Of a stretch of 64,000 nucleotides of DNA, positions 1 through 64,000 are shown in pieces (position 1 is the first letter of the stretch; each line of letters begins with the position of its first letter). A program made the translations under genes and the position numbers. The DNA lies in the NCBI RefSeq assembly GCF_000412185.1, contig NZ_ASJA01000005.1, positions 62,001-126,000 of the forward strand, given 5' to 3'. The stretch is from Euryhalocaulis caribicus (GTDB lineage: Bacteria; Pseudomonadota; Alphaproteobacteria; Caulobacterales; Maricaulaceae). Below the pieces are notes generated by a model. It did not search any database. It was not told where the DNA came from and worked only from the letters and a program-made list of their open reading frames with translations.

Positions 1-194
1 CGGTAAGCGCCCAAATTTAGTTGACATTAAAAAGTCATCTGTTCACGCTGGCTAGTGGGACAAGTCGTTTATCGGGATCTCGTGGTGGGATCTGAGAGGG
101 CGGCAAAATGGACCGCGGTTTTGTCGCCGGTGTGGCGCTATTTGCTGTGCCGGCGTGAATTCTGACGGTCCTCAATCGACTATTGGGGGATCTG

Positions 195-3149
195 ATGAAG
201 TCATCAGTTGGCAAATTCGGCACAGACAAGCGTTCAAAATTTCTGACATTGTTCATGAGCACGGCCCTGAGCGCGGCGGTTCTGACCGGCGGCGCGGCGG
301 TTGCGCAAACCGCCGGCGACGAGGCGCAGGCAGAGCCGACTGATCTTATCGTGGTTACCGGTTCGCGGCTGGTTCGCCGCGACCTCGTCGCGCCCAGCCC
401 GGTCACCACCGTTGATCAGGCGCAGATCGAGAAATCCGGCTCTGTCACGCTAGAGCAGACGCTGAACGAATTTCCTCAGCTCAATCCGGACAATACCAGC
501 ACGACCAACCAGTCAGGCGGGACAGGGGTTCTCAGCGCCGATCTTCGCGGTCTTGGCGCGGTGCGCACTCTGGTTCTCGTCGATGGCCGCCGGTTCATTC
601 CGGCGGACGAAACGGGCCTGGTCGACCTGGCCACGGTCCCTGATCTGCTGATTGACCGGGTGGAAATCATCACGGGCGGCGCATCCGCCGTTTACGGCTC
701 CGACGCCATTTCCGGCGCGGTGAACTTTATCCTCAAGGATGATTTTGAAGGCGCCGAGGCGCGCTACCAGTATGGCGAAACCGGCGAGGGCGACGGACAG
801 ACCCACAAGCTGGACTTCCTCCTGGGCGTGAACGCGCCGGACGGCCGCGGCAATATCGTGGCGCACGCCGCGTACACCAAGCGCGATCCGGTGTTTATGG
901 GCGACCGGGAATTTTCCTCGCAGCCCTTCCTTGCGGACGCCAATGGTGAATTCCAGCCCTTCGGCTCGGGCAACATCCCGGGCGGCCTCATCAGCGTTCC
1001 GTCGTCGGATTTCGACCAGATCAACGGTCTGGATCTGAACGCGGCGGCGGCGGACTGCCAGGGCAGCAGCATTCAGGGCATCCGGTTTGGCGCGGGCAGC
1101 GAGCCGCTGCCGTTCTGCCGCATCACCGATCAGTATAATTACGCGGCGGACAATTTCCTGCTGCGGCCGTTCGAGCGCTATCAGGCGACGACGTCGGGCT
1201 TCTACAAGATTACCGACAATATCGAAGCCTATGGCCAGATGTTCTACACCAACAAGGAAAACTCCTATCAGCAGGCCCCGGAGGCGGTGACGCCGACCAG
1301 CTCGGGTCAGGAATCGGGCACGATCGCCATTCCGAACGCTGATACGAACCCGCTCTATCCGCAGGTCTTGCGCGATTTCTTTGCGGCCAACCGCTCCTAT
1401 TTTGACGCCGATGGCGATGGCACCTTCCTGGTGCGCAATACCGGGCGCCGTTTTGAGGAATTCGGTCCGCGGAACTCCAACATCGTGGCTGAATCCTTCA
1501 ACCTGACGGGCGGCCTGCGCGGCGATTTTGACTTCATGGACAATCCGTGGCGCTGGGATGCTTACTATCAGTACCAGCAGTCCGACGTCATCGTGAACCA
1601 GACCGGCCGTCTGTCGGTGTCCCGCACCACGCTGGGTCTGGATACGATCGTGGTCGATGGTCAGGTTCAGTGCCGCAACCAGATCCTTGGCTGCGTTCCG
1701 GTCAATCTGTTCGGCACGGACGCGCTGACGCCTGAAATGGCCGATTTCCTGAGCGTGGGAACGGGCCGCGAAGACAAGTTCACCCGTCAGGTGGCGGGCG
1801 CGTCCGTCTCAGGCGAGCTGTTTGACCTCCCCGCCGGTCCGGTTGCGACCGCTTTCGGCGCCGAGTGGCGGAAAGAGACGTTCGACACCCGTCCCGACCA
1901 GATTGCGCTGGCCGGCGACCTGACCGATCAGGGCGGCGTCGCCCCGACCATCAATGGCGGCGAACTGGACGTGGCGGAGATTTTCGCCGAGGTGCGCGTC
2001 CCGCTGCTGCAGGGCCTGCCCGCGGTTGAATCGCTGGCTGTAGAGGCGGCTGCCCGTTATTCGGATTATTCCACGGTCGGCGGCGTATTCACCTGGAAAG
2101 CCGGCGTGGACTGGGAGATTACGGACTGGGTCCGCGCGCGCGGTTCCTATAACCGCGCCATCCGCGCGCCCAACCTGAACGAACTGTTCGCAGCGCCCGG
2201 CCGCGGCTTTACGGGCGGGGTCGATCCTTGCGTCGCCGCCAACAACCCCACGGACGCGCAAAAGCAGCTTTGCCTGCAACAGGGCGTGCCCGCGGAGGTC
2301 ATCGATACGCTTGAAGTCGGCACCAGCCAGGGCTTCGACGTCTTCTCCGGCGGCAACCCCAATCTGTCGGAAGAAAAATCCGACACCTATACGGCCGGCT
2401 TCGTTCTTCTGCCGCCCATGGTGCCGGGGCTTTCGATCACCGCCGACTATTTCGACATCACCGTTGAAGACGCCATCGCGCAGGTCAGCGCCCAGGTGCT
2501 GGTCGATACCTGTTTCGATACGCTGGACGCCAACAGCACGGCCTGTCAGTCGATCACCCGCTTCTCGGGCGGCAACATCAACAGCGTGAATGCGCCATTG
2601 CTGAACGTGGCCAGCCGCGCCGTCTCGGGCATCGATCTGGGCGTCGGTTACTCGATGGACCTGCCGGATATGTTCGCCCTTCCCAATGAAGGGGCGGCGC
2701 TGGACCTGCGCTTCGTCTCAACCTGGCAGTTCGATGACACGACCGTCCCGCTGGAAGGTCTGCCTGAAGTCGAATGCGCCGGTTTCTTCGGCGGGCCTTG
2801 CTCCAGCAACGGCACCCGGATCACGCCGGACTATCGTGGCCTGGTCACCGCCAACTGGAGCAGCGGGCCGGTCTCGCTGCGGGGCGAGGTCCAGATCATC
2901 GGCGATGTGGATCTTTCCGATCAGGCGTTCCAGCTTCAGAAGGACAAGATCGACCGGCACTACTATGTCGATCTGGTGGGCGATTATCAGATCACCGACA
3001 ATGTCCAGCTGTTCGCCGGCGTGAACAATGTCTTCGACAAGCAGCCCCCGATTATCGGCTTCCGGGCCGGGGGCGACTCGAACACCCAGATGCAGCTTTA
3101 TGATGTTCTGGGCCGCCGCTTCTTCGCGGGAGCCAAGCTCTCCTTCTAG
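195..3149 (+). CDS. TonB-dependent outer-membrane receptor (984 aa)
   Basis: Outer-membrane active transporter that would import a ligand using TonB/ExbBD energy; ligand unknown. A signal peptide (hydrophobic stretch about residues 15-37 ending AVAQ) is followed by a TonB box (DLIVVTGSR, about residue 51), a plug domain with the VEIITGGASAVYGSDAISG signature, and a long beta-barrel ending in Phe (AKLSF), as is usual for outer-membrane barrels. I start at ATG 195, which has GGGGGA 4 bases upstream; an in-frame TTG at 183 is possible but lies before that ribosome site. The next gene on the same strand is a secreted DUF885 protein, so the pair may take up and process a peptide-like or amino compound. 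Length is normal for the family. A TTGACA at 21-26 has no convincing -10 partner. Confidence 0.93.
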   Translation: MKSSVGKFGTDKRSKFLTLFMSTALSAAVLTGGAAVAQTAGDEAQAEPTDLIVVTGSRLVRRDLVAPSPVTTVDQAQIEKSGSVTLEQTLNEFPQLNPDNTSTTNQSGGTGVLSADLRGLGAVRTLVLVDGRRFIPADETGLVDLATVPDLLIDRVEIITGGASAVYGSDAISGAVNFILKDDFEGAEARYQYGETGEGDGQTHKLDFLLGVNAPDGRGNIVAHAAYTKRDPVFMGDREFSSQPFLADANGEFQPFGSGNIPGGLISVPSSDFDQINGLDLNAAAADCQGSSIQGIRFGAGSEPLPFCRITDQYNYAADNFLLRPFERYQATTSGFYKITDNIEAYGQMFYTNKENSYQQAPEAVTPTSSGQESGTIAIPNADTNPLYPQVLRDFFAANRSYFDADGDGTFLVRNTGRRFEEFGPRNSNIVAESFNLTGGLRGDFDFMDNPWRWDAYYQYQQSDVIVNQTGRLSVSRTTLGLDTIVVDGQVQCRNQILGCVPVNLFGTDALTPEMADFLSVGTGREDKFTRQVAGASVSGELFDLPAGPVATAFGAEWRKETFDTRPDQIALAGDLTDQGGVAPTINGGELDVAEIFAEVRVPLLQGLPAVESLAVEAAARYSDYSTVGGVFTWKAGVDWEITDWVRARGSYNRAIRAPNLNELFAAPGRGFTGGVDPCVAANNPTDAQKQLCLQQGVPAEVIDTLEVGTSQGFDVFSGGNPNLSEEKSDTYTAGFVLLPPMVPGLSITADYFDITVEDAIAQVSAQVLVDTCFDTLDANSTACQSITRFSGGNINSVNAPLLNVASRAVSGIDLGVGYSMDLPDMFALPNEGAALDLRFVSTWQFDDTTVPLEGLPEVECAGFFGGPCSSNGTRITPDYRGLVTANWSSGPVSLRGEVQIIGDVDLSDQAFQLQKDKIDRHYYVDLVGDYQITDNVQLFAGVNNVFDKQPPIIGFRAGGDSNTQMQLYDVLGRRFFAGAKLSF

Positions 3150-3161
3150 ATCTTCCTCCCC

Positions 3162-3209
3162 GAGGGCCGGCGCTCTTTCTGGATTTCCCGCCGGCCCTCA
3201 TTCTTTTTT
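3162..3209 (+). terminator. Hairpin with T-run between TonB receptor and DUF885 gene
   Basis: Perfect 11-bp stem (GAGGGCCGGCG at 3162-3172, CGCCGGCCCTC at 3189-3199) followed by a T-rich tract to 3209. It looks like an intrinsic terminator. The next start codon is only 25 bases further on, leaving no room for a separate promoter, so it may act as a partial terminator that lowers expression of the second gene. Confidence 0.75.
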
Positions 3210-3233
3210 CCCTGATAGGGAGTACCTTGAAAA

Positions 3234-4928
3234 ATGCCGATCTCATTTGGAAAAACCCTGTGCGTGGCGGCCGCCGTGGCGTTTGCGCCGCTCGCCGTTG
3301 CCGCGCAACCCTCCATGGACCAGGCCGAGCTTGCAGGCCCGCCCTCCGGGGCCGGTTCCTACCAGGACCTGGTTTCGCTCTATGACGAGTTCCTGGAGTG
3401 GAAAGACGACGCGCCGATCGTTGGCGAAATCGCCGACAGCGAACCCTGGAGCGGGGTCGCCGATTACAGCGACGAGGCCGTCGCGGAGCGCCGTGAGCAG
3501 CTCGACTCTCTCATGGCCCGCATGATGGACATGAATGTCGCCGCCTGGGATCAACCGCAGCAGGCTGATTATCTGGCGGTTCGCGCCAAGCTGGACGAGC
3601 ACAATTTCCTGCTGAACGTATCGAAGCCCTGGGAACGCGATCCCGGCTTCTATGTCGACCAGATGCTGACCGTGCCGTTCGCCGAGCTGCCGCTGGAAGG
3701 CGAGGCGCTGGAGAAGCTGCACCGCGATCTGCGCGCGGTCCCGGTCCTGGTGCGCGAGGCGAAGAATAATCTCGACAATGTCGCGGCCGATTACGCTGAT
3801 CTGGCGTTGCACAACCTGACCAACGCGGACGGCGTGGGCCACGGCCACCCTTATCGTGAAACTCCCCCCGCCGGCGTCATCGGCTGGTACGAGGACCTTG
3901 AAAGCCGCCTCGATCAGCAGCCTGAACTGCGCGACGATGTCGAAGCGGCCAAGGCCGCCGTCGAGGACTTCCATAGCTGGCTGACCGAAAACCGTCCGCA
4001 GATGACCGCGGACGCCGGCGTCGGGCAGGAGAATTTCGACTGGTATCTCAAGCAGGTGAAGCTGCTGCCCTACGATTCCCGTGACATTGTCACGCTGGGC
4101 AACCGGGAGCTGGATCGTCTCTGGGCGATGTATGCGCTGGAGCGTCACCGCAACCGTGACCTTCCTGAGCTCGCCCCGGCCTCTTCAGCCGAGGAATACG
4201 AGCAGAAGATTCAGCAGACCGACAAGGATATCCGTGAATTCCTCGTTGAAGAGGAGGTCATCACAATCCCGGAATACGCCGCCGTTCTGGGCACCAACGT
4301 GCCGTGGATCGTCCGGCCTCAAGGGCGCAATTTCTGGGAAGAGATCCAGTATCGCGATCCCAGCCCTGACCACCTGCACGCTGTGATCCCCGGGCACCGT
4401 TTTGACGGCGTTGTCGAGGACCACAATGACGATCCGATCCGCGGCCGCCTGACGGACGGTGTTCGCACCGAAGGCTGGGGCGTCTATCTGGAAGAGGGCA
4501 TGCAGCATCTCGGCCTGTTCGAGGACAAGCCGCGCGTGCGTGAGCTGATCTATGCGTTCGGCATCTTCCGCGCGGCCCGTATGCCTGCTGATGTCTGGCT
4601 TCAGCACAACAAGATGACGGTCAATGAAGTCGTCGATCTGTGGCGCGAGCAAACGCCGTATCTCGACGCCAACGTGGCGCGCGTGGATGCGGAAATCTAT
4701 CTCCGCCGTCCGCCGGGCTATGGCCTTGGCTACATGACCGGCATGGTCCAGATGCAAAAGCTTCTGGCCGACCGCAAGCGTCAACTGGGCGAGGATTTCA
4801 ACCTCAAGGAATTCCACGACACCTTCATGGACACCGGCCGTTTGCCGATGGTTCTGGTTCGCTGGGAAATGACGGGTCTCGAAGACGAGGTCCAGCAATT
4901 CTGGGCGCGGGAGCCGCTGCCGCAATAA
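3234..4928 (+). CDS. Secreted DUF885-family protein with altered HExxPGH-type motif
   Basis: Member of the uncharacterised DUF885 family, believed from its conserved His/Glu motifs to be metal-dependent peptidase-like; exported. Residues 1-24 form a signal peptide (hydrophobic core, then AVAAQ). The conserved region holds HAVIPGH at residues 382-388 and TEGWGVYLEE from residue 412. Family members I know usually read HEAxPGH, so the glutamate next to the first His is Ala here; the second motif with its Glu is intact. ATG 3234 follows GGGAG at a workable distance. The gene is 84 bases downstream of a TonB receptor and is followed by a strong terminator. 564 residues is normal for the family. 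Exact substrate unknown. Confidence 0.8.
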   Translation: MPISFGKTLCVAAAVAFAPLAVAAQPSMDQAELAGPPSGAGSYQDLVSLYDEFLEWKDDAPIVGEIADSEPWSGVADYSDEAVAERREQLDSLMARMMDMNVAAWDQPQQADYLAVRAKLDEHNFLLNVSKPWERDPGFYVDQMLTVPFAELPLEGEALEKLHRDLRAVPVLVREAKNNLDNVAADYADLALHNLTNADGVGHGHPYRETPPAGVIGWYEDLESRLDQQPELRDDVEAAKAAVEDFHSWLTENRPQMTADAGVGQENFDWYLKQVKLLPYDSRDIVTLGNRELDRLWAMYALERHRNRDLPELAPASSAEEYEQKIQQTDKDIREFLVEEEVITIPEYAAVLGTNVPWIVRPQGRNFWEEIQYRDPSPDHLHAVIPGHRFDGVVEDHNDDPIRGRLTDGVRTEGWGVYLEEGMQHLGLFEDKPRVRELIYAFGIFRAARMPADVWLQHNKMTVNEVVDLWREQTPYLDANVARVDAEIYLRRPPGYGLGYMTGMVQMQKLLADRKRQLGEDFNLKEFHDTFMDTGRLPMVLVRWEMTGLEDEVQQFWAREPLPQ

Positions 4929-4953
4929 GTCCTTATCGATGGGGCGTACAATG

Positions 4954-4986
4954 AAAGAGCCGGCTCGATAATCGAGCCGGCTCTTT
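4954..4986. terminator. Intrinsic terminator between convergent genes
   Basis: Perfect 15-bp stem (AAAGAGCCGGCTCGA at 4954-4968, TCGAGCCGGCTCTTT at 4972-4986) with a three-base loop, then TTTT. It lies between the DUF885 gene and the convergent BKACE gene and could serve both strands. Confidence 0.88.
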
Positions 4987-5010
4987 TGTTTGTGGGTTTT
5001 GAAAAGGCGA

Positions 5011-5841
5011 TCAGGCCGCGGGCAGGGACAGGATCTCTCGCGCTTCGGCCGGCGTGGCGGGGCGGCGGTCATACTCGCCGCACATATCGGCCACCTTCTT
5101 CACCAGCGCGGCGTTGCTGGGCGCCAGCGTGTCGCGGTCCATGCGGATATTGTCCTCCAGCCCGGTCCGGCAATGCCCGCCCAGCTCCAGGCACCAGCGA
5201 TTGACCTCTTCCTGATGGCGTCCGATTCCGGCGGCGACCCAGGTGGCGTCCGGCGCCAGTTCCCGCAGCATGTTGATCTCGAATTCCAGAACATCCCGGC
5301 GCGCGGGCAGGGCGTTCTTGACGCCCATCACGAACTGAACGTGCAGCGGGCTGTCCAGCAGCCCGGCCTTGGTCATGTTGACCGCGTTGAACAGCATGGC
5401 GAGGTCGAAGACCTCGATCTCCGGCTTGATGCCGTAAGTCTTCATCTTGTCCGCCAGGTCCTCGATCAGGGCCGGCGAATTCTCATAGATAATCGTGGGG
5501 AAGTTGCAGGACCCGGTCGCAAGCGACGCCATGTCCGGCTTCTGGGACAGCATGCCTCCGCGCTCATCGCCCTTGCCGGAGCGGCCGCCGGTCGAATATT
5601 GCACGATCATCTCCGGGCAGGCCTTGCGCACGCCCTCCAGATAGGCGGCGAAACGCTCCGGCGCGGCGGTCGGGGTTTCGTCCTCGTTCCGCACATGGAC
5701 GTGTACGACCGTCGCCCCCGCCTCGAACGCCTCATGGGTCGACTCGATCTGTTCGGAAACGGTGATCGGAATCGCCGGATTGTCCTTCTTGCGCGGCACG
5801 GACCCGGTAATGGCCACGGTGATGATACAAGGGTCGCTCAT
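5011..5841 (-). CDS. Beta-keto acid cleavage enzyme (BKACE, DUF849 family)
   Basis: BKACE enzymes condense a beta-keto acid with acetyl-CoA and split it into acetoacetate and a new CoA ester; known substrates include 3-keto-5-aminohexanoate and dehydrocarnitine. The 276-residue protein has the family length, the zinc-binding HVHVR motif (His47 and His49) and GLEDN with Glu229 near the C-terminus. It is the second gene of a minus-strand pair with an AcoX/NAD-kinase-like gene 49 bases upstream. A carnitine-dehydrogenase-like enzyme is encoded at 14170-15141, which would fit oxidation of a beta-hydroxy acid followed by BKACE cleavage, but the substrate cannot be read from sequence. Confidence 0.88.
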   Translation of the reverse strand: MSDPCIITVAITGSVPRKKDNPAIPITVSEQIESTHEAFEAGATVVHVHVRNEDETPTAAPERFAAYLEGVRKACPEMIVQYSTGGRSGKGDERGGMLSQKPDMASLATGSCNFPTIIYENSPALIEDLADKMKTYGIKPEIEVFDLAMLFNAVNMTKAGLLDSPLHVQFVMGVKNALPARRDVLEFEINMLRELAPDATWVAAGIGRHQEEVNRWCLELGGHCRTGLEDNIRMDRDTLAPSNAALVKKVADMCGEYDRRPATPAEAREILSLPAA

Positions 5842-5890
5842 GACGGACGCCTCCCAGTTTTATGGTTTGGTGGATTGAAACGGGCGGGGC

Positions 5891-7057
5891 TCATGCGGCC
5901 CCGCCTTCGATCTGTGCGTGGCCGATCCGGAAGACCGTCTTCCGGTTGCGGCCGGTGAGAATCTGGCGGTAACCGGCCAGCATGGCGTCCAGCGCCGCAT
6001 CGCCCGTGTCGGTGATAAGCGGCTGGCCGCCCAGCGCGACCAGTTTTTCCTCGGATGCGACGATGACGATATTGTCCACGCCGACGCGCCGGATCACTTC
6101 GGCGCTGATCTGCTGGTTGCCTCGCCCGAACAGGAATCCTTGCCCGCCAATCGGGCTGACAATGATGCGGGCCGGTTCGCGGGCTAGGTTCAGAAGGTCG
6201 GCTTCGCCGACATCGCCGGCGGCCAGTTTGCCATTGCGGTAAACATCGACGCCCAGAAGCGCGCCCTCATCGCCCAGCCGCCGCTTCACCCGGCGCATGG
6301 TCGAGCCCGGGCCGACAATCGTCAGGCGTCCGTCCGCCGTCATTTCGGCGGCCCGCGCGCAGGCGCTGTCCAGCGCCGCCTCGTCGCCCACCGCCGCCAT
6401 CGCCTTGGGGTTCTGGGTCAGTGCGCCGGATCTGGGCGTCTGCAACACGCCGTGGAACACCATGCTGTAACCGCCGGCGGGATCCGCCGCGCGATCCAGA
6501 ACCTCGCCCGGTTCGGTCTCGCGCCTTTCGGGCGGCAGGGTCAGGAAGTTCAGCGCCGCCTGGCCGGCCGTTTGCGGGGTGGTTGCGAAGACGCCGGAAT
6601 GCATTTTCACGCCCGCCGGAACGCCCAGGGCAGGGGTGGCTTCGCCAATCGCGCGCATCACGTCATGCGCTGTGCCGTCGCCGCCCGCGAACATCAGCAA
6701 TGCGGCCTCCGGCGCCATCCCGGCGGCGAGCCGTGTCGTGTCTGCCGCGCTGGTGGCCGTGGCGTTTCCGGACCCATCCGGAACCGCAGGCTGAAAACCC
6801 GCTTCCCGAACAACCCGTTCGCCCATTTCTCCCGGTCCGGTCAGTATCGTCAGGCGTTCCCGAAGCGGCGCCAGCGCCTTCAGCGCGATCAGGGCGCGTT
6901 CGCCCGCCCGCGGCGCGGCGCCGGCCGCCAGCGCCCGCGCGGCGATATCGCCATCGGTGCCCTTGAGCCCCAACGGACCGCCCAGCCCGGCGACCGGATT
7001 TATAATCAGGCCGATCTTCAGGGCGCCGGATGCGGTGATATTCGCACGAATGTTCAT
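5891..7057 (-). CDS. ATP-NAD kinase family protein, AcoX-like
   Basis: Diacylglycerol/NAD-kinase-fold protein of the AcoX type. The N-terminus has INPVAGLGG followed by LKGTDG, and the nucleotide-binding GGDGT motif appears in MFAGGDGTAHD; these are typical of AcoX-like proteins, whose physiological reaction is still uncertain. I start at ATG 7057 because it matches the family N-terminus; a TTG at 7081 would add eight residues. The ribosome site is weak (AGGTG about 13 bases upstream). It is the first gene of a pair with BKACE and is divergent from the GcvP-like operon, so it may be controlled together with that operon. Confidence 0.8.
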   Translation of the reverse strand: MNIRANITASGALKIGLIINPVAGLGGPLGLKGTDGDIAARALAAGAAPRAGERALIALKALAPLRERLTILTGPGEMGERVVREAGFQPAVPDGSGNATATSAADTTRLAAGMAPEAALLMFAGGDGTAHDVMRAIGEATPALGVPAGVKMHSGVFATTPQTAGQAALNFLTLPPERRETEPGEVLDRAADPAGGYSMVFHGVLQTPRSGALTQNPKAMAAVGDEAALDSACARAAEMTADGRLTIVGPGSTMRRVKRRLGDEGALLGVDVYRNGKLAAGDVGEADLLNLAREPARIIVSPIGGQGFLFGRGNQQISAEVIRRVGVDNIVIVASEEKLVALGGQPLITDTGDAALDAMLAGYRQILTGRNRKTVFRIGHAQIEGGAA

Positions 7058-7194
7058 TATTTCAGACGCGCACCTGCCCAATCTGAAAGATGGCTATTCC
7101 TGAAATTTGTTAAAAATAAAGGGAATTGCATCTTCCGGGACTCCCGCCGCGCCTTGTCAGTATGATACAAAAGTCCGCAGAACGAACAACTGCG

Positions 7195-7223
7195 TTGACA
7201 GCGAGTCCGGGTTTTCCAACAAT
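7195..7223 (+). promoter_or_regulatory. Candidate promoter of the GcvP-like operon
   Basis: TTGACA at 7195-7200, a 17-base spacer and AACAAT at 7218-7223, ending about 20 bases before the start codon. Just upstream is an inverted repeat CGCAG-N9-CTGCG (7176-7194) that could be an operator. I see no glycine riboswitch in this leader, unlike many true gcv operons. Confidence 0.45.
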
Positions 7224-7244
7224 TTCGGAAACAACGGGGGAAGG

Positions 7245-8660
7245 ATGAATATGACGAACAGGCCAGTCCGCGCGCATCCCTACATGCCCAATTCCAACAG
7301 GGCCGCGCACGACGAACTGATGTCCGAAACGGGCGTGAAGTCGATGGAATCGCTTTTCCAGCAGATTCCGGCCGATCACCGCATCAGCGCGTCGATTGAC
7401 CTTCCGCCGGCCCTGACCAGCGAGGTCTCGCTGTCGCGTCACATGCACGAAATCCTGTCGAAAAATGTCTCGTGCGAAGACGCGGTCAGCTTTCTCGGCG
7501 GGGGGTGCTGGCGCCATTACGTCCCGGCGGTCTGCGAGGAAGTCATGGGCCGCAGCGAGTTCCTGACCTCGGTCTGGGGTACGCCGTCATCGGATGTCGG
7601 ACGCAATCAGGCCTGGTTCGAATTCCAGAGCCAGCTGGGCGAGCTTCTGGCGCTCGATATGGTCGGGCTGCCTGTCTATAGCTGGGGCTGCGCGGCGGGC
7701 CACGCGATCCGCATGGCCAGCCGCATGACCGAGCGTTTCGAGGTTCTGGTCCCCCGCTACATGTCGCCGGAGCGCCGCTCGGTTATCGAGAATTATTGCG
7801 AGCCGGAGGAAATGCCCTCCGCCATCCGCGTCGTCGAATTCGGCGTCGATCCGGATACGGGCTGCGCGGATCTGGCGGACATCAAGGACAAACTCTCTGA
7901 CCGCACGGCCGCTATCTATCTGGAAAATCCCGGCTTTCTTGGCGTAATCGAACAGAATGCCGCCGCCATCGGCGATCTCGCCCATCAGGCCGGCGCGGAA
8001 CTGATCGTCGGCGTGGACCCGGTCAGCCTCGGCGTTCTCGCCCCGCCTTCAGACTATGGCGCGGACATAGTTGTCGGCTCTATCCAGCCGCTGGGCATCC
8101 GCATGTATTGCGGCGGCGGCCTGGGCGGCTTTATCGCCTCCCGCGACGAGGAGCGCTACGCCCGCGAATACCCCACCCTGATGATCAGTATCGCCGAGAC
8201 CGAGCGCGAGGGCGAAGTCGCCTTCGGCAACAGCCTGTTCGCCCAGTGTTCCTACGGCTCAAGGGAAGAGGGCAAGGACTGGACCGGCAACTCGGTCTAT
8301 CTCTGGGCCATCGGAAGCGCCGTCTATATGTCGCTGCTGGGTCCGGAGGGTTTTCGCGAGCTTGGGGAGACTATCCTGCAGCGCGCGCATTACTGCGCCG
8401 CGCAGCTGGCCGAAATCCCGGGTGTCGAAGTCAGCCATTCCGGCTGGTTCAAGGAATTCACGGTCAATTTCGACGGGAGCGGGAAGAGCGTTTCCGCGAT
8501 CAATGAAGGCTTGCGCCGGCGCGGCGTATTCGGCGGGCTGGACCTTTCCGGCGCCTTCCCGGAACTCGGCGAGAGCGCGCTCTACTGCGTCACCGAAATG
8601 CACACTGAGGACGATATTCAACACCTGGCCACGGCCCTGAAGGAGGTTTGCGCGCAATGA
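7245..8660 (+). CDS. Glycine dehydrogenase (decarboxylating) subunit-1-like protein
   Basis: PLP-fold protein (fold type I) resembling the N-terminal half of glycine decarboxylase P-protein, as in organisms with split GcvPA/GcvPB. Recognisable family segments are LPPALTSEVSLSRHM, FLGGGCWRHYVPAV, RSEFLTSVWGTP and the DLADIKDKL region. The start is ATG 7245 (or ATG 7251), just behind GGGGGAAGG; the open frame runs back to 7107 but has no better start. It overlaps the next gene by 4 bases (ATGA), so the two subunits are translationally coupled. No gcvT, gcvH or lpd lies in the window, and the segment around FLGGGCWRHY is diverged, so I doubt it is the housekeeping glycine cleavage enzyme. A decarboxylase or deaminase of another amino acid is possible. 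Confidence 0.8.
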   Translation: MNMTNRPVRAHPYMPNSNRAAHDELMSETGVKSMESLFQQIPADHRISASIDLPPALTSEVSLSRHMHEILSKNVSCEDAVSFLGGGCWRHYVPAVCEEVMGRSEFLTSVWGTPSSDVGRNQAWFEFQSQLGELLALDMVGLPVYSWGCAAGHAIRMASRMTERFEVLVPRYMSPERRSVIENYCEPEEMPSAIRVVEFGVDPDTGCADLADIKDKLSDRTAAIYLENPGFLGVIEQNAAAIGDLAHQAGAELIVGVDPVSLGVLAPPSDYGADIVVGSIQPLGIRMYCGGGLGGFIASRDEERYAREYPTLMISIAETEREGEVAFGNSLFAQCSYGSREEGKDWTGNSVYLWAIGSAVYMSLLGPEGFRELGETILQRAHYCAAQLAEIPGVEVSHSGWFKEFTVNFDGSGKSVSAINEGLRRRGVFGGLDLSGAFPELGESALYCVTEMHTEDDIQHLATALKEVCAQ

Positions 8661-10204
8661 CCACGAGCACGAAAATGCGCCGCTATCAGGCGCCGGTCTG
8701 GGACGAACCCGTCATCATGGAAACCGGCGCGCCGGGCCGCCGGGGGCAGTTGTTCCCGGCCGGAGAAGGCGCTTTCGCCAGCGCCGGAACCACGGAGAGC
8801 CTTGTGCCAAAAGGCATGCAGCGGAAGTCCGCGCCCGCCCTTCCGGAAAATTCGGAACCCGACGTCCTGCGCCACTATCTGCATCTGTCGCAGGAGACGC
8901 TGGGCATGATGGGGGTGAACCTCTTTGGCACCTGCACGATGAAATATAATCCGCGGGTCAGCGAGAAGATCACGGCACGCCCTTATGTGGCGGATATTCA
9001 CCCGGACCAGCACGAAGACACGATGCAGGGCGCGCTGGAGGTGATTCATCGCTTCGACGCCATCATGCGCGAGCTGTCGGGCATGGATCAGTTCGTGTTT
9101 CAGGCTGCCGGCGGGGCCGATGCGGCCTATACGCAGGCCTGCGTGACGCGGGCCTATTTCGCTGCGAAAGGCGAGCTTTCCCAGCGAAATCAGATCATTA
9201 CCAGCATCCAGTCACACCCCTGCAATCCGGCGACGGCCGCGGCGGCGGGGTTCGAGGTGATAACCCTGCCGCTGGAAGAGGATGGATACCCGTCCCTCGA
9301 CGCCCTGAAAGCGGCCGTTTCGGACCGCACGGCCGCCCTGATGATCAACAACCCGGACGATATGGGCGTCTATAATCCGGAGATTAAGGAGTGGGTGCGC
9401 GTGGTCCATGAGGCCGGCGGGCTCTGCTTCTACGATCACGCCAATTTCAACGGGGTAATGGGTAAGATCCGTGCGCGCGAACTGGGTTTCGACGCCTGCA
9501 TGTTCATGCTGCACAAGACTTTCGGCGTGCCCAAGGGCGGCGGCGGACCGGCTGTCGGCGCCTATGGCTGCACGGCGGAGCTGGCCCCGTTCATGCCGGG
9601 CCCGCTGGTGACCGAAAAGGACGGCCATTACAGCCTGGACGACAGTTCAGACGTCTCGACCGGGCGGGTTCGGGAGTATCTGGGCAATGTCCATCAGGTC
9701 ATAAAAGCCTATGCCTGGACGCGCGCCATGGGCGCGGAAGGGCTGGACGAGGCCTGCAACATCTCCGTTCTGCTGAACAACTATATGGAAAAGCGCCTGC
9801 TGAAGATCCGCGGCGTGACCCGTTCGCATCCGGAAGGCGAGGCGTGGCGCATGGAAATGACGCGCTACAGCCTCGGAAAACTGTTCGAAGACACCGGGGT
9901 TACGGTCTTCGACGTACAGAATCGCATGGTGGATTTCGGCGTGGACGCCTTCTGGCTGAGCCACGAACCCTGGGTGGTGCCGGAGCCTTTCACCCCGGAA
10001 GCGGGCGAGATGTGGTCGAAAGAGGACATCGATTACTGGATCGACGTCCTGGCGCAGATCAGCGACGAGGCCTATAGCGACCCGGAAAAGGTCAAAAGCG
10101 CGCCGCATAATCAGGCAAAGGCGAAGCTGAAAGGCGAAACCCTGGACGATCCGGAGCGCTGGGCGACCACGTGGCGGGCCTATAAGCGCAAATGGGGCGT
10201 GTAG
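8657..10204 (+). CDS. Glycine dehydrogenase (decarboxylating) subunit-2-like protein
   Basis: Counterpart of the C-terminal half of P-protein and probable PLP-carrying subunit, paired with the gene just upstream. It has FGTCTMKYNPR (family: LGSCTMKYNP), YDHANFNG and the PLP-lysine motif HKTFGVPKGGGGP with Lys287. The motif in true GcvPB is HKTF.(T/P)PHGGGGP, so the His after Pro is replaced by Lys. ATG 8657 overlaps the upstream stop and has a perfect AGGAGG at 8641-8646. 515 residues is near the usual length. Together with the upstream half it probably forms an alpha2beta2-type PLP enzyme acting on an amino acid other than, or besides, glycine; a terminator follows. Confidence 0.82.
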   Translation: MTTSTKMRRYQAPVWDEPVIMETGAPGRRGQLFPAGEGAFASAGTTESLVPKGMQRKSAPALPENSEPDVLRHYLHLSQETLGMMGVNLFGTCTMKYNPRVSEKITARPYVADIHPDQHEDTMQGALEVIHRFDAIMRELSGMDQFVFQAAGGADAAYTQACVTRAYFAAKGELSQRNQIITSIQSHPCNPATAAAAGFEVITLPLEEDGYPSLDALKAAVSDRTAALMINNPDDMGVYNPEIKEWVRVVHEAGGLCFYDHANFNGVMGKIRARELGFDACMFMLHKTFGVPKGGGGPAVGAYGCTAELAPFMPGPLVTEKDGHYSLDDSSDVSTGRVREYLGNVHQVIKAYAWTRAMGAEGLDEACNISVLLNNYMEKRLLKIRGVTRSHPEGEAWRMEMTRYSLGKLFEDTGVTVFDVQNRMVDFGVDAFWLSHEPWVVPEPFTPEAGEMWSKEDIDYWIDVLAQISDEAYSDPEKVKSAPHNQAKAKLKGETLDDPERWATTWRAYKRKWGV

Positions 10205-10239
10205 AAAGCGCCTCTTTTTGAAGCCTTAAATATACAAAG

Positions 10240-10285
10240 ACGGCGTCAGAACTGGCCTGTTTCAGGGGTTCTGACGCCGTTTTTT
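10240..10285 (+). terminator. Intrinsic terminator after GcvP-like operon
   Basis: 13-bp perfect stem (ACGGCGTCAGAAC at 10240-10252, GTTCTGACGCCGT at 10268-10280) followed by TTTTTT. It separates the operon from the convergent aminotransferase gene. Confidence 0.88.
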
Positions 10286-10303
10286 GTGCGTATCGAGCCC
10301 CGT

Positions 10304-11692
10304 TCAGGGCGTCCAGACGCCCTCTTTCTGCAGCTCGCCCGCCACCTGATCGGCCGATTCACGCGCTGCATTCACCACTGTTTTGATGTCTTCGTCGCTG
10401 ATGATGAAGGGCGGAGAGAAGGCAATGGAGTCGCCATTGGGCAGGGCGCGGCTGATAACGCCGCGTTCCAGCATCGCCTGTACGATCCGCGGACCGACCT
10501 TCAGCGCCGGGTCAAACGCCTCCGGCGCGTCCTTTCTGGCCACGAATTCGACCGCGCCGATCAGCGCCCGGCCTCGGATTTCGCCCGTCAGAGGGTGATC
10601 GGCGAACGCATTCTGCAGGGCATTGTGCAGCGTTTCGCCCCGATCCGCGCACGCCTGGGTCAGGTTTTCATTCTCGATCAGGTCCAGATTGGCCATCGCC
10701 GCGGCCGCCGCGACGGGGTGGGCGGTGTAGGTATAGCCGTGTCCGAAGGCGCCATACTGGCTGCCGCCCTCGATGATCGTGCGCCAGACTTTCTCGGAAA
10801 CCAGGCACGCTGAGAGCGGGATATAGGCGGACGTGATGCCTTTCGCGACGGTCATCATGTCCGGTTCGATGCCAAAAACATCCGATCCGTAGGTCTGGCC
10901 CAGCCGCCCGAAGCCGCAAATCACCTCGTCCGCGATCAGAAGAATGTCATGTTTTTTCAGGACATCCTGAAGCGCGGCGTAATAGCCCGCCGGGGGCTCG
11001 ATAACGCCGCCGGCGCCCATGATCGGCTCGACGATCATCGCCGCGATCGTATCCGCGCCTTCATCCCGGATCAGGGATTCCAGATCGTCCATCAGCTTGT
11101 CGACGAATTCCGCATCGCTGAGGCCGAAACCCTCCCAGAGCCGGTGCGGGGCGGTGGTGTGTTTGACGAAGGGCAGCGGCAGATCGAAACCGGAATGCAG
11201 GCCCGGCAGGCCTGTCATGCCGCCCGACATCACCGTGACGCCATGATAGCCGCGGGTGCGGGCGATGATCTTCTTTTTCTTCGGGAGGCCGCGCGCATTA
11301 TTGTAATACCAGGCCAGCTTGACCTGGGTGTCGTTGGCGTCCGAGCCGGAATTGCCGAAAAACACCTTGGACATGTTCGCCGGGGCGCTTTCGATCAGCC
11401 GCTGGGCGAGCAGGATCGGGGTTTCGCAGGCCATGGACGAGAAAGAGTGATAATAGCTGAGCCGCTTGGCCTGATCGGCCATGGCGTCGGCGATTTCGGC
11501 GCGGCCATAGCCGGCGTTCACGCACCACAACCCGGCCATCGCGTCGATGAAGCTGTCACCCGCATCGTCTGTCAGGCGCACGCCCGAACCTTCGCGGATG
11601 ACCAGTTTCGGTCCGTCCCGCTCATGGTCGCCCAGCGCTGTGAAGGGGTGAAACAGATAGCTCTTGTCTAGCTCCGCCAAACGTCCCGGCAT
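10304..11692 (-). CDS. Class III (omega) aminotransferase
   Basis: PLP-dependent aminotransferase that moves an amino group from a terminal amine or omega-amino acid to pyruvate or another keto acid. Signatures are [30 protein letters not shown], the [11 protein letters not shown] Asp region and the PLP lysine in [10 protein letters not shown] choose ATG 11692 because CAGGAG lies 8 bases upstream and the family N-terminus (YLFHPFT) follows; the frame is open for 49 more codons. It gives 462 residues, the usual length. It is divergent from a GabD-like aldehyde dehydrogenase, which would oxidise the semialdehyde product. The shared intergenic region carries GTTCGC palindromes. A paralogue lies at 32804-34161. 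Confidence 0.9.
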
Positions 11693-11726
11693 TGCGGCGT
11701 CTCCTGTCTGATACCGTAAATTATTT

Positions 11727-11742
11727 TCGAACGTATGTTCGC
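11727..11742. promoter_or_regulatory. Candidate IclR operator, site 1
   Basis: TCGAACGTATGTTCGC: arms CGAAC/GTTCG around GTAT. It matches the GCGAAC-N4-GTTCGC pattern seen at 13348 and 16973 and lies 35 bases upstream of the aminotransferase start, where it could block or recruit RNA polymerase. Confidence 0.5.
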
Positions 11743-11840
11743 AGATGTCCGGCGCCTTTTCAATTTGCTTTGCGATATAGGGTTTTTGAGGCGCTGATGG
11801 CCGGAAAGCGGAAGAAAAACGAGGTTGAGGCGTCGTCATT

Positions 11841-11876
11841 ATGTTCGCTATAAGAACATTAAAATATATAGCGAAC
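11841..11876. promoter_or_regulatory. Candidate operator pair between aminotransferase and aldehyde dehydrogenase
   Basis: Perfect 10-bp inverted repeat GTTCGCTATA (11843-11852) and TATAGCGAAC (11867-11876) separated by 14 bases; the left part also forms ATGTTC-N7-GAACAT. The word ATGTTCGCTAT recurs at 21227-21237. It ends 10 bases before the aldehyde dehydrogenase start. Confidence 0.5.
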
Positions 11877-11886
11877 GGAATTGGCG

Positions 11887-13347
11887 ATGATCGAGCTACA
11901 AGACAAATCCCTGCTTCAGACCGGTCTTTTCATGGGCGGCGCGTGGCGCGAGGCAAGCACGGGGGAGACATTCGCCGTCACTGATCCGGCGACGGGCGAG
12001 ATTATCGCCGAGTGCGCCAAGGGAGGCGCGGAAGATGCCGAGGCGGCCGTCGCCGCGGCAGAGGCGGCGCAAGACGACTGGGCGGCGCGCCCGGCCAAGG
12101 AACGCGCCGGCATTCTTGGAAAATTCTATCATCTGATTGTCGAAAACGCGGACGATCTGGCGCAGATCCTGACCGCCGAACAGGGCAAACCCCTGGCTGA
12201 GGCGCGCGGGGAAATCCTTTATGGCGCGGCGTTTTTCGAATGGTACGCCGAGGAAGCCAAGCGGGTTTATGGCGAGACGATTCCCACGCCCAATCGCGGC
12301 CAGCGTTTGCTGGTTCTGCGCCAACCGATCGGAGTTTGCGCGGCGATCACGCCGTGGAACTTCCCGATGGCCATGATTGCGCGCAAGGCCGCCCCGGCGC
12401 TGGCGGCGGGCTGCACGATGGTTTTGAAGCCTGCAACGTCGACGCCGCTATCGGCGCTGGCGCTGGGCGAGCTGGCGCGCCGGGCGGGCGTGCCGGACGG
12501 GGTTTTCAGCATTGTTCCGGGGCCGGCCTCCACGGTGGGCGATACGCTGGTCGCCAGTGACGCCGTGCGGAAGATCACCTTCACGGGCTCCACCGATGTC
12601 GGCCGCACCCTGATGTCGCGGGCGGCCGGCAACATCAAGAAATTGTCGCTGGAGCTGGGCGGCAACGCGCCGGTTCTTGTCTTTGAAGACGCCGATATAG
12701 ATGTCGCCGTGCGGGGCGCGATTGCGTCCAAGTTCCGCAATGCCGGCCAGACCTGTGTATGCGCTAACCGGATTTATGTTCACGATGCGATCTATGACCG
12801 GTTCAGCGAGGCCTTCACCAGGGCCGTAAAAGCCATGAAAGTCGGCCCCGGAAGGGAGGCGGGCACGGAGATTGGCCCGATGATCGACGAGGCGGCACTG
12901 GAGAAGGTGGAGGAGCATGTCAGCGATTGCGTCGACAAGGGCGGAACGGTCGCCGCCGGAGGGCAAAGGCACGCGCTGGGCGGCACCTATTACGAACCCA
13001 CGGTTTTGACCGGCGCGATTCAGTCCATGCTGATCGCGCACGAGGAGACGTTCGGCCCGGTTGCGCCGCTATTCCGGTTTTCCTGTGAAACAGAAGCGAT
13101 TCAGCTGGCGAACGACACGGAATACGGACTGGCGGCTTATCTGTTTACCCGCGATGCGGCGCGCCAGTGGCGCGTTGGCGAGGGGCTGGAGTTCGGCGTG
13201 GTGGGCGTAAACACAGGGATTGTCTCTTACGAGGGCGCGCCCTTTGGCGGAATGAAGGCCTCGGGGGTGGGCCGCGAGGGGTCGCGGCATGGCATTGACG
13301 AGTTCCTGGAGACTAAGTACCTCTGCATAGGTGAGATAGGAAGCTAG
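11887..13347 (+). CDS. NAD(P)-dependent succinate-semialdehyde dehydrogenase family (GabD-like)
   Basis: Aldehyde dehydrogenase oxidising an aldehyde, by family likely succinate semialdehyde or a related omega-oxo acid, to the carboxylate. Catalytic Glu256 lies in LELGGNAP and Cys290 in [11 protein letters not shown]; the nucleotide site shows [10 protein letters not shown] and FTGSTDVGR. 486 residues is standard for GabD. I start at ATG 11887; an in-frame TTG six bases earlier is less likely. Divergent from a class III aminotransferase, with which it would make a transamination-then-oxidation pair. An IclR gene starts 43 bases after its stop, so they may be cotranscribed or share control. 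Confidence 0.9.
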
Positions 13348-13363
13348 GCGAACGCATGTTTGC
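13348..13363. promoter_or_regulatory. Candidate IclR operator, site 2 (autoregulation)
   Basis: GCGAACGCATGTTTGC, a GCGAAC-N4-GTTCGC palindrome with one mismatch, directly after the aldehyde dehydrogenase stop and 27 bases before the IclR start. Its position suits autorepression. Confidence 0.5.
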
Positions 13364-13390
13364 AAGCATGCAGTTCGAGCCCAAAAAATA

Positions 13391-14173
13391 ATGCCAACAA
13401 AAACCAAAGAAGAGACCAGCAGCCGCGATTACGTGAATTCGTTTGCGCGCGGCCTGGAAGTCATTCGTGTTTTTACACGCGCAAAGCCGAGAATGACGCT
13501 GAGCGAGGTCGCCAAGGCGACCGACATGACGCGCGCGACCGCGCGCCGGTTCCTGCTGACCCTTGTTCAAGAGGGTTACATGGAATCCGATAACAAGCAC
13601 TTCATGCTGCGGCCGAAGATCCTGGATCTTGGCTATTCTGTGCTGTCTTCAATGGAAATCTGGGACGTTGCGCAGCCGATCATGCAGCAACTGGCCGACA
13701 AGCTGCAGGAATGCTGCTTCGCCGTGGTGCTGCAGGAGCATTCGGTGATCTACACCGCGCGCGCCACCTCCAACCGCTATGTCAGCGTCGGCATCAGCGT
13801 CGGCAGCCGGGTGCCCGCGCACACGGTATCCTCCGGCCGGGTGCTTCTGGCGGCATTGTCGGAAGAAGAGCTTCTGAAATATCTCGATGAAGCCGAACTG
13901 GTGAAGTACACGCCCAACACGATCACCTCCAAGGTCAAGCTGAAGAGCGAGATCGACCAGACCCGGCTGGACGGCTGGGCGATTGTCGACCAGGAGCTGG
14001 AAATCGGGCTTCGCTCCATTTCCGTGCCCATCAAGGATGCGACGGGCCGGGTCGTGGCGGCGCTCAACATGCCGTGCCCCAGCGCCCGTATCTCGTTCGA
14101 CGAGATGCGCACCCGCGTTCTGACCGAGTTGATGACCGCGTCGAACCAGATCACCGCCGGCCTTATGCGCTAA
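13391..14173 (+). CDS. IclR-family transcriptional regulator
   Basis: One-component regulator of 260 residues. The N-terminal winged helix-turn-helix spans about residues 18-75 (LSEVAKATDMTRATARRFLLT) and the C-terminal ligand-binding domain about 90-255, including RVPAHTVSSGRVLLAAL and the ISVPIKDATGRVVAALN segment typical of IclR and PcaU-like proteins. It probably senses an aromatic, keto or amino acid catabolite and controls the surrounding block. Four sites with GCGAAC-N4-GTTCGC symmetry lie at neighbouring promoters, including its own. The stop overlaps the stop of the convergent dehydrogenase gene (CTAA). No strong ribosome site is visible before ATG 13391. Confidence 0.92.
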   Translation: MPTKTKEETSSRDYVNSFARGLEVIRVFTRAKPRMTLSEVAKATDMTRATARRFLLTLVQEGYMESDNKHFMLRPKILDLGYSVLSSMEIWDVAQPIMQQLADKLQECCFAVVLQEHSVIYTARATSNRYVSVGISVGSRVPAHTVSSGRVLLAALSEEELLKYLDEAELVKYTPNTITSKVKLKSEIDQTRLDGWAIVDQELEIGLRSISVPIKDATGRVVAALNMPCPSARISFDEMRTRVLTELMTASNQITAGLMR

Positions 14174-15141
14174 CCGTCCGCGCCGGCGTCCCGGCGCCGG
14201 AACGCGGCCAGCCGCATCAGGGCGTTCTCCCGCCAGCGCACGCGGGACTCCCATTCTTCCATCGGCAATTGCCGCCTTCGGGCGGTCTCAACCGTTTTGA
14301 CCATCTCGGGCGTCCAGGGATCGTCCTGTCCGCGTTCGCGGCCCATTTTCAGATAGGCCGGACCCATCTTTTCGGCGTGGGAGGCGATGCCGCCCCGGGT
14401 GTTCAGGTCCACGGTCTCGAACGGCCCGCTGACTGACCAGCGCATGCCCAGCGCATCCCTGACCACTTCATCTATGGCCTCGGGCGTCGCGACCCCGTCG
14501 CGGACAAGGCAATAGGCCTCGCGAAGGATTGCGCCCTGAAGGCGGTTGAAGACCAGCCCGTTGGCTTCCTTCCCGATCAGGACCGGCTGGAATCCCGCGG
14601 CCGCCATCTGGCGCATGGCGGAATCGGTCGCCGCGGCGGAGGTGAATTCCGCCGGGGCGACCTCCAGAACCGGAATGACGTGGGGCGGATTGACCGGGTG
14701 CAAGATCAGGCAGCGGTCGCGGTGCGGCAGGTCCGCGGCGATTTCGCTGGCCAGAAGGGCGGAAGAGGCGCTGGCCAGAACGGCGTCGTCCGGCGCGTAT
14801 TCGCCCAGCGTCCTGAATATCTGTTGCTTCAGCGCAAGCTTTTCCGGCGCGCATTCGATGACCAGCGAGACGCCTTCGGCGGCCTTTTCCAGGTCGGTGA
14901 ACAGGGACAGGCGCTCAAGCGCGGCATCGGGGTCAGCCGTGGTCAGGCCGGCATCGCGGAGTGTTTCCAGCCGCGCGCGGGTTTCCGCCGGAACCTGTTT
15001 CAGCCGCGCCGCGTCCGGATCCTGAAGCTGTACGGACCGGCCGGAGGACAGCAGGGATACGGCGAAGGATACGCCGATGCTGCCGCCGCCAATAATGGCG
15101 GCGGGGCGGTGTTCCGGGCTGGCGTCCTGTTGCACTGTCAT
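14170..15141 (-). CDS. 3-hydroxyacyl-CoA dehydrogenase family enzyme (carnitine/gulonate dehydrogenase-like)
   Basis: NAD-dependent dehydrogenase of the family with L-carnitine dehydrogenase, lambda-crystallin/L-gulonate 3-dehydrogenase and hydroxybutyryl-CoA dehydrogenase. The Rossmann motif is GGGSIGVSFA, the NAD-domain motif LHPVNPPHVIPVLEV, and the helical C-terminal domain has NRLQGAILREAY and GMRWSVSGPFETVDLN. The LHPVNPP and GP-ET spacing look more like carnitine/gulonate enzymes than acyl-CoA ones. ATG 15141 follows GGGAG; the frame extends 33 codons further back without support. 323 residues is normal. The product, a 3-keto acid, could feed the BKACE at 5011. Confidence 0.82.
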   Translation of the reverse strand: MTVQQDASPEHRPAAIIGGGSIGVSFAVSLLSSGRSVQLQDPDAARLKQVPAETRARLETLRDAGLTTADPDAALERLSLFTDLEKAAEGVSLVIECAPEKLALKQQIFRTLGEYAPDDAVLASASSALLASEIAADLPHRDRCLILHPVNPPHVIPVLEVAPAEFTSAAATDSAMRQMAAAGFQPVLIGKEANGLVFNRLQGAILREAYCLVRDGVATPEAIDEVVRDALGMRWSVSGPFETVDLNTRGGIASHAEKMGPAYLKMGRERGQDDPWTPEMVKTVETARRRQLPMEEWESRVRWRENALMRLAAFRRRDAGADG

Positions 15142-15245
15142 AGGCTCCCGAGATCGTTTTGTTCGGTGTGCGACCTTATGTACTCTGTGTAAAGAGTTTG
15201 CGGGGCGGCAAATCAGCCGTTCGCGGGACAGGGAGATCATTTCAG

Positions 15246-16961
15246 ATGCGCGTCAGGCTGGATGGCGTTGATCGCGGTGAAAAGACCGTTGCGCTCTCTT
15301 TCGAGGGCGCGGCGCTGGCCGCCTATCCCGGCGAGACCGTGGCCGCGGCCATGATCGCAGCCGGTGAATGGCGTTTCCGCTCGACTCGCGGCGGCGAGGA
15401 CCGCGGCCCGTTCTGCGGCATGGGCGTCTGTGGCGACTGCCTGGTGGAGATCGATGGCGTGTTGAAACGCGCCTGTCTGGAGCCGGTGCGGGACGGCGCC
15501 GATATACGCCGCGCACAGCCCAAGGCGCGCGCGCCGCGCGGGGCGGACGCCGCCGCGCCGGATCACCGCGAAACCGCTGCCGACCTTCTTGTCATCGGCG
15601 CCGGACCGGCGGGATTGATGGCGGCGAAGACCGCCGCCGAAGCCGGTTTGCAGGTGCTGGTGGTGGATGAGCGGGCCAAGGCGGGCGGACAATATTTCAA
15701 GCAGCCGGGATCGGGATTTGGCGTCGACGAAGCGCAGCTGGACAAGCAGTTCCGGGAAGGCCGGGCGCTGTTCCGCGACACGGAAGCCGCGGGCGTAACC
15801 TTCCTGTTTGACGGCACGGTCTGGGGCATATTCGGACCGGGCGATGTCGCCGTTGCGGCGCCGGAAGCCAGCTACCGCATCGCGGCGAAAAAGCTGATCC
15901 TGGCGCCGGGCGCCTATGAGCGCAGCGCGCCGTTTCCGGGCTGGACGATGCCGGGCGTCATCACCACGGGGGCGGCGCAGACGCTGTTGCGATCCGCGCA
16001 GGTCTCGCCGGGGCGGCGTGTTCTGGTGGCCGGCAACGGGCCGCTGAATGTCCAGCTGGCGCGGGAGCTTACGCGGGCGGGGGCCGATGTCGTGGCGGTC
16101 GTGGAAACCGCTGCGGCGCCGGGTATTGGCGATGTCGGGCAGGTGGCGGCCATGGCCGCGGCCGCCCCCGGCCTGATGCGCGAGGGGCTGGGCCATGTGG
16201 CGGCGCTGCGCCTGGCCGGCGTGCCGATGATCTATCGGTCCGCCGTGGTCCGCGCCGAAGGCGAAGGGCGCGTAGAGCGCGCCGCTATCGCGCCGATCGG
16301 CGCCGATGGCCGGCAGGCGGGGCCTGAGACCTGGCATGACGTGGACGCTTTGTGCCTGGGCTATGGCTTCCTGCCGCAGAGCGAGCTGGCGCGCTCTCTG
16401 GGCTGCGCGCACGACTATGACCCGGTGCGCAAGGCGCTGACCGTGAGGCGGGAAGATAACGGGGCGACGTCCGTCGACGGCGTCTATGTGGTTGGCGATG
16501 GCGGCGGGCTGGGGGGCGCGCGCGTGGCGCTGAGCCAGGGCTTCCTCGCCGGGGCGGACGCCGCCGCGGCGCTGGACAGGCCGGTGGACGGGGCGGCGCT
16601 TGCCGCGGCGCGCCGGGTTCTGAACCGTCACCGCCGCTTCCAGAACGCCTTGTGGACGCTTTACGCCGCGCCGGTCATCACTGACCAGCTGGCCAAGGAC
16701 GACACATTGATCTGCCGGTGCGAGGAAGTCAGCCGCGGGCGTCTGGCGGAATCGATTGAAGAAGGCAATTCGGGGCCGGGCGCCTTCAAGCAGGCCACGC
16801 GGGCCGGGATGGGACGCTGTCAGGGGCGCTATTGCGCCGGGGTGATCGCGGAAATGAGGAACCGGGGCGCGGCGCCCGCCGAACGCGATGACCGCCAGCA
16901 CTTCGCCCCGCGGGCCCCGTTCAAGCCCGTTCCCATCCGGCAGATCGCAAAATCAGATTAG
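15246..16961 (+). CDS. FAD/[2Fe-2S] opine-oxidase-like dehydrogenase, large subunit
   Basis: Flavoprotein resembling the A subunit of octopine/nopaline oxidase, HcnB of cyanide synthase and the alpha subunit of heteromeric amino acid dehydrogenases. Order: an N-terminal [2Fe-2S] domain (FCGMGVCGDC then RAC, about residues 55-80); FAD-binding GAGPAGLMAA; a NAD(P)/FAD pyridine-nucleotide domain with VAGNGPLNVQLA; and a C-terminal BFD-like [2Fe-2S] segment CRCEEVSRG...CQGRYC. ATG 15246 follows GGGAG; 571 residues. Its likely partner is the DAO-type subunit at 20060-21184, with an ABC importer encoded between them, as in Agrobacterium opine regions. Substrate by context: an opine or N-alkyl amino acid, releasing amino acid plus keto acid or aldehyde. 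Confidence 0.85.
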   Translation: MRVRLDGVDRGEKTVALSFEGAALAAYPGETVAAAMIAAGEWRFRSTRGGEDRGPFCGMGVCGDCLVEIDGVLKRACLEPVRDGADIRRAQPKARAPRGADAAAPDHRETAADLLVIGAGPAGLMAAKTAAEAGLQVLVVDERAKAGGQYFKQPGSGFGVDEAQLDKQFREGRALFRDTEAAGVTFLFDGTVWGIFGPGDVAVAAPEASYRIAAKKLILAPGAYERSAPFPGWTMPGVITTGAAQTLLRSAQVSPGRRVLVAGNGPLNVQLARELTRAGADVVAVVETAAAPGIGDVGQVAAMAAAAPGLMREGLGHVAALRLAGVPMIYRSAVVRAEGEGRVERAAIAPIGADGRQAGPETWHDVDALCLGYGFLPQSELARSLGCAHDYDPVRKALTVRREDNGATSVDGVYVVGDGGGLGGARVALSQGFLAGADAAAALDRPVDGAALAAARRVLNRHRRFQNALWTLYAAPVITDQLAKDDTLICRCEEVSRGRLAESIEEGNSGPGAFKQATRAGMGRCQGRYCAGVIAEMRNRGAAPAERDDRQHFAPRAPFKPVPIRQIAKSD

Positions 16962-16972
16962 CGCGCATATTT

Positions 16973-16988
16973 GCGACCAATCGTTCGC
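16973..16988. promoter_or_regulatory. Candidate IclR operator, site 3
   Basis: GCGACCAATCGTTCGC, one mismatch from GCGAAC-N4-GTTCGC, 12 bases after the flavoprotein stop and upstream of the ABC importer genes. Confidence 0.45.
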
Positions 16989-17115
16989 ACTGTGAACTTT
17001 TTACTTGACCCTGACGGGGGCATTTTCCAGTCTCCCCTGCAACGGGTTGATAAAATCCGGCAAGCGCAAATCCGGGAATTTGCGGCACGGGGCTGGAATG
17101 GGGAGTGGCGGAAAC

Positions 17116-17925
17116 ATGGTCGTTCGATTGATTGCGGGACTGGCGGCGTTGAGCCTCGCTCTGTTTGCGGCGGCCTGCTCTGACCCGGGCGATTCCACGG
17201 GCGAAAATGGCGCGGAAGTTCTGCGCGTCGGCGTCAATCCGAACTTCCCGCCGATGAGCTATTACGGCGACCAGAACCAGCTTCAGGGCTTCGACGTGGA
17301 TATCGCGCAGGCCATCGCCGACCGGATGGGGCGGGAGCTGGAGCTGGTGCCCACCGAAGCGGCGCAGCGCGTGCCGTTCCTGACATCGGGACGGATCGAC
17401 CTGTCGCTTGGCGCGCTGACGCGCACGCCCGAACGCCAGGAAGTGATCGATTTCACCATACCGCTGCATACCGAAGCGATGGGCGTGCTGACGACCGCGG
17501 AGCTGGACGTCGACTCCTATGAGGATCTCAATCGCGAGGACGTGACGCTATCCAATATGCGCGGCAATAATTCGGTCGCGGTGCTGGAAGAGAGGCTGCC
17601 AAAGGCGCGAAAACTGCTGGTCGACGGCAATGCGGATGTGGTGCGCGCCATCGCGCAGGGCCGCGCCGACGCGATGGTGGAGAATGTCGATTTCTTCATC
17701 GGTTTCACCAAGAATTACAAGAATATAGACTGGGTCGTCCTGGACGATCCGATCCTGGTCGAGTTCTGCGCCGTGGGCGTTGCCAAGGGCAATGACGCGC
17801 TGCGTCAGGAGGTCAACGAAGTCCTGCGCGAATTGCATTCCAGCGGCGTGGTGAACGCCACGTGGGAGCAATGGTATGGCGGGGAGATGACCGTTCCGAT
17901 CAAGCCCGAAGATCTGGCCGGCTAG
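17116..17925 (+). CDS. ABC transporter substrate-binding lipoprotein (family 3, polar amino acid/opine type)
   Basis: Periplasmic binding protein of solute-binding family 3. A lipoprotein signal (ALSLALFAAAC, lipobox LFAAAC at about residue 21) follows ATG 17116, which has GGGAG upstream; an ATG at 17098 would add six residues. Family marks are LRVGVNPNFPPMSYY, GFDVDIAQAIADRMG and LSLGALTRTPERQEVIDFT. The 269 residues contain both lobes. First gene of a four-gene importer operon (binding protein, two permeases, ATPase) lying between the two halves of an opine-oxidase-like enzyme, which suggests the imported compound is that enzyme's substrate. Confidence 0.92.
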   Translation: MVVRLIAGLAALSLALFAAACSDPGDSTGENGAEVLRVGVNPNFPPMSYYGDQNQLQGFDVDIAQAIADRMGRELELVPTEAAQRVPFLTSGRIDLSLGALTRTPERQEVIDFTIPLHTEAMGVLTTAELDVDSYEDLNREDVTLSNMRGNNSVAVLEERLPKARKLLVDGNADVVRAIAQGRADAMVENVDFFIGFTKNYKNIDWVVLDDPILVEFCAVGVAKGNDALRQEVNEVLRELHSSGVVNATWEQWYGGEMTVPIKPEDLAG

Positions 17926-17969
17926 CCGTTCGCTGAGCGGCGGAAACCGGCGGGGAGGGCGGTTCGCGC

Positions 17970-18644
17970 ATGGAATACGATTTTCAGTTCGCCAAGGTTT
18001 TCACGGAGCTTCCCTATCTTCTGGGCGGCGCGTGGCTGACCATCCAGATCGCGTTCATCGCATTCTGGGGCGGCGCGTTCCTCGGCATCTTTGGCGCGAT
18101 TGGCAAAGTTTACGGCGGGGCCATCGCCCGCGGCGCGATTGGCGCCTATGTGGTGTTTTTCACCAATACGCCGGCGCTGGTGCAGATCTTTTTCCTGTTC
18201 TACGCGCTGCCTGAAGCGGGAATCGTCCTGAACCCGCTGACCGCGGTGCTGATCGGCATGGTGCTGAACTCGGCGGCCTATCTGACCGACATCCTGCGCG
18301 CCGGCATCATTTCCGTGCGCAAGGCGGAGATCGAGGCTGCGCTGACCATCGGCATGCGGCCGCTGCAGGTGCTCAGCTATGTCATGCTGCCGCATGTCGC
18401 GAAGACGCTGTTCGCGCCGCTCTCCAACTTCTTTGTCTGGTTGATGCTGGGCAGCTCCATCGCGGCGCTGTTCGCGGTCGAGGAGCTGACCGGCCGCGCA
18501 ATCAATATCAGCACCAGCAATCTGCGGACGATCGAGACCTTCGTGGTGACGGCGAGCATCTATATCCTGCTCACCATCATCGCCAGCCTCTTCCTCTCCT
18601 TCATCGGCCGGACCGTGTTCCGGGTGAAAGCGAAGGTGATGTGA
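17970..18644 (+). CDS. ABC transporter permease, HisM/GlnP type (first)
   Basis: Inner-membrane permease of the polar amino acid/opine ABC family, 224 residues with about five hydrophobic segments. The EAA-type loop is EIEAALTIGMRPLQVLSYVM. ATG 17970 follows GGGAGGG. Its stop overlaps the start of the second permease (TGATG), so the two are translationally coupled and should form the heterodimeric channel. Confidence 0.9.
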   Translation: MEYDFQFAKVFTELPYLLGGAWLTIQIAFIAFWGGAFLGIFGAIGKVYGGAIARGAIGAYVVFFTNTPALVQIFFLFYALPEAGIVLNPLTAVLIGMVLNSAAYLTDILRAGIISVRKAEIEAALTIGMRPLQVLSYVMLPHVAKTLFAPLSNFFVWLMLGSSIAALFAVEELTGRAINISTSNLRTIETFVVTASIYILLTIIASLFLSFIGRTVFRVKAKVM

Positions 18645-19333
18645 TGTTCGAGAGGATTATCGAGGAAGCGCCGCGGTTCTTTACCTATTACAATCTGATG
18701 TTCGTGCTGGGCGCGATGTGGCGGACGCTGCTGATGACGCTGGTGGGCTGCTCCATCGGTTTCACGGTTGGCCTTGGCCTGGCCGTTCTGCGGCGGACCA
18801 GCGCGGCCTGGCTGCGCCCCGCACGCTACGCGGCCATTCTTTATGTCGAGACGTTCCGCCGGATCCCGTTTCTCGTCGTGCTGTTCATCGTTCTGTATTT
18901 CATACAGCCGATCTATTCCGGCGCGTCCCTGCTGGCGATTGCGACCGTTGCGGTCTGCCTGATGTCCACGGCCTTCCTGTCGGAGATCATCCGCGCGGGG
19001 CTGGAATCGGTGCCGCGCCAGCAAATGGAAAGCGCTGAAGTGCTGAACTTCCACCCCGGCCAGACCCTGGCCTGGGTGATCCTGCCGCAGGCCTGGAAAG
19101 TGATCCTGCCCCCGGCCGTCGCCTTCGTGGTGATGTTCGTGAAGGACACCTCGCTCGCCTCGCAGCTGGGCGTGGTGGAGCTGACCTATGCAGGCAAGAT
19201 TCTGGTCAATAAGGGATTCTCGCCGCTACTGGGCTTCGGCGCGATCCTCGCCGCCTATTTCATTCTGTCCTATCCGCTGAGCCGGCTGGGCGCGCATCTG
19301 GAGACCCGCCTTGGGACATCTCGAAATACGTAA
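18644..19333 (+). CDS. ABC transporter permease, HisM/GlnP type (second)
   Basis: Second permease of the importer, 229 residues. The EAA loop reads QQMESAEVLNFHPGQTLAWV. It starts at ATG 18644, one base into the upstream stop. The 3' end overlaps the ATPase start by 23 bases. Topology is similar to its partner, with several transmembrane stretches and a C-terminal segment ending the last helix near LGAHLETRLG. Confidence 0.9.
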   Translation: MFERIIEEAPRFFTYYNLMFVLGAMWRTLLMTLVGCSIGFTVGLGLAVLRRTSAAWLRPARYAAILYVETFRRIPFLVVLFIVLYFIQPIYSGASLLAIATVAVCLMSTAFLSEIIRAGLESVPRQQMESAEVLNFHPGQTLAWVILPQAWKVILPPAVAFVVMFVKDTSLASQLGVVELTYAGKILVNKGFSPLLGFGAILAAYFILSYPLSRLGAHLETRLGTSRNT

Positions 19334-20048
19334 TCTTCACTGCTCCTACGGGGCGGACGATATCCTGAAATCGGTGGACCTGTCGGTCGACCGGGGCGAG
19401 GTGGTGAGCCTGATCGGGCCGTCGGGCTCGGGAAAGAGCACGCTTCTGCGCTCGCTCATCGGCCTGACGCCGCCACGCATGGGCACGGTCGAGCTGGACG
19501 GCGAGGAGATCAATTATCGCAACCGCCAGAGCCTGCGGCATCTCCGCGACAAGATGGCGATCGTGTTCCAGCAATATAATCTGTTCCAGAACATGAACGT
19601 GTTCCGGAACGTCACGGTCGCTCCCCTGAAGATCAAGAAGCGCGACAAGGGCGCGGTGGAAAAAACCGCGACCGAATTGCTGGACCGGGTGGGCATCGGC
19701 GACAAGCACCAGGCCTATCCGGACGAGCTTTCAGGCGGCCAGCAGCAGCGCGTGGCGATTGCACGCGCTCTGGCGCTGGCTCCGGAGATACTGCTTCTGG
19801 ACGAGGTGACTTCGGCGCTGGACCCGGAACGGGTGAACGAGGTTCTGGACGTGATCCGCGACCTGACCCGTGACGGCATCACCATGCTGATCGTCTCTCA
19901 CGAGATGTCCTTCGTGAAGGAAGTCTCCACCCGGGTGGCCATGATGGACGCGGGCAGCGTGGTGGAGGTCGGCCCGCCGGAGCAGATTTTTGACGCCCCG
20001 AAAGAACAGCGCACCCGCGACTTTGTCGGCAAGATCCTGCGCCACTAG
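19311..20048 (+). CDS. ABC transporter ATP-binding protein, GlnQ/HisP type
   Basis: Energises the amino acid/opine importer. Walker A GPSGSGKST (about residue 37), Q-loop VFQQYNLFQNMNV, signature LSGGQQQRVAIARAL, Walker B ILLLDEVTSALD and H-loop SHEMSF are all intact. The start is a TTG at 19311 inside the end of the upstream permease gene; it has GGAGA 7 bases upstream and gives the family N-terminus (HLEIRNLHCSYG), while the next in-frame ATG would remove the Walker A. 245 residues. Convergent with the DAO-type oxidase gene 12 bases beyond. Confidence 0.93.
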   Translation: MGHLEIRNLHCSYGADDILKSVDLSVDRGEVVSLIGPSGSGKSTLLRSLIGLTPPRMGTVELDGEEINYRNRQSLRHLRDKMAIVFQQYNLFQNMNVFRNVTVAPLKIKKRDKGAVEKTATELLDRVGIGDKHQAYPDELSGGQQQRVAIARALALAPEILLLDEVTSALDPERVNEVLDVIRDLTRDGITMLIVSHEMSFVKEVSTRVAMMDAGSVVEVGPPEQIFDAPKEQRTRDFVGKILRH

Positions 20049-20059
20049 AAGCGCGGGGC

Positions 20060-21184
20060 TTATGGACGGAAAAGACTGAGGTCTGCGCGGGTTTCGGTGG
20101 CCTTGCCCTGCGCCATGTCGGCGGCGATGCGGCCGGCCATGGGGCCAGCGGTGAACCCGATCCAGGGCACGTAGGACACGTAATATCCCGGCGCCGGTTC
20201 GCCGATAATCGGCATCCAGCTGGCGTTGCCGTTCACGAACGCCGCCCATGTGCGGATCAGGTTCAGCGAACCGAGATCGGGCACCGCGCTCAGCGCCACC
20301 CCCAGATTGCGCGCCAATGAATCCGGATTGACGACCGGGCGCCCCTGGCTGTCCAGGTCGGCTTCCCAGCCGCCGCCAATCAACACGGTCCCCAGCGGGG
20401 TCTGTTTCAGGGTCAGCTTCTGACCGGCGGAATAGACCAGGTGATGGATGAAAGGTTCGGCGGGTTCGGTCACGCTCAGCTGGATCGGGAATTTCTGGAC
20501 ATCCAGACGCATGCCCAGCATTTCGGATATGTCGGAGACCGCCGCGCCGGCCGCATTGATCAGATGGCGCGTCCGGAACACGTCATGGTCTGTATGGACG
20601 GCGTACTGGCCGCCCTCCCGTTCGATATGCCTGACGCGTACGCCGCGCCGTATATCCGCCCCGTTGCGCGCGGCGGACCGCGCGAAGGCGGGGCCGCTGA
20701 TCAGGGGATTGGCCTTGCCTTCTCCGGCGCAGAACAACCCGCCCGCCAGCCGGGTCGAGAGATAAGGCATGCGGTCCCGCAGGTCCGCGGGGCTGAGGAT
20801 TTCGGGGTCCAGCCCGGCCGCGCGCTCGATCCGCGCCTTGCGGTCCAGGTCGCGCATCTGCGCGTCCGTATCCGCAATCAGGATTCCGCCCGGCGTGCGG
20901 ATTTCCAAGTCTTCTCCGGTTTCTTCGCCCGCGCGCTCCCATAGCGCGATGGAATCCTGCAAGAGCGGGATGATCGCGGAAAAGCGCCGCGCCCAGTCAT
21001 CGCCAAGTTCCATGAAGGGATCATGGGGAATCTGGAGATGCAGGCTTCCTGCGTTGAAGCCCGATGCGGCGCTGTTCAGATCCGCCTGTTCCAGCAGCAG
21101 CGAAGGGACGCCGTCCAGCGCCAGATAATGCGCCGCGGCGCTGCCGGTCAGCCCGCCGCCAATGATGATGACGTCGTATGTCAT
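20060..21184 (-). CDS. DAO-family FAD oxidoreductase, small subunit of opine-oxidase-like enzyme
   Basis: Flavoenzyme of the D-amino acid/glycine/sarcosine oxidase fold, 374 residues. FAD motif VIIIGGGLTGSAAAHYL at the N-terminus, substrate-domain mark SVTEPAEPFIHH, and the C-terminal FAD segment WIGFTAGPMAGRIAADMA. It resembles the B subunit of opine oxidases, HcnC and proline dehydrogenase beta subunits, and should pair with the [2Fe-2S]/FAD subunit at 15246-16961. The genes are split around the ABC importer rather than adjacent. ATG 21184 has no clear ribosome site. The promoter region holds GTTCGC words at 21227-21253 also found near the aminotransferase. Confidence 0.85.
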   Translation of the reverse strand: MTYDVIIIGGGLTGSAAAHYLALDGVPSLLLEQADLNSAASGFNAGSLHLQIPHDPFMELGDDWARRFSAIIPLLQDSIALWERAGEETGEDLEIRTPGGILIADTDAQMRDLDRKARIERAAGLDPEILSPADLRDRMPYLSTRLAGGLFCAGEGKANPLISGPAFARSAARNGADIRRGVRVRHIEREGGQYAVHTDHDVFRTRHLINAAGAAVSDISEMLGMRLDVQKFPIQLSVTEPAEPFIHHLVYSAGQKLTLKQTPLGTVLIGGGWEADLDSQGRPVVNPDSLARNLGVALSAVPDLGSLNLIRTWAAFVNGNASWMPIIGEPAPGYYVSYVPWIGFTAGPMAGRIAADMAQGKATETRADLSLFRP

Positions 21185-21226
21185 GGAGAATGGAAAATTA
21201 GAGATCCGGGGGCTGATTGTTCCAAA

Positions 21227-21253
21227 ATGTTCGCTATGTTAACGAAAGTTCGC
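21227..21253. promoter_or_regulatory. Candidate IclR operator, site 4
   Basis: ATGTTCGCTAT (21227-21237), identical to a word at 11841-11851, is followed by GTTAACGAAAGTTCGC (21238-21253), which keeps one perfect GTTCGC half of the palindrome. It lies between the divergent DAO oxidase and old yellow enzyme genes. Confidence 0.4.
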
Positions 21254-21322
21254 AAAATCCAATAGCGCGCCCGTGAACTATTTTTCAGTCCTTCGCGGGC
21301 GCGAACCATTCAAGGAGACGAC

Positions 21323-22444
21323 GTGGAAAAGCCCGGTAACAACGAAACAATTCCGCCGCTGTTTCAACCTATTCAGGTGCGCGGGACAAGTTTCCGCAAC
21401 CGGGTTTTTCTGTCGCCGATGTGCCAGTACGCCTCCGATGAAGGCGCGCCGACGCCGTGGCATTCGGCGCACCATTCGCGTTTCGCGCTGGGTGGTCTTG
21501 GCGGCGCCATGGTCGAGTCGACGGGCGTCACGCGCGATGGCCGCATCACCCCGGTCTGTATGGGCCTCTGGAACGAGACTCAGGAGAAGGGGCTGTCCGC
21601 GATTGCCGATATCTATCACGCGCAGGGCGTGCCGGTTGGCATCCAGTTGTCGCACAGCGGCCGCAAGGGAAGCTCCACCCCGCCCGCTGAAGGCGGAAAA
21701 CCATTGTCCAGCGCCGGGCCGGAGCAGGCCTGGGAAACGGTCGCGCCCAGCGCCATTCCGCTGCGCGATGGCTGGCCAACGCCAAAGGCGCTCACCGAAG
21801 CGGAAATCGAGGACCTGATTCAGGCTTTCGTCGACGCTGCGAAGCGGGCGATCCGCGCCGGGTTCGACTATGTCGAGATCCACGGTGCGCACGGCTATCT
21901 GATCCACAGCTTCATGTCCCCGCTGGCCAATCAGCGAACCGATCGCTGGGGCGGCGACCTTGAAGGCCGGATGCGCTTCCCGCTGGAAATCGTCAAAGCC
22001 GTCCGCAAGGTCATCCCGGAAAACATGCCGCTTTTCTATCGCGCATCGGTGGTGGACGGTCTGGATGGCGGGCTGGCCGCCGACGATACAGTGTTGCTGG
22101 CGCAGCGCCTGAAGGCGGCCGGCGTGGACGTGATCGACTGTTCGTCCGGCGGCATTACCGGCGCCTCCGGAAAGTCATTTTCCGAACCCTATCCGGGTTA
22201 TCTGGTGGATTATTCCGCACAGGTGAAGCGGGAGGCGGAAATCCTGACCATGGCGGTGGGCGTGATCGTCTCGGCGGAAAAGGCCAATGACGTCATCGCC
22301 TCGGGCGAGGCGGATTTCGTCGCCATCGCGCGGCATCATCTCTACGACCCGTCCTTTGCCTATCACGCGGCTGAAGAGCTGGGGCATCCCGATCCCGAGA
22401 GCCTGCTGCCGGACTCATACGGGATGGTTCTCAGAGCACGCTAA
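21323..22444 (+). CDS. Old yellow enzyme family NAD(P)H:flavin oxidoreductase (YqjM-like)
   Basis: FMN-containing ene-reductase that reduces activated C=C bonds or demethylates amines. TIM-barrel marks: SPMCQYASDEG with the YqjM-type Cys and Tyr, IQLSHSGRKG, the substrate-binding HGAHGYLIHSFMSPLANQRTD, and VGVIVSAEKANDVI near the phosphate site. GTG 21323 has a perfect AAGGAG 5 bases upstream, so I accept GTG. 373 residues is normal for the subfamily. It is divergent from the DAO-type oxidase and is followed 80 bases later by a MocR regulator. Its role in the block may be reduction of an unsaturated intermediate or N-demethylation. Confidence 0.9.
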   Translation: MEKPGNNETIPPLFQPIQVRGTSFRNRVFLSPMCQYASDEGAPTPWHSAHHSRFALGGLGGAMVESTGVTRDGRITPVCMGLWNETQEKGLSAIADIYHAQGVPVGIQLSHSGRKGSSTPPAEGGKPLSSAGPEQAWETVAPSAIPLRDGWPTPKALTEAEIEDLIQAFVDAAKRAIRAGFDYVEIHGAHGYLIHSFMSPLANQRTDRWGGDLEGRMRFPLEIVKAVRKVIPENMPLFYRASVVDGLDGGLAADDTVLLAQRLKAAGVDVIDCSSGGITGASGKSFSEPYPGYLVDYSAQVKREAEILTMAVGVIVSAEKANDVIASGEADFVAIARHHLYDPSFAYHAAEELGHPDPESLLPDSYGMVLRAR

Positions 22445-22524
22445 ACTCAAACCATAGGGGAGACGCTTTCGCGCTTGCCTGAGGGCAATGTCCCGACCTT
22501 TGCGGCGGGCGTTGTTTTCGGTCT

Positions 22525-24387
22525 ATGGAATCGGCCATGTCGGAACGCTCCCGGCGCGCTGGCGCGCCGCCGCTTTTCTTTCTTGATCCGCAGGCCGGGC
22601 TCAGCCTGCAGGCGCAATTGCGCCGGCAGCTTGTGGCCGCGATCGAGGCAGGCGTGTTTCCGCCGGGCGGACGCTTGCCCTCATCACGGGCGCTGGCGAG
22701 CAATCTGGGCGTTTCGCGCAATACGGTTTTCCTGACTTACCAGCAGCTGATCGCGGAAGGTCATCTGGCCGCCCGCACGCGCAGCGGGGTCTATGTCAGC
22801 GACGAGACGCGGCGTTATCGCGCCGGGCACATTCCGGTGGCCGGACGCGGCGCGGCGGCCGAGCCCTCCACGCTGGCGGCGCGGATGGGGGCGCGCATGC
22901 CTTCGGAACGCGCCTTCCGTTGCCCGCCCGACTGGCAGACCCATCCCTATCCCTTCATCGAGGGGCGCTTTGACCGGTCGCTGTTCCCGGTGGCGGAATG
23001 GCGGGAAGCCAGCCGTCTGGCGCTGGCCGTTCAGGAGGTCGAGCAGTGGTCGGTCGATTCCGGCGAGACCGATGACGAGATGCTGATCGAGGAGATCCGT
23101 ACCAAGCTGCTGCCCCGCCGCGGCATTCAGGCGGGAAGAGATGAAATCCTGATCACCGTGGGCGAGCAGCAGGCGCTGCATCTGGCGGCGGAGCTGTTCC
23201 TGCGGCGCGGCCTGACTGCGGCGATGGAGGAGCCGGGCCTGCCGGAAATCGCCGAGCTGTTCCAGCTGCGCGATGCGCGGGTGATGCGCCAGCCGGTCGA
23301 TAATGGCGGCCTGGTCGTGGATGAGCGCCTGGACGATTGCGATCTTGTGCATGTCACGCCGTCGCGCCAGCGGCCCACGGCCGTCACCATGCCGGTGGAC
23401 CGCCGCCGCGCGCTTCTGGACCGGGCGCGCGAGAAGGATTTCATCATCATCGAGGATGATTTCGAGAATGAGGTGACGTTCCTGGGCAAGCCCGCGCCGG
23501 CGCTCCGCGCGATGGAGGGCGGCGAACGGGTGGTCTATGTCGCCAGTCTTTCCAAGGTATTGGCGCCGGGCGTTCGGCTGGGTTTCATGACGGCGCCGCC
23601 GGAGGTCATCGCTGAGGCGCGCCGCCTGCGCGATCTGATGACGCGCCGTCCCCCGCCCAATAATCAGCGCGCCGCGGCGCATTTCCTGTCTCTGGGCCAT
23701 TACGACGCCATGGTTATGCGGCTGGGGCGGGAGTTCGAGGCGCGTCTTCTGGCCCTGCGCGATGCGCTGAATCATTATCTGCCGCAATCGCTGGCGCACG
23801 CCCTGCCGCAATCGGTGGACATGGCCCCGGTGACCGGCGGCACGACCGTCTGGGTGCGCGGGCCGGAGGGTCTGAACGCGGAAACGCTGGCGCATGCGGC
23901 GGCGGCGCGCGGGGTGCTGATCGAACCGGCGAGCGATTATTATGCGGGCGGAAACGTGCCGCAGAATGTCTTTCGCATGGGGGTGACCAGCATCCCGGCG
24001 GAGCGCATCCGCAAGGGCGTTGCGCTGCTGGCCGAAACCATGAGGGAGCTGACGGGCGATCATGCTGAAATCGCCGGTCCCGAAACCCTTGAGGGCGAGT
24101 CGATCATCAAGGCGCTGGGCGGGGCGACGCTGCTCTACAAGACGGTTTATGGCGAGCCGTGCACGATCGAGCTACATGAAGGCGGCGCGATGACCGGGCG
24201 CGCGGGCTATGCCAGCGAGGACCGGGATGAGGGCCGCTGGTGGGTCGAAAACGACCTATGGTTCCGCCAGTGGAAGCATTGGGCCTACGGGGAACCGGCG
24301 GGTTACCGCCTGCAAATCGAGGGTGAACGCCTGTTTTACCTCAATGAGGAAGGCCGGCGCGTCGACTCCGCCATTCTGGCGCCATAG
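22525..24387 (+). CDS. MocR/PdxR-type GntR regulator with aminotransferase domain and C-terminal extension
   Basis: Regulator with a GntR winged helix (about residues 25-85; RLPSSRALASNLGVSRNTVF) fused to a fold-type I aminotransferase domain (about 130-515) that binds PLP through the Lys in SLSKVLAPGVRLG; IIEDDFENEV is the usual family segment (family: EDDYDSEF). MocR proteins are normally about 450-500 residues; this one has 620. Residues about 523-620 form an extra domain with many Trp and Gly (GRWWVENDLWFRQWKHWAYG) that I do not recognise with certainty. The start may instead be ATG 22537; neither has a good ribosome site. It may control the old yellow enzyme upstream or the amidase and TonB receptor downstream. 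Confidence 0.85.
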   Translation: MESAMSERSRRAGAPPLFFLDPQAGLSLQAQLRRQLVAAIEAGVFPPGGRLPSSRALASNLGVSRNTVFLTYQQLIAEGHLAARTRSGVYVSDETRRYRAGHIPVAGRGAAAEPSTLAARMGARMPSERAFRCPPDWQTHPYPFIEGRFDRSLFPVAEWREASRLALAVQEVEQWSVDSGETDDEMLIEEIRTKLLPRRGIQAGRDEILITVGEQQALHLAAELFLRRGLTAAMEEPGLPEIAELFQLRDARVMRQPVDNGGLVVDERLDDCDLVHVTPSRQRPTAVTMPVDRRRALLDRAREKDFIIIEDDFENEVTFLGKPAPALRAMEGGERVVYVASLSKVLAPGVRLGFMTAPPEVIAEARRLRDLMTRRPPPNNQRAAAHFLSLGHYDAMVMRLGREFEARLLALRDALNHYLPQSLAHALPQSVDMAPVTGGTTVWVRGPEGLNAETLAHAAAARGVLIEPASDYYAGGNVPQNVFRMGVTSIPAERIRKGVALLAETMRELTGDHAEIAGPETLEGESIIKALGGATLLYKTVYGEPCTIELHEGGAMTGRAGYASEDRDEGRWWVENDLWFRQWKHWAYGEPAGYRLQIEGERLFYLNEEGRRVDSAILAP

Positions 24388-24474
24388 ATCGGGTCAATCT
24401 GGTCCTAAGGGTGTCCTCCGGCCCCTGTCATCATTCCTTTGCAACGGGAAAACAAGCCGCCGGGGAGGGCGCGC

Positions 24475-25395
24475 ATGGCGCAATTCGCCATCGCAGGTCT
24501 GCAGCTCGATCTGCAGAAATCAGGCAATCTGGGCCTGATCGAGCGTGAGACGCGCGCTCTGGCCAAGCGTTTCGGCTGGATCCAGATGGTGGTGGCGCCG
24601 GAACTGGCCGTGCATGGCCCGGATCCGAAAAACGCCGAGCCTGAAGGCGGCGAGACCGAGCAGCGTTTTCAGGCTCTGGCGCGCGAATGCGGCGTCTGGC
24701 TGATACCGGGGACCATGTTCCAGAAGCGCGGGGGCGAAGTCTTCAACGTGGCCCCGGTGATCAGCCCCGACGGCGAGATCGTCGCCCGCTACGCCAAGAT
24801 GTTTCCATTCCTGCCCTATGAAGAAGGCGTCTCGGCGGGGTCTGAATATGTCGTTTTCGACGTGCCGGGCGCGGGGCGGTTCGGCCTGTCGATCTGCTAC
24901 GACATGTGGTTTCCCGAAACCACGCGCACGCTGGCGGCCATGGGCGCGCAGGCGATCATTCATCCCAGCCTGACCAATACGGTCGACCGGGAGGTCGAGC
25001 TTTCCATCGCGCGAACCAACGCGGCGATCACGCAGAGTTATTTCCTGGACATCAACACCGCCGGGGCGCTCGGCAATGGCCGGTCCGGCCTCTATGGACC
25101 GGGCGGCGAAGTAATTTACCGGGCCGAAACGGGCCGGGACATTCTGGCCTTCGAGATCGACCTTGCGCAGGCGGACCATGTGCGCCGCCGCGGATGGCAC
25201 GGCCTTGGCCAGATGATGAAGAGTTTCCGGGACAGCGAAGCGCCGTTCCCGGTTCACGCGGAAGGCCAGCGCAAGACCGCCCCTCTGGCGGCGCTGGGAC
25301 CGCTGGAAAAGCCCGAAAAGATTGCAAGCGAAGACACTTCGCAGGGGGAGCCGCGGCCGGCCGTGGCGTTTCGCAAAAGCGCCGGCGACAACTGA
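24475..25395 (+). CDS. Carbon-nitrogen hydrolase (nitrilase superfamily amidase)
   Basis: Cytoplasmic hydrolase of amide or nitrile C-N bonds. The Glu-Lys-Cys triad is visible: Glu43 in VVAPELAVHG, Lys108 in YAKMFPF and Cys141 in LSICYDMWFPE. 306 residues fits an aliphatic-amidase or N-carbamoyl-type branch. ATG 24475 follows GGGGAGG; the frame opens 12 codons earlier without support. The TonB receptor gene starts 16 bases after its stop, so they are cotranscribed, suggesting that the receptor imports an amide or a carbamoyl/N-acyl compound. Confidence 0.9.
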   Translation: MAQFAIAGLQLDLQKSGNLGLIERETRALAKRFGWIQMVVAPELAVHGPDPKNAEPEGGETEQRFQALARECGVWLIPGTMFQKRGGEVFNVAPVISPDGEIVARYAKMFPFLPYEEGVSAGSEYVVFDVPGAGRFGLSICYDMWFPETTRTLAAMGAQAIIHPSLTNTVDREVELSIARTNAAITQSYFLDINTAGALGNGRSGLYGPGGEVIYRAETGRDILAFEIDLAQADHVRRRGWHGLGQMMKSFRDSEAPFPVHAEGQRKTAPLAALGPLEKPEKIASEDTSQGEPRPAVAFRKSAGDN

Positions 25396-25411
25396 ACGGG
25401 GAGACAAGGAC

Positions 25412-27790
25412 ATGACCAGACAAGCCCAGATCAAGCAGACAAGCGTGAAGACGGCCCTTGTGGCGGCGCTTATGAGCGGCACCGCCCTTGGAACCGCCGG
25501 CGCGGCTTTCGCGCAGGAAGCAACCGCCGACGCGGCGTCCGACGAAATCGTTGTTACGGCGCAGCGCCGGGAACAGAGCATTCTGGATGTTCCCTATAAT
25601 ATCTCGGCGGTGTCGGGAGCGGAGATTGAAGCCTCGCAGACGCTGGATAATGCGGAGCTTCTGCGCTCCATCCCCGGCGTCAGCGTGGTGGATCGCGGCC
25701 AGCGGAATGCGGCGACGCTCAACGGCATTCGTATTCGCGGCCTGAACGTCGACAGCTCGGCGCTGGGCGATTACGCGGTTTCGGCGGTCTCCACCGTGTC
25801 GACTTATGTGAACGACACGCCGGTCTTTGCGAACTTCCTGCTGAAGGACCTCAGCCGGGTGGAAGTGCTGCGCGGCCCGCAGGGCACGCTCTATGGCTCC
25901 GGTTCGCTCGGCGGCACGGTGCGCTATCTGTTGAACGATCCCGATCCGTCGGAATTCAGCGGCAAGATCGGCGGGTCGGCCAGTCACGTGAACGGGTCGG
26001 ACAGCGTCGGCTGGACCGGCGACCTCACCCTGAACGTGCCGGTGGCCGAGACGTTCGCCCTGCGCTTCAACCTGTCGCGCGCCGACTATCCGGGCATCAC
26101 GGATTATGTGAATCTGTATGAGCTGGACGATAACGGCGTCCCGGTCGCGCCGGGCGGAGTTCTGTCCGACGAGGCGTCCTACCGGGTGGAGGAAGACGCC
26201 GACACGGTGGATATCTGGTATGGCCGCATCGGCGCGCTTTATGAGCCGAACGACAAATTCCGCCTGAACTTCAACTATCTCTATCAGGAAGACGAAGTCG
26301 GCGGCCGCCGCCAGCAGACGCTGGGGTCGGACGGGTTCGGCAATCCCTATGACGAGTTCGAGAACGGCTCGATCCAGCTGGAGCCGTCGGAGCGCGAAGT
26401 GCACCTGGCGTCTCTCGAGGCGACGGTGGATCTCGGCTTCGCCACGCTGACTTCCTCCAGCTCTTACTACGACCATGAGGGAAGCAGCGTCAGCGAGAAT
26501 ACCGGCTTCTACGCGCAGGCCGGCTTCCTGGGCTTCTATTATTATTATCCGCGCCCGATGGCGTCGGCCGTGCGCGGTTACGCCGACGAGGCCTTCATTC
26601 AGGAAATCCGCCTGGTCTCCAATACGGACGGCCCGTTCGATTATGTCGTCGGCGCCTATTATCAGGACCAGGAACGGCAGGCGACGCAGGAAAGCTATCT
26701 GGTCGGCTTCAAGCGCTGGTGGGACGCCTTCCTGCCCTCGGCCGCCTCGGCTGTGACCGGGGATCAGGATTTCAACTATGTGCGCGACGAGACGTTCGAG
26801 GATTTCGCCCTGTTCGGCGAGCTGACCTGGCACGCCACGGAGCGCCTGGCCCTGACCGGGGGCATTCGTTATTTCGACAACGAGTCGAATAATGACACCC
26901 TGATCGACCTGCCGCTTTACGCCGGGCTGTTCCAGCCGACGAATGCGACGTTCTCAAGCAGTGAGAGCGACACGCTGTTCAAGTTCAACCTAGCCTATGA
27001 TTTCGCGGACGACGATCTGTTCTACGCGACCTATTCGGAAGGCTACCGCCGCGGCGGCTCCAACGCCGTGCCGCTGAACGGCCCGTTTGCGGAGGACCCG
27101 CGCTGGCAGATTTACGGCTCGGACGGGGTGCAGAACTACGAAGCCGGGGTAAAGGGCACGTTCAATGGCGTGCGCTATGACGCGGCGGCGTTCTATATCG
27201 AATGGGACGACGCCCAGTTCAACACGGCGACACCCAACTGGGGCTTCTTTGCCGTGCAGAACGGCGCGCAGGCCGACATCAAGGGCCTGGAATTCCAGCT
27301 GAACGGCAACTTTACGGACGAGCTGGCCTATGCCTTTGGCTACGCCTATGTGGACGCGGCGCTGAACGAGGATCTGTTCTCACCTATCGGCACGCCGATC
27401 GTGGACGATGGCTTCACGCTGCCGGGCGTGCCCGAGCACATGTTGAACTTCGCGCTGGATTACCAGCGCCCGCTGACCGCCGAATATGACTTCATCGGAC
27501 GGGTCGACGGCTATTATCAGTCAGAAACCCAGAACGCGATCAGTTCCTCGCCGACCTTCGCCCAGGAACTGGACGGCTTCCAGATCTGGGACCTGACCGC
27601 GACGCTGGCGGCTGAGGAGTGGGACGTCTCCCTCTGGGTCAAGAACGTGTTTGACGAGAAGGGCGTCACCGGCGTCTTTACGGAAGCCTATATGGGCTCG
27701 CTTCCGGCGGCGGGTTATTTCGGAAATGGTTCGAAAGAGCTGATTTCCCTGCCGCGCACCGTGGGCGTATCGTTCAACTACAACTTCTGA
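25412..27790 (+). CDS. TonB-dependent outer-membrane receptor (792 aa)
   Basis: Outer-membrane receptor with signal peptide (ending AGAAFAQ, about residue 34), TonB box DEIVVTAQRR, plug with RVEVLRGPQGTLYGSGSLGG and a barrel ending in VSFNYNF. This subtype resembles receptors linked to catabolism of small organics rather than classical siderophore systems, but the ligand is not readable. ATG 25412 lies 9 bases after GGGGAG. Cotranscribed with the nitrilase-family gene; a terminator follows directly. Confidence 0.93.
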   Translation: MTRQAQIKQTSVKTALVAALMSGTALGTAGAAFAQEATADAASDEIVVTAQRREQSILDVPYNISAVSGAEIEASQTLDNAELLRSIPGVSVVDRGQRNAATLNGIRIRGLNVDSSALGDYAVSAVSTVSTYVNDTPVFANFLLKDLSRVEVLRGPQGTLYGSGSLGGTVRYLLNDPDPSEFSGKIGGSASHVNGSDSVGWTGDLTLNVPVAETFALRFNLSRADYPGITDYVNLYELDDNGVPVAPGGVLSDEASYRVEEDADTVDIWYGRIGALYEPNDKFRLNFNYLYQEDEVGGRRQQTLGSDGFGNPYDEFENGSIQLEPSEREVHLASLEATVDLGFATLTSSSSYYDHEGSSVSENTGFYAQAGFLGFYYYYPRPMASAVRGYADEAFIQEIRLVSNTDGPFDYVVGAYYQDQERQATQESYLVGFKRWWDAFLPSAASAVTGDQDFNYVRDETFEDFALFGELTWHATERLALTGGIRYFDNESNNDTLIDLPLYAGLFQPTNATFSSSESDTLFKFNLAYDFADDDLFYATYSEGYRRGGSNAVPLNGPFAEDPRWQIYGSDGVQNYEAGVKGTFNGVRYDAAAFYIEWDDAQFNTATPNWGFFAVQNGAQADIKGLEFQLNGNFTDELAYAFGYAYVDAALNEDLFSPIGTPIVDDGFTLPGVPEHMLNFALDYQRPLTAEYDFIGRVDGYYQSETQNAISSSPTFAQELDGFQIWDLTATLAAEEWDVSLWVKNVFDEKGVTGVFTEAYMGSLPAAGYFGNGSKELISLPRTVGVSFNYNF

Positions 27791-27799
27791 CCGGGTTGC

Positions 27800-27838
27800 G
27801 AGGCCGCCGGGATACATTGGCGGCCTCTTTCCCTTTTT
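27800..27838 (+). terminator. Intrinsic terminator after TonB receptor
   Basis: 9-bp stem GAGGCCGCC (27800-27808) with GGCGGCCTC (27819-27827) and a T/C-rich tail containing TTTCCCTTTTT. It separates the amidase/receptor operon from the next operon. Confidence 0.75.
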
Positions 27839-27860
27839 CCGGCATCTGGAGGCGCTCCGC

Positions 27861-29444
27861 GTGCAGGCTCAGCTAAGGCAGGATGACCCGCCGGCCGTCG
27901 CGCGCGTGCGCCGCATCGACGCCCTGCTGCGCGAGGGACGTTATGCCGAGGCCGATACGCTGTGCCGCGCCCTGACGGACGATCAGCCCGACCTGCCAGA
28001 AGGCTGGATGCTGACCGCTCGGCTGCGCCAGAAACAGGCGGATTTCCCCGCCATGCTGGACGCCGCGCGCAGGGCCGCCCGTCTCGAACCCGGTAAGACG
28101 CTGCCCCGTTTCATTCTGATCGAGGCGCTGTTTCACGCTGGCGAGGTGGCGGAAGCGCGAAAAGAACTGAGCGCGCTGGAAGATTCGGCGCGGGATGACC
28201 CGGCGCTATGGCTGCGGCTGGCCGCCATTCACACCCATTGCGGCCAGCATGCGGACGCCGCCCGCTGCGCGGACAAGGGTCTGGAGCTGAAGGGACAGGA
28301 CGATGAAGCGGAACAGGCGCTGGCGGCGTCCCTGATCGCGCTGGGCCGGTTCGAGGAGGCGGAGCAGCGGCTGGATGCCGTTCTGGCGCGGAACCCGGCG
28401 GCGTTTGACGCCTGGTACAACCGGGCGACCATCCGGCGGCAGACGAAGAATGATCTGGACAGCGGCGCGCTGGTCCGGGCGCTGGAGGCCAGCCGCGCGC
28501 GGCCGGGCGCGGAAACGCCTGTCCGCTACGCGCTGGGCAAGACGTTCGAGGATACCGGCGATTACGCGCGGGCGTTTGATCATTTCGTCAAAGGCGCGGC
28601 CGCGCGGCGGCGGCTGATGAGCTATCGCGTGGAAACCGACATCGCGGCGATGGACGAGATCGCCAGGATATTCGGCGCCGAATGGGCGGCGAAGGACGAG
28701 GCCGGATTCGAAGAGGCCGCGCCCGTCTTCGTGATGGGCCTGCCGCGCTCCGGCACCACGCTGACCGAACGCATCCTGTCGGCCCATTCGGAAGTTGCCA
28801 GCGTGGGCGAGGTGCAGGACATGGCGCTGACCGTGACGCGCGCGGGCGGCCCGGCGGCGGATCGCACGGCGCTGATCGAAAAGGTCGCCAGCGCCGACCC
28901 GCGGCGGATTGGCCGCGAATACTGGCGGGCGATCGAAGGTTACGGGGCCGGCGGCGCGATGGTGATCGACAAGACGCCGCTGAATTTTCTCTATCTGGGC
29001 ATTATCGCGAAGGCGCTGCCCAACGCGAAGATCGTGCATCTGCGCCGCCACCCGATGGCCAGCGGTTACGCGATGTTCAAGACACTGTTCCGCATGGGCT
29101 ATCCGTTCTCCTACGACCTTGGCGATATTGGCCGCTACTATGCCGCCTATCGCCGCCTGATGGATCACTGGCGCGCGGTTTTCCCGGACCGTTTCATCGA
29201 TGTCGATTACGAATCTCTGGTGGATGACGCCGAGACGGTGAGCCGGAATATCGTCGATCATTGCGGACTGGACTGGGACCCGACCTGTCTGGATTTCCAC
29301 CGCAGCGCCGCGCCCAGCGCCACCGCCAGCGCCGCCCAGGTGCGTCAGCCCGTTTATCGCCACGCGCGCGATCTGTGGCGCGAATACGAAACCCGGCTTC
29401 AGCCCCTGGCCGAGACGCTGCGGCGCGAAGGGGTGAGGCTGTGA
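27861..29444 (+). CDS. TPR-repeat sulfotransferase family protein
   Basis: N-terminal tetratricopeptide repeats (about residues 15-260) followed by a P-loop sulfotransferase domain. The PAPS 5'-phosphosulfate loop is GLPRSGTT (residues 293-300), and RRHPMASGYAMFKTLF matches the 3'-phosphate segment. Such proteins are common next to TonB receptors in alphaproteobacteria, but few have known substrates. GTG 27861 has TGGAGG at the right distance. 527 residues. It is the first gene of an overlapping four-gene operon (sulfotransferase, serine hydrolase, MFS transporter, aminotransferase). No signal peptide, so cytoplasmic. Confidence 0.85.
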   Translation: MQAQLRQDDPPAVARVRRIDALLREGRYAEADTLCRALTDDQPDLPEGWMLTARLRQKQADFPAMLDAARRAARLEPGKTLPRFILIEALFHAGEVAEARKELSALEDSARDDPALWLRLAAIHTHCGQHADAARCADKGLELKGQDDEAEQALAASLIALGRFEEAEQRLDAVLARNPAAFDAWYNRATIRRQTKNDLDSGALVRALEASRARPGAETPVRYALGKTFEDTGDYARAFDHFVKGAAARRRLMSYRVETDIAAMDEIARIFGAEWAAKDEAGFEEAAPVFVMGLPRSGTTLTERILSAHSEVASVGEVQDMALTVTRAGGPAADRTALIEKVASADPRRIGREYWRAIEGYGAGGAMVIDKTPLNFLYLGIIAKALPNAKIVHLRRHPMASGYAMFKTLFRMGYPFSYDLGDIGRYYAAYRRLMDHWRAVFPDRFIDVDYESLVDDAETVSRNIVDHCGLDWDPTCLDFHRSAAPSATASAAQVRQPVYRHARDLWREYETRLQPLAETLRREGVRL

Positions 29445-31591
29445 TGTGCCGGGTTCTTACCGCGGCGGCGGCGCTGTTTCTCGTCTGCGGGACTGCGCAG
29501 GCCGAGACCTTGCTGAACGATGATTTTCAGGATGGCGAAGCCGATGGATGGCTGCCGCGGGGGGAGGGCGATCTGCGTCTGACCGCCTATGAAGGCAACA
29601 TCTCCATGCGTTTGCAAAAGACCGCCCAAGCGGTCACGGCTTTCTCGGCGGCCGGTTTTGAGGGCGTGACGGTTTCGGCCAGTTTCGCCGCCGACAGTCT
29701 GGAACGCGGCGAGGCATGCCTTCTGGAAGTCAGCGCCGACCGGGGCGTCAGCTGGACGGAGATTGGCCGTATCGGGGATGGGCAGGACGACGCCGTCACT
29801 CTGCACGCCGTCCGCGGCGCCGTTCCCGCCGCCGATGACGCCGACCCCGTCTATGTCCGTGTGAGCATCGCCGGCAACAGGGATGACGACACGTGCTGGG
29901 CCGACAATATCCGCGCCCATGGCGTGGCGGCGGGCGGCGCGGTATCTGGCCGCATCGCGGCCGACAGCTTCCTGTCCGGCGGCGCGCTCGAAGCGCCGGC
30001 GGTCTTGGCGGCCTTCGCGCCGGGACCGGACGCCGAACCGGCTTCCCGCATGCTGGAGGGCGTTCTCACCTTCGATCCGGCGGACGGCGAGACCGATTTC
30101 GAGATTTTCAATAATGACTGGGGCTATGCGGACGACGACGACTCTTTCGCCGCGCCGCCCGCGCTCTCCATCGGGCTTATAACGGATGGATCGGCGCTGA
30201 TCCCGGACCGCCGCGGCCCCATTCCCGCCGATCACCCCGACTGGGAATGGATCGTCGAACCCGGCGCGATCTGGGATGAGCCGGGCGAGGATGGCTGGAC
30301 GCGCGCGGTCCTGCCCGTGGCGCTTCAGGAGCGCAACGCCAACTGCGTGCATAATGGCGTGCTGAGCTTTCTGTTCGGCGATGACGGCGCGGTTTCCAAC
30401 GGCCTGTTCCAGATCACCGGCGAGACCTGCGCCTATTTCAAACTGGACCTGTGGGGCGCGGCGCCGCTGAGCTTCACGCCGGACGCTTTGCCGTCCGCTG
30501 ATGCGTTGCGGACGGCCTACCGGGAAGAGACGGCCGCGCGCCTGCCTGTGCGTTCCATCGAAGACATCACCAGCGTCTATCCGTCCATATCGCCGGGTGA
30601 TTTCGGCGCGGCTGATGAAGTCGATCCGGCGGACATGACCGCCTATGGCTTCATCGCGGACGGCGTTCACTGGGCGGGGGGCTGCCAGACGCGGCGGGGG
30701 GAATACCCGTATTGCGATGTTCTGGATATTCCGTCCTATTCGCTGGCCAAATCGCTGGTTGGCGGGCTGGCCCTGATGCGGCTGGAAAAGCTGTATCCGG
30801 GCGCGAAGGACGCGCCGATTTCCAGCCACGTTCCCGCCTGCGCCGCCAACCCGGACTGGACAGGCGTGACGTTCGAGGACGCGCTGGACATGGCGACCGG
30901 GATATATGGCGAAACGGCCTATGACGCCGATGAGCGCAGCGAGACGCTGATCCCGTTCTTCCGGTTCGAGGACCATGAATCGAAAATCGAACTGGCCTGC
31001 AGCGCGTTTCCGCGCAAGGCGGAGCCGGGAACCGTCTGGGCCTATCACACCAGCGACACCTATATTCTGGGCGCCGCGATGCAGGATTACCTGCGCGAAA
31101 AAGCCGGGCCGGATGCCGATCTTTATCGCGACCTGATCCACGCGCCGCTCTGGTCGCCGCTGGGCCTCAGCCCGCTTCTGGACCAGACCCGCCGCACCTA
31201 TGATGACGTCGCCCAGCCTTTCACCGGCTGGGGTTTGACGCTGCATCGCGATGACCTCGCCCGCATGGCCCGTTTCATCCAGACAGATGCGCGCGATCTT
31301 GTGGACCGGGCGATGCTGGACGCGGCGCTGCAGCGCGATGCGGATGACCGCGGGCTGCAGGCCGGCGCGGAGATCTACCGCTACAATAACGGCTTCTGGG
31401 CCTGGAACGCGGGATCCGCGCTCGGTTGCCGGGGGGATTTGTGGATTCCCTTCCTGTCGGGATTTGGCGGGCTCAGCGTCGCGCTCTTCCCGAACGACAC
31501 GGTCTATTACTATGTGAGCGACGGTTACGACTTCGCCTGGCGCAACGCCGCCGAGGCCGCTCACGCCATCCGGCCAATGTGCGAGTCATGA
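29444..31591 (+). CDS. Exported serine hydrolase (beta-lactamase-related fold) with N-terminal beta domains
   Basis: Signal peptide residues 1-21 (ending AQAE). Residues about 22-200 contain a beta-rich region with an acidic carbohydrate-binding-like look (LLNDDFQDGEADGW). The C-terminal part is a penicillin-binding/beta-lactamase-type serine hydrolase: nucleophile motif SLAK (Ser433, Lys436) and second motif YHT (Tyr534) in the place of YxN. Substrate could be an ester or peptide. ATG 29444 overlaps the upstream stop (TGATG), and the gene overlaps the MFS gene by 4 bases. 715 residues is long for the fold because of the N-terminal part. Confidence 0.8.
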   Translation: MCRVLTAAAALFLVCGTAQAETLLNDDFQDGEADGWLPRGEGDLRLTAYEGNISMRLQKTAQAVTAFSAAGFEGVTVSASFAADSLERGEACLLEVSADRGVSWTEIGRIGDGQDDAVTLHAVRGAVPAADDADPVYVRVSIAGNRDDDTCWADNIRAHGVAAGGAVSGRIAADSFLSGGALEAPAVLAAFAPGPDAEPASRMLEGVLTFDPADGETDFEIFNNDWGYADDDDSFAAPPALSIGLITDGSALIPDRRGPIPADHPDWEWIVEPGAIWDEPGEDGWTRAVLPVALQERNANCVHNGVLSFLFGDDGAVSNGLFQITGETCAYFKLDLWGAAPLSFTPDALPSADALRTAYREETAARLPVRSIEDITSVYPSISPGDFGAADEVDPADMTAYGFIADGVHWAGGCQTRRGEYPYCDVLDIPSYSLAKSLVGGLALMRLEKLYPGAKDAPISSHVPACAANPDWTGVTFEDALDMATGIYGETAYDADERSETLIPFFRFEDHESKIELACSAFPRKAEPGTVWAYHTSDTYILGAAMQDYLREKAGPDADLYRDLIHAPLWSPLGLSPLLDQTRRTYDDVAQPFTGWGLTLHRDDLARMARFIQTDARDLVDRAMLDAALQRDADDRGLQAGAEIYRYNNGFWAWNAGSALGCRGDLWIPFLSGFGGLSVALFPNDTVYYYVSDGYDFAWRNAAEAAHAIRPMCES

Positions 31592-32802
31592 CTGAAACAA
31601 ACCTGCCGTCCCCGTCCAGCCGGCTGCTGCCCACCGCGCCCCCGGACGGGCTGATCGCCGCCGCGCTGCTGGCCTTTCTGGCGACGGCGGGACTGTTCTA
31701 CGTGAATATCATGGCCGCCATTGTTGACGGTCTGGTCGCGGGGCTGGGGCTGACCGACAGCCAGGCCGGGAATATCGGCGCGGTGAACATCTATGGCGCC
31801 GCGCTGGGGGCGCTTATGGCGGTGCTGGTGGTCAAGCGTGCGCCGTGGCGGCCGCTGGCCGTTGCCTGTCTCATGGCGCTGATCGCAATTGATCTGGCTT
31901 CGACGCTCATAAGTTCCGGCGACCTGTTACTGATCGTGCGGCTGGCGCACGGGATCATTGGCGGGCTTCTGGTCGGGACCGGGTTTGCCGTGATCGCGCG
32001 GACGAAGAATCCGGACCGGACCTTCGGCATGTTGCTGTTCGTGCAGTTCGGCCTTGGCGGGCTGGGCGTCATGACGCTGCCCCGGCTGGTGCCGGTCTAT
32101 GGCGCGCAGGCGCTGTTCATAGCGCTGGCGCTGTTCAGCCTTGCGACCCTGATCATGGTGCCGTTTTTGGCGAAATATCCGCCGGAGCGGGGAGAGAAAG
32201 CGCAAGTCTCCGATGCACGGATCGCGTGGCTGCCGCTCAGCCTGAATCTGGCGGGCATCTTTTTCTTTCAGGCCGCGAACATGGCGCTGCTGGCCTATGT
32301 CATCCGGCTGGGCATCGATTACGGACTGGACCGGAACTATGTCAGCCTGGCGCTGGGTCTGGCCACATGGGTGGCGCTGGCCGGGCCGCTGGTTGTCATG
32401 GTGCTGGGCCTCAAGTTCGGGCGCTTCTGGCCGCTGGCCGCCGGCATGGCTTTGACGCTGGCCGGAATCGGGCTGTTCCATCTCAGCGGCAATCCGGTTG
32501 CCTATATGGTGGCCAATTGCTGCACCGGCATCACCTGGGGAATGGTCATCGCCTATCTCTTCGGGATGAGCGCCCAGTTCGACAAGGCGGGGCGCACCGC
32601 CGCGCTGGGCGGGTTCGTCTCCAAGATGGGTCTGGCCAGCGGGCCGTTTGCCGCCGGTTACCTTCTGGGGCACGGCGGCGGCTTTTCTGGCCTCATAAAT
32701 TTCACGTTTCTGGGTCTCGCGCTCAGCGCGGTCTTCATGCTTATTCCGGCGCGTGCGCTGGATCGCGCGCGACGCCAGACGCCAAACCTTTCAGGAGACT
32801 GA
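31588..32802 (+). CDS. Major facilitator superfamily transporter
   Basis: Inner-membrane transporter of 404 residues with about twelve hydrophobic segments; the loop after helix 2 is short and the linker between halves is LAKYPPERGEKAQVSD. ATG 31588 overlaps the upstream stop (ATGA). By position in the operon it should move the substrate or product of the serine hydrolase and aminotransferase. I cannot assign a subfamily; a sugar- or amine-type transporter is equally possible. Confidence 0.85.
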   Translation: MTETNLPSPSSRLLPTAPPDGLIAAALLAFLATAGLFYVNIMAAIVDGLVAGLGLTDSQAGNIGAVNIYGAALGALMAVLVVKRAPWRPLAVACLMALIAIDLASTLISSGDLLLIVRLAHGIIGGLLVGTGFAVIARTKNPDRTFGMLLFVQFGLGGLGVMTLPRLVPVYGAQALFIALALFSLATLIMVPFLAKYPPERGEKAQVSDARIAWLPLSLNLAGIFFFQAANMALLAYVIRLGIDYGLDRNYVSLALGLATWVALAGPLVVMVLGLKFGRFWPLAAGMALTLAGIGLFHLSGNPVAYMVANCCTGITWGMVIAYLFGMSAQFDKAGRTAALGGFVSKMGLASGPFAAGYLLGHGGGFSGLINFTFLGLALSAVFMLIPARALDRARRQTPNLSGD

Positions 32803-32803
32803 C

Positions 32804-34161
32804 ATGACCGCCATTCCCAATTCGATCGAGGCGCGGCACATCGCCTCGGTCCTGCACCCGGCCACCAATTTCAAGGCCCTGAACGCCGACGGTCCGCTGG
32901 TCATGACGCAGGGCAGGGGCGTTTTCGTAAAGGACAATCAGGGCAAGGAATATATCGAGGGGCTGGCCGGCCTCTGGTGCACGTCGCTGGGTCACGGCGT
33001 GAAGGAGCTGGCCGAGGCGGCGCGCCAGCAGATGGAAACGGTCGCCTATACCCACATGTTCGGCGGACGCAGCCATGAACCGGCGATCAACCTGGCGGAG
33101 AAACTGAAGGAGTTGTCGCCGCTGGACACCGGCAAGGTCTTGTTCGGCTGCTCCGGCTCTGACGCCAACGACACGCAGATCAAGCTGATCCGCTATTACA
33201 ATAATGCGGTCGGCCGGCCCGAGAAAAAGAAGATCATCAGCCGCAAGAAGGGCTATCACGGGGTCACGCTGGCCAGCGCCAGCCTGACCGGTCTGCCGGT
33301 CAATCACGCCCTTTTCGATCTGCCGATGGACGGCGTCCTGCACACCGAAACCCCGCACCATTACCGCAACGCCGAACCGGGCGAGAGCGAAGAGGATTAC
33401 GCGGCGCGCCTGGCCGGGCAGCTGGAAGAGATGATCCTGAGCGAGGGTCCGGAGACCGTCGCCGCTTTCATTGCCGAGCCGGTGATGGGGGCGGGGGCGT
33501 AATCACGCCGCCGAAGACCTATTTCCAGCGCGTGAAGGAAGTGCTGGATCGTCACGACATCATTTTCATCGATGATGAAGTGATCTGCGGGTTCGGACGT
33601 ACGGGGGAGACGTTCGGCGCGGTGACCTATGGCATGCAGGCCGACACGATGACGCTCGCCAAGGGGCTGTCCTCCGCCTACATGCCGATCAGCGCGGTTC
33701 TGGTCCCTGACTGGATGTATGAGGCGATGATCGAGCCGAGCGCGGCCAATGGCGCGTTCGGCCACGGCTTCACCTATTCCGGCCACCCGGTCAGCTGTGC
33801 GGTGGCGCTGAAGACGATCGAGCTGATGGAAGAATGGGCGGTGATGGACCATGTCCGCGCGCTGGCCCCGAAATTCCAGGCGCGGCTGCGCGGGTTTTCC
33901 GATCATCCGCTGGTGGGCGAGGCGCGCGGCGTCGGCCTGGTCGGCGCGCTGGAGCTGGTGGCGGACAAGGCGGCGAAAACCCCCTTCGATCCGAAACAGG
34001 GCGTCGGCATGGCCTGTTACAAGGCGTGTATGGAAGAAGGGCTGATCATCCGGGCGATCGGCGATTCCATCGCCTTCTGCCCGCCGCTGGTGATAACCGA
34101 AGACGAGATGGAAGAAATGTTTGCCCGCTTCGGACGCGCGCTGGACCGGGTGACCGTATAG
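32804..34161 (+). pseudogene. Class III aminotransferase broken by a single-base frameshift
   Basis: Homologue of the intact aminotransferase at 10304-11692. ATG 32804 has AGGAG 8 bases upstream, and the frame reads through [20 protein letters not shown] and AEPVMGAG, then hits TAA at 33500-33502. The rest ([29 protein letters not shown], given here only as the region 33523-33605, then LAKGLSSAY with the PLP lysine) continues in another frame to 34161. Adding one G to the run at 33493-33497 restores GAGGVITPP, matching the paralogue. With it the protein would be 452 residues. Either a true recent mutation or a homopolymer sequencing error. Confidence 0.85.
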
Positions 34162-34175
34162 CGCGCGCCAGGCCT

Positions 34176-35102
34176 TCAGTCTCCGGAGGCGGCGGCGCGG
34201 TCCCTGATGCGCAGAACTTCTATCTCGGCGGGCCAGAAGCCGAGCGGGCTGGATTCGACGATGTCGATCAGGATGGTCTCCGCCTCGGCGTCCTGACCGT
34301 CAAAGACCAGCTGTATGGCGTGGGCGAAACGCTGTAACGCGCCGCTTCCCGCATCCTCCGGCGACAGCGCGCCCTGCAGGATTTTCAGGCCTTCGTAATA
34401 GGCGTGGTTCTCGATCAGCTCCAGATCGGCCGGGACGGCGTCCACGACGGCCGCGGCCTTATCGGCGCGGCCGAGCTTCATCAAGGCGATGTAACGCCAG
34501 TAGGCGACCGGCACGACCAGATCGTCCTTATAGCACATGATGGGCGTATCGAGAGCGGCTTGCATGCCGGCGTTCATCTGCTCGAAATCGCCCGTCGCGA
34601 AGCTTGTCTGCGCCAGATAGTAATGAAGGTTGGAGCGATACGTGCCGAGCGGTTGTGCGCGGGAATTTATGATGCCGTCGGGTTCGAAACTGTCCGGCAC
34701 GCCCTCCATCAGGGCGAGCGCCTCGCGGTAATCGGCGACAGAGGCCTCGAACTGCCGGCTGCGGGCGAGGTGGCGGCCCCGGAAACGTCGCAGTTTATAG
34801 CTCTCCGGAAACTGTTCCAGCCCTTCGGAGAATACCGCGACAGCCTCTTCATAACGGCCCAGATAACCGAGGCGGCGGCCCAGCCAGATAAAGGAATCCT
34901 CCCGATCGGGCGCGATTTCCATGCGCGCACGGGCGATCTCAAGATCCGTCTCCAGACGTTCCTGGACCTCCGCCGGGAAACCGGGGTCGCGCAGGGCGGT
35001 GCCCAGAAGAGTCTGGCCCTCGGCTTGTGCGCTGTGGGCGGAGTCCGCGGGCGCGGCGATGAGGGCGCTGGCGGCGAGTGCGAGGAGGACAAGACGTTTC
35101 AT
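34176..35102 (-). CDS. Exported TPR protein of unknown function (first paralogue)
   Basis: 308 residues; signal peptide 1-26 (hydrophobic, ending AHSAQA) and tetratricopeptide-like helices, for example WLGRRLGYLGRYEEAVAVFS. No catalytic motif seen. It is clearly related to the neighbour at 35190-36179: both contain the same pattern of LGY/SYxGxYxEAVxxxSxGxExFPxSxKLRR. A terminator lies between the two genes, so this copy is expressed at a lower level or from its own promoter. ATG 35102 has AGGAA 5-6 bases upstream. Possibly a periplasmic scaffold in the local catabolic system. Confidence 0.7.
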   Translation of the reverse strand: MKRLVLLALAASALIAAPADSAHSAQAEGQTLLGTALRDPGFPAEVQERLETDLEIARARMEIAPDREDSFIWLGRRLGYLGRYEEAVAVFSEGLEQFPESYKLRRFRGRHLARSRQFEASVADYREALALMEGVPDSFEPDGIINSRAQPLGTYRSNLHYYLAQTSFATGDFEQMNAGMQAALDTPIMCYKDDLVVPVAYWRYIALMKLGRADKAAAVVDAVPADLELIENHAYYEGLKILQGALSPEDAGSGALQRFAHAIQLVFDGQDAEAETILIDIVESSPLGFWPAEIEVLRIRDRAAASGD

Positions 35103-35123
35103 GACCGGTTCCTGTGATCTGGA

Positions 35124-35176
35124 GAAAAAACCGGTCCGCCATGTCTGGGGAAAGCAGCCATGACGGACCGGGTTTG
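35124..35176 (-). terminator. Intrinsic terminator between the two TPR paralogues
   Basis: On the minus strand an imperfect stem (35174-35159 with 35143-35129, core CGGACCGG) is followed by TTTTTT. It would end transcription of the ALDH7-TPR operon before the second TPR gene. Confidence 0.65.
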
Positions 35177-35189
35177 CGCGGATTGGCGC

Positions 35190-36179
35190 CTAGGGAGTTT
35201 CTCCGGGGTAGAGATCACGCCAGTCCGCTTCAGACTGAATACGGGCAAAATAGCTCCAGCCATCGACATTGATGGAGCGGCGGAACCATTCCTTCGCTTC
35301 TTCGCGCTGGCCGTCGAAGAGATAGAAATTGGCCAGAGTGAAAGCGGTGGAGGAGGCGGTGCCGGAGGCGTTGGAGAACGCCTTGCCCGTGTCGACATTG
35401 CTGAAGAAGGAACCGGGTTCGCGGTGCCCCTTGAACAGCTGGATGCCGTCGAAATAGTAGTTGCTTTCGATATTATCGCTCAGCTCCGCCAGCGCCATGT
35501 CATAGCCGTTCAGAAGCTCCAGCGCGGCGTCGAATTCGCCTGCACGGCCAAGCGAGATATAGGTCCAGTAAACGCCCGCCGTGATGCCCGGCGCGTCATT
35601 GACCCAGCGCGAAACGTCCAGCGAACGTTCAAACCATTTGGCGGCCTCGCTGTATTCGCCTTTGGCGAAATAGGCCTGGCCAAGATGGTAGTAGAGATAG
35701 AACTGGACGACGTCCGGCGTGCTCGGGAAATAGTCCGGGCCGAGCTTTTCGCGCTCCAGCGGCTTGCCTTCATACAGCTCCGCGGACCGCAGGCCCTCTT
35801 CGATAGACTTGTCGAACTGGCGCAGGGTGAAATAGCGGTGCGCGCGATGACGGCGCAGCTTGGCCGAGTCGGGGAATTTCTCGATTCCCTTGGAATAGAT
35901 GTCGACCGCTTCCTTGTAATAGCCCTGATAGGAAAGCACGCGGCCGTACCAGGTGGCGGTGTCCGGCGTGATTTCGGCGTCATAGGCGGCCTTCGCGTCG
36001 GCGGTGACGCGGGCGAAGGTTTCCGCATCGGTGAGGTTTTTGGAGGCGCTGGCCTCGGAATGAAGCTTTTCGCCGAACAGCGAATCCGTCTGATAGGTGT
36101 CCCCTTGCGGCTGGGCAAACGCCGCCGCGCTGAGGCACGCCGACAGGGCGGCGATGCTGAGTGTTTTCAGGACTGACAT
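35190..36179 (-). CDS. Exported TPR protein of unknown function (second paralogue)
   Basis: 329 residues with a signal peptide (about residues 1-22, ending AAAFAQ) and several TPR-like repeats (VLSYQGYYKEAVDIYSKGIEKF shortened here; YYHLGQAYFAKGEYSEAAKW). Periplasmic by prediction. ATG 36179 has AAGGAAGG just upstream; the frame extends 42 codons back into the aldehyde dehydrogenase gene without support. It starts 29 bases after that gene's stop, so they share an operon. Related to the gene at 34176-35102 by tandem duplication. Function unknown. Confidence 0.75.
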   Translation of the reverse strand: MSVLKTLSIAALSACLSAAAFAQPQGDTYQTDSLFGEKLHSEASASKNLTDAETFARVTADAKAAYDAEITPDTATWYGRVLSYQGYYKEAVDIYSKGIEKFPDSAKLRRHRAHRYFTLRQFDKSIEEGLRSAELYEGKPLEREKLGPDYFPSTPDVVQFYLYYHLGQAYFAKGEYSEAAKWFERSLDVSRWVNDAPGITAGVYWTYISLGRAGEFDAALELLNGYDMALAELSDNIESNYYFDGIQLFKGHREPGSFFSNVDTGKAFSNASGTASSTAFTLANFYLFDGQREEAKEWFRRSINVDGWSYFARIQSEADWRDLYPGETP

Positions 36180-36208
36180 GGTGAATTCCTTCCTTTGTCC
36201 GTAATGGC

Positions 36209-37789
36209 TCAGGCGGCGCTGGCGCCGAATTTGAGCCCCTGGGCGAGATTGAGTTGCGAGGAGTAGTTGATGGTGTTGGTGGAGCGGCGCATGTAATTCT
36301 TCCACGTATCCGAACCCGATGCGCGGCCGCCGCCCGTATCCTTTTCACCGCCGAAAGCGCCGCCGATTTCCGCGCCGCTGGTGCCGATATTGACGTTGGC
36401 GATGCCGCAGTCGCTGCCGGCATGGGAGAGGAAAAGCTCCGTCTCCCGCATGTCGGTGGAGAAGATCGACGAGGACAGCCCCTGAGGCGCCGCGTTGTTG
36501 AGGGCGATGGCTTCTTCAAGGTCGCGATATTTCATCACGTAGAGGATTGGCGCGAAGGTCTCCGTCAGGACGATCGGAGTCTGGCCGGGCATGGCGGCGA
36601 TGGCCGGCCGCGCATAAAACGCGCCGGGAAACGCATCCTCCAGAACCCGTTCCCCGCCCCAGATCTGGCCGCCCTGCTCGCGGGCCGCGTCCAGCGCGGC
36701 CTGCATGCCCTCGAACGCGGCCTGGTCGATGAGCGGGCCGACATGGGCGCTCTCGTCAAGCGGCGATCCAACGCGGAGCTGGCCGTAGCCCTGCCGCATG
36801 CGGTCAAGAAATTCATCGTGAATGTCTTCGTGGACGATAAGGCGCCGCATGGTGGTGCAACGCTGTCCGGCGGTGCCGGCCGCGCCGAACACGCAGCCTT
36901 CAATCGCCAGATCCATGTCCGCATTGGGGGTGACGATGGCGGCGTTATTGCCGCCGAGTTCAAGAATGGAGCGGCCAAGCCGCGCCGCCACGCGGCCGGC
37001 CACGTCGCGCCCCATCGTGGTGGAGCCGGTGGCGCTGATCACCGCGATGCGACGGTCATCAGCCAGCACGCGGCCGATGGCGCCATCCCCCAGCATGACC
37101 TGTGAAAGATTGGCAGGCGCGTCCTCGAAACGATTGATCACCTGGTCAAGAAGGCCGCCGCACGCCAGCGCCGTAAGCGGCGCTTTCTCGGAGGGTTTCC
37201 AGATGGCGGCGTTGCCACAGACCAGCGCGACCATAGTGCCCCAGGACCAGACGGCGGCCGGGAAATTGAACGCCGAGATCTGGGCGAAGACGCCGACCGG
37301 ATGCCAGGCCTCCGCCATGCGGTGCCCCGGGCGCTCACAGGCGATCTGCAGGCCGAAAAGCTGCCGCGACAGGCCGACGGCGTATTCACAGATATCGATG
37401 ACTTCCTGAATTTCTCCGCGCGCTTCGGCCAGCGATTTCCCGCAATCAATGGAGAGAATCCGCGAAAGCGGTTCCTTATTGTCCCGCACCAGGTCGCCAT
37501 ATTGGCGGATCAGCTCTCCGCGCCGCGGCGCGGGAGTCTCCCGCCACTCAAGAAAGGCGGTCTGGGCGCGCTTGATGGCTTCGTCCGCCATGGCCGGCGT
37601 CGCCCGGCGGAAGCTGGCCAGCTTCGAACCATCGATCGGTGACACGGCGATCAGCGTGCCTTCCTGCTCCGCAGGCGGCTTCAGGCCGATTCCTTCAAAG
37701 AGTTCGGTTATCTCCGCGGCAAGGCCGCTTTCCTCCATTGAGGCCGGATCGTTCGCGTTATCGTGTTTCAGTCCTGCGCGAATTGTCAT
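36209..37789 (-). CDS. ALDH7-family aldehyde dehydrogenase (aminoadipate-semialdehyde dehydrogenase type)
   Basis: NAD-dependent oxidation of alpha-aminoadipate semialdehyde/piperideine-6-carboxylate or a similar omega-oxo amino acid. ALDH7 hallmarks are SILELGGNNAAIV, TAGQRCTTMRR with catalytic Cys311, and the C-terminal GGEKDTGGGRASGSDTWKNY. ATG 37789 gives 526 residues, slightly longer than the usual 500-510; ATG 37738 would give 509. Neither has a strong ribosome site. In lysine or cadaverine catabolism this enzyme acts after an omega-aminotransferase; one such gene (frameshifted) lies convergently at 32804. Divergent from the XRE-cupin regulator, with motif sites between them. Confidence 0.9.
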   Translation of the reverse strand: MTIRAGLKHDNANDPASMEESGLAAEITELFEGIGLKPPAEQEGTLIAVSPIDGSKLASFRRATPAMADEAIKRAQTAFLEWRETPAPRRGELIRQYGDLVRDNKEPLSRILSIDCGKSLAEARGEIQEVIDICEYAVGLSRQLFGLQIACERPGHRMAEAWHPVGVFAQISAFNFPAAVWSWGTMVALVCGNAAIWKPSEKAPLTALACGGLLDQVINRFEDAPANLSQVMLGDGAIGRVLADDRRIAVISATGSTTMGRDVAGRVAARLGRSILELGGNNAAIVTPNADMDLAIEGCVFGAAGTAGQRCTTMRRLIVHEDIHDEFLDRMRQGYGQLRVGSPLDESAHVGPLIDQAAFEGMQAALDAAREQGGQIWGGERVLEDAFPGAFYARPAIAAMPGQTPIVLTETFAPILYVMKYRDLEEAIALNNAAPQGLSSSIFSTDMRETELFLSHAGSDCGIANVNIGTSGAEIGGAFGGEKDTGGGRASGSDTWKNYMRRSTNTINYSSQLNLAQGLKFGASAA

Positions 37790-38118
37790 AATCGGTCGGC
37801 GTCCCCCGCATCTTGTTTGTGAAATCCGGCGCAGCCAGGCCGGAGTGATTGTAAAAGCCGGGCGGGCCATGATCGGTGGACCCCGGACCGCCGCTTGATC
37901 GAAGAAAATTTCGTATAGGCAAAAAATTTTATCGTCAACCGAGCGCGGGCGTTGCGCCTGGCCGCGGCCGTTGCCGGCGAACCCGGCATGACGTTGAAAA
38001 AAGAGATTTGGACTTGCGCAGATTGACGGGATCGTCTTACAGGGCGAACCTGTCGTATCGGAAAATTTATTTTTCCTTTGTCATAACAAAATCATCCCAG
38101 CGGACCGGACCCTGCCAG
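37790..38118. promoter_or_regulatory. Divergent regulatory region between ALDH7 and XRE-cupin genes
   Basis: 329 bases without a gene. It holds TTTCGTATAGG at 37909-37919 (reverse complement CCTATACGAAA), a related TGTCGTATCGG at 38051-38061, and an overlapping palindrome GGAAAATTTATTTTTCC at 38060-38076. The A/T-rich parts contrast with the GC-rich genes and probably contain both promoters. These are the likely autoregulatory sites of the XRE-cupin protein. Confidence 0.55.
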
Positions 38119-38742
38119 ATGTCGGACGATTTCGAAGATTTCACCAAGCTATTGTCGAGCGCGCGCGGCAGCAGTTTCAAACGCCAAAGCACCGCTGACC
38201 TGGGTGAACGGGTCCGCGCCATACGCCGGTCGAAAAACTGGACGCTGGAGGAGGCGGCCCGCCGGACAGGTCTGGCCGCATCAACGCTTTCAAAGATCGA
38301 AAATGACCATATGTCGCCCACTTTCGACGCGGTTCAGCGTCTGGCCGAAGGTCTTGAGATCGATATCACGGAATTGTTTGCCTCTTCGGCCGGCGAACGG
38401 CCCAGCGGCCGGCGCAGCGTGACCCGCGCCGGCGATGGACGCGGCATGGAAACGCCGGTTTACGCACACAAGCTTCTGGCCTCCGAGCTGGTGCAGAAAC
38501 GGATTCTGCCGTTTGTCACGCGCATCAAGGCCCGCTCTTTCGACGACTTCAAGGAGCTGAAGGGGCACAAGGGCGAAGAATTCGTCTATGTCCTTGAGGG
38601 CGAGGTATTGTTCTATACCGAGCATTATGAGCCGGAACGGCTTGGTCCGGGCGATTCCATCTATTTCGATAGCGGCATGCACCATGGCTGCATTTCGGTG
38701 AGCGAAGAAGACGCGGTCGTCCTCTGGATCAATACCGGCTAA
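38119..38742 (+). CDS. XRE-family regulator with C-terminal cupin domain
   Basis: 207 residues: helix-turn-helix (about 29-84; LGERVRAIRRSKNWTLEEAARRTG shortened in the middle, LAASTLSKIEND) followed by a small cupin barrel (about 130-205; GEEFVYVLEGEVLFYTEHYE, LGPGDSIYFDSGMHHG). Members such as PuuR control amine and amino acid catabolism after binding a small ligand in the cupin. ATG 38119 lacks a clear Shine-Dalgarno. Repeated CCTAWACGAAA sites occur at its own promoter and upstream of the peptidase-like and TonB receptor genes that follow, so it is likely the local regulator. Confidence 0.9.
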   Translation: MSDDFEDFTKLLSSARGSSFKRQSTADLGERVRAIRRSKNWTLEEAARRTGLAASTLSKIENDHMSPTFDAVQRLAEGLEIDITELFASSAGERPSGRRSVTRAGDGRGMETPVYAHKLLASELVQKRILPFVTRIKARSFDDFKELKGHKGEEFVYVLEGEVLFYTEHYEPERLGPGDSIYFDSGMHHGCISVSEEDAVVLWINTG

Positions 38743-38775
38743 TCCGCCCCTTGCATCGTCTTCCTGTTTCGGAAT

Positions 38776-38799
38776 AGATTTTTCCTAAACGAAAAATCT
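38776..38799. promoter_or_regulatory. Candidate XRE-cupin operator upstream of M19-like gene
   Basis: Perfect 9-bp inverted repeat AGATTTTTC-N6-GAAAAATCT containing CCTAAACGAAA at 38784-38794. The same word recurs at 39962 and, with one change, at 37909. It lies 18 bases before the start codon, a repressor-like position. Confidence 0.55.
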
Positions 38800-38817
38800 T
38801 TCATTCAGGAGGGGCGC

Positions 38818-39891
38818 ATGTCTCCAGATCGTCGAACATTTCTTGCGGGCGCATTGGCAACCGGGGGCATGGCGCTCAGCGGCATAGGGCGCGCCGCGGC
38901 GCAAGGCGCCGCCGGACCTCTGATCTTCGATGCGATGGGGGAGATGCGTCTGGAGTATGACGGCGACCTTATCAAACAGATCAAGGCCAGCGGCCTGAAC
39001 GCGATCACGGTGACCCTGACCGATCCGAAGGTGAGCGGGCAGCGGGCGACCGATGAAGCGATTGATGCGGTGCTGGCGCATGACCAGCATATCAAGGCGC
39101 ACCCGGAATGGTTCCTGAAGGCGACGCGCGTTGAAGACATTGAGCGCGCGCGGGCCGCGGGGCAGATCGCCGTTTTCTATCTCTACCAGAACAGCGTTCA
39201 GTTCCAGAAGGATCTCGACCTTGTGGACATGTTCTATTCGCTCGGCGTCCGCTCCAGCCAGATCACTTATAACTACCAGAACTGGGCGGGCGCGGGCTGC
39301 AAGGAAAAGCGCGATGGCGGCCTGAGCCGTTTTGGCGGCGAACTTGTTGAAAAAATGAATGAAACCGGGATGTTGATCGATCTTTCCCACTCAGGAATGA
39401 CGACAATGGCCGATACGATTGCGGTTTCGAAATCACCGGTCTGCATCTCCCACACCGGGATCATGAGCGTTTTCGAGAATGAGCGGAACACAACCGATGA
39501 AAACCTTCGCGCCGTTGCGGAAAACGGTGGCTTTGTCGGCGTTTGCCAGATTCGTCCCTTCCTGACGCACGGCAGAGAAGGCGCGCTGGAGGATTATTTC
39601 CGTCATATCGACCAGGCGGTGAAGGTGGCCGGGGTCGAACATGTGGCGATCGGCAGCGACAGGGATCATCGCGTCATAACCATGACGGACGAATATCTTG
39701 CGGAGCTGAAAGCCGAGGAAGGCGAGAATTTCAATCCGGACGAGTGGCCGCTCTTCATCGACGAACTGAACGGGCCGCGCCGTATGGAGGTTATCCTGGC
39801 CGGCCTCGAGAAGCGGGGCTATGCCCAGGCCGACATTGAAAAGATCATGGGGGGCAATGTTCTGCGGGTCTATCGCGACGTGGTCGGATAG
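38818..39891 (+). CDS. Tat-exported peptidase M19 (membrane dipeptidase)-like protein with altered metal site
   Basis: 357 residues of the renal/membrane dipeptidase family, normally a di-zinc enzyme. A twin-arginine signal (DRRTFLAG, then hydrophobic ATGGMALSG) indicates folded export. Family blocks are present: LGVRSSQITYNYQN, GLSRFGGELVEKMNETGMLIDLSHS shortened here to DLSHSGMTT, CISHTG, ERNTTDENL and IGSDRDH. The two later His ligands and the Asp are kept, but the N-terminal HxD is M-G-E (FDAMGEM) and the bridging Glu region reads LYQNS instead of EGG. It may bind one metal or act on a different substrate. AGGAGGGG lies before ATG 38818. Followed by terminator and TonB receptor. Confidence 0.82.
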   Translation: MSPDRRTFLAGALATGGMALSGIGRAAAQGAAGPLIFDAMGEMRLEYDGDLIKQIKASGLNAITVTLTDPKVSGQRATDEAIDAVLAHDQHIKAHPEWFLKATRVEDIERARAAGQIAVFYLYQNSVQFQKDLDLVDMFYSLGVRSSQITYNYQNWAGAGCKEKRDGGLSRFGGELVEKMNETGMLIDLSHSGMTTMADTIAVSKSPVCISHTGIMSVFENERNTTDENLRAVAENGGFVGVCQIRPFLTHGREGALEDYFRHIDQAVKVAGVEHVAIGSDRDHRVITMTDEYLAELKAEEGENFNPDEWPLFIDELNGPRRMEVILAGLEKRGYAQADIEKIMGGNVLRVYRDVVG

Positions 39892-39919
39892 CGCCGGGAT
39901 TGCCAATTTGCAGCGTTTA

Positions 39920-39947
39920 AAGGCCGGCGTCAGCGCCGGCCTTTTTG
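39920..39947 (+). terminator. Intrinsic terminator after M19-like gene
   Basis: 10-bp stem AAGGCCGGCG (39920-39929) with CGCCGGCCTT (39934-39943), loop TCAG, followed by TTTTT. Confidence 0.88.
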
Positions 39948-39961
39948 TTTCAAGGGTTTAT

Positions 39962-40049
39962 CCTAAACGAAACCAAACTGTCCGATCATAAAATTTCCTA
40001 CTTGTGTCAATTTTCAAACTTTTTTATTATAGGAAAATATATTTCGTAG
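39962..40049. promoter_or_regulatory. TonB receptor promoter region with two candidate XRE-cupin sites
   Basis: CCTAAACGAAA at 39962-39972, identical to the site at 38784, and TAGGAAAATATATTTCGTA at 40030-40048, whose ends match the same motif in reverse. The A/T-rich stretch between 39960 and 40050 probably holds the promoter of the receptor at 40101. Confidence 0.5.
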
Positions 40050-40100
40050 ATGTGCGGGGCCTGCCGCCGCGCGCCCGCCACTTTCACGCAGGGGGAGAAA

Positions 40101-42572
<2,472 letters not shown>

Positions 42573-42600
42573 CTCGGCTCAAACCCTCCACGAACCGAGC

Positions 42601-42630
42601 AGGCCCCGCGCAGATGCGCGGGGCCTTTTT
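42601..42630 (+). terminator. Intrinsic terminator after TonB receptor
   Basis: 12-bp stem AGGCCCCGCGCA/TGCGCGGGGCCT (42601-42612, 42615-42626) followed by TTTTT. Confidence 0.88.
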
Positions 42631-42697
42631 CTTTGTCGTGAAGGGTAAGGCGGGCGGCGGGTCTGGCCGATGCTTGCGGTTGCGCCGCCGCAACGGG

Positions 42698-43879
42698 TCA
42701 GAGGGCCGCCAGCGCCTCATCCAGTTGCGTTATGAGGTCTTCAGCATCCTCGACGCCGCAGGAATATCTCAGCAGCGTTTCGGAGATGCCGAGGGCGGCG
42801 CGCTGTTCGGCGCTGCACTCCACATGGCTGGTGACCGAAGGCGGTCCGATCAGCGTGTTGACCGAGCCCAGGCTGGCCGCGCGGTGGACATAGTGCAGAT
42901 GGCCGACGAATTTCTTGAGCGCGTCGAAATCGCCATCGATGGAAAAGCTCAGCATGCCGCCGAACCCGGCCATCTGGGTCTTGGCGATATCGTGTTTGTC
43001 GTGGCTCTCCAGCCCCGGATAGAAGACGCTCTCCACCCTGGGGTGGCCCTTGAGGAATTGCGCGACGGCAAGGCCCGTCTCGTTCTGCTTGCGCACCCGC
43101 AAATCCAGAGTCTTCATGCCGCGCAGAAGAAGATAGGCGGAGAAGGCCGACAGGACGGCGCCGCAAATCTCGCGATGCTCATAGACCGCCTGAACAAGAT
43201 CCTGCCTGCCGATCAGCACGCCGCCCATGGCGTCGTCGTGGCCGCCGAGATATTTGGTCGCGGAATGCAGCACCATGTCGGCGCCGATGGCGAGCGGCTT
43301 CTGGTTGATCGGGGTGGCAAATGTATTGTCGACCACCGTGATCGCGCCTTGCTGGCGGGCCGCGGCGATAGCGCGCTTGAGGTCGATGATCTTCAGCGTC
43401 GGGTTCGTGGGCGTTTCCAGATAGACCAGCTTGCAGCCCTTGCCGATGGCCGCCTCGATGGCGTCGCCATCGCTGGTCTCGATCAGATCGACCTCGATCC
43501 CGAAGCGCGGCAGCAGGTCCAGGAATATCCGGCTGGTGCCGCCATAGGTGTCCTTGATGGAAACGATGCGGTCGCCCGGATACAGGTGCGTCAGCAGCGT
43601 GTCGGAGATGGCGGCCATGCCGCTGGCGAAGGCGATGGCCTTCTCGCCGCCTTCCAGAATGCGGCATTTCTCCTCGAAGACGCCGACGGTCGGGTTGGTG
43701 TTGCGGCTGTATATGTATCCCGGCGCCTGGCCCAGCGCGGCGGCGGCCCATTCGTCCATGTCGTCATAGGCGAACGGGGCGCTCTGCACGATTGGAACCT
43801 GCGCGGCGCCGAAGGCCAGCGGGTTCTCCTCGCCGGCCCAGACCGCAATCGTTGAAGGTTTCTGGTTTGATATCGACAC
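42698..43879 (-). CDS. PLP-dependent Cys/Met metabolism enzyme (cystathionine gamma-synthase / gamma-lyase type)
   Basis: Fold-type I PLP enzyme of 393 residues acting on sulfur or homoserine-type amino acids by beta/gamma-elimination or replacement. Marks: YSRNTNPTVGVFE, the PLP lysine in HSATKYLGGHDD, and the C-terminal SLGSVNTLI. GTG 43879 is chosen because GGGGAGG lies about 8 bases upstream; no ATG is better, and upstream codons would overlap the neighbour's end. It is second in an operon after the cyanophycinase/isoaspartyl-peptidase fusion and is divergent, through it, from an Lrp/AsnC regulator, a pairing also known for methionine gamma-lyase genes. Exact reaction not assignable from sequence. 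Confidence 0.87.
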   Translation of the reverse strand: MSISNQKPSTIAVWAGEENPLAFGAAQVPIVQSAPFAYDDMDEWAAAALGQAPGYIYSRNTNPTVGVFEEKCRILEGGEKAIAFASGMAAISDTLLTHLYPGDRIVSIKDTYGGTSRIFLDLLPRFGIEVDLIETSDGDAIEAAIGKGCKLVYLETPTNPTLKIIDLKRAIAAARQQGAITVVDNTFATPINQKPLAIGADMVLHSATKYLGGHDDAMGGVLIGRQDLVQAVYEHREICGAVLSAFSAYLLLRGMKTLDLRVRKQNETGLAVAQFLKGHPRVESVFYPGLESHDKHDIAKTQMAGFGGMLSFSIDGDFDALKKFVGHLHYVHRAASLGSVNTLIGPPSVTSHVECSAEQRAALGISETLLRYSCGVEDAEDLITQLDEALAAL

Positions 43880-43958
43880 TGGGTTTTCCTCCCCGAAAAT
43901 AAGTGAGCGCTTCCTGTGTCCCTGTCTGCGTGGGGGAGGAAGGTCGTGTTGTGCTGGA

Positions 43959-45899
43959 TTAGGGTTCGTCGCGCTGGACGGTCTCGTCGGCATAGATCGC
44001 CGCCGTGGCGGGAAGCGTGTCCGTCACCGCGCCGCGATACATGCCCTCGGTATTCATCGAAAAAGCGATCCGGCCGTTTCCGTCGATGGCGATCAGCCCG
44101 CCATCGCCGCCCAGCGCGCCAATGGAGGCAATCGCGCCATCGGCCGCCTGCTGAATGGTCTCGCCCTTCCAGGCGACGCGGTCGCAGACCTGCCGGCCCG
44201 CGCTTTCCCGGATGAAATATTCGCCGGTGCCCGTGCCCGATACGGCGCATTTGCCGTCCGCGGCGTAGGTGCCGGCCCCGATGATCGGGGAGTCGCCAAT
44301 GCGGCCCCATTCCTTGCCGGTCAGCCCGCCCGTGGATGTGGCGGCGGCGAGGTGGCCGTGCGTATCGCGCGCCACTGCGCCGACGGTGCCGAAGCGGTGC
44401 GTCGGGTCCAGGGCGGCCTGCTGGTCGCGCTTCCATTCAAGGTGCTGCTGCCAGCGGTGCTCGGTCCGGAAATAGGCCGGGTCGACCTGTTCGATATTCT
44501 TCAACCGCGCAAACTCGTCCGCGCCGTCGCCGGACAGCAGCACATGGCGCGATTGCTCCATGACCGCGCGGGCAAGCGTGATCGGGTTGCGCGTGGTGCT
44601 GACCGCGGCGACCGCGCCGGCCTGCAGCGTGGCGCCGTCCATGATGGCCGCGTCCAGCTGGTTGCGGCCCTCCGCGTCGAACACCGCGCCGCGGCCGGCA
44701 TTGAACAGCGGATCGTCTTCCAGCACGCGAAGCGTGGCTTCCACCGCATCCAGGCTCGACCCGCCGTCTTTCAGAATCGCCGCGCCGGTATTCAGGGCGG
44801 CTTCAAGGCTCGCGCGATAGGCGCGATCCGTCTCAGGGGTCAGGTCGCCGCGCGCGATAACGCCGGAGCCGCCATGAATGGCCAGCGTCCAGCCCGCATC
44901 CGGGGCAGCCGGCACGCCCGACAATTCGCCGTTGTCCACGCTGGCGACGCCGGAGAACGCCGGGTTGCTGACCTGCATCGTATTGAAATCAATTGTGCTT
45001 TCCGGGCCAATCCCGGTTAGGCGGACCGCCCTCCAGTTGAGCGCGCCATCAGGGCCAAAGGCCGGCCCGCCCTCCGGCTGCACCAGCCAGGCATGTCCAT
45101 CGCTGAGCGTGTAAAGGCGCCCCGTCCCGTCGGCCTCGATGGTCAGCGCGCTGTCCTCGTCGATGCCCAGCCCGACCGCCTCCGGATCGGTGTCTGAGCG
45201 GGCCTGCGCCAGGAAGGCGACAAGACGGCCAAGACGGTCACGCTCGGTAAAATGCGTGTCGGTTATGACGTGTTTCAGGAAGGGCATTTCCAGAAAATCA
45301 CGCACCAGCGTCACTTTCGGCCCGTGCGGGTCGGCGAGCGCCTCCGCGGAATCGACCGCTTCCTCCGCCATCGCGCCGTAGCCGGCGCCGCCCAGAATCG
45401 CCAGTCCCGCGCTGGTGCCGCCAATGGGGCGTCCCGCGGCGACATGAGCGTTCAGGGCTTCGGAGACCGGCGTGTCTTTCCAGAAGCGAACATAGTTCGA
45501 CTGGTCGCCGCCGGCGATGAAAACGCCATCGGCATGGGAAAGGATTTCCTCCACGCGCGGATCGGACGCGGCTTTGCGGTCCGAGAAGACAAGCGTCTGG
45601 ACAGAGGCCACGCCGCCGATTTCGTTCAGGATCCAGTCGCCGTCCGCGCCGTCGGAAGAGGCGCGAATGATGACAATATGTCCGTTGCCGGCTTTGCCCG
45701 CAAACCAGCGCCACGCGTCCGGGCTCCAGTCCGAACCGCCGATCAGCATCAGGCCCAGAGATGGGGAAGCCGGGGCGGGCGCTGAAACGTCGCCGCTGAC
45801 GTAATAGCGGTAGCCTTGAGCCGTGTCCGTTTCGGCGCGGGCCTGGCCCGAACCTGTTGCGAGCATCAGCCCGGCGACAAGAATTGTTATCCAGCGCAT
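43959..45899 (-). CDS. Exported fusion of cyanophycinase-like domain and isoaspartyl peptidase/asparaginase
   Basis: 646 residues. A signal peptide (1-22, ending ARA) is followed by a cyanophycinase/peptidase S51-like domain (about 45-300) with FIAGGDQSNYV, nucleophile Ser163 in GGTSAG and DTHFTERDRLGRL containing the His. Then comes an Ntn hydrolase domain of the plant-type asparaginase/isoaspartyl peptidase class (about 336-640) with LAIHGGSG, LFNAGRGAVF and autocleavage/nucleophile Thr505 in HRFGTVGAVA, plus IGAGTYA. Cyanophycinase frees beta-Asp-Arg dipeptides and isoaspartyl peptidase splits them, so both steps could occur on one exported protein. ATG 45899 follows AGGGGGAT. Both active sites look intact. 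Confidence 0.87.
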   Translation of the reverse strand: MRWITILVAGLMLATGSGQARAETDTAQGYRYYVSGDVSAPAPASPSLGLMLIGGSDWSPDAWRWFAGKAGNGHIVIIRASSDGADGDWILNEIGGVASVQTLVFSDRKAASDPRVEEILSHADGVFIAGGDQSNYVRFWKDTPVSEALNAHVAAGRPIGGTSAGLAILGGAGYGAMAEEAVDSAEALADPHGPKVTLVRDFLEMPFLKHVITDTHFTERDRLGRLVAFLAQARSDTDPEAVGLGIDEDSALTIEADGTGRLYTLSDGHAWLVQPEGGPAFGPDGALNWRAVRLTGIGPESTIDFNTMQVSNPAFSGVASVDNGELSGVPAAPDAGWTLAIHGGSGVIARGDLTPETDRAYRASLEAALNTGAAILKDGGSSLDAVEATLRVLEDDPLFNAGRGAVFDAEGRNQLDAAIMDGATLQAGAVAAVSTTRNPITLARAVMEQSRHVLLSGDGADEFARLKNIEQVDPAYFRTEHRWQQHLEWKRDQQAALDPTHRFGTVGAVARDTHGHLAAATSTGGLTGKEWGRIGDSPIIGAGTYAADGKCAVSGTGTGEYFIRESAGRQVCDRVAWKGETIQQAADGAIASIGALGGDGGLIAIDGNGRIAFSMNTEGMYRGAVTDTLPATAAIYADETVQRDEP

Positions 45900-46086
45900 C
45901 TGATTATCCCCCTCTATCCGGCCCCGGGCGCATTTTCCGCTCAGCCGGAAACGCCGCTTGTGAAAGGCATTCTGGCGCATAACCGGATGGTCGTCAGATT
46001 GCAGTTTTGCAGATATTAAGAACGAAAATTGTCTTTATTTCTGCGTCCGGGGCGTGTTCTGTCGCCGAACCGGGAAGAGAGGACAA

Positions 46087-46557
46087 ATGAAGAAGCTGGA
46101 TTCAATCGACAGAAAACTGCTTACGGTCATTCAGCAGGATGCCCGTTTGACCGCTGAACAGCTGGGCCATGCCTGCGGCCTGTCGCCGACCGCCGCGCTC
46201 AAGCGTTTGAAGCGTCTCCGCGCTGATGGAGTGATCGAGAAAGAGGTGGCCGTCGTGTCGCCCAAGGCGCTTGGCTATAACATCATGGCGATCGTCATGG
46301 TGTCGCTGGAGCGCGAGGACCGGAACGTCATCGACCGGTTCGAGCAGGATATCCGCGTCACGCCCCAGATCATGCAAGGCTTCTATATTGCCGGCGATTC
46401 GGATTTCGCCCTCACCATCGTGGCGCGGAACATGGACGAATATGACGAATTCACGCGCGAATTTTTCTATGACCGCCACAGGATCAAGAATTTCAAGACA
46501 TGCATGATCATGAAGCCTCTCAAGCTGGGCGCGGCAGTTCCGGTTCTGGAGCCGTAA
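46087..46557 (+). CDS. Lrp/AsnC-family transcriptional regulator
   Basis: 156 residues. N-terminal helix-turn-helix (about 5-50; KKLDSIDRKLLTVIQQDARL, LSPTAALKRLKRL) and C-terminal RAM ligand domain (about 65-145; QGFYIAGDSDFALTIVARNMDEY). Such proteins respond to amino acids and often control an adjacent, divergent gene, here the fusion hydrolase and PLP-enzyme operon. ATG 46087 follows GAGAGGAC. It could also act on the TonB receptor downstream, which has a long leader. Confidence 0.92.
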   Translation: MKKLDSIDRKLLTVIQQDARLTAEQLGHACGLSPTAALKRLKRLRADGVIEKEVAVVSPKALGYNIMAIVMVSLEREDRNVIDRFEQDIRVTPQIMQGFYIAGDSDFALTIVARNMDEYDEFTREFFYDRHRIKNFKTCMIMKPLKLGAAVPVLEP

Positions 46558-46940
46558 ACCAAGCAGCGGGAGAGTGAATGAGTCTTGAGGCGCTCTTCGG
46601 TCGGAAATTTGCCGTAAGTGCTGAAAATCCGCTTATATATTTTTATAACGACAGAATTTGACGCGAGTTTCGCAACTTTTGACAAAGTTCGCCCTACCCA
46701 GCTGCTATAGTTTCATTCTGGCAGGCCGGGGTCTCGATAAGACGGATATCGCGGGCGGCCAATCGGGCGAGCGGGGAGCGGCGCGCACTTCAAGGTCACG
46801 CGCCACGCCGTATCGGCGCTGACGTTCAGCCGTCGGCGCAGGACAACCACCGGTTGGCGGGGGCAAGCATCCCTCGGGACCTTCATGCCTGGGAAATGAG
46901 AACCGGCGGCCGCGGCCGCCTAGCATATCAAGGGGGATAT
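46558..46940 (+). promoter_or_regulatory. Long intergenic leader upstream of TonB receptor
   Basis: 383 bases without a convincing gene. A promoter-like TTGACA (46679-46684) and TGCTAT (46703-46708), 18 bases apart, would start a transcript near 46716 and leave about 225 bases of GC-rich 5' leader. A symmetrical GGCGGCCGCGGCCGCC hairpin (46905-46920) ends 10 bases before the AGGGGGAT ribosome site and could mask it. I matched it to no known riboswitch; cobalamin, TPP and SAM-II consensus elements are not evident. Confidence 0.4.
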
Positions 46941-49823
46941 ATGCGTCGTCACGTTCTGGCCGCTGCGGTTTCGGGGTTCAGTCTTCTCGCCGCCGTTCCG
47001 GCGTTGGCTCAACAGGCTGACGAGCTGGACAACACTCCAGAGGAAAACGCCGGCGTTACCGATGCCAGTACGCCGGCGGCGGAGTCAGTGACTGACCAGA
47101 TTGTCGTGCTCGGGTCGCGCATTCCGCGCACGCAGGTCGAGGGTCCCGCCCCCGTCACGACGATCACGGCGGATGACATCCTCAAACAGGGTTATGAGGA
47201 TATTCCGGCGCTGATGCGCTCTTTGACGCAGAATGTTGGCTCTACCCAGAGCACGCAGAGCTATGGCGCCAACACCTTCACGCCCGGCGCAAAACAGGTC
47301 GACCTGCGGGGGCTCGGCCCGAACCATACGCTGGTGCTGGTGAACGGCCGCCGCGTCGCCGACTTCCCGATGCCCTATAGCGGCAACAGCAATGTCGCCG
47401 ATATCTCCAACATTCCGATCGGGCTGATCGAACGGGTCGAGGTGCTGAGCGGCGCGGCGTCGGCGATTTACGGGTCCGACGCGATTTCCGGGGTCGTGAA
47501 CTTCCAGCTGAAAGAAAAGGCCGACGGCACGCGTGTCGACCTGCAGATCGGCGGCACGGAGCGGGGCGGCGGCGCTTACCAGCGGGCGTCACTCACGACC
47601 GGCTGGAACTCTGATTCAGGTAAATTTACCACGCTGTTCGGGGCGGAATACCGCAATCAGGAGCCGATCTGGGGCTATGAGCGCGAGATCCAGGACTCCG
47701 CCGCGGACAATCCGACCACGGATGAACCCGTGGCGCTGCGCAATTTCCTGCGGACGGACGAATATTACAGCTATCTCGACCCCGGCGCGGCGACCTGCGC
47801 GGGGCTTTCCCAGCTCAATGAAGGCTCCACCTTCTACGCCAGCCGCGACGGGTTCGGCTGGGACGTGGACGCGGGCGACTACACCACCGGCTATTTCTGC
47901 GGCAGCAACCAAGCCATGGGCTACGGAATGATCCAGTCCGACTGGGAAGGGATCAATCTGTTCTCTTCGTCCACCTACGAGATCAACAGCCAGGTGGAAC
48001 TGTTCCTGGATTTCCAGGGCGGCTATTTCGACACCCAGGTCTTCAACGGCTTCAAGAGCTGGTACTACGTGGCCCCGGACGGGAACGAGGAAGGCACCTT
48101 CTTCAACCCGAACCATATCGGCCTGTACGAGACCTATAGCTGGCTGCAGCTGGACAACTGGTACCGCCTGTTTACGCCCGAGGAGATTGGCGGGTTCGAG
48201 AACGGCACCATCACCAACCGGTCCTATACGCTGAACGTGACGCCGGGCATCCGGGGCCATTTCGGCGAGGGGAATTCCTGGAACTACGAGGTCTATTACA
48301 ACCACGCGCGCTACATCTCGGAGATGGCGTGGCCGGAAATCGTCATCGATGCGGCTAATGACTTTTTCCTGGGCGCGCCGGTGGACGATCCCAACAACAC
48401 GACCGGCTATCAGCGTTTCGACGCCGACCCGGCGCGGCTCTACACGCCGCTGACCCCGGCCGAATACCGCCAGATTTCCGCCGACACGATCTATGAGCCG
48501 GAAACCTGGGTGCACAATGTTCAGGCCAGCGTCAGCACGATGGACCTGTTCGAACTGCCGGCCGGCCCGATGGGCTTTGCCGCCGTCGCGGAGGCCAGCA
48601 CGCAGGGCTACGAGATCAACCCCGATCCGAAGGCGCTGACGCAATACTATGTCGGTATCCGCGATTCCGACGGCGAGGGCGAGCGCGAGCATTACGGCGT
48701 CGGCGGGGAGCTTCTGATCCCGGTCTTCGACTTCCTGGATATCAACGCGGCGGGCCGCTACGACCATTACAGCTACGCCGACAATGATTTCGGGGAATTC
48801 ACCTATAATCTCGGCGCCGAACTGCGCCCGACCGACACGCTGCTGCTGCGCGCCGCCATCGGCACCGGCTTCCGCGCGCCGGACCTGCACTATGTCTATC
48901 GCGGCCAGGGCACGGTGAACGGCAGCGGAGCGGACTATTATACCTGCCGCACCTCCGAGAGCGCGCCCGAGCCCACCGATTGCGTGAACGATTACTATGA
49001 GGGGTTCGTCAATCAGCGCGGCGGAAACCCTGACCTGTTGCCCGAAACGGCGGAATCGATCAGCGCGGGCTTTGTCTGGGCGCCGTTCGATAATTTCGAC
49101 ATCTCGGTCGACTATTTCCGCATCGAGATGGAAGACCAGGTCTTGAACCTGAGCGTCGACCAGCTTCTGCGGGACGAGGCCGATTGCCGGCTGGGCCAGA
49201 CGTTCGATGGAACCCCGGTGGACGCCTCCACGCCGACCTGTATCGATGCGCTGGAACGAGTCGACCGCTATGCCAGCGGCGCGCTGGCCGGCGAAATCCA
49301 GTATGTCGACGTCTTGCCGATCAATGTGGCGGAGGAATTCACCGACGGCATCGATGTCGAGGTGAATGGCGGCTTCTCGCTGGGCGAGTATGGCGACCTC
49401 TCCATGGGCGCGGCCTATACCTACGTGTTCGATCACACGATCCAGCAATATCCGGGCGACCCGGTGATCGACCAGTTCGAGCCGGCGGAGGGTTATGAAA
49501 TTCCCCGCGAGAAGGGCAAGGCCTATCTCACCTGGAGCACGGGTCCGTTCTCCACGACGCTGACCACGCTCTACACGGGCGAGATGACCAACTGGAACTG
49601 GGACGACAAGATCGACGACAGTTACTGGTTCTATCTGTCCGCGCAGTACCAGGTGACGGACCGGGCCCGGCTCAGCGTCTCGATCAATAATCTGCTGGAC
49701 AGCAATCCGGTCGAGGACCCGACCCATGCCAGCTACCCGTATTACAACTCGTCCTGGTACGACAGCGTGGGCCGGGAGTTCTATGTGCAGCTGAGCTACA
49801 AGTTCGGCGGTGAAGCCCTCTGA
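46941..49823 (+). CDS. TonB-dependent outer-membrane receptor (960 aa)
   Basis: Large receptor with signal peptide (ending PALAQ, about residue 23), TonB box DQIVVLGSRIPR, plug with VEVLSGAASAIYGSDAISG and long extracellular loops. The barrel's last strand is YVQLSYKF, followed by a short GGEAL tail, slightly unusual because such barrels normally end in an aromatic residue. ATG 46941 follows AGGGGGAT. The next gene encodes a secreted C69-like peptidase, so the pair may use peptides. A similar architecture is seen in the first receptor of the window. Confidence 0.93.
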   Translation: MRRHVLAAAVSGFSLLAAVPALAQQADELDNTPEENAGVTDASTPAAESVTDQIVVLGSRIPRTQVEGPAPVTTITADDILKQGYEDIPALMRSLTQNVGSTQSTQSYGANTFTPGAKQVDLRGLGPNHTLVLVNGRRVADFPMPYSGNSNVADISNIPIGLIERVEVLSGAASAIYGSDAISGVVNFQLKEKADGTRVDLQIGGTERGGGAYQRASLTTGWNSDSGKFTTLFGAEYRNQEPIWGYEREIQDSAADNPTTDEPVALRNFLRTDEYYSYLDPGAATCAGLSQLNEGSTFYASRDGFGWDVDAGDYTTGYFCGSNQAMGYGMIQSDWEGINLFSSSTYEINSQVELFLDFQGGYFDTQVFNGFKSWYYVAPDGNEEGTFFNPNHIGLYETYSWLQLDNWYRLFTPEEIGGFENGTITNRSYTLNVTPGIRGHFGEGNSWNYEVYYNHARYISEMAWPEIVIDAANDFFLGAPVDDPNNTTGYQRFDADPARLYTPLTPAEYRQISADTIYEPETWVHNVQASVSTMDLFELPAGPMGFAAVAEASTQGYEINPDPKALTQYYVGIRDSDGEGEREHYGVGGELLIPVFDFLDINAAGRYDHYSYADNDFGEFTYNLGAELRPTDTLLLRAAIGTGFRAPDLHYVYRGQGTVNGSGADYYTCRTSESAPEPTDCVNDYYEGFVNQRGGNPDLLPETAESISAGFVWAPFDNFDISVDYFRIEMEDQVLNLSVDQLLRDEADCRLGQTFDGTPVDASTPTCIDALERVDRYASGALAGEIQYVDVLPINVAEEFTDGIDVEVNGGFSLGEYGDLSMGAAYTYVFDHTIQQYPGDPVIDQFEPAEGYEIPREKGKAYLTWSTGPFSTTLTTLYTGEMTNWNWDDKIDDSYWFYLSAQYQVTDRARLSVSINNLLDSNPVEDPTHASYPYYNSSWYDSVGREFYVQLSYKFGGEAL

Positions 49824-49857
49824 TCGGGGCAGCCGCTTGCTGAACCTTGCCTTGTCC

Positions 49858-49907
49858 CGCCCCGGCGCGGCCCAGATTCCCCTGGCGCCGTTCCGGGGCG
49901 GCGCTTT
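49858..49907 (+). terminator. Possible terminator after TonB receptor
   Basis: Stem CGCCCCGG (49858-49865) with CCGGGGCG (49893-49900), then GCGCTTTT. The loop is long (27 bases) and the T-run short, so read-through to the C69-like gene is likely. Confidence 0.35.
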
Positions 49908-49992
49908 TGGGCGGCAGGCGGAACGATGCCCGCATTGACCCCGCCCGGCTGGCGGCAAATGATTTCCTGACGCTGAGAGGGAGAAGCAATCC

Positions 49993-51537
49993 GTGTTCTT
50001 GAGAATCCCGGCCCGCCGCGGTCTGTTCGGACTCTGTCTGGCGCTGTGGACATTCGTTTTCGCGCCCTCCGCACAGGCCAGCTACGCCTATTATGTGGGC
50101 CGGAACCTGACCGCCAACGGCGCGGTCATGATCGGCGGAACGGGCGAGGAAGTGTCCAGCCACTGGCTGGAGATCATTCCCGCGCGGGATCACCCGGACG
50201 GCGCGATGATCAAGGTCGGCGTCACGGCCGACGCCACGATCCCGGGCGAGCTGATCGAGATCCCGCAGGTGGCCCATACCTTCCGCTACATGCAGATGTC
50301 CTATACCGATTTTGAGGGCTTCCCCCCGCCTCTGACCAATGGCGGCGTGAACGAGCACCAGGTCGCGGTGCGCGATGTCTGGGCGCCCAGCCGCGAAGAG
50401 CTGGTCGACATGACGCCGACGCCCCAGCGCGGCCTGCAATATTCCGATCTCGCTCGCATCGTCATGGAGCGCGCCACGACCGCCCGCGAAGGCGTGGAGA
50501 TCATCGGCGCGCTGATCGCAGAACACGGTTATGCGACCTATGGCGGCAACACGCACCTGATCGCCGACCCGAATGAGGGCTGGGTGGTCTGGGAGCTGGC
50601 GGGCGGACAGGGCCTCTGGGTCGCGGAACGTCTGGGCCCGGATGAAGTGCGCGTGCTCTATCCCGGCGGAATTGGGGAAGTTCCGCTCGATATTGCGAAC
50701 GATCCGGACTTCCTCGCCTCTGAAAACTTCATCACCTTCGCGGAAGAACAGGGCTGGTACGACCGCGCCTCCGGCGGGGCGTTCCATGCGGCGAAAATCT
50801 ATGGCGACCAGAGCGTCGAGGATTTCCGCAATCCGGGCATCAAGTTCGTCTCCCCCGCCGACATGGAAGAGGCGACGCGCGCCATGGCCCCGGTCACCGA
50901 GGCCGACCTGATGGAGCGGGTGCGCGACCCGCGCGTGGTGGACGATGATTCAGGCTACGGGCAGGTGGTCAGCCTGCATCAGGCGCTGCGCGATCCCGAT
51001 CTGATCCGCATGTGGGCTGCGCCGACCGGCTCGGTGACGGCGCCGTTCAATGTCTGGTGGCTGGGCGTTCAGGACGTGCCGATGGAATATGGCCAGCACC
51101 GCTACCTGACCAAGGACGCGGCTTCGACCTTCCTGCATCCCGACTTTCAGGCGCAGGAGGCGACACAGTTCGCCGGCCGCACCTTCAAGCGCGTCATGTA
51201 TTACGCCTGTTCCGCGCCTGATGCGCTGCTGCCCGCCGTGACAGACATGCTGACGGCGTTCGAGGCGGAAACGCGCGGCGATCTGGAGTGGGTGGAGCGG
51301 TCCGCCCTGACCCTGATCGAGAATGATGACCGCGCGGCCGCGCAGGCGCTGATGACCTATTACGCCAACAGCCGCGCCATGGAGGCGCTGGATCTGGGTG
51401 AGGACATGATCGGCTGGCTGGACGGATATACGCGCCTTGTCAGCGGGCAGGCGCGGCCGGAAGGGACGGAGATCAACACGCTGGACCCGACCGTGAACTG
51501 TCTGGCGGACGGGGACCCGGACGCGCCGGCGCGATAG
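49993..51537 (+). CDS. Exported C69-like Ntn hydrolase (dipeptidase family) with N-terminal Ser
   Basis: 514 residues of the peptidase C69 (dipeptidase A/U34) family. A signal peptide (1-29, ending AQA) precedes SYAYYVGRNLTANG; in classical members this block starts with a catalytic Cys (ACTxxxVG). Here the residue after the expected cleavage site is Ser30, so signal cleavage would expose an N-terminal Ser that could act as the Ntn nucleophile. Later family blocks are GGVNEHQVA, RATTAREGVEIIG, and LIADPNEGWVVW. GTG 49993 follows GGGAG at about 9-11 bases. Probably periplasmic, working with the TonB receptor upstream. Confidence 0.82.
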   Translation: MFLRIPARRGLFGLCLALWTFVFAPSAQASYAYYVGRNLTANGAVMIGGTGEEVSSHWLEIIPARDHPDGAMIKVGVTADATIPGELIEIPQVAHTFRYMQMSYTDFEGFPPPLTNGGVNEHQVAVRDVWAPSREELVDMTPTPQRGLQYSDLARIVMERATTAREGVEIIGALIAEHGYATYGGNTHLIADPNEGWVVWELAGGQGLWVAERLGPDEVRVLYPGGIGEVPLDIANDPDFLASENFITFAEEQGWYDRASGGAFHAAKIYGDQSVEDFRNPGIKFVSPADMEEATRAMAPVTEADLMERVRDPRVVDDDSGYGQVVSLHQALRDPDLIRMWAAPTGSVTAPFNVWWLGVQDVPMEYGQHRYLTKDAASTFLHPDFQAQEATQFAGRTFKRVMYYACSAPDALLPAVTDMLTAFEAETRGDLEWVERSALTLIENDDRAAAQALMTYYANSRAMEALDLGEDMIGWLDGYTRLVSGQARPEGTEINTLDPTVNCLADGDPDAPAR

Positions 51538-51584
51538 CTTGCGGACGCGCCCGGAGTATTTCGAAGTCAGCTATCTTGGACGCC

Positions 51585-52517
51585 TTATTCGAGCGCGATT
51601 CCGGGGCGCCAGCCGCTTGCCTCCAGAAAGGCGTCCGGATCGGTCATTTCCAGTATTTCTCTGAGAGCGCGGCGCTTGTCGCCGCTGTTCTGGTAATAGG
51701 CTTTGACGATACGATAGCCGACCCAATAGCCCAGATCGCCCGGCTGATCGGGGGTTGAGTTATAGACCCAGTCCGACAGGTCGGTCTTGTCCTTGTCGGC
51801 AAGGAAAGCGCGCTCGATCTCAGTCTCCCGGCCCTCGACATTGCCGCGCAGACCGCCATAGGCGACATCGCCCGAAATCAGCTCGCCGACGAATTCCGCG
51901 GCTCCCTCCACAAGCGAGATATCAAGAACCGTCGGGTTTTCCTCGGTGCTTTCGACCAATTCAGGGGATTGCACCACGTGGATATATTCGTGGGCGATGA
52001 CATAGACGAACCGGTCCTCGACGTCGGGATTGAGGAACGCGGCGTAGCAAAGGGCCTCCAGCCCGATCTGGACGCCGGTATCCGGATAGCCGATCCCGAC
52101 GGGCTTCCCGCGGCCGACAGCGATCGTGACGGCCGGGTTGCGAGCATCCGGGTAGAGTTCGTTCAGCTTACGCAACGCCGCCTTCAGGCGGGATCTGACC
52201 CGGGGAAGCGTTCTGGCGCATTCCCGTGCATCCTCGTACAGCTCCGGCCGCTCCTGAATGGCCGTGGCGATGCGTTCGCCCGTCACCTGTCTCAGCCGGG
52301 CAAGACTCAGCAACCCGTCCGATCCCTTTTCCAGATAGTCTTCCTGCAGGGTTTCCGCTGATGGTTGTCCGTCCGCCGCATCATAAATTTCATAGAAACG
52401 GTCGACATCGCCGGTCTCGATAACCGGCTCCAAAGTCTCCGCGAAGGCATCAGGGTTCGCTGCTGCGGCAAGGGCCATCAAGACAATGGCGCGGGTCAGT
52501 CTCAAAATCCCGGGCAT
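51585..52517 (-). CDS. Exported HExxH zinc peptidase-like protein (DUF2268-like)
   Basis: 310 residues with a signal peptide (1-26, ending AFAE). The zinc motif HEYIH is at residues 176-180, and EGAAEF (204-209) supplies the third ligand and a following Glu, typical of gluzincins. It resembles predicted Zn-dependent proteases of the DUF2268 type, though I am unsure of the exact family. Convergent with the C69-like gene and divergent from the LuxR regulator; the 93-base divergent region holds a perfect inverted repeat. ATG 52517 has GGAAA upstream. Confidence 0.75.
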   Translation of the reverse strand: MPGILRLTRAIVLMALAAAANPDAFAETLEPVIETGDVDRFYEIYDAADGQPSAETLQEDYLEKGSDGLLSLARLRQVTGERIATAIQERPELYEDARECARTLPRVRSRLKAALRKLNELYPDARNPAVTIAVGRGKPVGIGYPDTGVQIGLEALCYAAFLNPDVEDRFVYVIAHEYIHVVQSPELVESTEENPTVLDISLVEGAAEFVGELISGDVAYGGLRGNVEGRETEIERAFLADKDKTDLSDWVYNSTPDQPGDLGYWVGYRIVKAYYQNSGDKRRALREILEMTDPDAFLEASGWRPGIALE

Positions 52518-52533
52518 AATATTTCCGCAAGTA

Positions 52534-52554
52534 CTCTCTGTTTCGGGCAGAGAG
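52534..52554. promoter_or_regulatory. Inverted repeat in divergent promoter region
   Basis: CTCTCTG-N7-CAGAGAG, perfect 7-bp arms, between the zinc peptidase and LuxR starts. It could be an operator or a short hairpin; no T-run follows. Confidence 0.4.
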
Positions 52555-52610
52555 CTAAAGCATCAAACTTGCGCGATAAAGACAAACCAGTCAGTTGTGT
52601 TGACGCGACG

Positions 52611-55349
52611 ATGAACGAACTGACCGCCAATAATCCGCGCCGCTGGTTTGTCCGCGCCAAGCTGGACGCCCCGCGCCAGCAAGTTTCCCTTTTGGCGAGA
52701 CAGCGTCTTGTCTCGGTTCTCGATGAAGCCGTGCGGCGCCCCTTATGCGTGGTGGTCGCCCCGGCGGGGTTTGGAAAGACCACGCTGATCGCGCAATGGC
52801 GGGAGCAATGCGCCGCCGTCGGCGCATCGGTGGCTTGGCTGAGCCTGGACGAAGACGATGCGGATCTGCGGCAGTTTCTCTCCTATCTGATCTTTGCGTT
52901 GAGCGAGGCCGGCGTGAATACCGGCCGGCTGGAGGCGCTGGCGGAGCAGGGCCTGACTGAAATCTCCATCGATTCCGCCTTCGGCGCGTTGCTGCAGGCG
53001 GCTGCGGGCCATATCGGACAGGTCGTCCTCGTTCTTGACGACTATCACCGCATCATGAACCCGGACACCGATGAGGCGCTGGAGCGCATGATCGATGCGT
53101 TGCCGCCGAATTTCTCGCTGATTGTTTCCACGCGCCTGAGGCCCGAACTGTCTCTGGGTAGGCGGGTCGCGGCGGGTCAGGCGGCGGAGATCGATGGCGA
53201 AATGCTGCGCTTTTCCGCAGAGGAAACACGCGCCGTCATTCGTCCCGACCTGACCGACGATCAACTGGGCGCGGTGTTCCAGCGGACGGAGGGCTGGGGC
53301 GTGGCGGTGCAGCTGGCGCGTCTGGCCATCGACGGGGATCGCCCCATCGATGCGGCGCTGGAGGGGCTGGCCGGGCATGGCGGTCATCTGGCCGCCTATC
53401 TGGCCGATCAGGTGCTGGACCAGCTGCCTGAAGACCTGCCGGACTTTCTTATTCAGACGGCGATACTCGACCGGTTCAATGCGCCGCTCGCCAATGCGGT
53501 GTGTCAGCGCAGCGACGCCTGGGATGTTCTCGATCGCCTGCAGCCGCTTCAGAGCCTGCTGGTGCCGCTGGAGGAGCCCTCGGACTGGTACCGTTATCAT
53601 CATCTGTTCGCGGAGCATCTTCAGGGCCTTTTGCAGCGACGCATGCCGGACGCCATTCCCGGCCTGCATATGCGCGCCAGCGTCTGGTACGCCAAGCAGG
53701 GTTATATTTCCGACGCGGTGCGCCATGCCCGGCTCGGCGGCGATCTGGACCGCTGCGCCAAGCTGATCGAGGACGCCGGCGGGTGGGAGCTGATCCTTTA
53801 TGGCGGGATCGGTTATCTGCGCAATTTGCTGCGCAATATTCCGCTCCGGGAAGCGGCCGCCTATCCGCGGGTTCAGATAGCGTTCGCTTATCTGGCGCTG
53901 AAGGAAGGCAATCTGCCGGACGCCCGCATGTTGCTGAATCAGGTGCGGGAGACCTGCGGAGGCATTGACCCGCTGGAACCCTATGACGCGCCGCTGGCGC
54001 GCGATTTCGTCAATATCTGCGCCCTAGCGGATATGTACGAGGATCAGCGATACGATTCCCGCAAAGCGGCCCGTCTGGAACAATTGCTGGACCAGACCCC
54101 GTCATCGGATGGTTTGACGACCGGGGTTCTGATCTGTGCGTTCGCGCTGGTCAGCATGGCGAACGGCAATATCCGCATCGCGGAGGACCGCAGCCGGGAG
54201 GCCATGCGGGCCATGCGGGCCGCGGGGTCCGTGCTGGGTCTGAATTACTGTTTTCTCCATGCCGGCGGCGCGTCGCTGTATCAGGGGCGGCTGCAAAAAG
54301 CGGAAGCCAATTTCCGTCAGGCGCGGCAGATGGCCGAGGACAATTTTGGCGCGGATAGCGGCTTGCGGTCGCTGGCCGATCTTCTGCTGAGCGCCCTGTT
54401 GCACTGGCGTGACGAGTGGAAGGCGGGCGATCACAGCGAATTCCGCCGCGCCGTTGCGCATGTGGAAACCTATGACGGCTGGTTCGAGATCTACGCCCAG
54501 GCGCTGGACGTGGAGGTCGCCGCGGCGCTGGACCAGCAATCTTTCGCGGCCGCCGAAGAAGCGATCCGCCGGGCCGAGCAGACCGCCGCCGAACGCGGCA
54601 TCCGGCGCCTGACCGATATTTCGAGAGCGCATCGCCTGTGGCTTCTGGCCCTGAAGGGGGAGGCCGCCGCCGGGGCGGCGCTGGCCGAGCGCCTGGAGGC
54701 CGACTTCCCCAAGGGGATATGGAAAGAGAATATCTTTGCGTGGCGGCCATATCAGGCGGCCGGGGCGGCGCTGGCGCTGCATCATGCACAGGCGGACCGC
54801 TCCAGATCGATCGCCATACTGGAGGATATGGAAGCCTGCGCCCGCTCCATTGGCGCTGAGCTCTACACGGTTCAGGCGATGGCCATGAAGGCGGGCGTTC
54901 TGGACAAGGCGGGGAACCGGGAAGGCGCGCTGGCAACGCTGCTGGACGCGCTGCTGCTTGCCGCCCCCGAGCGCCTGCGCCGGCCTTTCCGAAACCCGCT
55001 GATATCGGGATCGCTTCTGGCCGCGGTGCGTAAAAAGGCGCGAAACGAGGCCATGGATATCGTGCTTCTGGACTTCATCAGCGAGTGTCTGGAAGTTCGC
55101 AGCGTGAACGACGATCCCACCGGCGCGCTGGAGGCGCTGGGCCTCAGCGCGCGGGAGCAGGAAGTCGTGCAGGAGCTGGCCAACGGATCCGCCAACAAGG
55201 AAATCGCCCGCGCGCTGGATCTGACCGAGCATACCGTGAAGTTTCATCTGAAGAATATTTTCAAGAAGCTGGGCGTGGAGCGGCGCACGCAAGCGGTGGC
55301 GCGCATCCGGGATCTTGAAGGGCGCGGAGAAACCTACCCGAACGGGTAG
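52611..55349 (+). CDS. MalT-type LuxR transcriptional regulator
   Basis: 912-residue ATP-dependent activator (STAND/MalT class). Walker A APAGFGKTT (50-58), an ATPase domain with VLVLDDYHRI as Walker B, a long helical TPR-like sensor region (about 400-820) and a C-terminal LuxR helix-turn-helix (LSAREQEVVQELANG, LTEHTVKFHLKNIFKKLGV). It should bind an inducer and activate nearby promoters. The start at ATG 52611 matches the MalT N-terminus (WFVRAKLDAPR); no clear ribosome site. A perfect CTACCC-N4-GGGTAG palindrome overlaps its 3' end and recurs at 62894, so this is the likely regulator of the downstream block. Confidence 0.9.
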   Translation: MNELTANNPRRWFVRAKLDAPRQQVSLLARQRLVSVLDEAVRRPLCVVVAPAGFGKTTLIAQWREQCAAVGASVAWLSLDEDDADLRQFLSYLIFALSEAGVNTGRLEALAEQGLTEISIDSAFGALLQAAAGHIGQVVLVLDDYHRIMNPDTDEALERMIDALPPNFSLIVSTRLRPELSLGRRVAAGQAAEIDGEMLRFSAEETRAVIRPDLTDDQLGAVFQRTEGWGVAVQLARLAIDGDRPIDAALEGLAGHGGHLAAYLADQVLDQLPEDLPDFLIQTAILDRFNAPLANAVCQRSDAWDVLDRLQPLQSLLVPLEEPSDWYRYHHLFAEHLQGLLQRRMPDAIPGLHMRASVWYAKQGYISDAVRHARLGGDLDRCAKLIEDAGGWELILYGGIGYLRNLLRNIPLREAAAYPRVQIAFAYLALKEGNLPDARMLLNQVRETCGGIDPLEPYDAPLARDFVNICALADMYEDQRYDSRKAARLEQLLDQTPSSDGLTTGVLICAFALVSMANGNIRIAEDRSREAMRAMRAAGSVLGLNYCFLHAGGASLYQGRLQKAEANFRQARQMAEDNFGADSGLRSLADLLLSALLHWRDEWKAGDHSEFRRAVAHVETYDGWFEIYAQALDVEVAAALDQQSFAAAEEAIRRAEQTAAERGIRRLTDISRAHRLWLLALKGEAAAGAALAERLEADFPKGIWKENIFAWRPYQAAGAALALHHAQADRSRSIAILEDMEACARSIGAELYTVQAMAMKAGVLDKAGNREGALATLLDALLLAAPERLRRPFRNPLISGSLLAAVRKKARNEAMDIVLLDFISECLEVRSVNDDPTGALEALGLSAREQEVVQELANGSANKEIARALDLTEHTVKFHLKNIFKKLGVERRTQAVARIRDLEGRGETYPNG

Positions 55350-55350
55350 G
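55333..55350. promoter_or_regulatory. Candidate LuxR operator upstream of TonB-hydantoinase operon
   Basis: CCTACCCGAACGGGTAGG: 7-bp perfect arms around GAAC, overlapping the end of the regulator gene; a half-site CCTACCC follows at 55376-55382. Same palindrome as at 62894. Confidence 0.6.
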
Positions 55351-55515
55351 CTGTGATTCTGCCGTCAGGACCCGACCTACCCGGGAAAGTTGAATTTCTA
55401 CACTTGGCGGGCGTTGCGCCTGCGCCGGTTTTTCAAAACTCTATGCGGTGATTTTTCCGTGCGGGAGAGGCGCAGAAACGCCCGGCCTCGCCGGGTGCAA
55501 TACGGGGGAAAGAGC

Positions 55516-57738
55516 ATGAACCGTCGAATCCGTCTTTTTCTGATGTCTACCGCAATCGCCGCGCCGGCGGGGGCCGGTCTGGCGCAGGACGTTTCGCCTG
55601 ACACGGCTGTATCGGAAACCGCGATTACCGATGAGATCGTCGTCACCGGCGCGCGCGGACGGATAGAAACCGCGCTGGAAGTGCCGATCTCGGTCACCGC
55701 CTACAATGAGGAGGAGATCGAGGACGCGCGCATCGACCGGGTGGGCGACTTCATCACCCTGACGCCTAATGTCACCATCGACGAAGCGCAGAATGTCGGG
55801 CTGTCGGCCCTGACGATCCGCGGCGTGACGCAGGTGCGGAACGGCGAGCCGCCGGTGGCGACGGTCGTGGATGGCGTGCTGCAGATCAATTCCCGTCAGT
55901 TCACGCAGGAACTGGTTGATGTGGAGCGGATCGAAGTGCTGCGGGGGCCGCAGGGCGCGCTGTACGGCCGCAACGCCACCGGCGGGGCCATCCTGATCAC
56001 CACGAAGGACCCTTCCAATGTCCTGGAAGGCCATGTGCGCGCGGGCATCGGCCGAAACGAGCATCTTCTCCAGGGCGCGGTCAGCGGCCCGATTGTGGAA
56101 GACAAGCTGCTGTTCCGCGCCGCGGCGCGCTACAGCGATTATGGCGGCAGCCTGATCAACGAGACGCTGGGAGAGCGTGTCGGCGATCTGGAAGACATCA
56201 CGCTGCGCGGCAAGCTGCTGTGGCGTCCGACCGGGAATTTCGAGGCGGACCTGCGCGCCAGCGTTTCCCGCGCCGAAGGCGGCGGCCTGAACTATGTCTA
56301 TCAGCCCGCCATCGTGGGGCCGGACGGAAAACCGATCGCGCTGGATTTCACCCGCGGCGACGCGGACGAGGTCAGCCGGATCATCTATTCGAACAATCCG
56401 GGCTTTAACGAGCGTGATATCAACGAGTTCGCGCTGAAGATGGACTATGATCTGGGCGGGGTCACGCTGCGCTCGGTCAGCTCCTACAATGATCTCCAGG
56501 AATATCTGCAGGGCGACCAGTTCCCCTACACCGCGGCGACAACAATCAGTCCCGGCGCCGCGCCGCTTGGCGACGGCACCCAGACCCAGTTCGTTGATAT
56601 CGAGGCCTGGAGCCAGGAGTTCCGGATCATTTCTCCGGCCGACCAGCGGCTGCGCTGGATGGCGGGCGTCTATTATCTGGAGACTGACCGCTTCATCTCC
56701 TCCACCACCGGCTCGGATCTCGGCCAGGGCATCACGCGTGTCGAGCGGGAACCGCTCTTCTCCGACCCGGCCAACCCGACGCTCACCTATTTCGCGGACG
56801 ATAATGACAACACGGCCTGGGCGCTGTTCGGCAATGTCGATTTCGACGTCACAGACCGGCTCGAACTGTCAGCGGCCCTGCGCTATGACGAGGACGAGCG
56901 CGAGCAGACCGTTTCCCCGCTGAACACCGGCGGCGTGCCCGGCGCGGTCAACACCGCCACTTACGACAAGCTGCAGCCGAAGCTGACGGCGCGTTACCAG
57001 ATTACCCCGGATTTCAACGTCTATGCCTCCTGGGGCGAGGGCTTCCGCAGCGGCCAGTTCAACCAGAACGGCGTTGGCGCGGCGGCAGCCGCCGCCGGCC
57101 TGGTCGGGGTCGAGGACGTGGTCGATGAGGAAATCACGGAGACCTACGAACTGGGCTTCAAGGGCCGTCTCGGCGACCGGCTTCGCCTTAGCGGCGCGGT
57201 GTTCGACACCACGGTCGAGGGGCAGCAATATTTCGTCTTTGTCGGGGCGGTCGGCGCGCAGGTGCTGGTCAATATCGACGAAGTCAGCCTTCAGGGCGGC
57301 GAACTGGAACTGGCGGCCAATCTGGCCGAGGGGCTGGACGCCTACGCCTCCGTCGGCGTGACCGACAGCGAGGTCGAGGAATACGCCCTGAACCCGGCCG
57401 CGGTCGGCAACAAGGCGCCCTATGTGCCGGACATGACGTTCAATGCGGGCGTGCAATACCGGACCGCGCCTTACTGGAACGGGCTGAACCTGTTCGGCCG
57501 CGTGGATTACGAACATCGCGGCGACCAGTTCTGGGACCCGGAAAACTCCACCGCCCGCTCGGCTTTCGATCTGGTCGATCTGCGTTTCGGGATCGAGCAT
57601 CAGGAAGGCGGCTGGAGCCTGATCGGCACATGGAACAACGTCTTCGACGAAGCCTATAATTCCGAATACGTGCTTGGCGGGTTCGCCCACCCCGCCCAGC
57701 CGACGCAATGGCGGATCGATCTGCGGAAAGAGTTCTAG
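55516..57738 (+). CDS. TonB-dependent outer-membrane receptor (740 aa)
   Basis: Receptor with signal peptide (ending AGLAQ, about residue 24), TonB box DEIVVTGARGR, plug with IEVLRGPQGALYGRNATGG and a barrel ending DLRKEF. Starts at ATG 55516 after GGGGGAAAGAG. It is the first gene of a same-strand set (receptor, HyuA, HyuB, permease), with a candidate LuxR operator upstream. The context suggests it imports a cyclic amide, ureide or precursor, but the barrel gives no direct clue. Confidence 0.93.
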   Translation: MNRRIRLFLMSTAIAAPAGAGLAQDVSPDTAVSETAITDEIVVTGARGRIETALEVPISVTAYNEEEIEDARIDRVGDFITLTPNVTIDEAQNVGLSALTIRGVTQVRNGEPPVATVVDGVLQINSRQFTQELVDVERIEVLRGPQGALYGRNATGGAILITTKDPSNVLEGHVRAGIGRNEHLLQGAVSGPIVEDKLLFRAAARYSDYGGSLINETLGERVGDLEDITLRGKLLWRPTGNFEADLRASVSRAEGGGLNYVYQPAIVGPDGKPIALDFTRGDADEVSRIIYSNNPGFNERDINEFALKMDYDLGGVTLRSVSSYNDLQEYLQGDQFPYTAATTISPGAAPLGDGTQTQFVDIEAWSQEFRIISPADQRLRWMAGVYYLETDRFISSTTGSDLGQGITRVEREPLFSDPANPTLTYFADDNDNTAWALFGNVDFDVTDRLELSAALRYDEDEREQTVSPLNTGGVPGAVNTATYDKLQPKLTARYQITPDFNVYASWGEGFRSGQFNQNGVGAAAAAAGLVGVEDVVDEEITETYELGFKGRLGDRLRLSGAVFDTTVEGQQYFVFVGAVGAQVLVNIDEVSLQGGELELAANLAEGLDAYASVGVTDSEVEEYALNPAAVGNKAPYVPDMTFNAGVQYRTAPYWNGLNLFGRVDYEHRGDQFWDPENSTARSAFDLVDLRFGIEHQEGGWSLIGTWNNVFDEAYNSEYVLGGFAHPAQPTQWRIDLRKEF

Positions 57739-57747
57739 GCCTTTCAG

Positions 57748-57774
57748 CGCGGGCTGGCGGAAAGCCGGCCCGCG
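57748..57774 (+). other. Intercistronic hairpin between receptor and HyuA genes
   Basis: Stem CGCGGGCTGGC (57748-57758) with GCCGGCCCGCG (57764-57774), one G-T wobble, no T-run. It could set relative expression through RNA processing or stability. Confidence 0.45.
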
Positions 57775-57837
57775 TCTGGCGCCCGCTGACGCGGGTCTGA
57801 ACGCCTTCCGGCAAATACGCGAAAAAAGGGCGAACCC

Positions 57838-59931
57838 ATGCAATCCAGGCGCAAGCGCGCAGCCACCGATGTCGGCGGCACATTCACCGATCTTGTTTAT
57901 TACGAAGTTGACCCGGAAACGGGCAGGCCCGGGGCGATCCGCGCCGCCAAGTCCGACACCACGCCGCCGGAGTTCGAACGCGGCGTCATGAACGTGATGG
58001 AGAAGGCGAACGTCGATCCCGCCAGCCTCGATTTCTTCGCGCACGGCTCCACGGTGGTGATCAACGCGCTGACCGAGCGGAAAGGCGCGCGCACCGCGCT
58101 GATCACCACGCGGGGCTTCCGCGACGTGCTGGAAATCGCGCGCGGAAACCGGCCCGACCTTTTCAACTTCAATTTCAGGAAGCCGGCCCCCTTCGTGGAG
58201 CGCCATCTGCGGGCCGAACTGACCGAACGGGCGAACCACAAGGGCGAGACGGTGCGGGACGTGGAGCTGTCAGAGCTGCCAGAGATCCTGGACTATTTCC
58301 GCAAGGAGGGCGTGGAGGCGATCGCCATCGCGTTCCTGCATGCCTATCTGGCGCCGGAAAATGAGCGCAAGACGCTCGCCGCGATCCGGGATCAGTGGCC
58401 GGAAGTTTCGGTTCTGGCGTCGCATGAAATCAGCCGCGAATGGCGGGAATATGAGCGCACGAACACCACCGTGCTTTCCGCCTATGTCCACCCGGCCGCG
58501 AAGAAATATATCGAGCGGCTGGAGGGCCGGCTGCGCCAGCACGGGTTCGAGCGTGATCCCTACATGATGCAGTCCAATGGCGGCATCACAGGCGCGGAGG
58601 CGGCCAAGGCCAATCCCGTGGCCATGGTGGAATCCGGCCCGGCCAGCGGCATTTACGCCGCCGCCTATATGGGTCGCGCCATCGGCAAGGAAAACCTGAT
58701 CGTTCTGGATATTGGCGGCACGACGGCCAAGTGCGCGCTGGTCGAAAACGGCAAAGTGAAAATATCCACCGATTATTATATCGAGCGGACGCCGCAGAAT
58801 CCGGGCTATCCCATCCAGACTCCGGTCGTGGATATTGTCGAGATCGGCAATGGCGGCGGCTCCATCGCCTGGGTGGACGAGGGCGGCAAGCTGCATGTCG
58901 GGCCGCAATCGGCCGGCGCCTCGCCCGGCCCCGCCGCCTACGGACGGGGCGGCAGCAAGGCGACGACAACAGACGCCAATCTGCTGCTGGGCCGGATCGA
59001 CCCCAAAAGCTTTGTCGGCGGCGAAGTCGAGCCGGACTGGCGCGCCGTGAAGGACGCTTTCGGCGCCTTGTCCGAACGTCTGAAACTGTCGGTGGAGGAC
59101 GTGGCCCGCGGGGTTGTGCGCATCGCCAACGCCAACATGGTCAATGCGTTGCGGCTGGTCTCAACCAATAAAGGACACGATCCGCGCGACTTCTCCCTGA
59201 TCGCGTTCGGGGGCGGGGGCGCCATGCACGCCGTGTCGCTGGCCGAAGAGCTGAACGTGCCGGAGGTTATCGTGCCGGTAAATTCGGCGGTGTTTTCCGC
59301 CTGGGGCATGCTGCTGACCGATCTGCGCCGTGACTATGTGCGCACCCGGCCGACCCCGCTGCACGCCGATTTCCGCAATGACATCGCACGCGCCTTTTCG
59401 AAAATGCGCGACCGCGCCTGCGTGGATTTCACGGGCGAAGTCGGCGACTGCAGCGACCTGAAATTCAATTACCTGGCGGACATGCGCTATCAGGGGCAGG
59501 AGCACACGGTGAAAGTGGATCTGCCGCCCAATGGCGATGGCGGGCCGGACATGGCGGCCGCGGCGGAGCGGTTTCACGAACTCCACGAACAGCGCTTCAC
59601 CTATCGCCTCGACGCGCCCATCCAGATTGTCAATTTCCATCTGGCCGCCTTCGCGCCGGTCGATAAGCCCGATCTGGCGGAAAAGGCGGTCACGGGCCGC
59701 AAGATAGAGGACGCCCATATCACCCGCCGCGAGGTCGATTTCGACAGTGGCGGCGTGGTCGAGGCGGACATCTATAACGGCCTGAAAATGGAGCCGGGCA
59801 TGACGCTGACCGGCCCGGCGGTGGTTCAGGAACCGGCCGTGACCCTGGTCATCCCGCCCGGCAAGCGGCTGAGCGTCGACAAGTTTGGCAATTACCGCAT
59901 TCAGATCAGCGCCAAGGAGTCAGGGCAATGA
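57838..59931 (+). CDS. Hydantoinase/oxoprolinase family A subunit (HyuA)
   Basis: 697-residue ATP-binding subunit of the family that opens cyclic amides with ATP (5-oxoprolinase, N-methylhydantoinase, acetone carboxylase). The N-terminal ASKHA-type phosphate motif is ATDVGGTFTDLVYY (about residues 8-21), and a second one is VLDIGGTTAKCALVENG near residue 297. ATG 57838 is preceded by AAGGGCG. Its stop overlaps the start of the B subunit by 4 bases (ATGA). Substrate could be a hydantoin, oxoproline or other cyclic imide/ureide; the neighbouring permease and avidin-like gene favour a ureide-like ring. Confidence 0.9.
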   Translation: MQSRRKRAATDVGGTFTDLVYYEVDPETGRPGAIRAAKSDTTPPEFERGVMNVMEKANVDPASLDFFAHGSTVVINALTERKGARTALITTRGFRDVLEIARGNRPDLFNFNFRKPAPFVERHLRAELTERANHKGETVRDVELSELPEILDYFRKEGVEAIAIAFLHAYLAPENERKTLAAIRDQWPEVSVLASHEISREWREYERTNTTVLSAYVHPAAKKYIERLEGRLRQHGFERDPYMMQSNGGITGAEAAKANPVAMVESGPASGIYAAAYMGRAIGKENLIVLDIGGTTAKCALVENGKVKISTDYYIERTPQNPGYPIQTPVVDIVEIGNGGGSIAWVDEGGKLHVGPQSAGASPGPAAYGRGGSKATTTDANLLLGRIDPKSFVGGEVEPDWRAVKDAFGALSERLKLSVEDVARGVVRIANANMVNALRLVSTNKGHDPRDFSLIAFGGGGAMHAVSLAEELNVPEVIVPVNSAVFSAWGMLLTDLRRDYVRTRPTPLHADFRNDIARAFSKMRDRACVDFTGEVGDCSDLKFNYLADMRYQGQEHTVKVDLPPNGDGGPDMAAAAERFHELHEQRFTYRLDAPIQIVNFHLAAFAPVDKPDLAEKAVTGRKIEDAHITRREVDFDSGGVVEADIYNGLKMEPGMTLTGPAVVQEPAVTLVIPPGKRLSVDKFGNYRIQISAKESGQ

Positions 59932-61601
59932 AACAGGACGTCTTCACGCTCGAAATCATCAAGGACTCCCTCGTCGCGGTGGGCGAGGAAATGTTCAACG
60001 CCATGATCCGCACCTCGATGAGTCCGATCATCTATGAAACGACCGATTTCGCGGTCGGCGCCACGGACGCGGCGGGAAATCTTCTGGCTCAGGGCAATGG
60101 CGTGACCGCCTTTCTCGCCACGCTGGACACGGCGGTGCAGAGCACGCTGGAACATTATCCCGGTGAAGACGATGTCCGGCCCGGCGATATCTTCATCACC
60201 AATTCGCCCTATGAGGGCGGCGGCACGCATCTGTCGGACGTCGTAATTGTCTATCCGGTGTTTCACGATGACCGGCTGATCGCCTGGACCGTGAACAAGG
60301 CCCACTGGACAGAGGTTGGCGGCTCCCACGCCGGCAGCGTCTCGACAGAGGCGACGGAGATCTATCAGGAGGGCCTGCATTTCCGCTTCCTGAAACTCTA
60401 TGACGAAGGCCGCCTGAACCAGTCACTGGTCAGCATGATCCGCGACAATGTCCGCCTGCCCGACAGCACGATCGGCGACATGTACGCCGGCGTCGCCGCC
60501 TGCAAGGTGGGCGCGAAGCGGATTCTGGACCTGGTTTCCAAATACGGCGAGAGCGCCGTGCTTTCCGCCATGACCGGCCTGCTCGATTACGGCGAGCGCA
60601 TGACGCTGGCCGAGCTGAAGAAACTGCCCCAGGGCGTGTTCGAGGCGGAGGATATCGTAGAGGAGGACGGCCACGGGAACGGGCCGTTCCGCATCAAGGT
60701 CAAGGTGACGATTGACGGCGGCCGCATGGTCGCGGACTTCACCGGTACGGACCCGCAGGTCAACGGTCCGATCAATTGCAGCTATACGGGGCTGGTCACG
60801 GGCGCGCGCTGCGCCTTCAAGGCGGTCACCAATACGGAAATTCCGGCCAATGGCGGATGTTTCCGCGCGCTGGAGGTGGTTTGCCCGCCGGGCACCCTGA
60901 TTTCCGCGGAATCGCCGGCGCCGGTCTCGATCTATTACGAGGCGCTGATCGCCGCGATCGAGGTCATGTGGAAGGCGCTGGCGCCGCATATGCCCGAGAA
61001 ACTGCCCGCAGGTCACCAGCGAACCGTGGGCGCCACGTTCATTTCCGGACCGCATCCCGATACGGGCGAACTGTTCGTGATGGGGGAGCCCTTGCTTGGC
61101 GGCTGGGGGGCCTCTGCCGGGCTGGACGGGGATAACGGACAATTCTGCTGTGCGAACGGCGAAACGTTCAATATCCCCGTCGAGCTTGCCGAAAGCCGTT
61201 ATGGCTTCGAGATCGACCAGTACGCCTTCCATAACGAGGATGGAGGCGAAGGCGAATTCCGCGGCGGGAAAGGCGTGGTTCTGGACTATCGTATAACGGC
61301 GGAGGAAGCGTTCCTGACCTATTCCGCCACCCGCACCACGACGCGCCCCTGGGCGATGGACGGCGGCGAGGAAGGCTCCACCAACGCGGCCTGGCATATC
61401 CGGAAAGATGGAACACGCGAGCGCTATACGATGGCGACGGCGGTCCGCGCCAGGAAAGGCGAAACGTTCCGTATGATCAGCGCCACGGGCGGGGGTTATG
61501 GCGAACCGGCGGCGCGGCCGCGGGAATACGTGCTGTCCGATCTGAAGAACGGTTACATCACGCCCGAACAGGCGGAGCGTCACTACGGCGTCACGGGCTG
61601 A
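59928..61601 (+). CDS. Hydantoinase/oxoprolinase family B subunit (HyuB)
   Basis: 557-residue partner subunit carrying the hydrolytic half. Family marks: MIRTSMSPIIYETTDFAVG near the N-terminus, ITNSPYEGGGTHLSDV, HWTEVGGSHAGSVSTEATE shortened here, and GGKGVVLDYRI in the C-terminal part. ATG 59928 overlaps the HyuA stop and has AAGGAG 8 bases upstream. Length normal. Forms the complex with the upstream subunit. A permease gene starts one base after its stop. Confidence 0.9.
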   Translation: MKQDVFTLEIIKDSLVAVGEEMFNAMIRTSMSPIIYETTDFAVGATDAAGNLLAQGNGVTAFLATLDTAVQSTLEHYPGEDDVRPGDIFITNSPYEGGGTHLSDVVIVYPVFHDDRLIAWTVNKAHWTEVGGSHAGSVSTEATEIYQEGLHFRFLKLYDEGRLNQSLVSMIRDNVRLPDSTIGDMYAGVAACKVGAKRILDLVSKYGESAVLSAMTGLLDYGERMTLAELKKLPQGVFEAEDIVEEDGHGNGPFRIKVKVTIDGGRMVADFTGTDPQVNGPINCSYTGLVTGARCAFKAVTNTEIPANGGCFRALEVVCPPGTLISAESPAPVSIYYEALIAAIEVMWKALAPHMPEKLPAGHQRTVGATFISGPHPDTGELFVMGEPLLGGWGASAGLDGDNGQFCCANGETFNIPVELAESRYGFEIDQYAFHNEDGGEGEFRGGKGVVLDYRITAEEAFLTYSATRTTTRPWAMDGGEEGSTNAAWHIRKDGTRERYTMATAVRARKGETFRMISATGGGYGEPAARPREYVLSDLKNGYITPEQAERHYGVTG

Positions 61602-61602
61602 C

Positions 61603-62880
61603 GTGCCTGTAAAGGATGATTTCGCCCGCGTTCCGGTGCCTCAGGACCGGCGCGTGGGCGGATTCCATATCGCCATGGTGGTGGTCGGGGGAACCATATC
61701 CATTCCCGGCTTCCTCATGGCGGCGGCGATTGGCGACGGGCTGGGCGTGGCCCATGCCGCCGCCGCGTTCATACTGGGTTGCCTGACGCTGGCCGTCCTG
61801 GGCGCGATGACCGCCTGGGCCGGCGTGAAATCGCGGTTTTCCGCCTATATGCTGGCCGAATTCGCATTTGGCCGCCGCGGCGCCGCGGCGGCGAACCTGG
61901 CCGTCGCGCTGTCCCTGATCGGCTGGTTCGGCGTGATATCCAATATTTTCGCGCAAGCTGCGGATTTGCTTGTGAGCCAGACGCTCGGCCTGTCGATCCC
62001 GGCCGAGATCTATGCCGTTATCGGCAGCCTGCTGATCGTCGGAGTCACGATTTCCGGCTTCAAGGGAATCGACAAGCTGGCCCTGGCGCTGGTCCCGCTC
62101 ATGGCGCTTTTCCTGATCTACGCCGCCGCGCTTTCCATCGGCAAAATCGATGGCTGGAGCCTGCCCGCGGACCAGCGCACGCTCAGCTTTTCCTCCGCCG
62201 TTTCGGCCGTAATCGGCAGCTATATCGCCGGCGTGATCATCCAGCCGGACTATGCCCGGTTCGCGCGCAACAGGCCGCACGCCATATGGTCCGCCGTGAT
62301 CGCGCTGGGCGTCAGTTTTCCCGTGGTGCTCTTGCTGGCGGCCATTCCCAGCGTCGCCATGGGGCAGTCGGACCTGTTCCTGATCATGCTGGGGCTGGGC
62401 ATCGGCGTTCCGGCCTTCATCCTGCTGCTGCTCGCCTCCTGGTCCTCAAATGTTCTGTGCCTGTATTCCGCCGGGCTTTCGGTGGCGACCATATTGAAGC
62501 GGGTGGATTTGCGGACGATCCTTCTGGCGGCGGGGACCGCCGGGACGGCGCTGGCGATGCTGCACGCGCAGGATTACCTCACCCGCTACCTCATTCTTCT
62601 GGGCATCGCGCTGCCCCCGATCGCCAGCATCTATGCGTCCGAAGCGCTGCTGTTCCGGGACGCGTTCTCGCTTGAGGCCCTGAAAACGGAGTCCGCGATC
62701 AGCTGGCCGGCCTTCGCCGCATGGGGCGGCGCAGTGGCGGCCGGATACGCGGCCTATTCGGAGCGGGCGAGCTTCACCGGCGTCGCGGCGCTGGATTCCA
62801 TCCTCGCCGCCTTCTTGATCTATGCCGGGCTGGGCTATGCCCGCCGCGCCGCCGCGCGGCGCTCCGGCCGGGCCGCCTGA
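61603..62880 (+). CDS. Cytosine/purine permease family (NCS1, CodB-like) transporter
   Basis: Inner-membrane symporter of the nucleobase-cation-symport-1 type (cytosine, hydantoin, allantoin and related rings). 425 residues with about twelve hydrophobic segments; VVVGGTISIPGFLMAAAIG is the first-helix signature and GSYIAGVIIQPDYARFAR the conserved helix-6 region of CodB-type carriers. It starts at GTG 61603, one base after the HyuB stop, so it is coupled to that gene. Hydantoin permease Mhp1 belongs to the same family, which fits the adjacent hydantoinase-type enzyme. Confidence 0.88.
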   Translation: MPVKDDFARVPVPQDRRVGGFHIAMVVVGGTISIPGFLMAAAIGDGLGVAHAAAAFILGCLTLAVLGAMTAWAGVKSRFSAYMLAEFAFGRRGAAAANLAVALSLIGWFGVISNIFAQAADLLVSQTLGLSIPAEIYAVIGSLLIVGVTISGFKGIDKLALALVPLMALFLIYAAALSIGKIDGWSLPADQRTLSFSSAVSAVIGSYIAGVIIQPDYARFARNRPHAIWSAVIALGVSFPVVLLLAAIPSVAMGQSDLFLIMLGLGIGVPAFILLLLASWSSNVLCLYSAGLSVATILKRVDLRTILLAAGTAGTALAMLHAQDYLTRYLILLGIALPPIASIYASEALLFRDAFSLEALKTESAISWPAFAAWGGAVAAGYAAYSERASFTGVAALDSILAAFLIYAGLGYARRAAARRSGRAA

Positions 62881-62893
62881 AGCGCGCGGGCGA

Positions 62894-62909
62894 CTACCCG
62901 AAAGGGTAG
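62894..62909. promoter_or_regulatory. Candidate LuxR operator upstream of avidin-like gene
   Basis: CTACCCGAAAGGGTAG, perfect 6-bp arms around GAAA, same as the site at 55333. A TATACC -10-like box lies at 62928-62933, so the right arm falls where a -35 box would be, as for an activator that replaces the -35. Confidence 0.6.
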
Positions 62910-63035
62910 GGGGGCGAACCCCCGGACTATACCGATCTCCTTTGAGTCTATCCGAAACGCTGATGGCGGAATTCGCCTGAGACGCGCAAGACTCGCCCGT
63001 GAACTGACATCGCGCCTTAAGGGGAGGAAAGATCG

Positions 63036-63824
63036 ATGAGCCTGACGGGAGTTTGGTCGAACAGCTACGGTTCGGTGATGAATTTGAGCCAGTTTGCCGG
63101 CGGTCTGATCGCCGGAACCTATTCATCCTCAACCGGGTCCACCGGAAAATACTATGTCGCCGGGATGGCCGGACCATCCGACCCCACGCCCTCGCTGGGC
63201 CAGAGCGCGGCGCTCTCCATCTACTGGCGGTCCTATACGGGCGGGCAGGGCGACCCTAGCTGGCACTGGGTTTCCGGCCTCAGCGGCCAGTTGAACACCA
63301 GCGGCTCTCAGCCGACGCTCTATCTGATGCACGCCATGGTCGCGACGGACAATTTCCCGAACGTCGCCAATGTCGGCACCTATATCGACAAGCTGATCTA
63401 CACGCCCAAACAGGGTGAGACGGATAGCTCCATCAAGGACGCGCTCAGCGAGGGCGCGAACGGAACCGACCCGATCAGCGGCGTCTGGGTCTGTAACGAG
63501 GAGCCCGGCACGATCATGCAGCTGAGCGTCAGCGGCCCCAGCACCGGCTATGTCACGGGCGATCTGGCCAGCGCGGCGGGGCGCTATGTTCTGGTCGGGT
63601 TTACCGATGTGGACGCACAGTCGGGCGGCATCGCCCGTCAGGGTCTCTCGGTCAGCGTCGGGGTCGGCGACGCCGGCGTCTGTATGAGCATGGCGGGCAG
63701 CCTGGATTTCTCGACCGGGGTGATGACCCTCACGGTCTATGCCAGCCGCGGCACGTCCGCCGACACGATCTATACCCAGACACAGGTCTCTCAGTGGACC
63801 TTTACCAAATCATCCGACGATTGA
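63036..63824 (+). CDS. Tandem avidin-like domain protein
   Basis: 262 residues forming two avidin/streptavidin-like beta-barrels (about 3-124 and 148-258). Domain 1 keeps TGVWSNSYGS (Asn9 and Ser13 at the places of streptavidin Asn23 and Ser27), GTYSSSTGS (Tyr29, Ser31 for Tyr43, Ser45), Trp64 (for Trp79), Trp76/Trp78 near Trp92, and Asp118 (for Asp128). Domain 2 has SGVWVCN, GYVTGDLASAAGRYVLVG and a C-terminal ASRGTSADTIY...QWTFTK, but lacks several pocket aromatics and has Trp for the Asp. No signal peptide is visible, so it may be cytoplasmic or exported another way. GGGGAGG precedes ATG 63036. It may bind biotin or another cyclic ureide. Confidence 0.78.
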   Translation: MSLTGVWSNSYGSVMNLSQFAGGLIAGTYSSSTGSTGKYYVAGMAGPSDPTPSLGQSAALSIYWRSYTGGQGDPSWHWVSGLSGQLNTSGSQPTLYLMHAMVATDNFPNVANVGTYIDKLIYTPKQGETDSSIKDALSEGANGTDPISGVWVCNEEPGTIMQLSVSGPSTGYVTGDLASAAGRYVLVGFTDVDAQSGGIARQGLSVSVGVGDAGVCMSMAGSLDFSTGVMTLTVYASRGTSADTIYTQTQVSQWTFTKSSDD

Positions 63825-63849
63825 TTCCACCGCAGGGGAGGCGAGGGAC

Positions 63850-64000
63850 ATGACCCATCAATTTAACAGGAAAGCAGCTTTTCTCGCGGCGGCGGTTTCG
63901 GCGTTGCTGCCGGCGGCCTGCGCGACGGGGGGCGAGGCTCCGCCGGATACGGGCGCCATGCTGACCGTGCCCATGAAACTCGGCCAGATGGCCGATTACG
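63850..64000 (+). CDS. Start of a lipoprotein gene, cut by the window edge
   Basis: ATG 63850 behind GGGGAGGCGAGGGAC opens a frame that runs to the window end (50 residues seen). The signal has a lipobox, ALLPAAC, then ATGGEAPPDTGAM. It is 25 bases after the avidin-like gene on the same strand and so likely cotranscribed. The mature part is too short to identify. Confidence 0.75.
   Translation, partial: MTHQFNRKAAFLAAAVSALLPAACATGGEAPPDTGAMLTVPMKLGQMADY

Follow-up and report, generated by a model that had tools for sequence, protein, structure and literature searches.

The locus lies in a 64-kb stretch of Euryhalocaulis caribicus DNA, the whole of which was analysed and is referred to here as the window. 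It comprises two divergent sets of genes (Table 1): on one strand a gene for an ALDH7 protein followed by two genes for TPR proteins, the first of which is probably in an operon with ALDH7, and on the other strand the genes for an XRE-cupin regulator, an M19-family protein and a TonB-dependent receptor. The ALDH7 protein scores 754.9 bits against the curated cut-off of 730 for L-piperidine-6-carboxylate dehydrogenase (NF050084), and its relatives in the PDB include 6rtr (Pcd) and antiquitin. The regulator combines an N-terminal XRE-type HTH (HTH_3, 3.2e-14) with a C-terminal cupin (Cupin_2, 9.9e-15), both above the curated cut-off, while the TonB-dependent receptor is 65-67% identical to its orthologs in three relatives. 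The M19-family protein is recovered with 265.5 bits (Peptidase_M19 cut-off 26), and the solved structure closest to it is 2i5g. Canonical M19 dipeptidases use an HxD motif and a Glu as metal ligands; in the alignment these ligands are replaced by DAMGE[ML]R and a QN pair in all four orthologs. The occurrence of DAMGE[ML]R in place of HxD suggests that this protein and its orthologs form a non-canonical, exported M19 subfamily.

Table 1. Genes, predicted operators and promoter elements of the locus (window coordinates)
Feature	Coordinates	Strand	Remarks
Second TPR protein	34176..35102	-	Same direction as first TPR gene; profile match and relatives
TPR protein, signal-peptide-like N-terminus	35190..36176	-	Order and orientation kept in three relatives
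ALDH7, L-piperidine-6-carboxylate dehydrogenase family	36209..37870	-	NF050084, Pfam Aldedh; start may be 37789
Predicted operator, ALDH7 promoter	37909..37922	-	TTGCCTATACGAAA on minus strand; same place in three relatives as TTTCCGATAGGAAA
Probable -35 hexamer TTGACG, ALDH7 promoter	37933..37938	-	Exactly 10 bp from operator; promoter role inferred
Predicted operator near XRE-cupin gene	38051..38064		TGTCGTATCGGAAA; no separate counterpart in three relatives
XRE-cupin transcriptional regulator, 207 aa	38119..38742	+	HTH_3 and Cupin_2
Predicted operator, M19 promoter	38781..38794		TTTCCTAAACGAAA; within 9-bp inverted repeat 38776-38799; conserved in three relatives
M19-family protein, Tat-like signal, without usual HxD	38818..39891	+	Peptidase_M19, 8e-79
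GC-rich terminator-like hairpin 3' of M19	39919..39944	+	11 pairs, 8 of them G-C, then T-rich tail
Predicted upstream operator, TonB gene	39959..39972		TATCCTAAACGAAA
Predicted second, weaker operator, TonB gene	40023..40036		TTTATTATAGGAAA; overlaps probable -10 TATTAT, 40025-40030
TonB-dependent receptor	40101..42572	+	Pfam plug and barrel; longer frame from 40050

An earlier note on this DNA had drawn attention to a recurring motif, CCTAWACGAAA, and its copies are found where that note placed them, namely CCTATACGAAA at 37909-37919 (minus strand), CCTAAACGAAA at 38784-38794 (plus strand) and a third at 39962-39972 (plus strand). The perfect 9-bp inverted repeat reported at 38776 is also present, with AGATTTTTC (38776-38784) and GAAAAATCT (38791-38799) on either side of CTAAAC, as is the degenerate copy at 38051 (TGTCGTATCGGAAA, 38051-38064). 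The degenerate copy near the TonB gene exists too, but the position given for it, 40030-40048, has to be corrected to 40023-40036 (TTTATTATAGGAAA). With up to one mismatch the motif has five matches in the 64-kb window against 0.70 expected, a count that none of 100 shuffles reaches. The genome-wide scan proposed in the note, run over 3,323,095 bases in 39 contigs, yields exactly three perfect occurrences, all within one 2-kb stretch, and the reversed motif, used as a control, has no match in the whole genome. Nine weaker matches in the genome, six of them inside ORFs of at least 150 aa (L005, L008, L100, L106, L019, L018) and three outside such ORFs (L009, L014, L016), are not counted as targets, as no reason for including them was seen.

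When the relatives are compared, the true unit is seen to be a 14-bp palindrome, TTTCC[TG]AT[AC]GGAAA, of which CCTAWACGAAA is an off-centre part. The search pattern TTTCCKATMGGAAA was taken from the relatives; when up to two mismatches are allowed it has exactly four matches in the 64-kb window, all of them in this locus (37909, 38051, 38781 and 40023), against 0.60 expected and with none of 100 shuffles reaching four. The site at 39959-39972 has three mismatches to the pattern. In counts symmetrised over 22 sites from eight genomes, the positions that stand out most are the outer T, the third T, the fourth C and the inner A. Six forms of the palindrome, searched as text, had no match in the literature searched, which likewise yielded no paper on the locus or on its XRE-cupin regulator. 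With regard to promoters, the spacing of TTGACG, 10 bp and operator is seen at the ALDH promoter in four of four genomes. The sigma-70 promoters of the window are weak: a promoter scan gave none above threshold at the operator sites, and the hexamers named for the window were read by eye, including the TATTAT before the TonB gene, which scores below the scanner's threshold. In a consensus scan, Glycocaulis has promoters directly adjoining its M19 and TonB operators and Oceanicaulis has one adjoining its TonB operator, with about one promoter per region expected by chance.

The gene order TPR-TPR-ALDH7, XRE, M19, TonB is kept in Glycocaulis albus (L059), in Oceanicaulis sp. HLUCCA04 (L060) and in a genome from the same genus group (L088), with 55-69% identity of the block proteins across these loci. 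In the three relatives (G014, G028 and G224), TTTCCKATMGGAAA with at most one mismatch has three sites each among the matches listed, all in the block: one between ALDH7 and XRE, one before M19 and one before TonB. The comparison with orthologous promoters that the note had called for thus finds the motif conserved at the ALDH/XRE, M19 and TonB promoters of all three, including G224, which was not among the loci from which the pattern was derived. Apart from the shared one on the ALDH side, none of these relatives has a separate site for the regulator gene. The ALDH7-M19-TonB block is rare in the family: orthologs of the M19 protein occur in 4 of 137 family genomes, and piperidine-6-carboxylate dehydrogenase in 7 of 136, four of which are the bearers of the block. 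Within the window's genus one further genome was searched, and it has no ortholog of the regulator.

Orthologs of the regulator are also found in four Kiloniella genomes (L070-L073), where they are 57-59% identical to it and belong to the same helix class. In the annotated Kiloniella locus (L072) the place of the ALDH7-M19-TonB set is taken by an AgcS-type amino acid carrier and a dihydrolipoyl dehydrogenase. As in the window, the palindrome occurs before both the regulator and a neighbour: all four genomes have one copy in front of the regulator gene and a second in the gap that follows it, ahead of the AgcS symporter gene. A broader survey covered 38 distinct homologs, the window's own included, with the site sought in the 300-odd bases upstream (L134 was dropped as a duplicate of L073, and L076, which matched in the HTH only, was left out). 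Each of the nine homologs of the helix class KIEND.MSPTF has an upstream site that scores at least 12/14. Of the 29 homologs with a different helix four have one (Fisher p 4e-6, without correction for descent), and among 727 random segments taken from these loci seven reach that score. As the HTH classes follow phylogeny, the nine are not nine independent events, and most of the positive loci had themselves served to build the consensus, with only G224 and G592 (L135, 12/14) standing outside the derivation. The close helix KIEHDQMSPTF (L136) is without a site (9/14), and the palindrome is mostly missing from the more distant homologs, which are 30-54% identical (4/29 at 12/14 or better). As far as these genomes go, the motif goes with the regulator and its HTH sequence while the adjoining genes change. 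A perfect TTTCCGATCGGAAA is also seen at L065:9469-9482 (G057:C3), close downstream of a far more distant XRE-cupin homolog (33% identical).

The earlier note had proposed that the motif at each promoter links the ALDH7, XRE-cupin, M19-like and TonB genes, and that the XRE-cupin protein is their natural regulator. Both proposals are supported by the conservation of the site at the promoters of the three relatives and by a motif that accompanies the regulator in Kiloniella and tracks its HTH sequence. Given that the palindrome occurs at every local promoter and is conserved at the same promoters of the relatives, it is very probably the landing site of the regulator. The sequences themselves show where the predicted sites lie, that these are unique in the genome and conserved at orthologous promoters, and that they occur together with the regulator and its HTH; the palindromic sites at its own and adjoining promoters and the small local target set are, at this same level, the marks of membership in the XRE-cupin regulators. 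In the available text of a study of Pseudomonas, such regulators are described as local inhibitors that bind palindromes near their own genes, with autoregulation suspected in some (PMC7901475). By analogy with this local inhibition via nearby palindromes, we consider it likely that the protein is a local, autoregulated repressor which binds the palindrome and controls ALDH7-TPR-TPR, itself, M19 and TonB until it is released by a ligand. On the model of PsdR, PauR and PuuR, a dimer of the regulator would bind the 14-bp palindrome at operators that coincide with or closely adjoin the -10/start region of four promoters, those of ALDH7-TPR-TPR, the regulator, the exported M19 protein and the TonB receptor, and would repress rather than activate all of them. 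A small molecule in the cupin pocket, probably a substrate or product of the uptake-and-processing set, would then lift the repression.

Among characterized systems, PsdR of Pseudomonas aeruginosa (mdpA, dppA3), described in the available text as repressing a dipeptidase gene and a peptide-uptake gene (PMC10965056), shares with this locus the XRE-cupin architecture, palindromic sites, a regulator situated between two targets, and targets for peptide uptake and a dipeptidase (PMC7901475, PMC10965056). However, the targets of PsdR are a peptide-binding transport protein and a metallodipeptidase, whereas here they would be a TonB receptor, an unusual M19 protein and ALDH7. The PsdR site, TTAAGN5CTTAA, also differs from the palindrome of this locus; in the 64-kb window it has four matches with two mismatches against 3.99 expected, none of them in this locus. 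PuuR and PauR have the same architecture as well, and in their case the available text reports metabolite-released repression of catabolic genes (PMC7901475), but they serve polyamine use, whereas in this locus the motif is not linked to any polyamine gene. Beyond the analogy drawn in the earlier note, a specific likeness to PuuR finds no support, the regulator scoring 48.3 bits against the curated PuuR cut-off of 211 (NF007408). The regulator resembles PsdR, PauR and PuuR in general kind but belongs to none of them, and the locus is a further case of a well-known type of bacterial switch and involves no new principle.

The same genome codes for a second XRE-cupin protein (G000:C5:156838-157398, outside the window; L061), about 40% identical to the first; its gene is transcribed away from that of a second M19 protein, which also has the unusual QN pair. 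The most plausible form of the view that the palindrome is the operator of another regulator assigns it to this paralog, which has an M19 neighbour of its own and a promoter holding a similar palindrome, TTCCCGATTGGAAA (12/14). As TTCCCGATTGGAAA stands upstream of the paralog, cross-binding is possible. We nevertheless regard such an assignment as quite unlikely: the HTH of the paralog differs (KIEHDRLTLTYDK), its palindrome differs in the outer half-site, Kiloniella retains the motif next to orthologs of the window's regulator, and in G014 and G028, where paralogs of about 40% identity are present, the best motif matches listed are nevertheless only in this locus. Another suggestion is that the XRE-cupin protein binds here but activates, or both activates and represses. 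In this genome the TonB site at 39959-39972 is some way upstream of the probable promoter, in a position fit for activation; yet the other operators lie across or directly next to the -10/start region, and characterized XRE-cupin regulators are described in the available text as inhibitors (PMC7901475), which makes an activating role improbable. The overlap of the motif with the -10 region would also be expected of a mere recurring AT-rich promoter element with no dedicated regulator. To this we give hardly any credence, as the motif is palindromic, tracks the regulator's HTH and has its best matches limited to one locus in each of four genomes.

The flanks of some operators present an additional feature beside the proposed local repression. 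Complementary arms (7-9 of 9 positions) flank the M19 and TonB operators of the three relatives; the arm sequences vary between genomes and between the M19 and TonB sites while the complementarity is kept. The arms are missing at the divergent ALDH site and at both TonB sites of the window, which stand after the terminator-like hairpin, and the M19 site of the window is weakly extended, by five bases past the core, an extension not significant alone (832 of 5000 flank shuffles are as good). Conceivably, the operators at the internal promoters of XRE-M19-TonB were lengthened into palindromes with two purposes, serving in DNA as operators and in read-through RNA as hairpins. RNA reading through from the upstream gene would fold so that the ribosome-binding site, such as that of M19, is hidden, whereas transcripts begun at the promoter within the left arm would be without that arm and would be translated; a comparable masking in read-through RNA is described for T4 gene e in the available text of PMC3014915. 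The calculated exposure of the Shine-Dalgarno sequence is lower in read-through than in core-started RNA in four of four genomes (0.08 vs 0.23, 0.02 vs 0.40, 0.07 vs 0.29 and 0.23 vs 0.49), and shuffled 5' halves match the effect in 41, 6, 13 and 44 of 200 cases in the four genomes. In view of these modest folding controls, we hold the hairpin to be unlikely. The TonB sites of the three relatives have hairpin energies well below those of shuffles, which does not apply to the ALDH sites or to most Kiloniella sites. The presence of arms at one of four Kiloniella AgcS sites argues against a general need for them.

On the interpretation as a ligand-released local repressor, an uncharacterized XRE-cupin clade spanning Maricaulaceae and Kiloniella gains a specific predicted operator and target set, with the operator staying with the regulator's HTH though the gene neighbourhood changes. 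On the same reading, piperidine-6-carboxylate dehydrogenase would form a single testable nutrient system with the unusual exported M19 protein and the TonB receptor. Few family genomes carry that system (M19 in 4/137); the assignment is useful for annotation and opens the way to a ligand screen. With regard to the ligand, the assignment of ALDH7 points towards a compound derived from lysine or pipecolate. Beyond that assignment, the lysine- or amine-derived ligand envisaged in the earlier note finds no support: no lysine-6-aminotransferase scores above cut-off in any of the six genomes searched, and this genome has no saccharopine/lysine-dehydrogenase-type protein (PF03435).

Elsewhere in the window, the region 20060-24387 codes for a DAO-family oxidase, a candidate source of piperideine-6-carboxylate, with a GntR/aminotransferase (MocR-type) regulator nearby. 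At 43959-45980 a cyanophycinase-like (S51) domain is fused to a beta-aspartyl-peptidase/Asparaginase_2 domain, a fusion with no relative within the stretches analysed around the block in the three relatives. Finally, a class-III aminotransferase at 32753-34161 is seemingly split over two frames (32753-33502 and 33532-34161), while its homolog in L095 spans both halves in one frame, suggesting a frameshift, a pseudogene or an assembly error.
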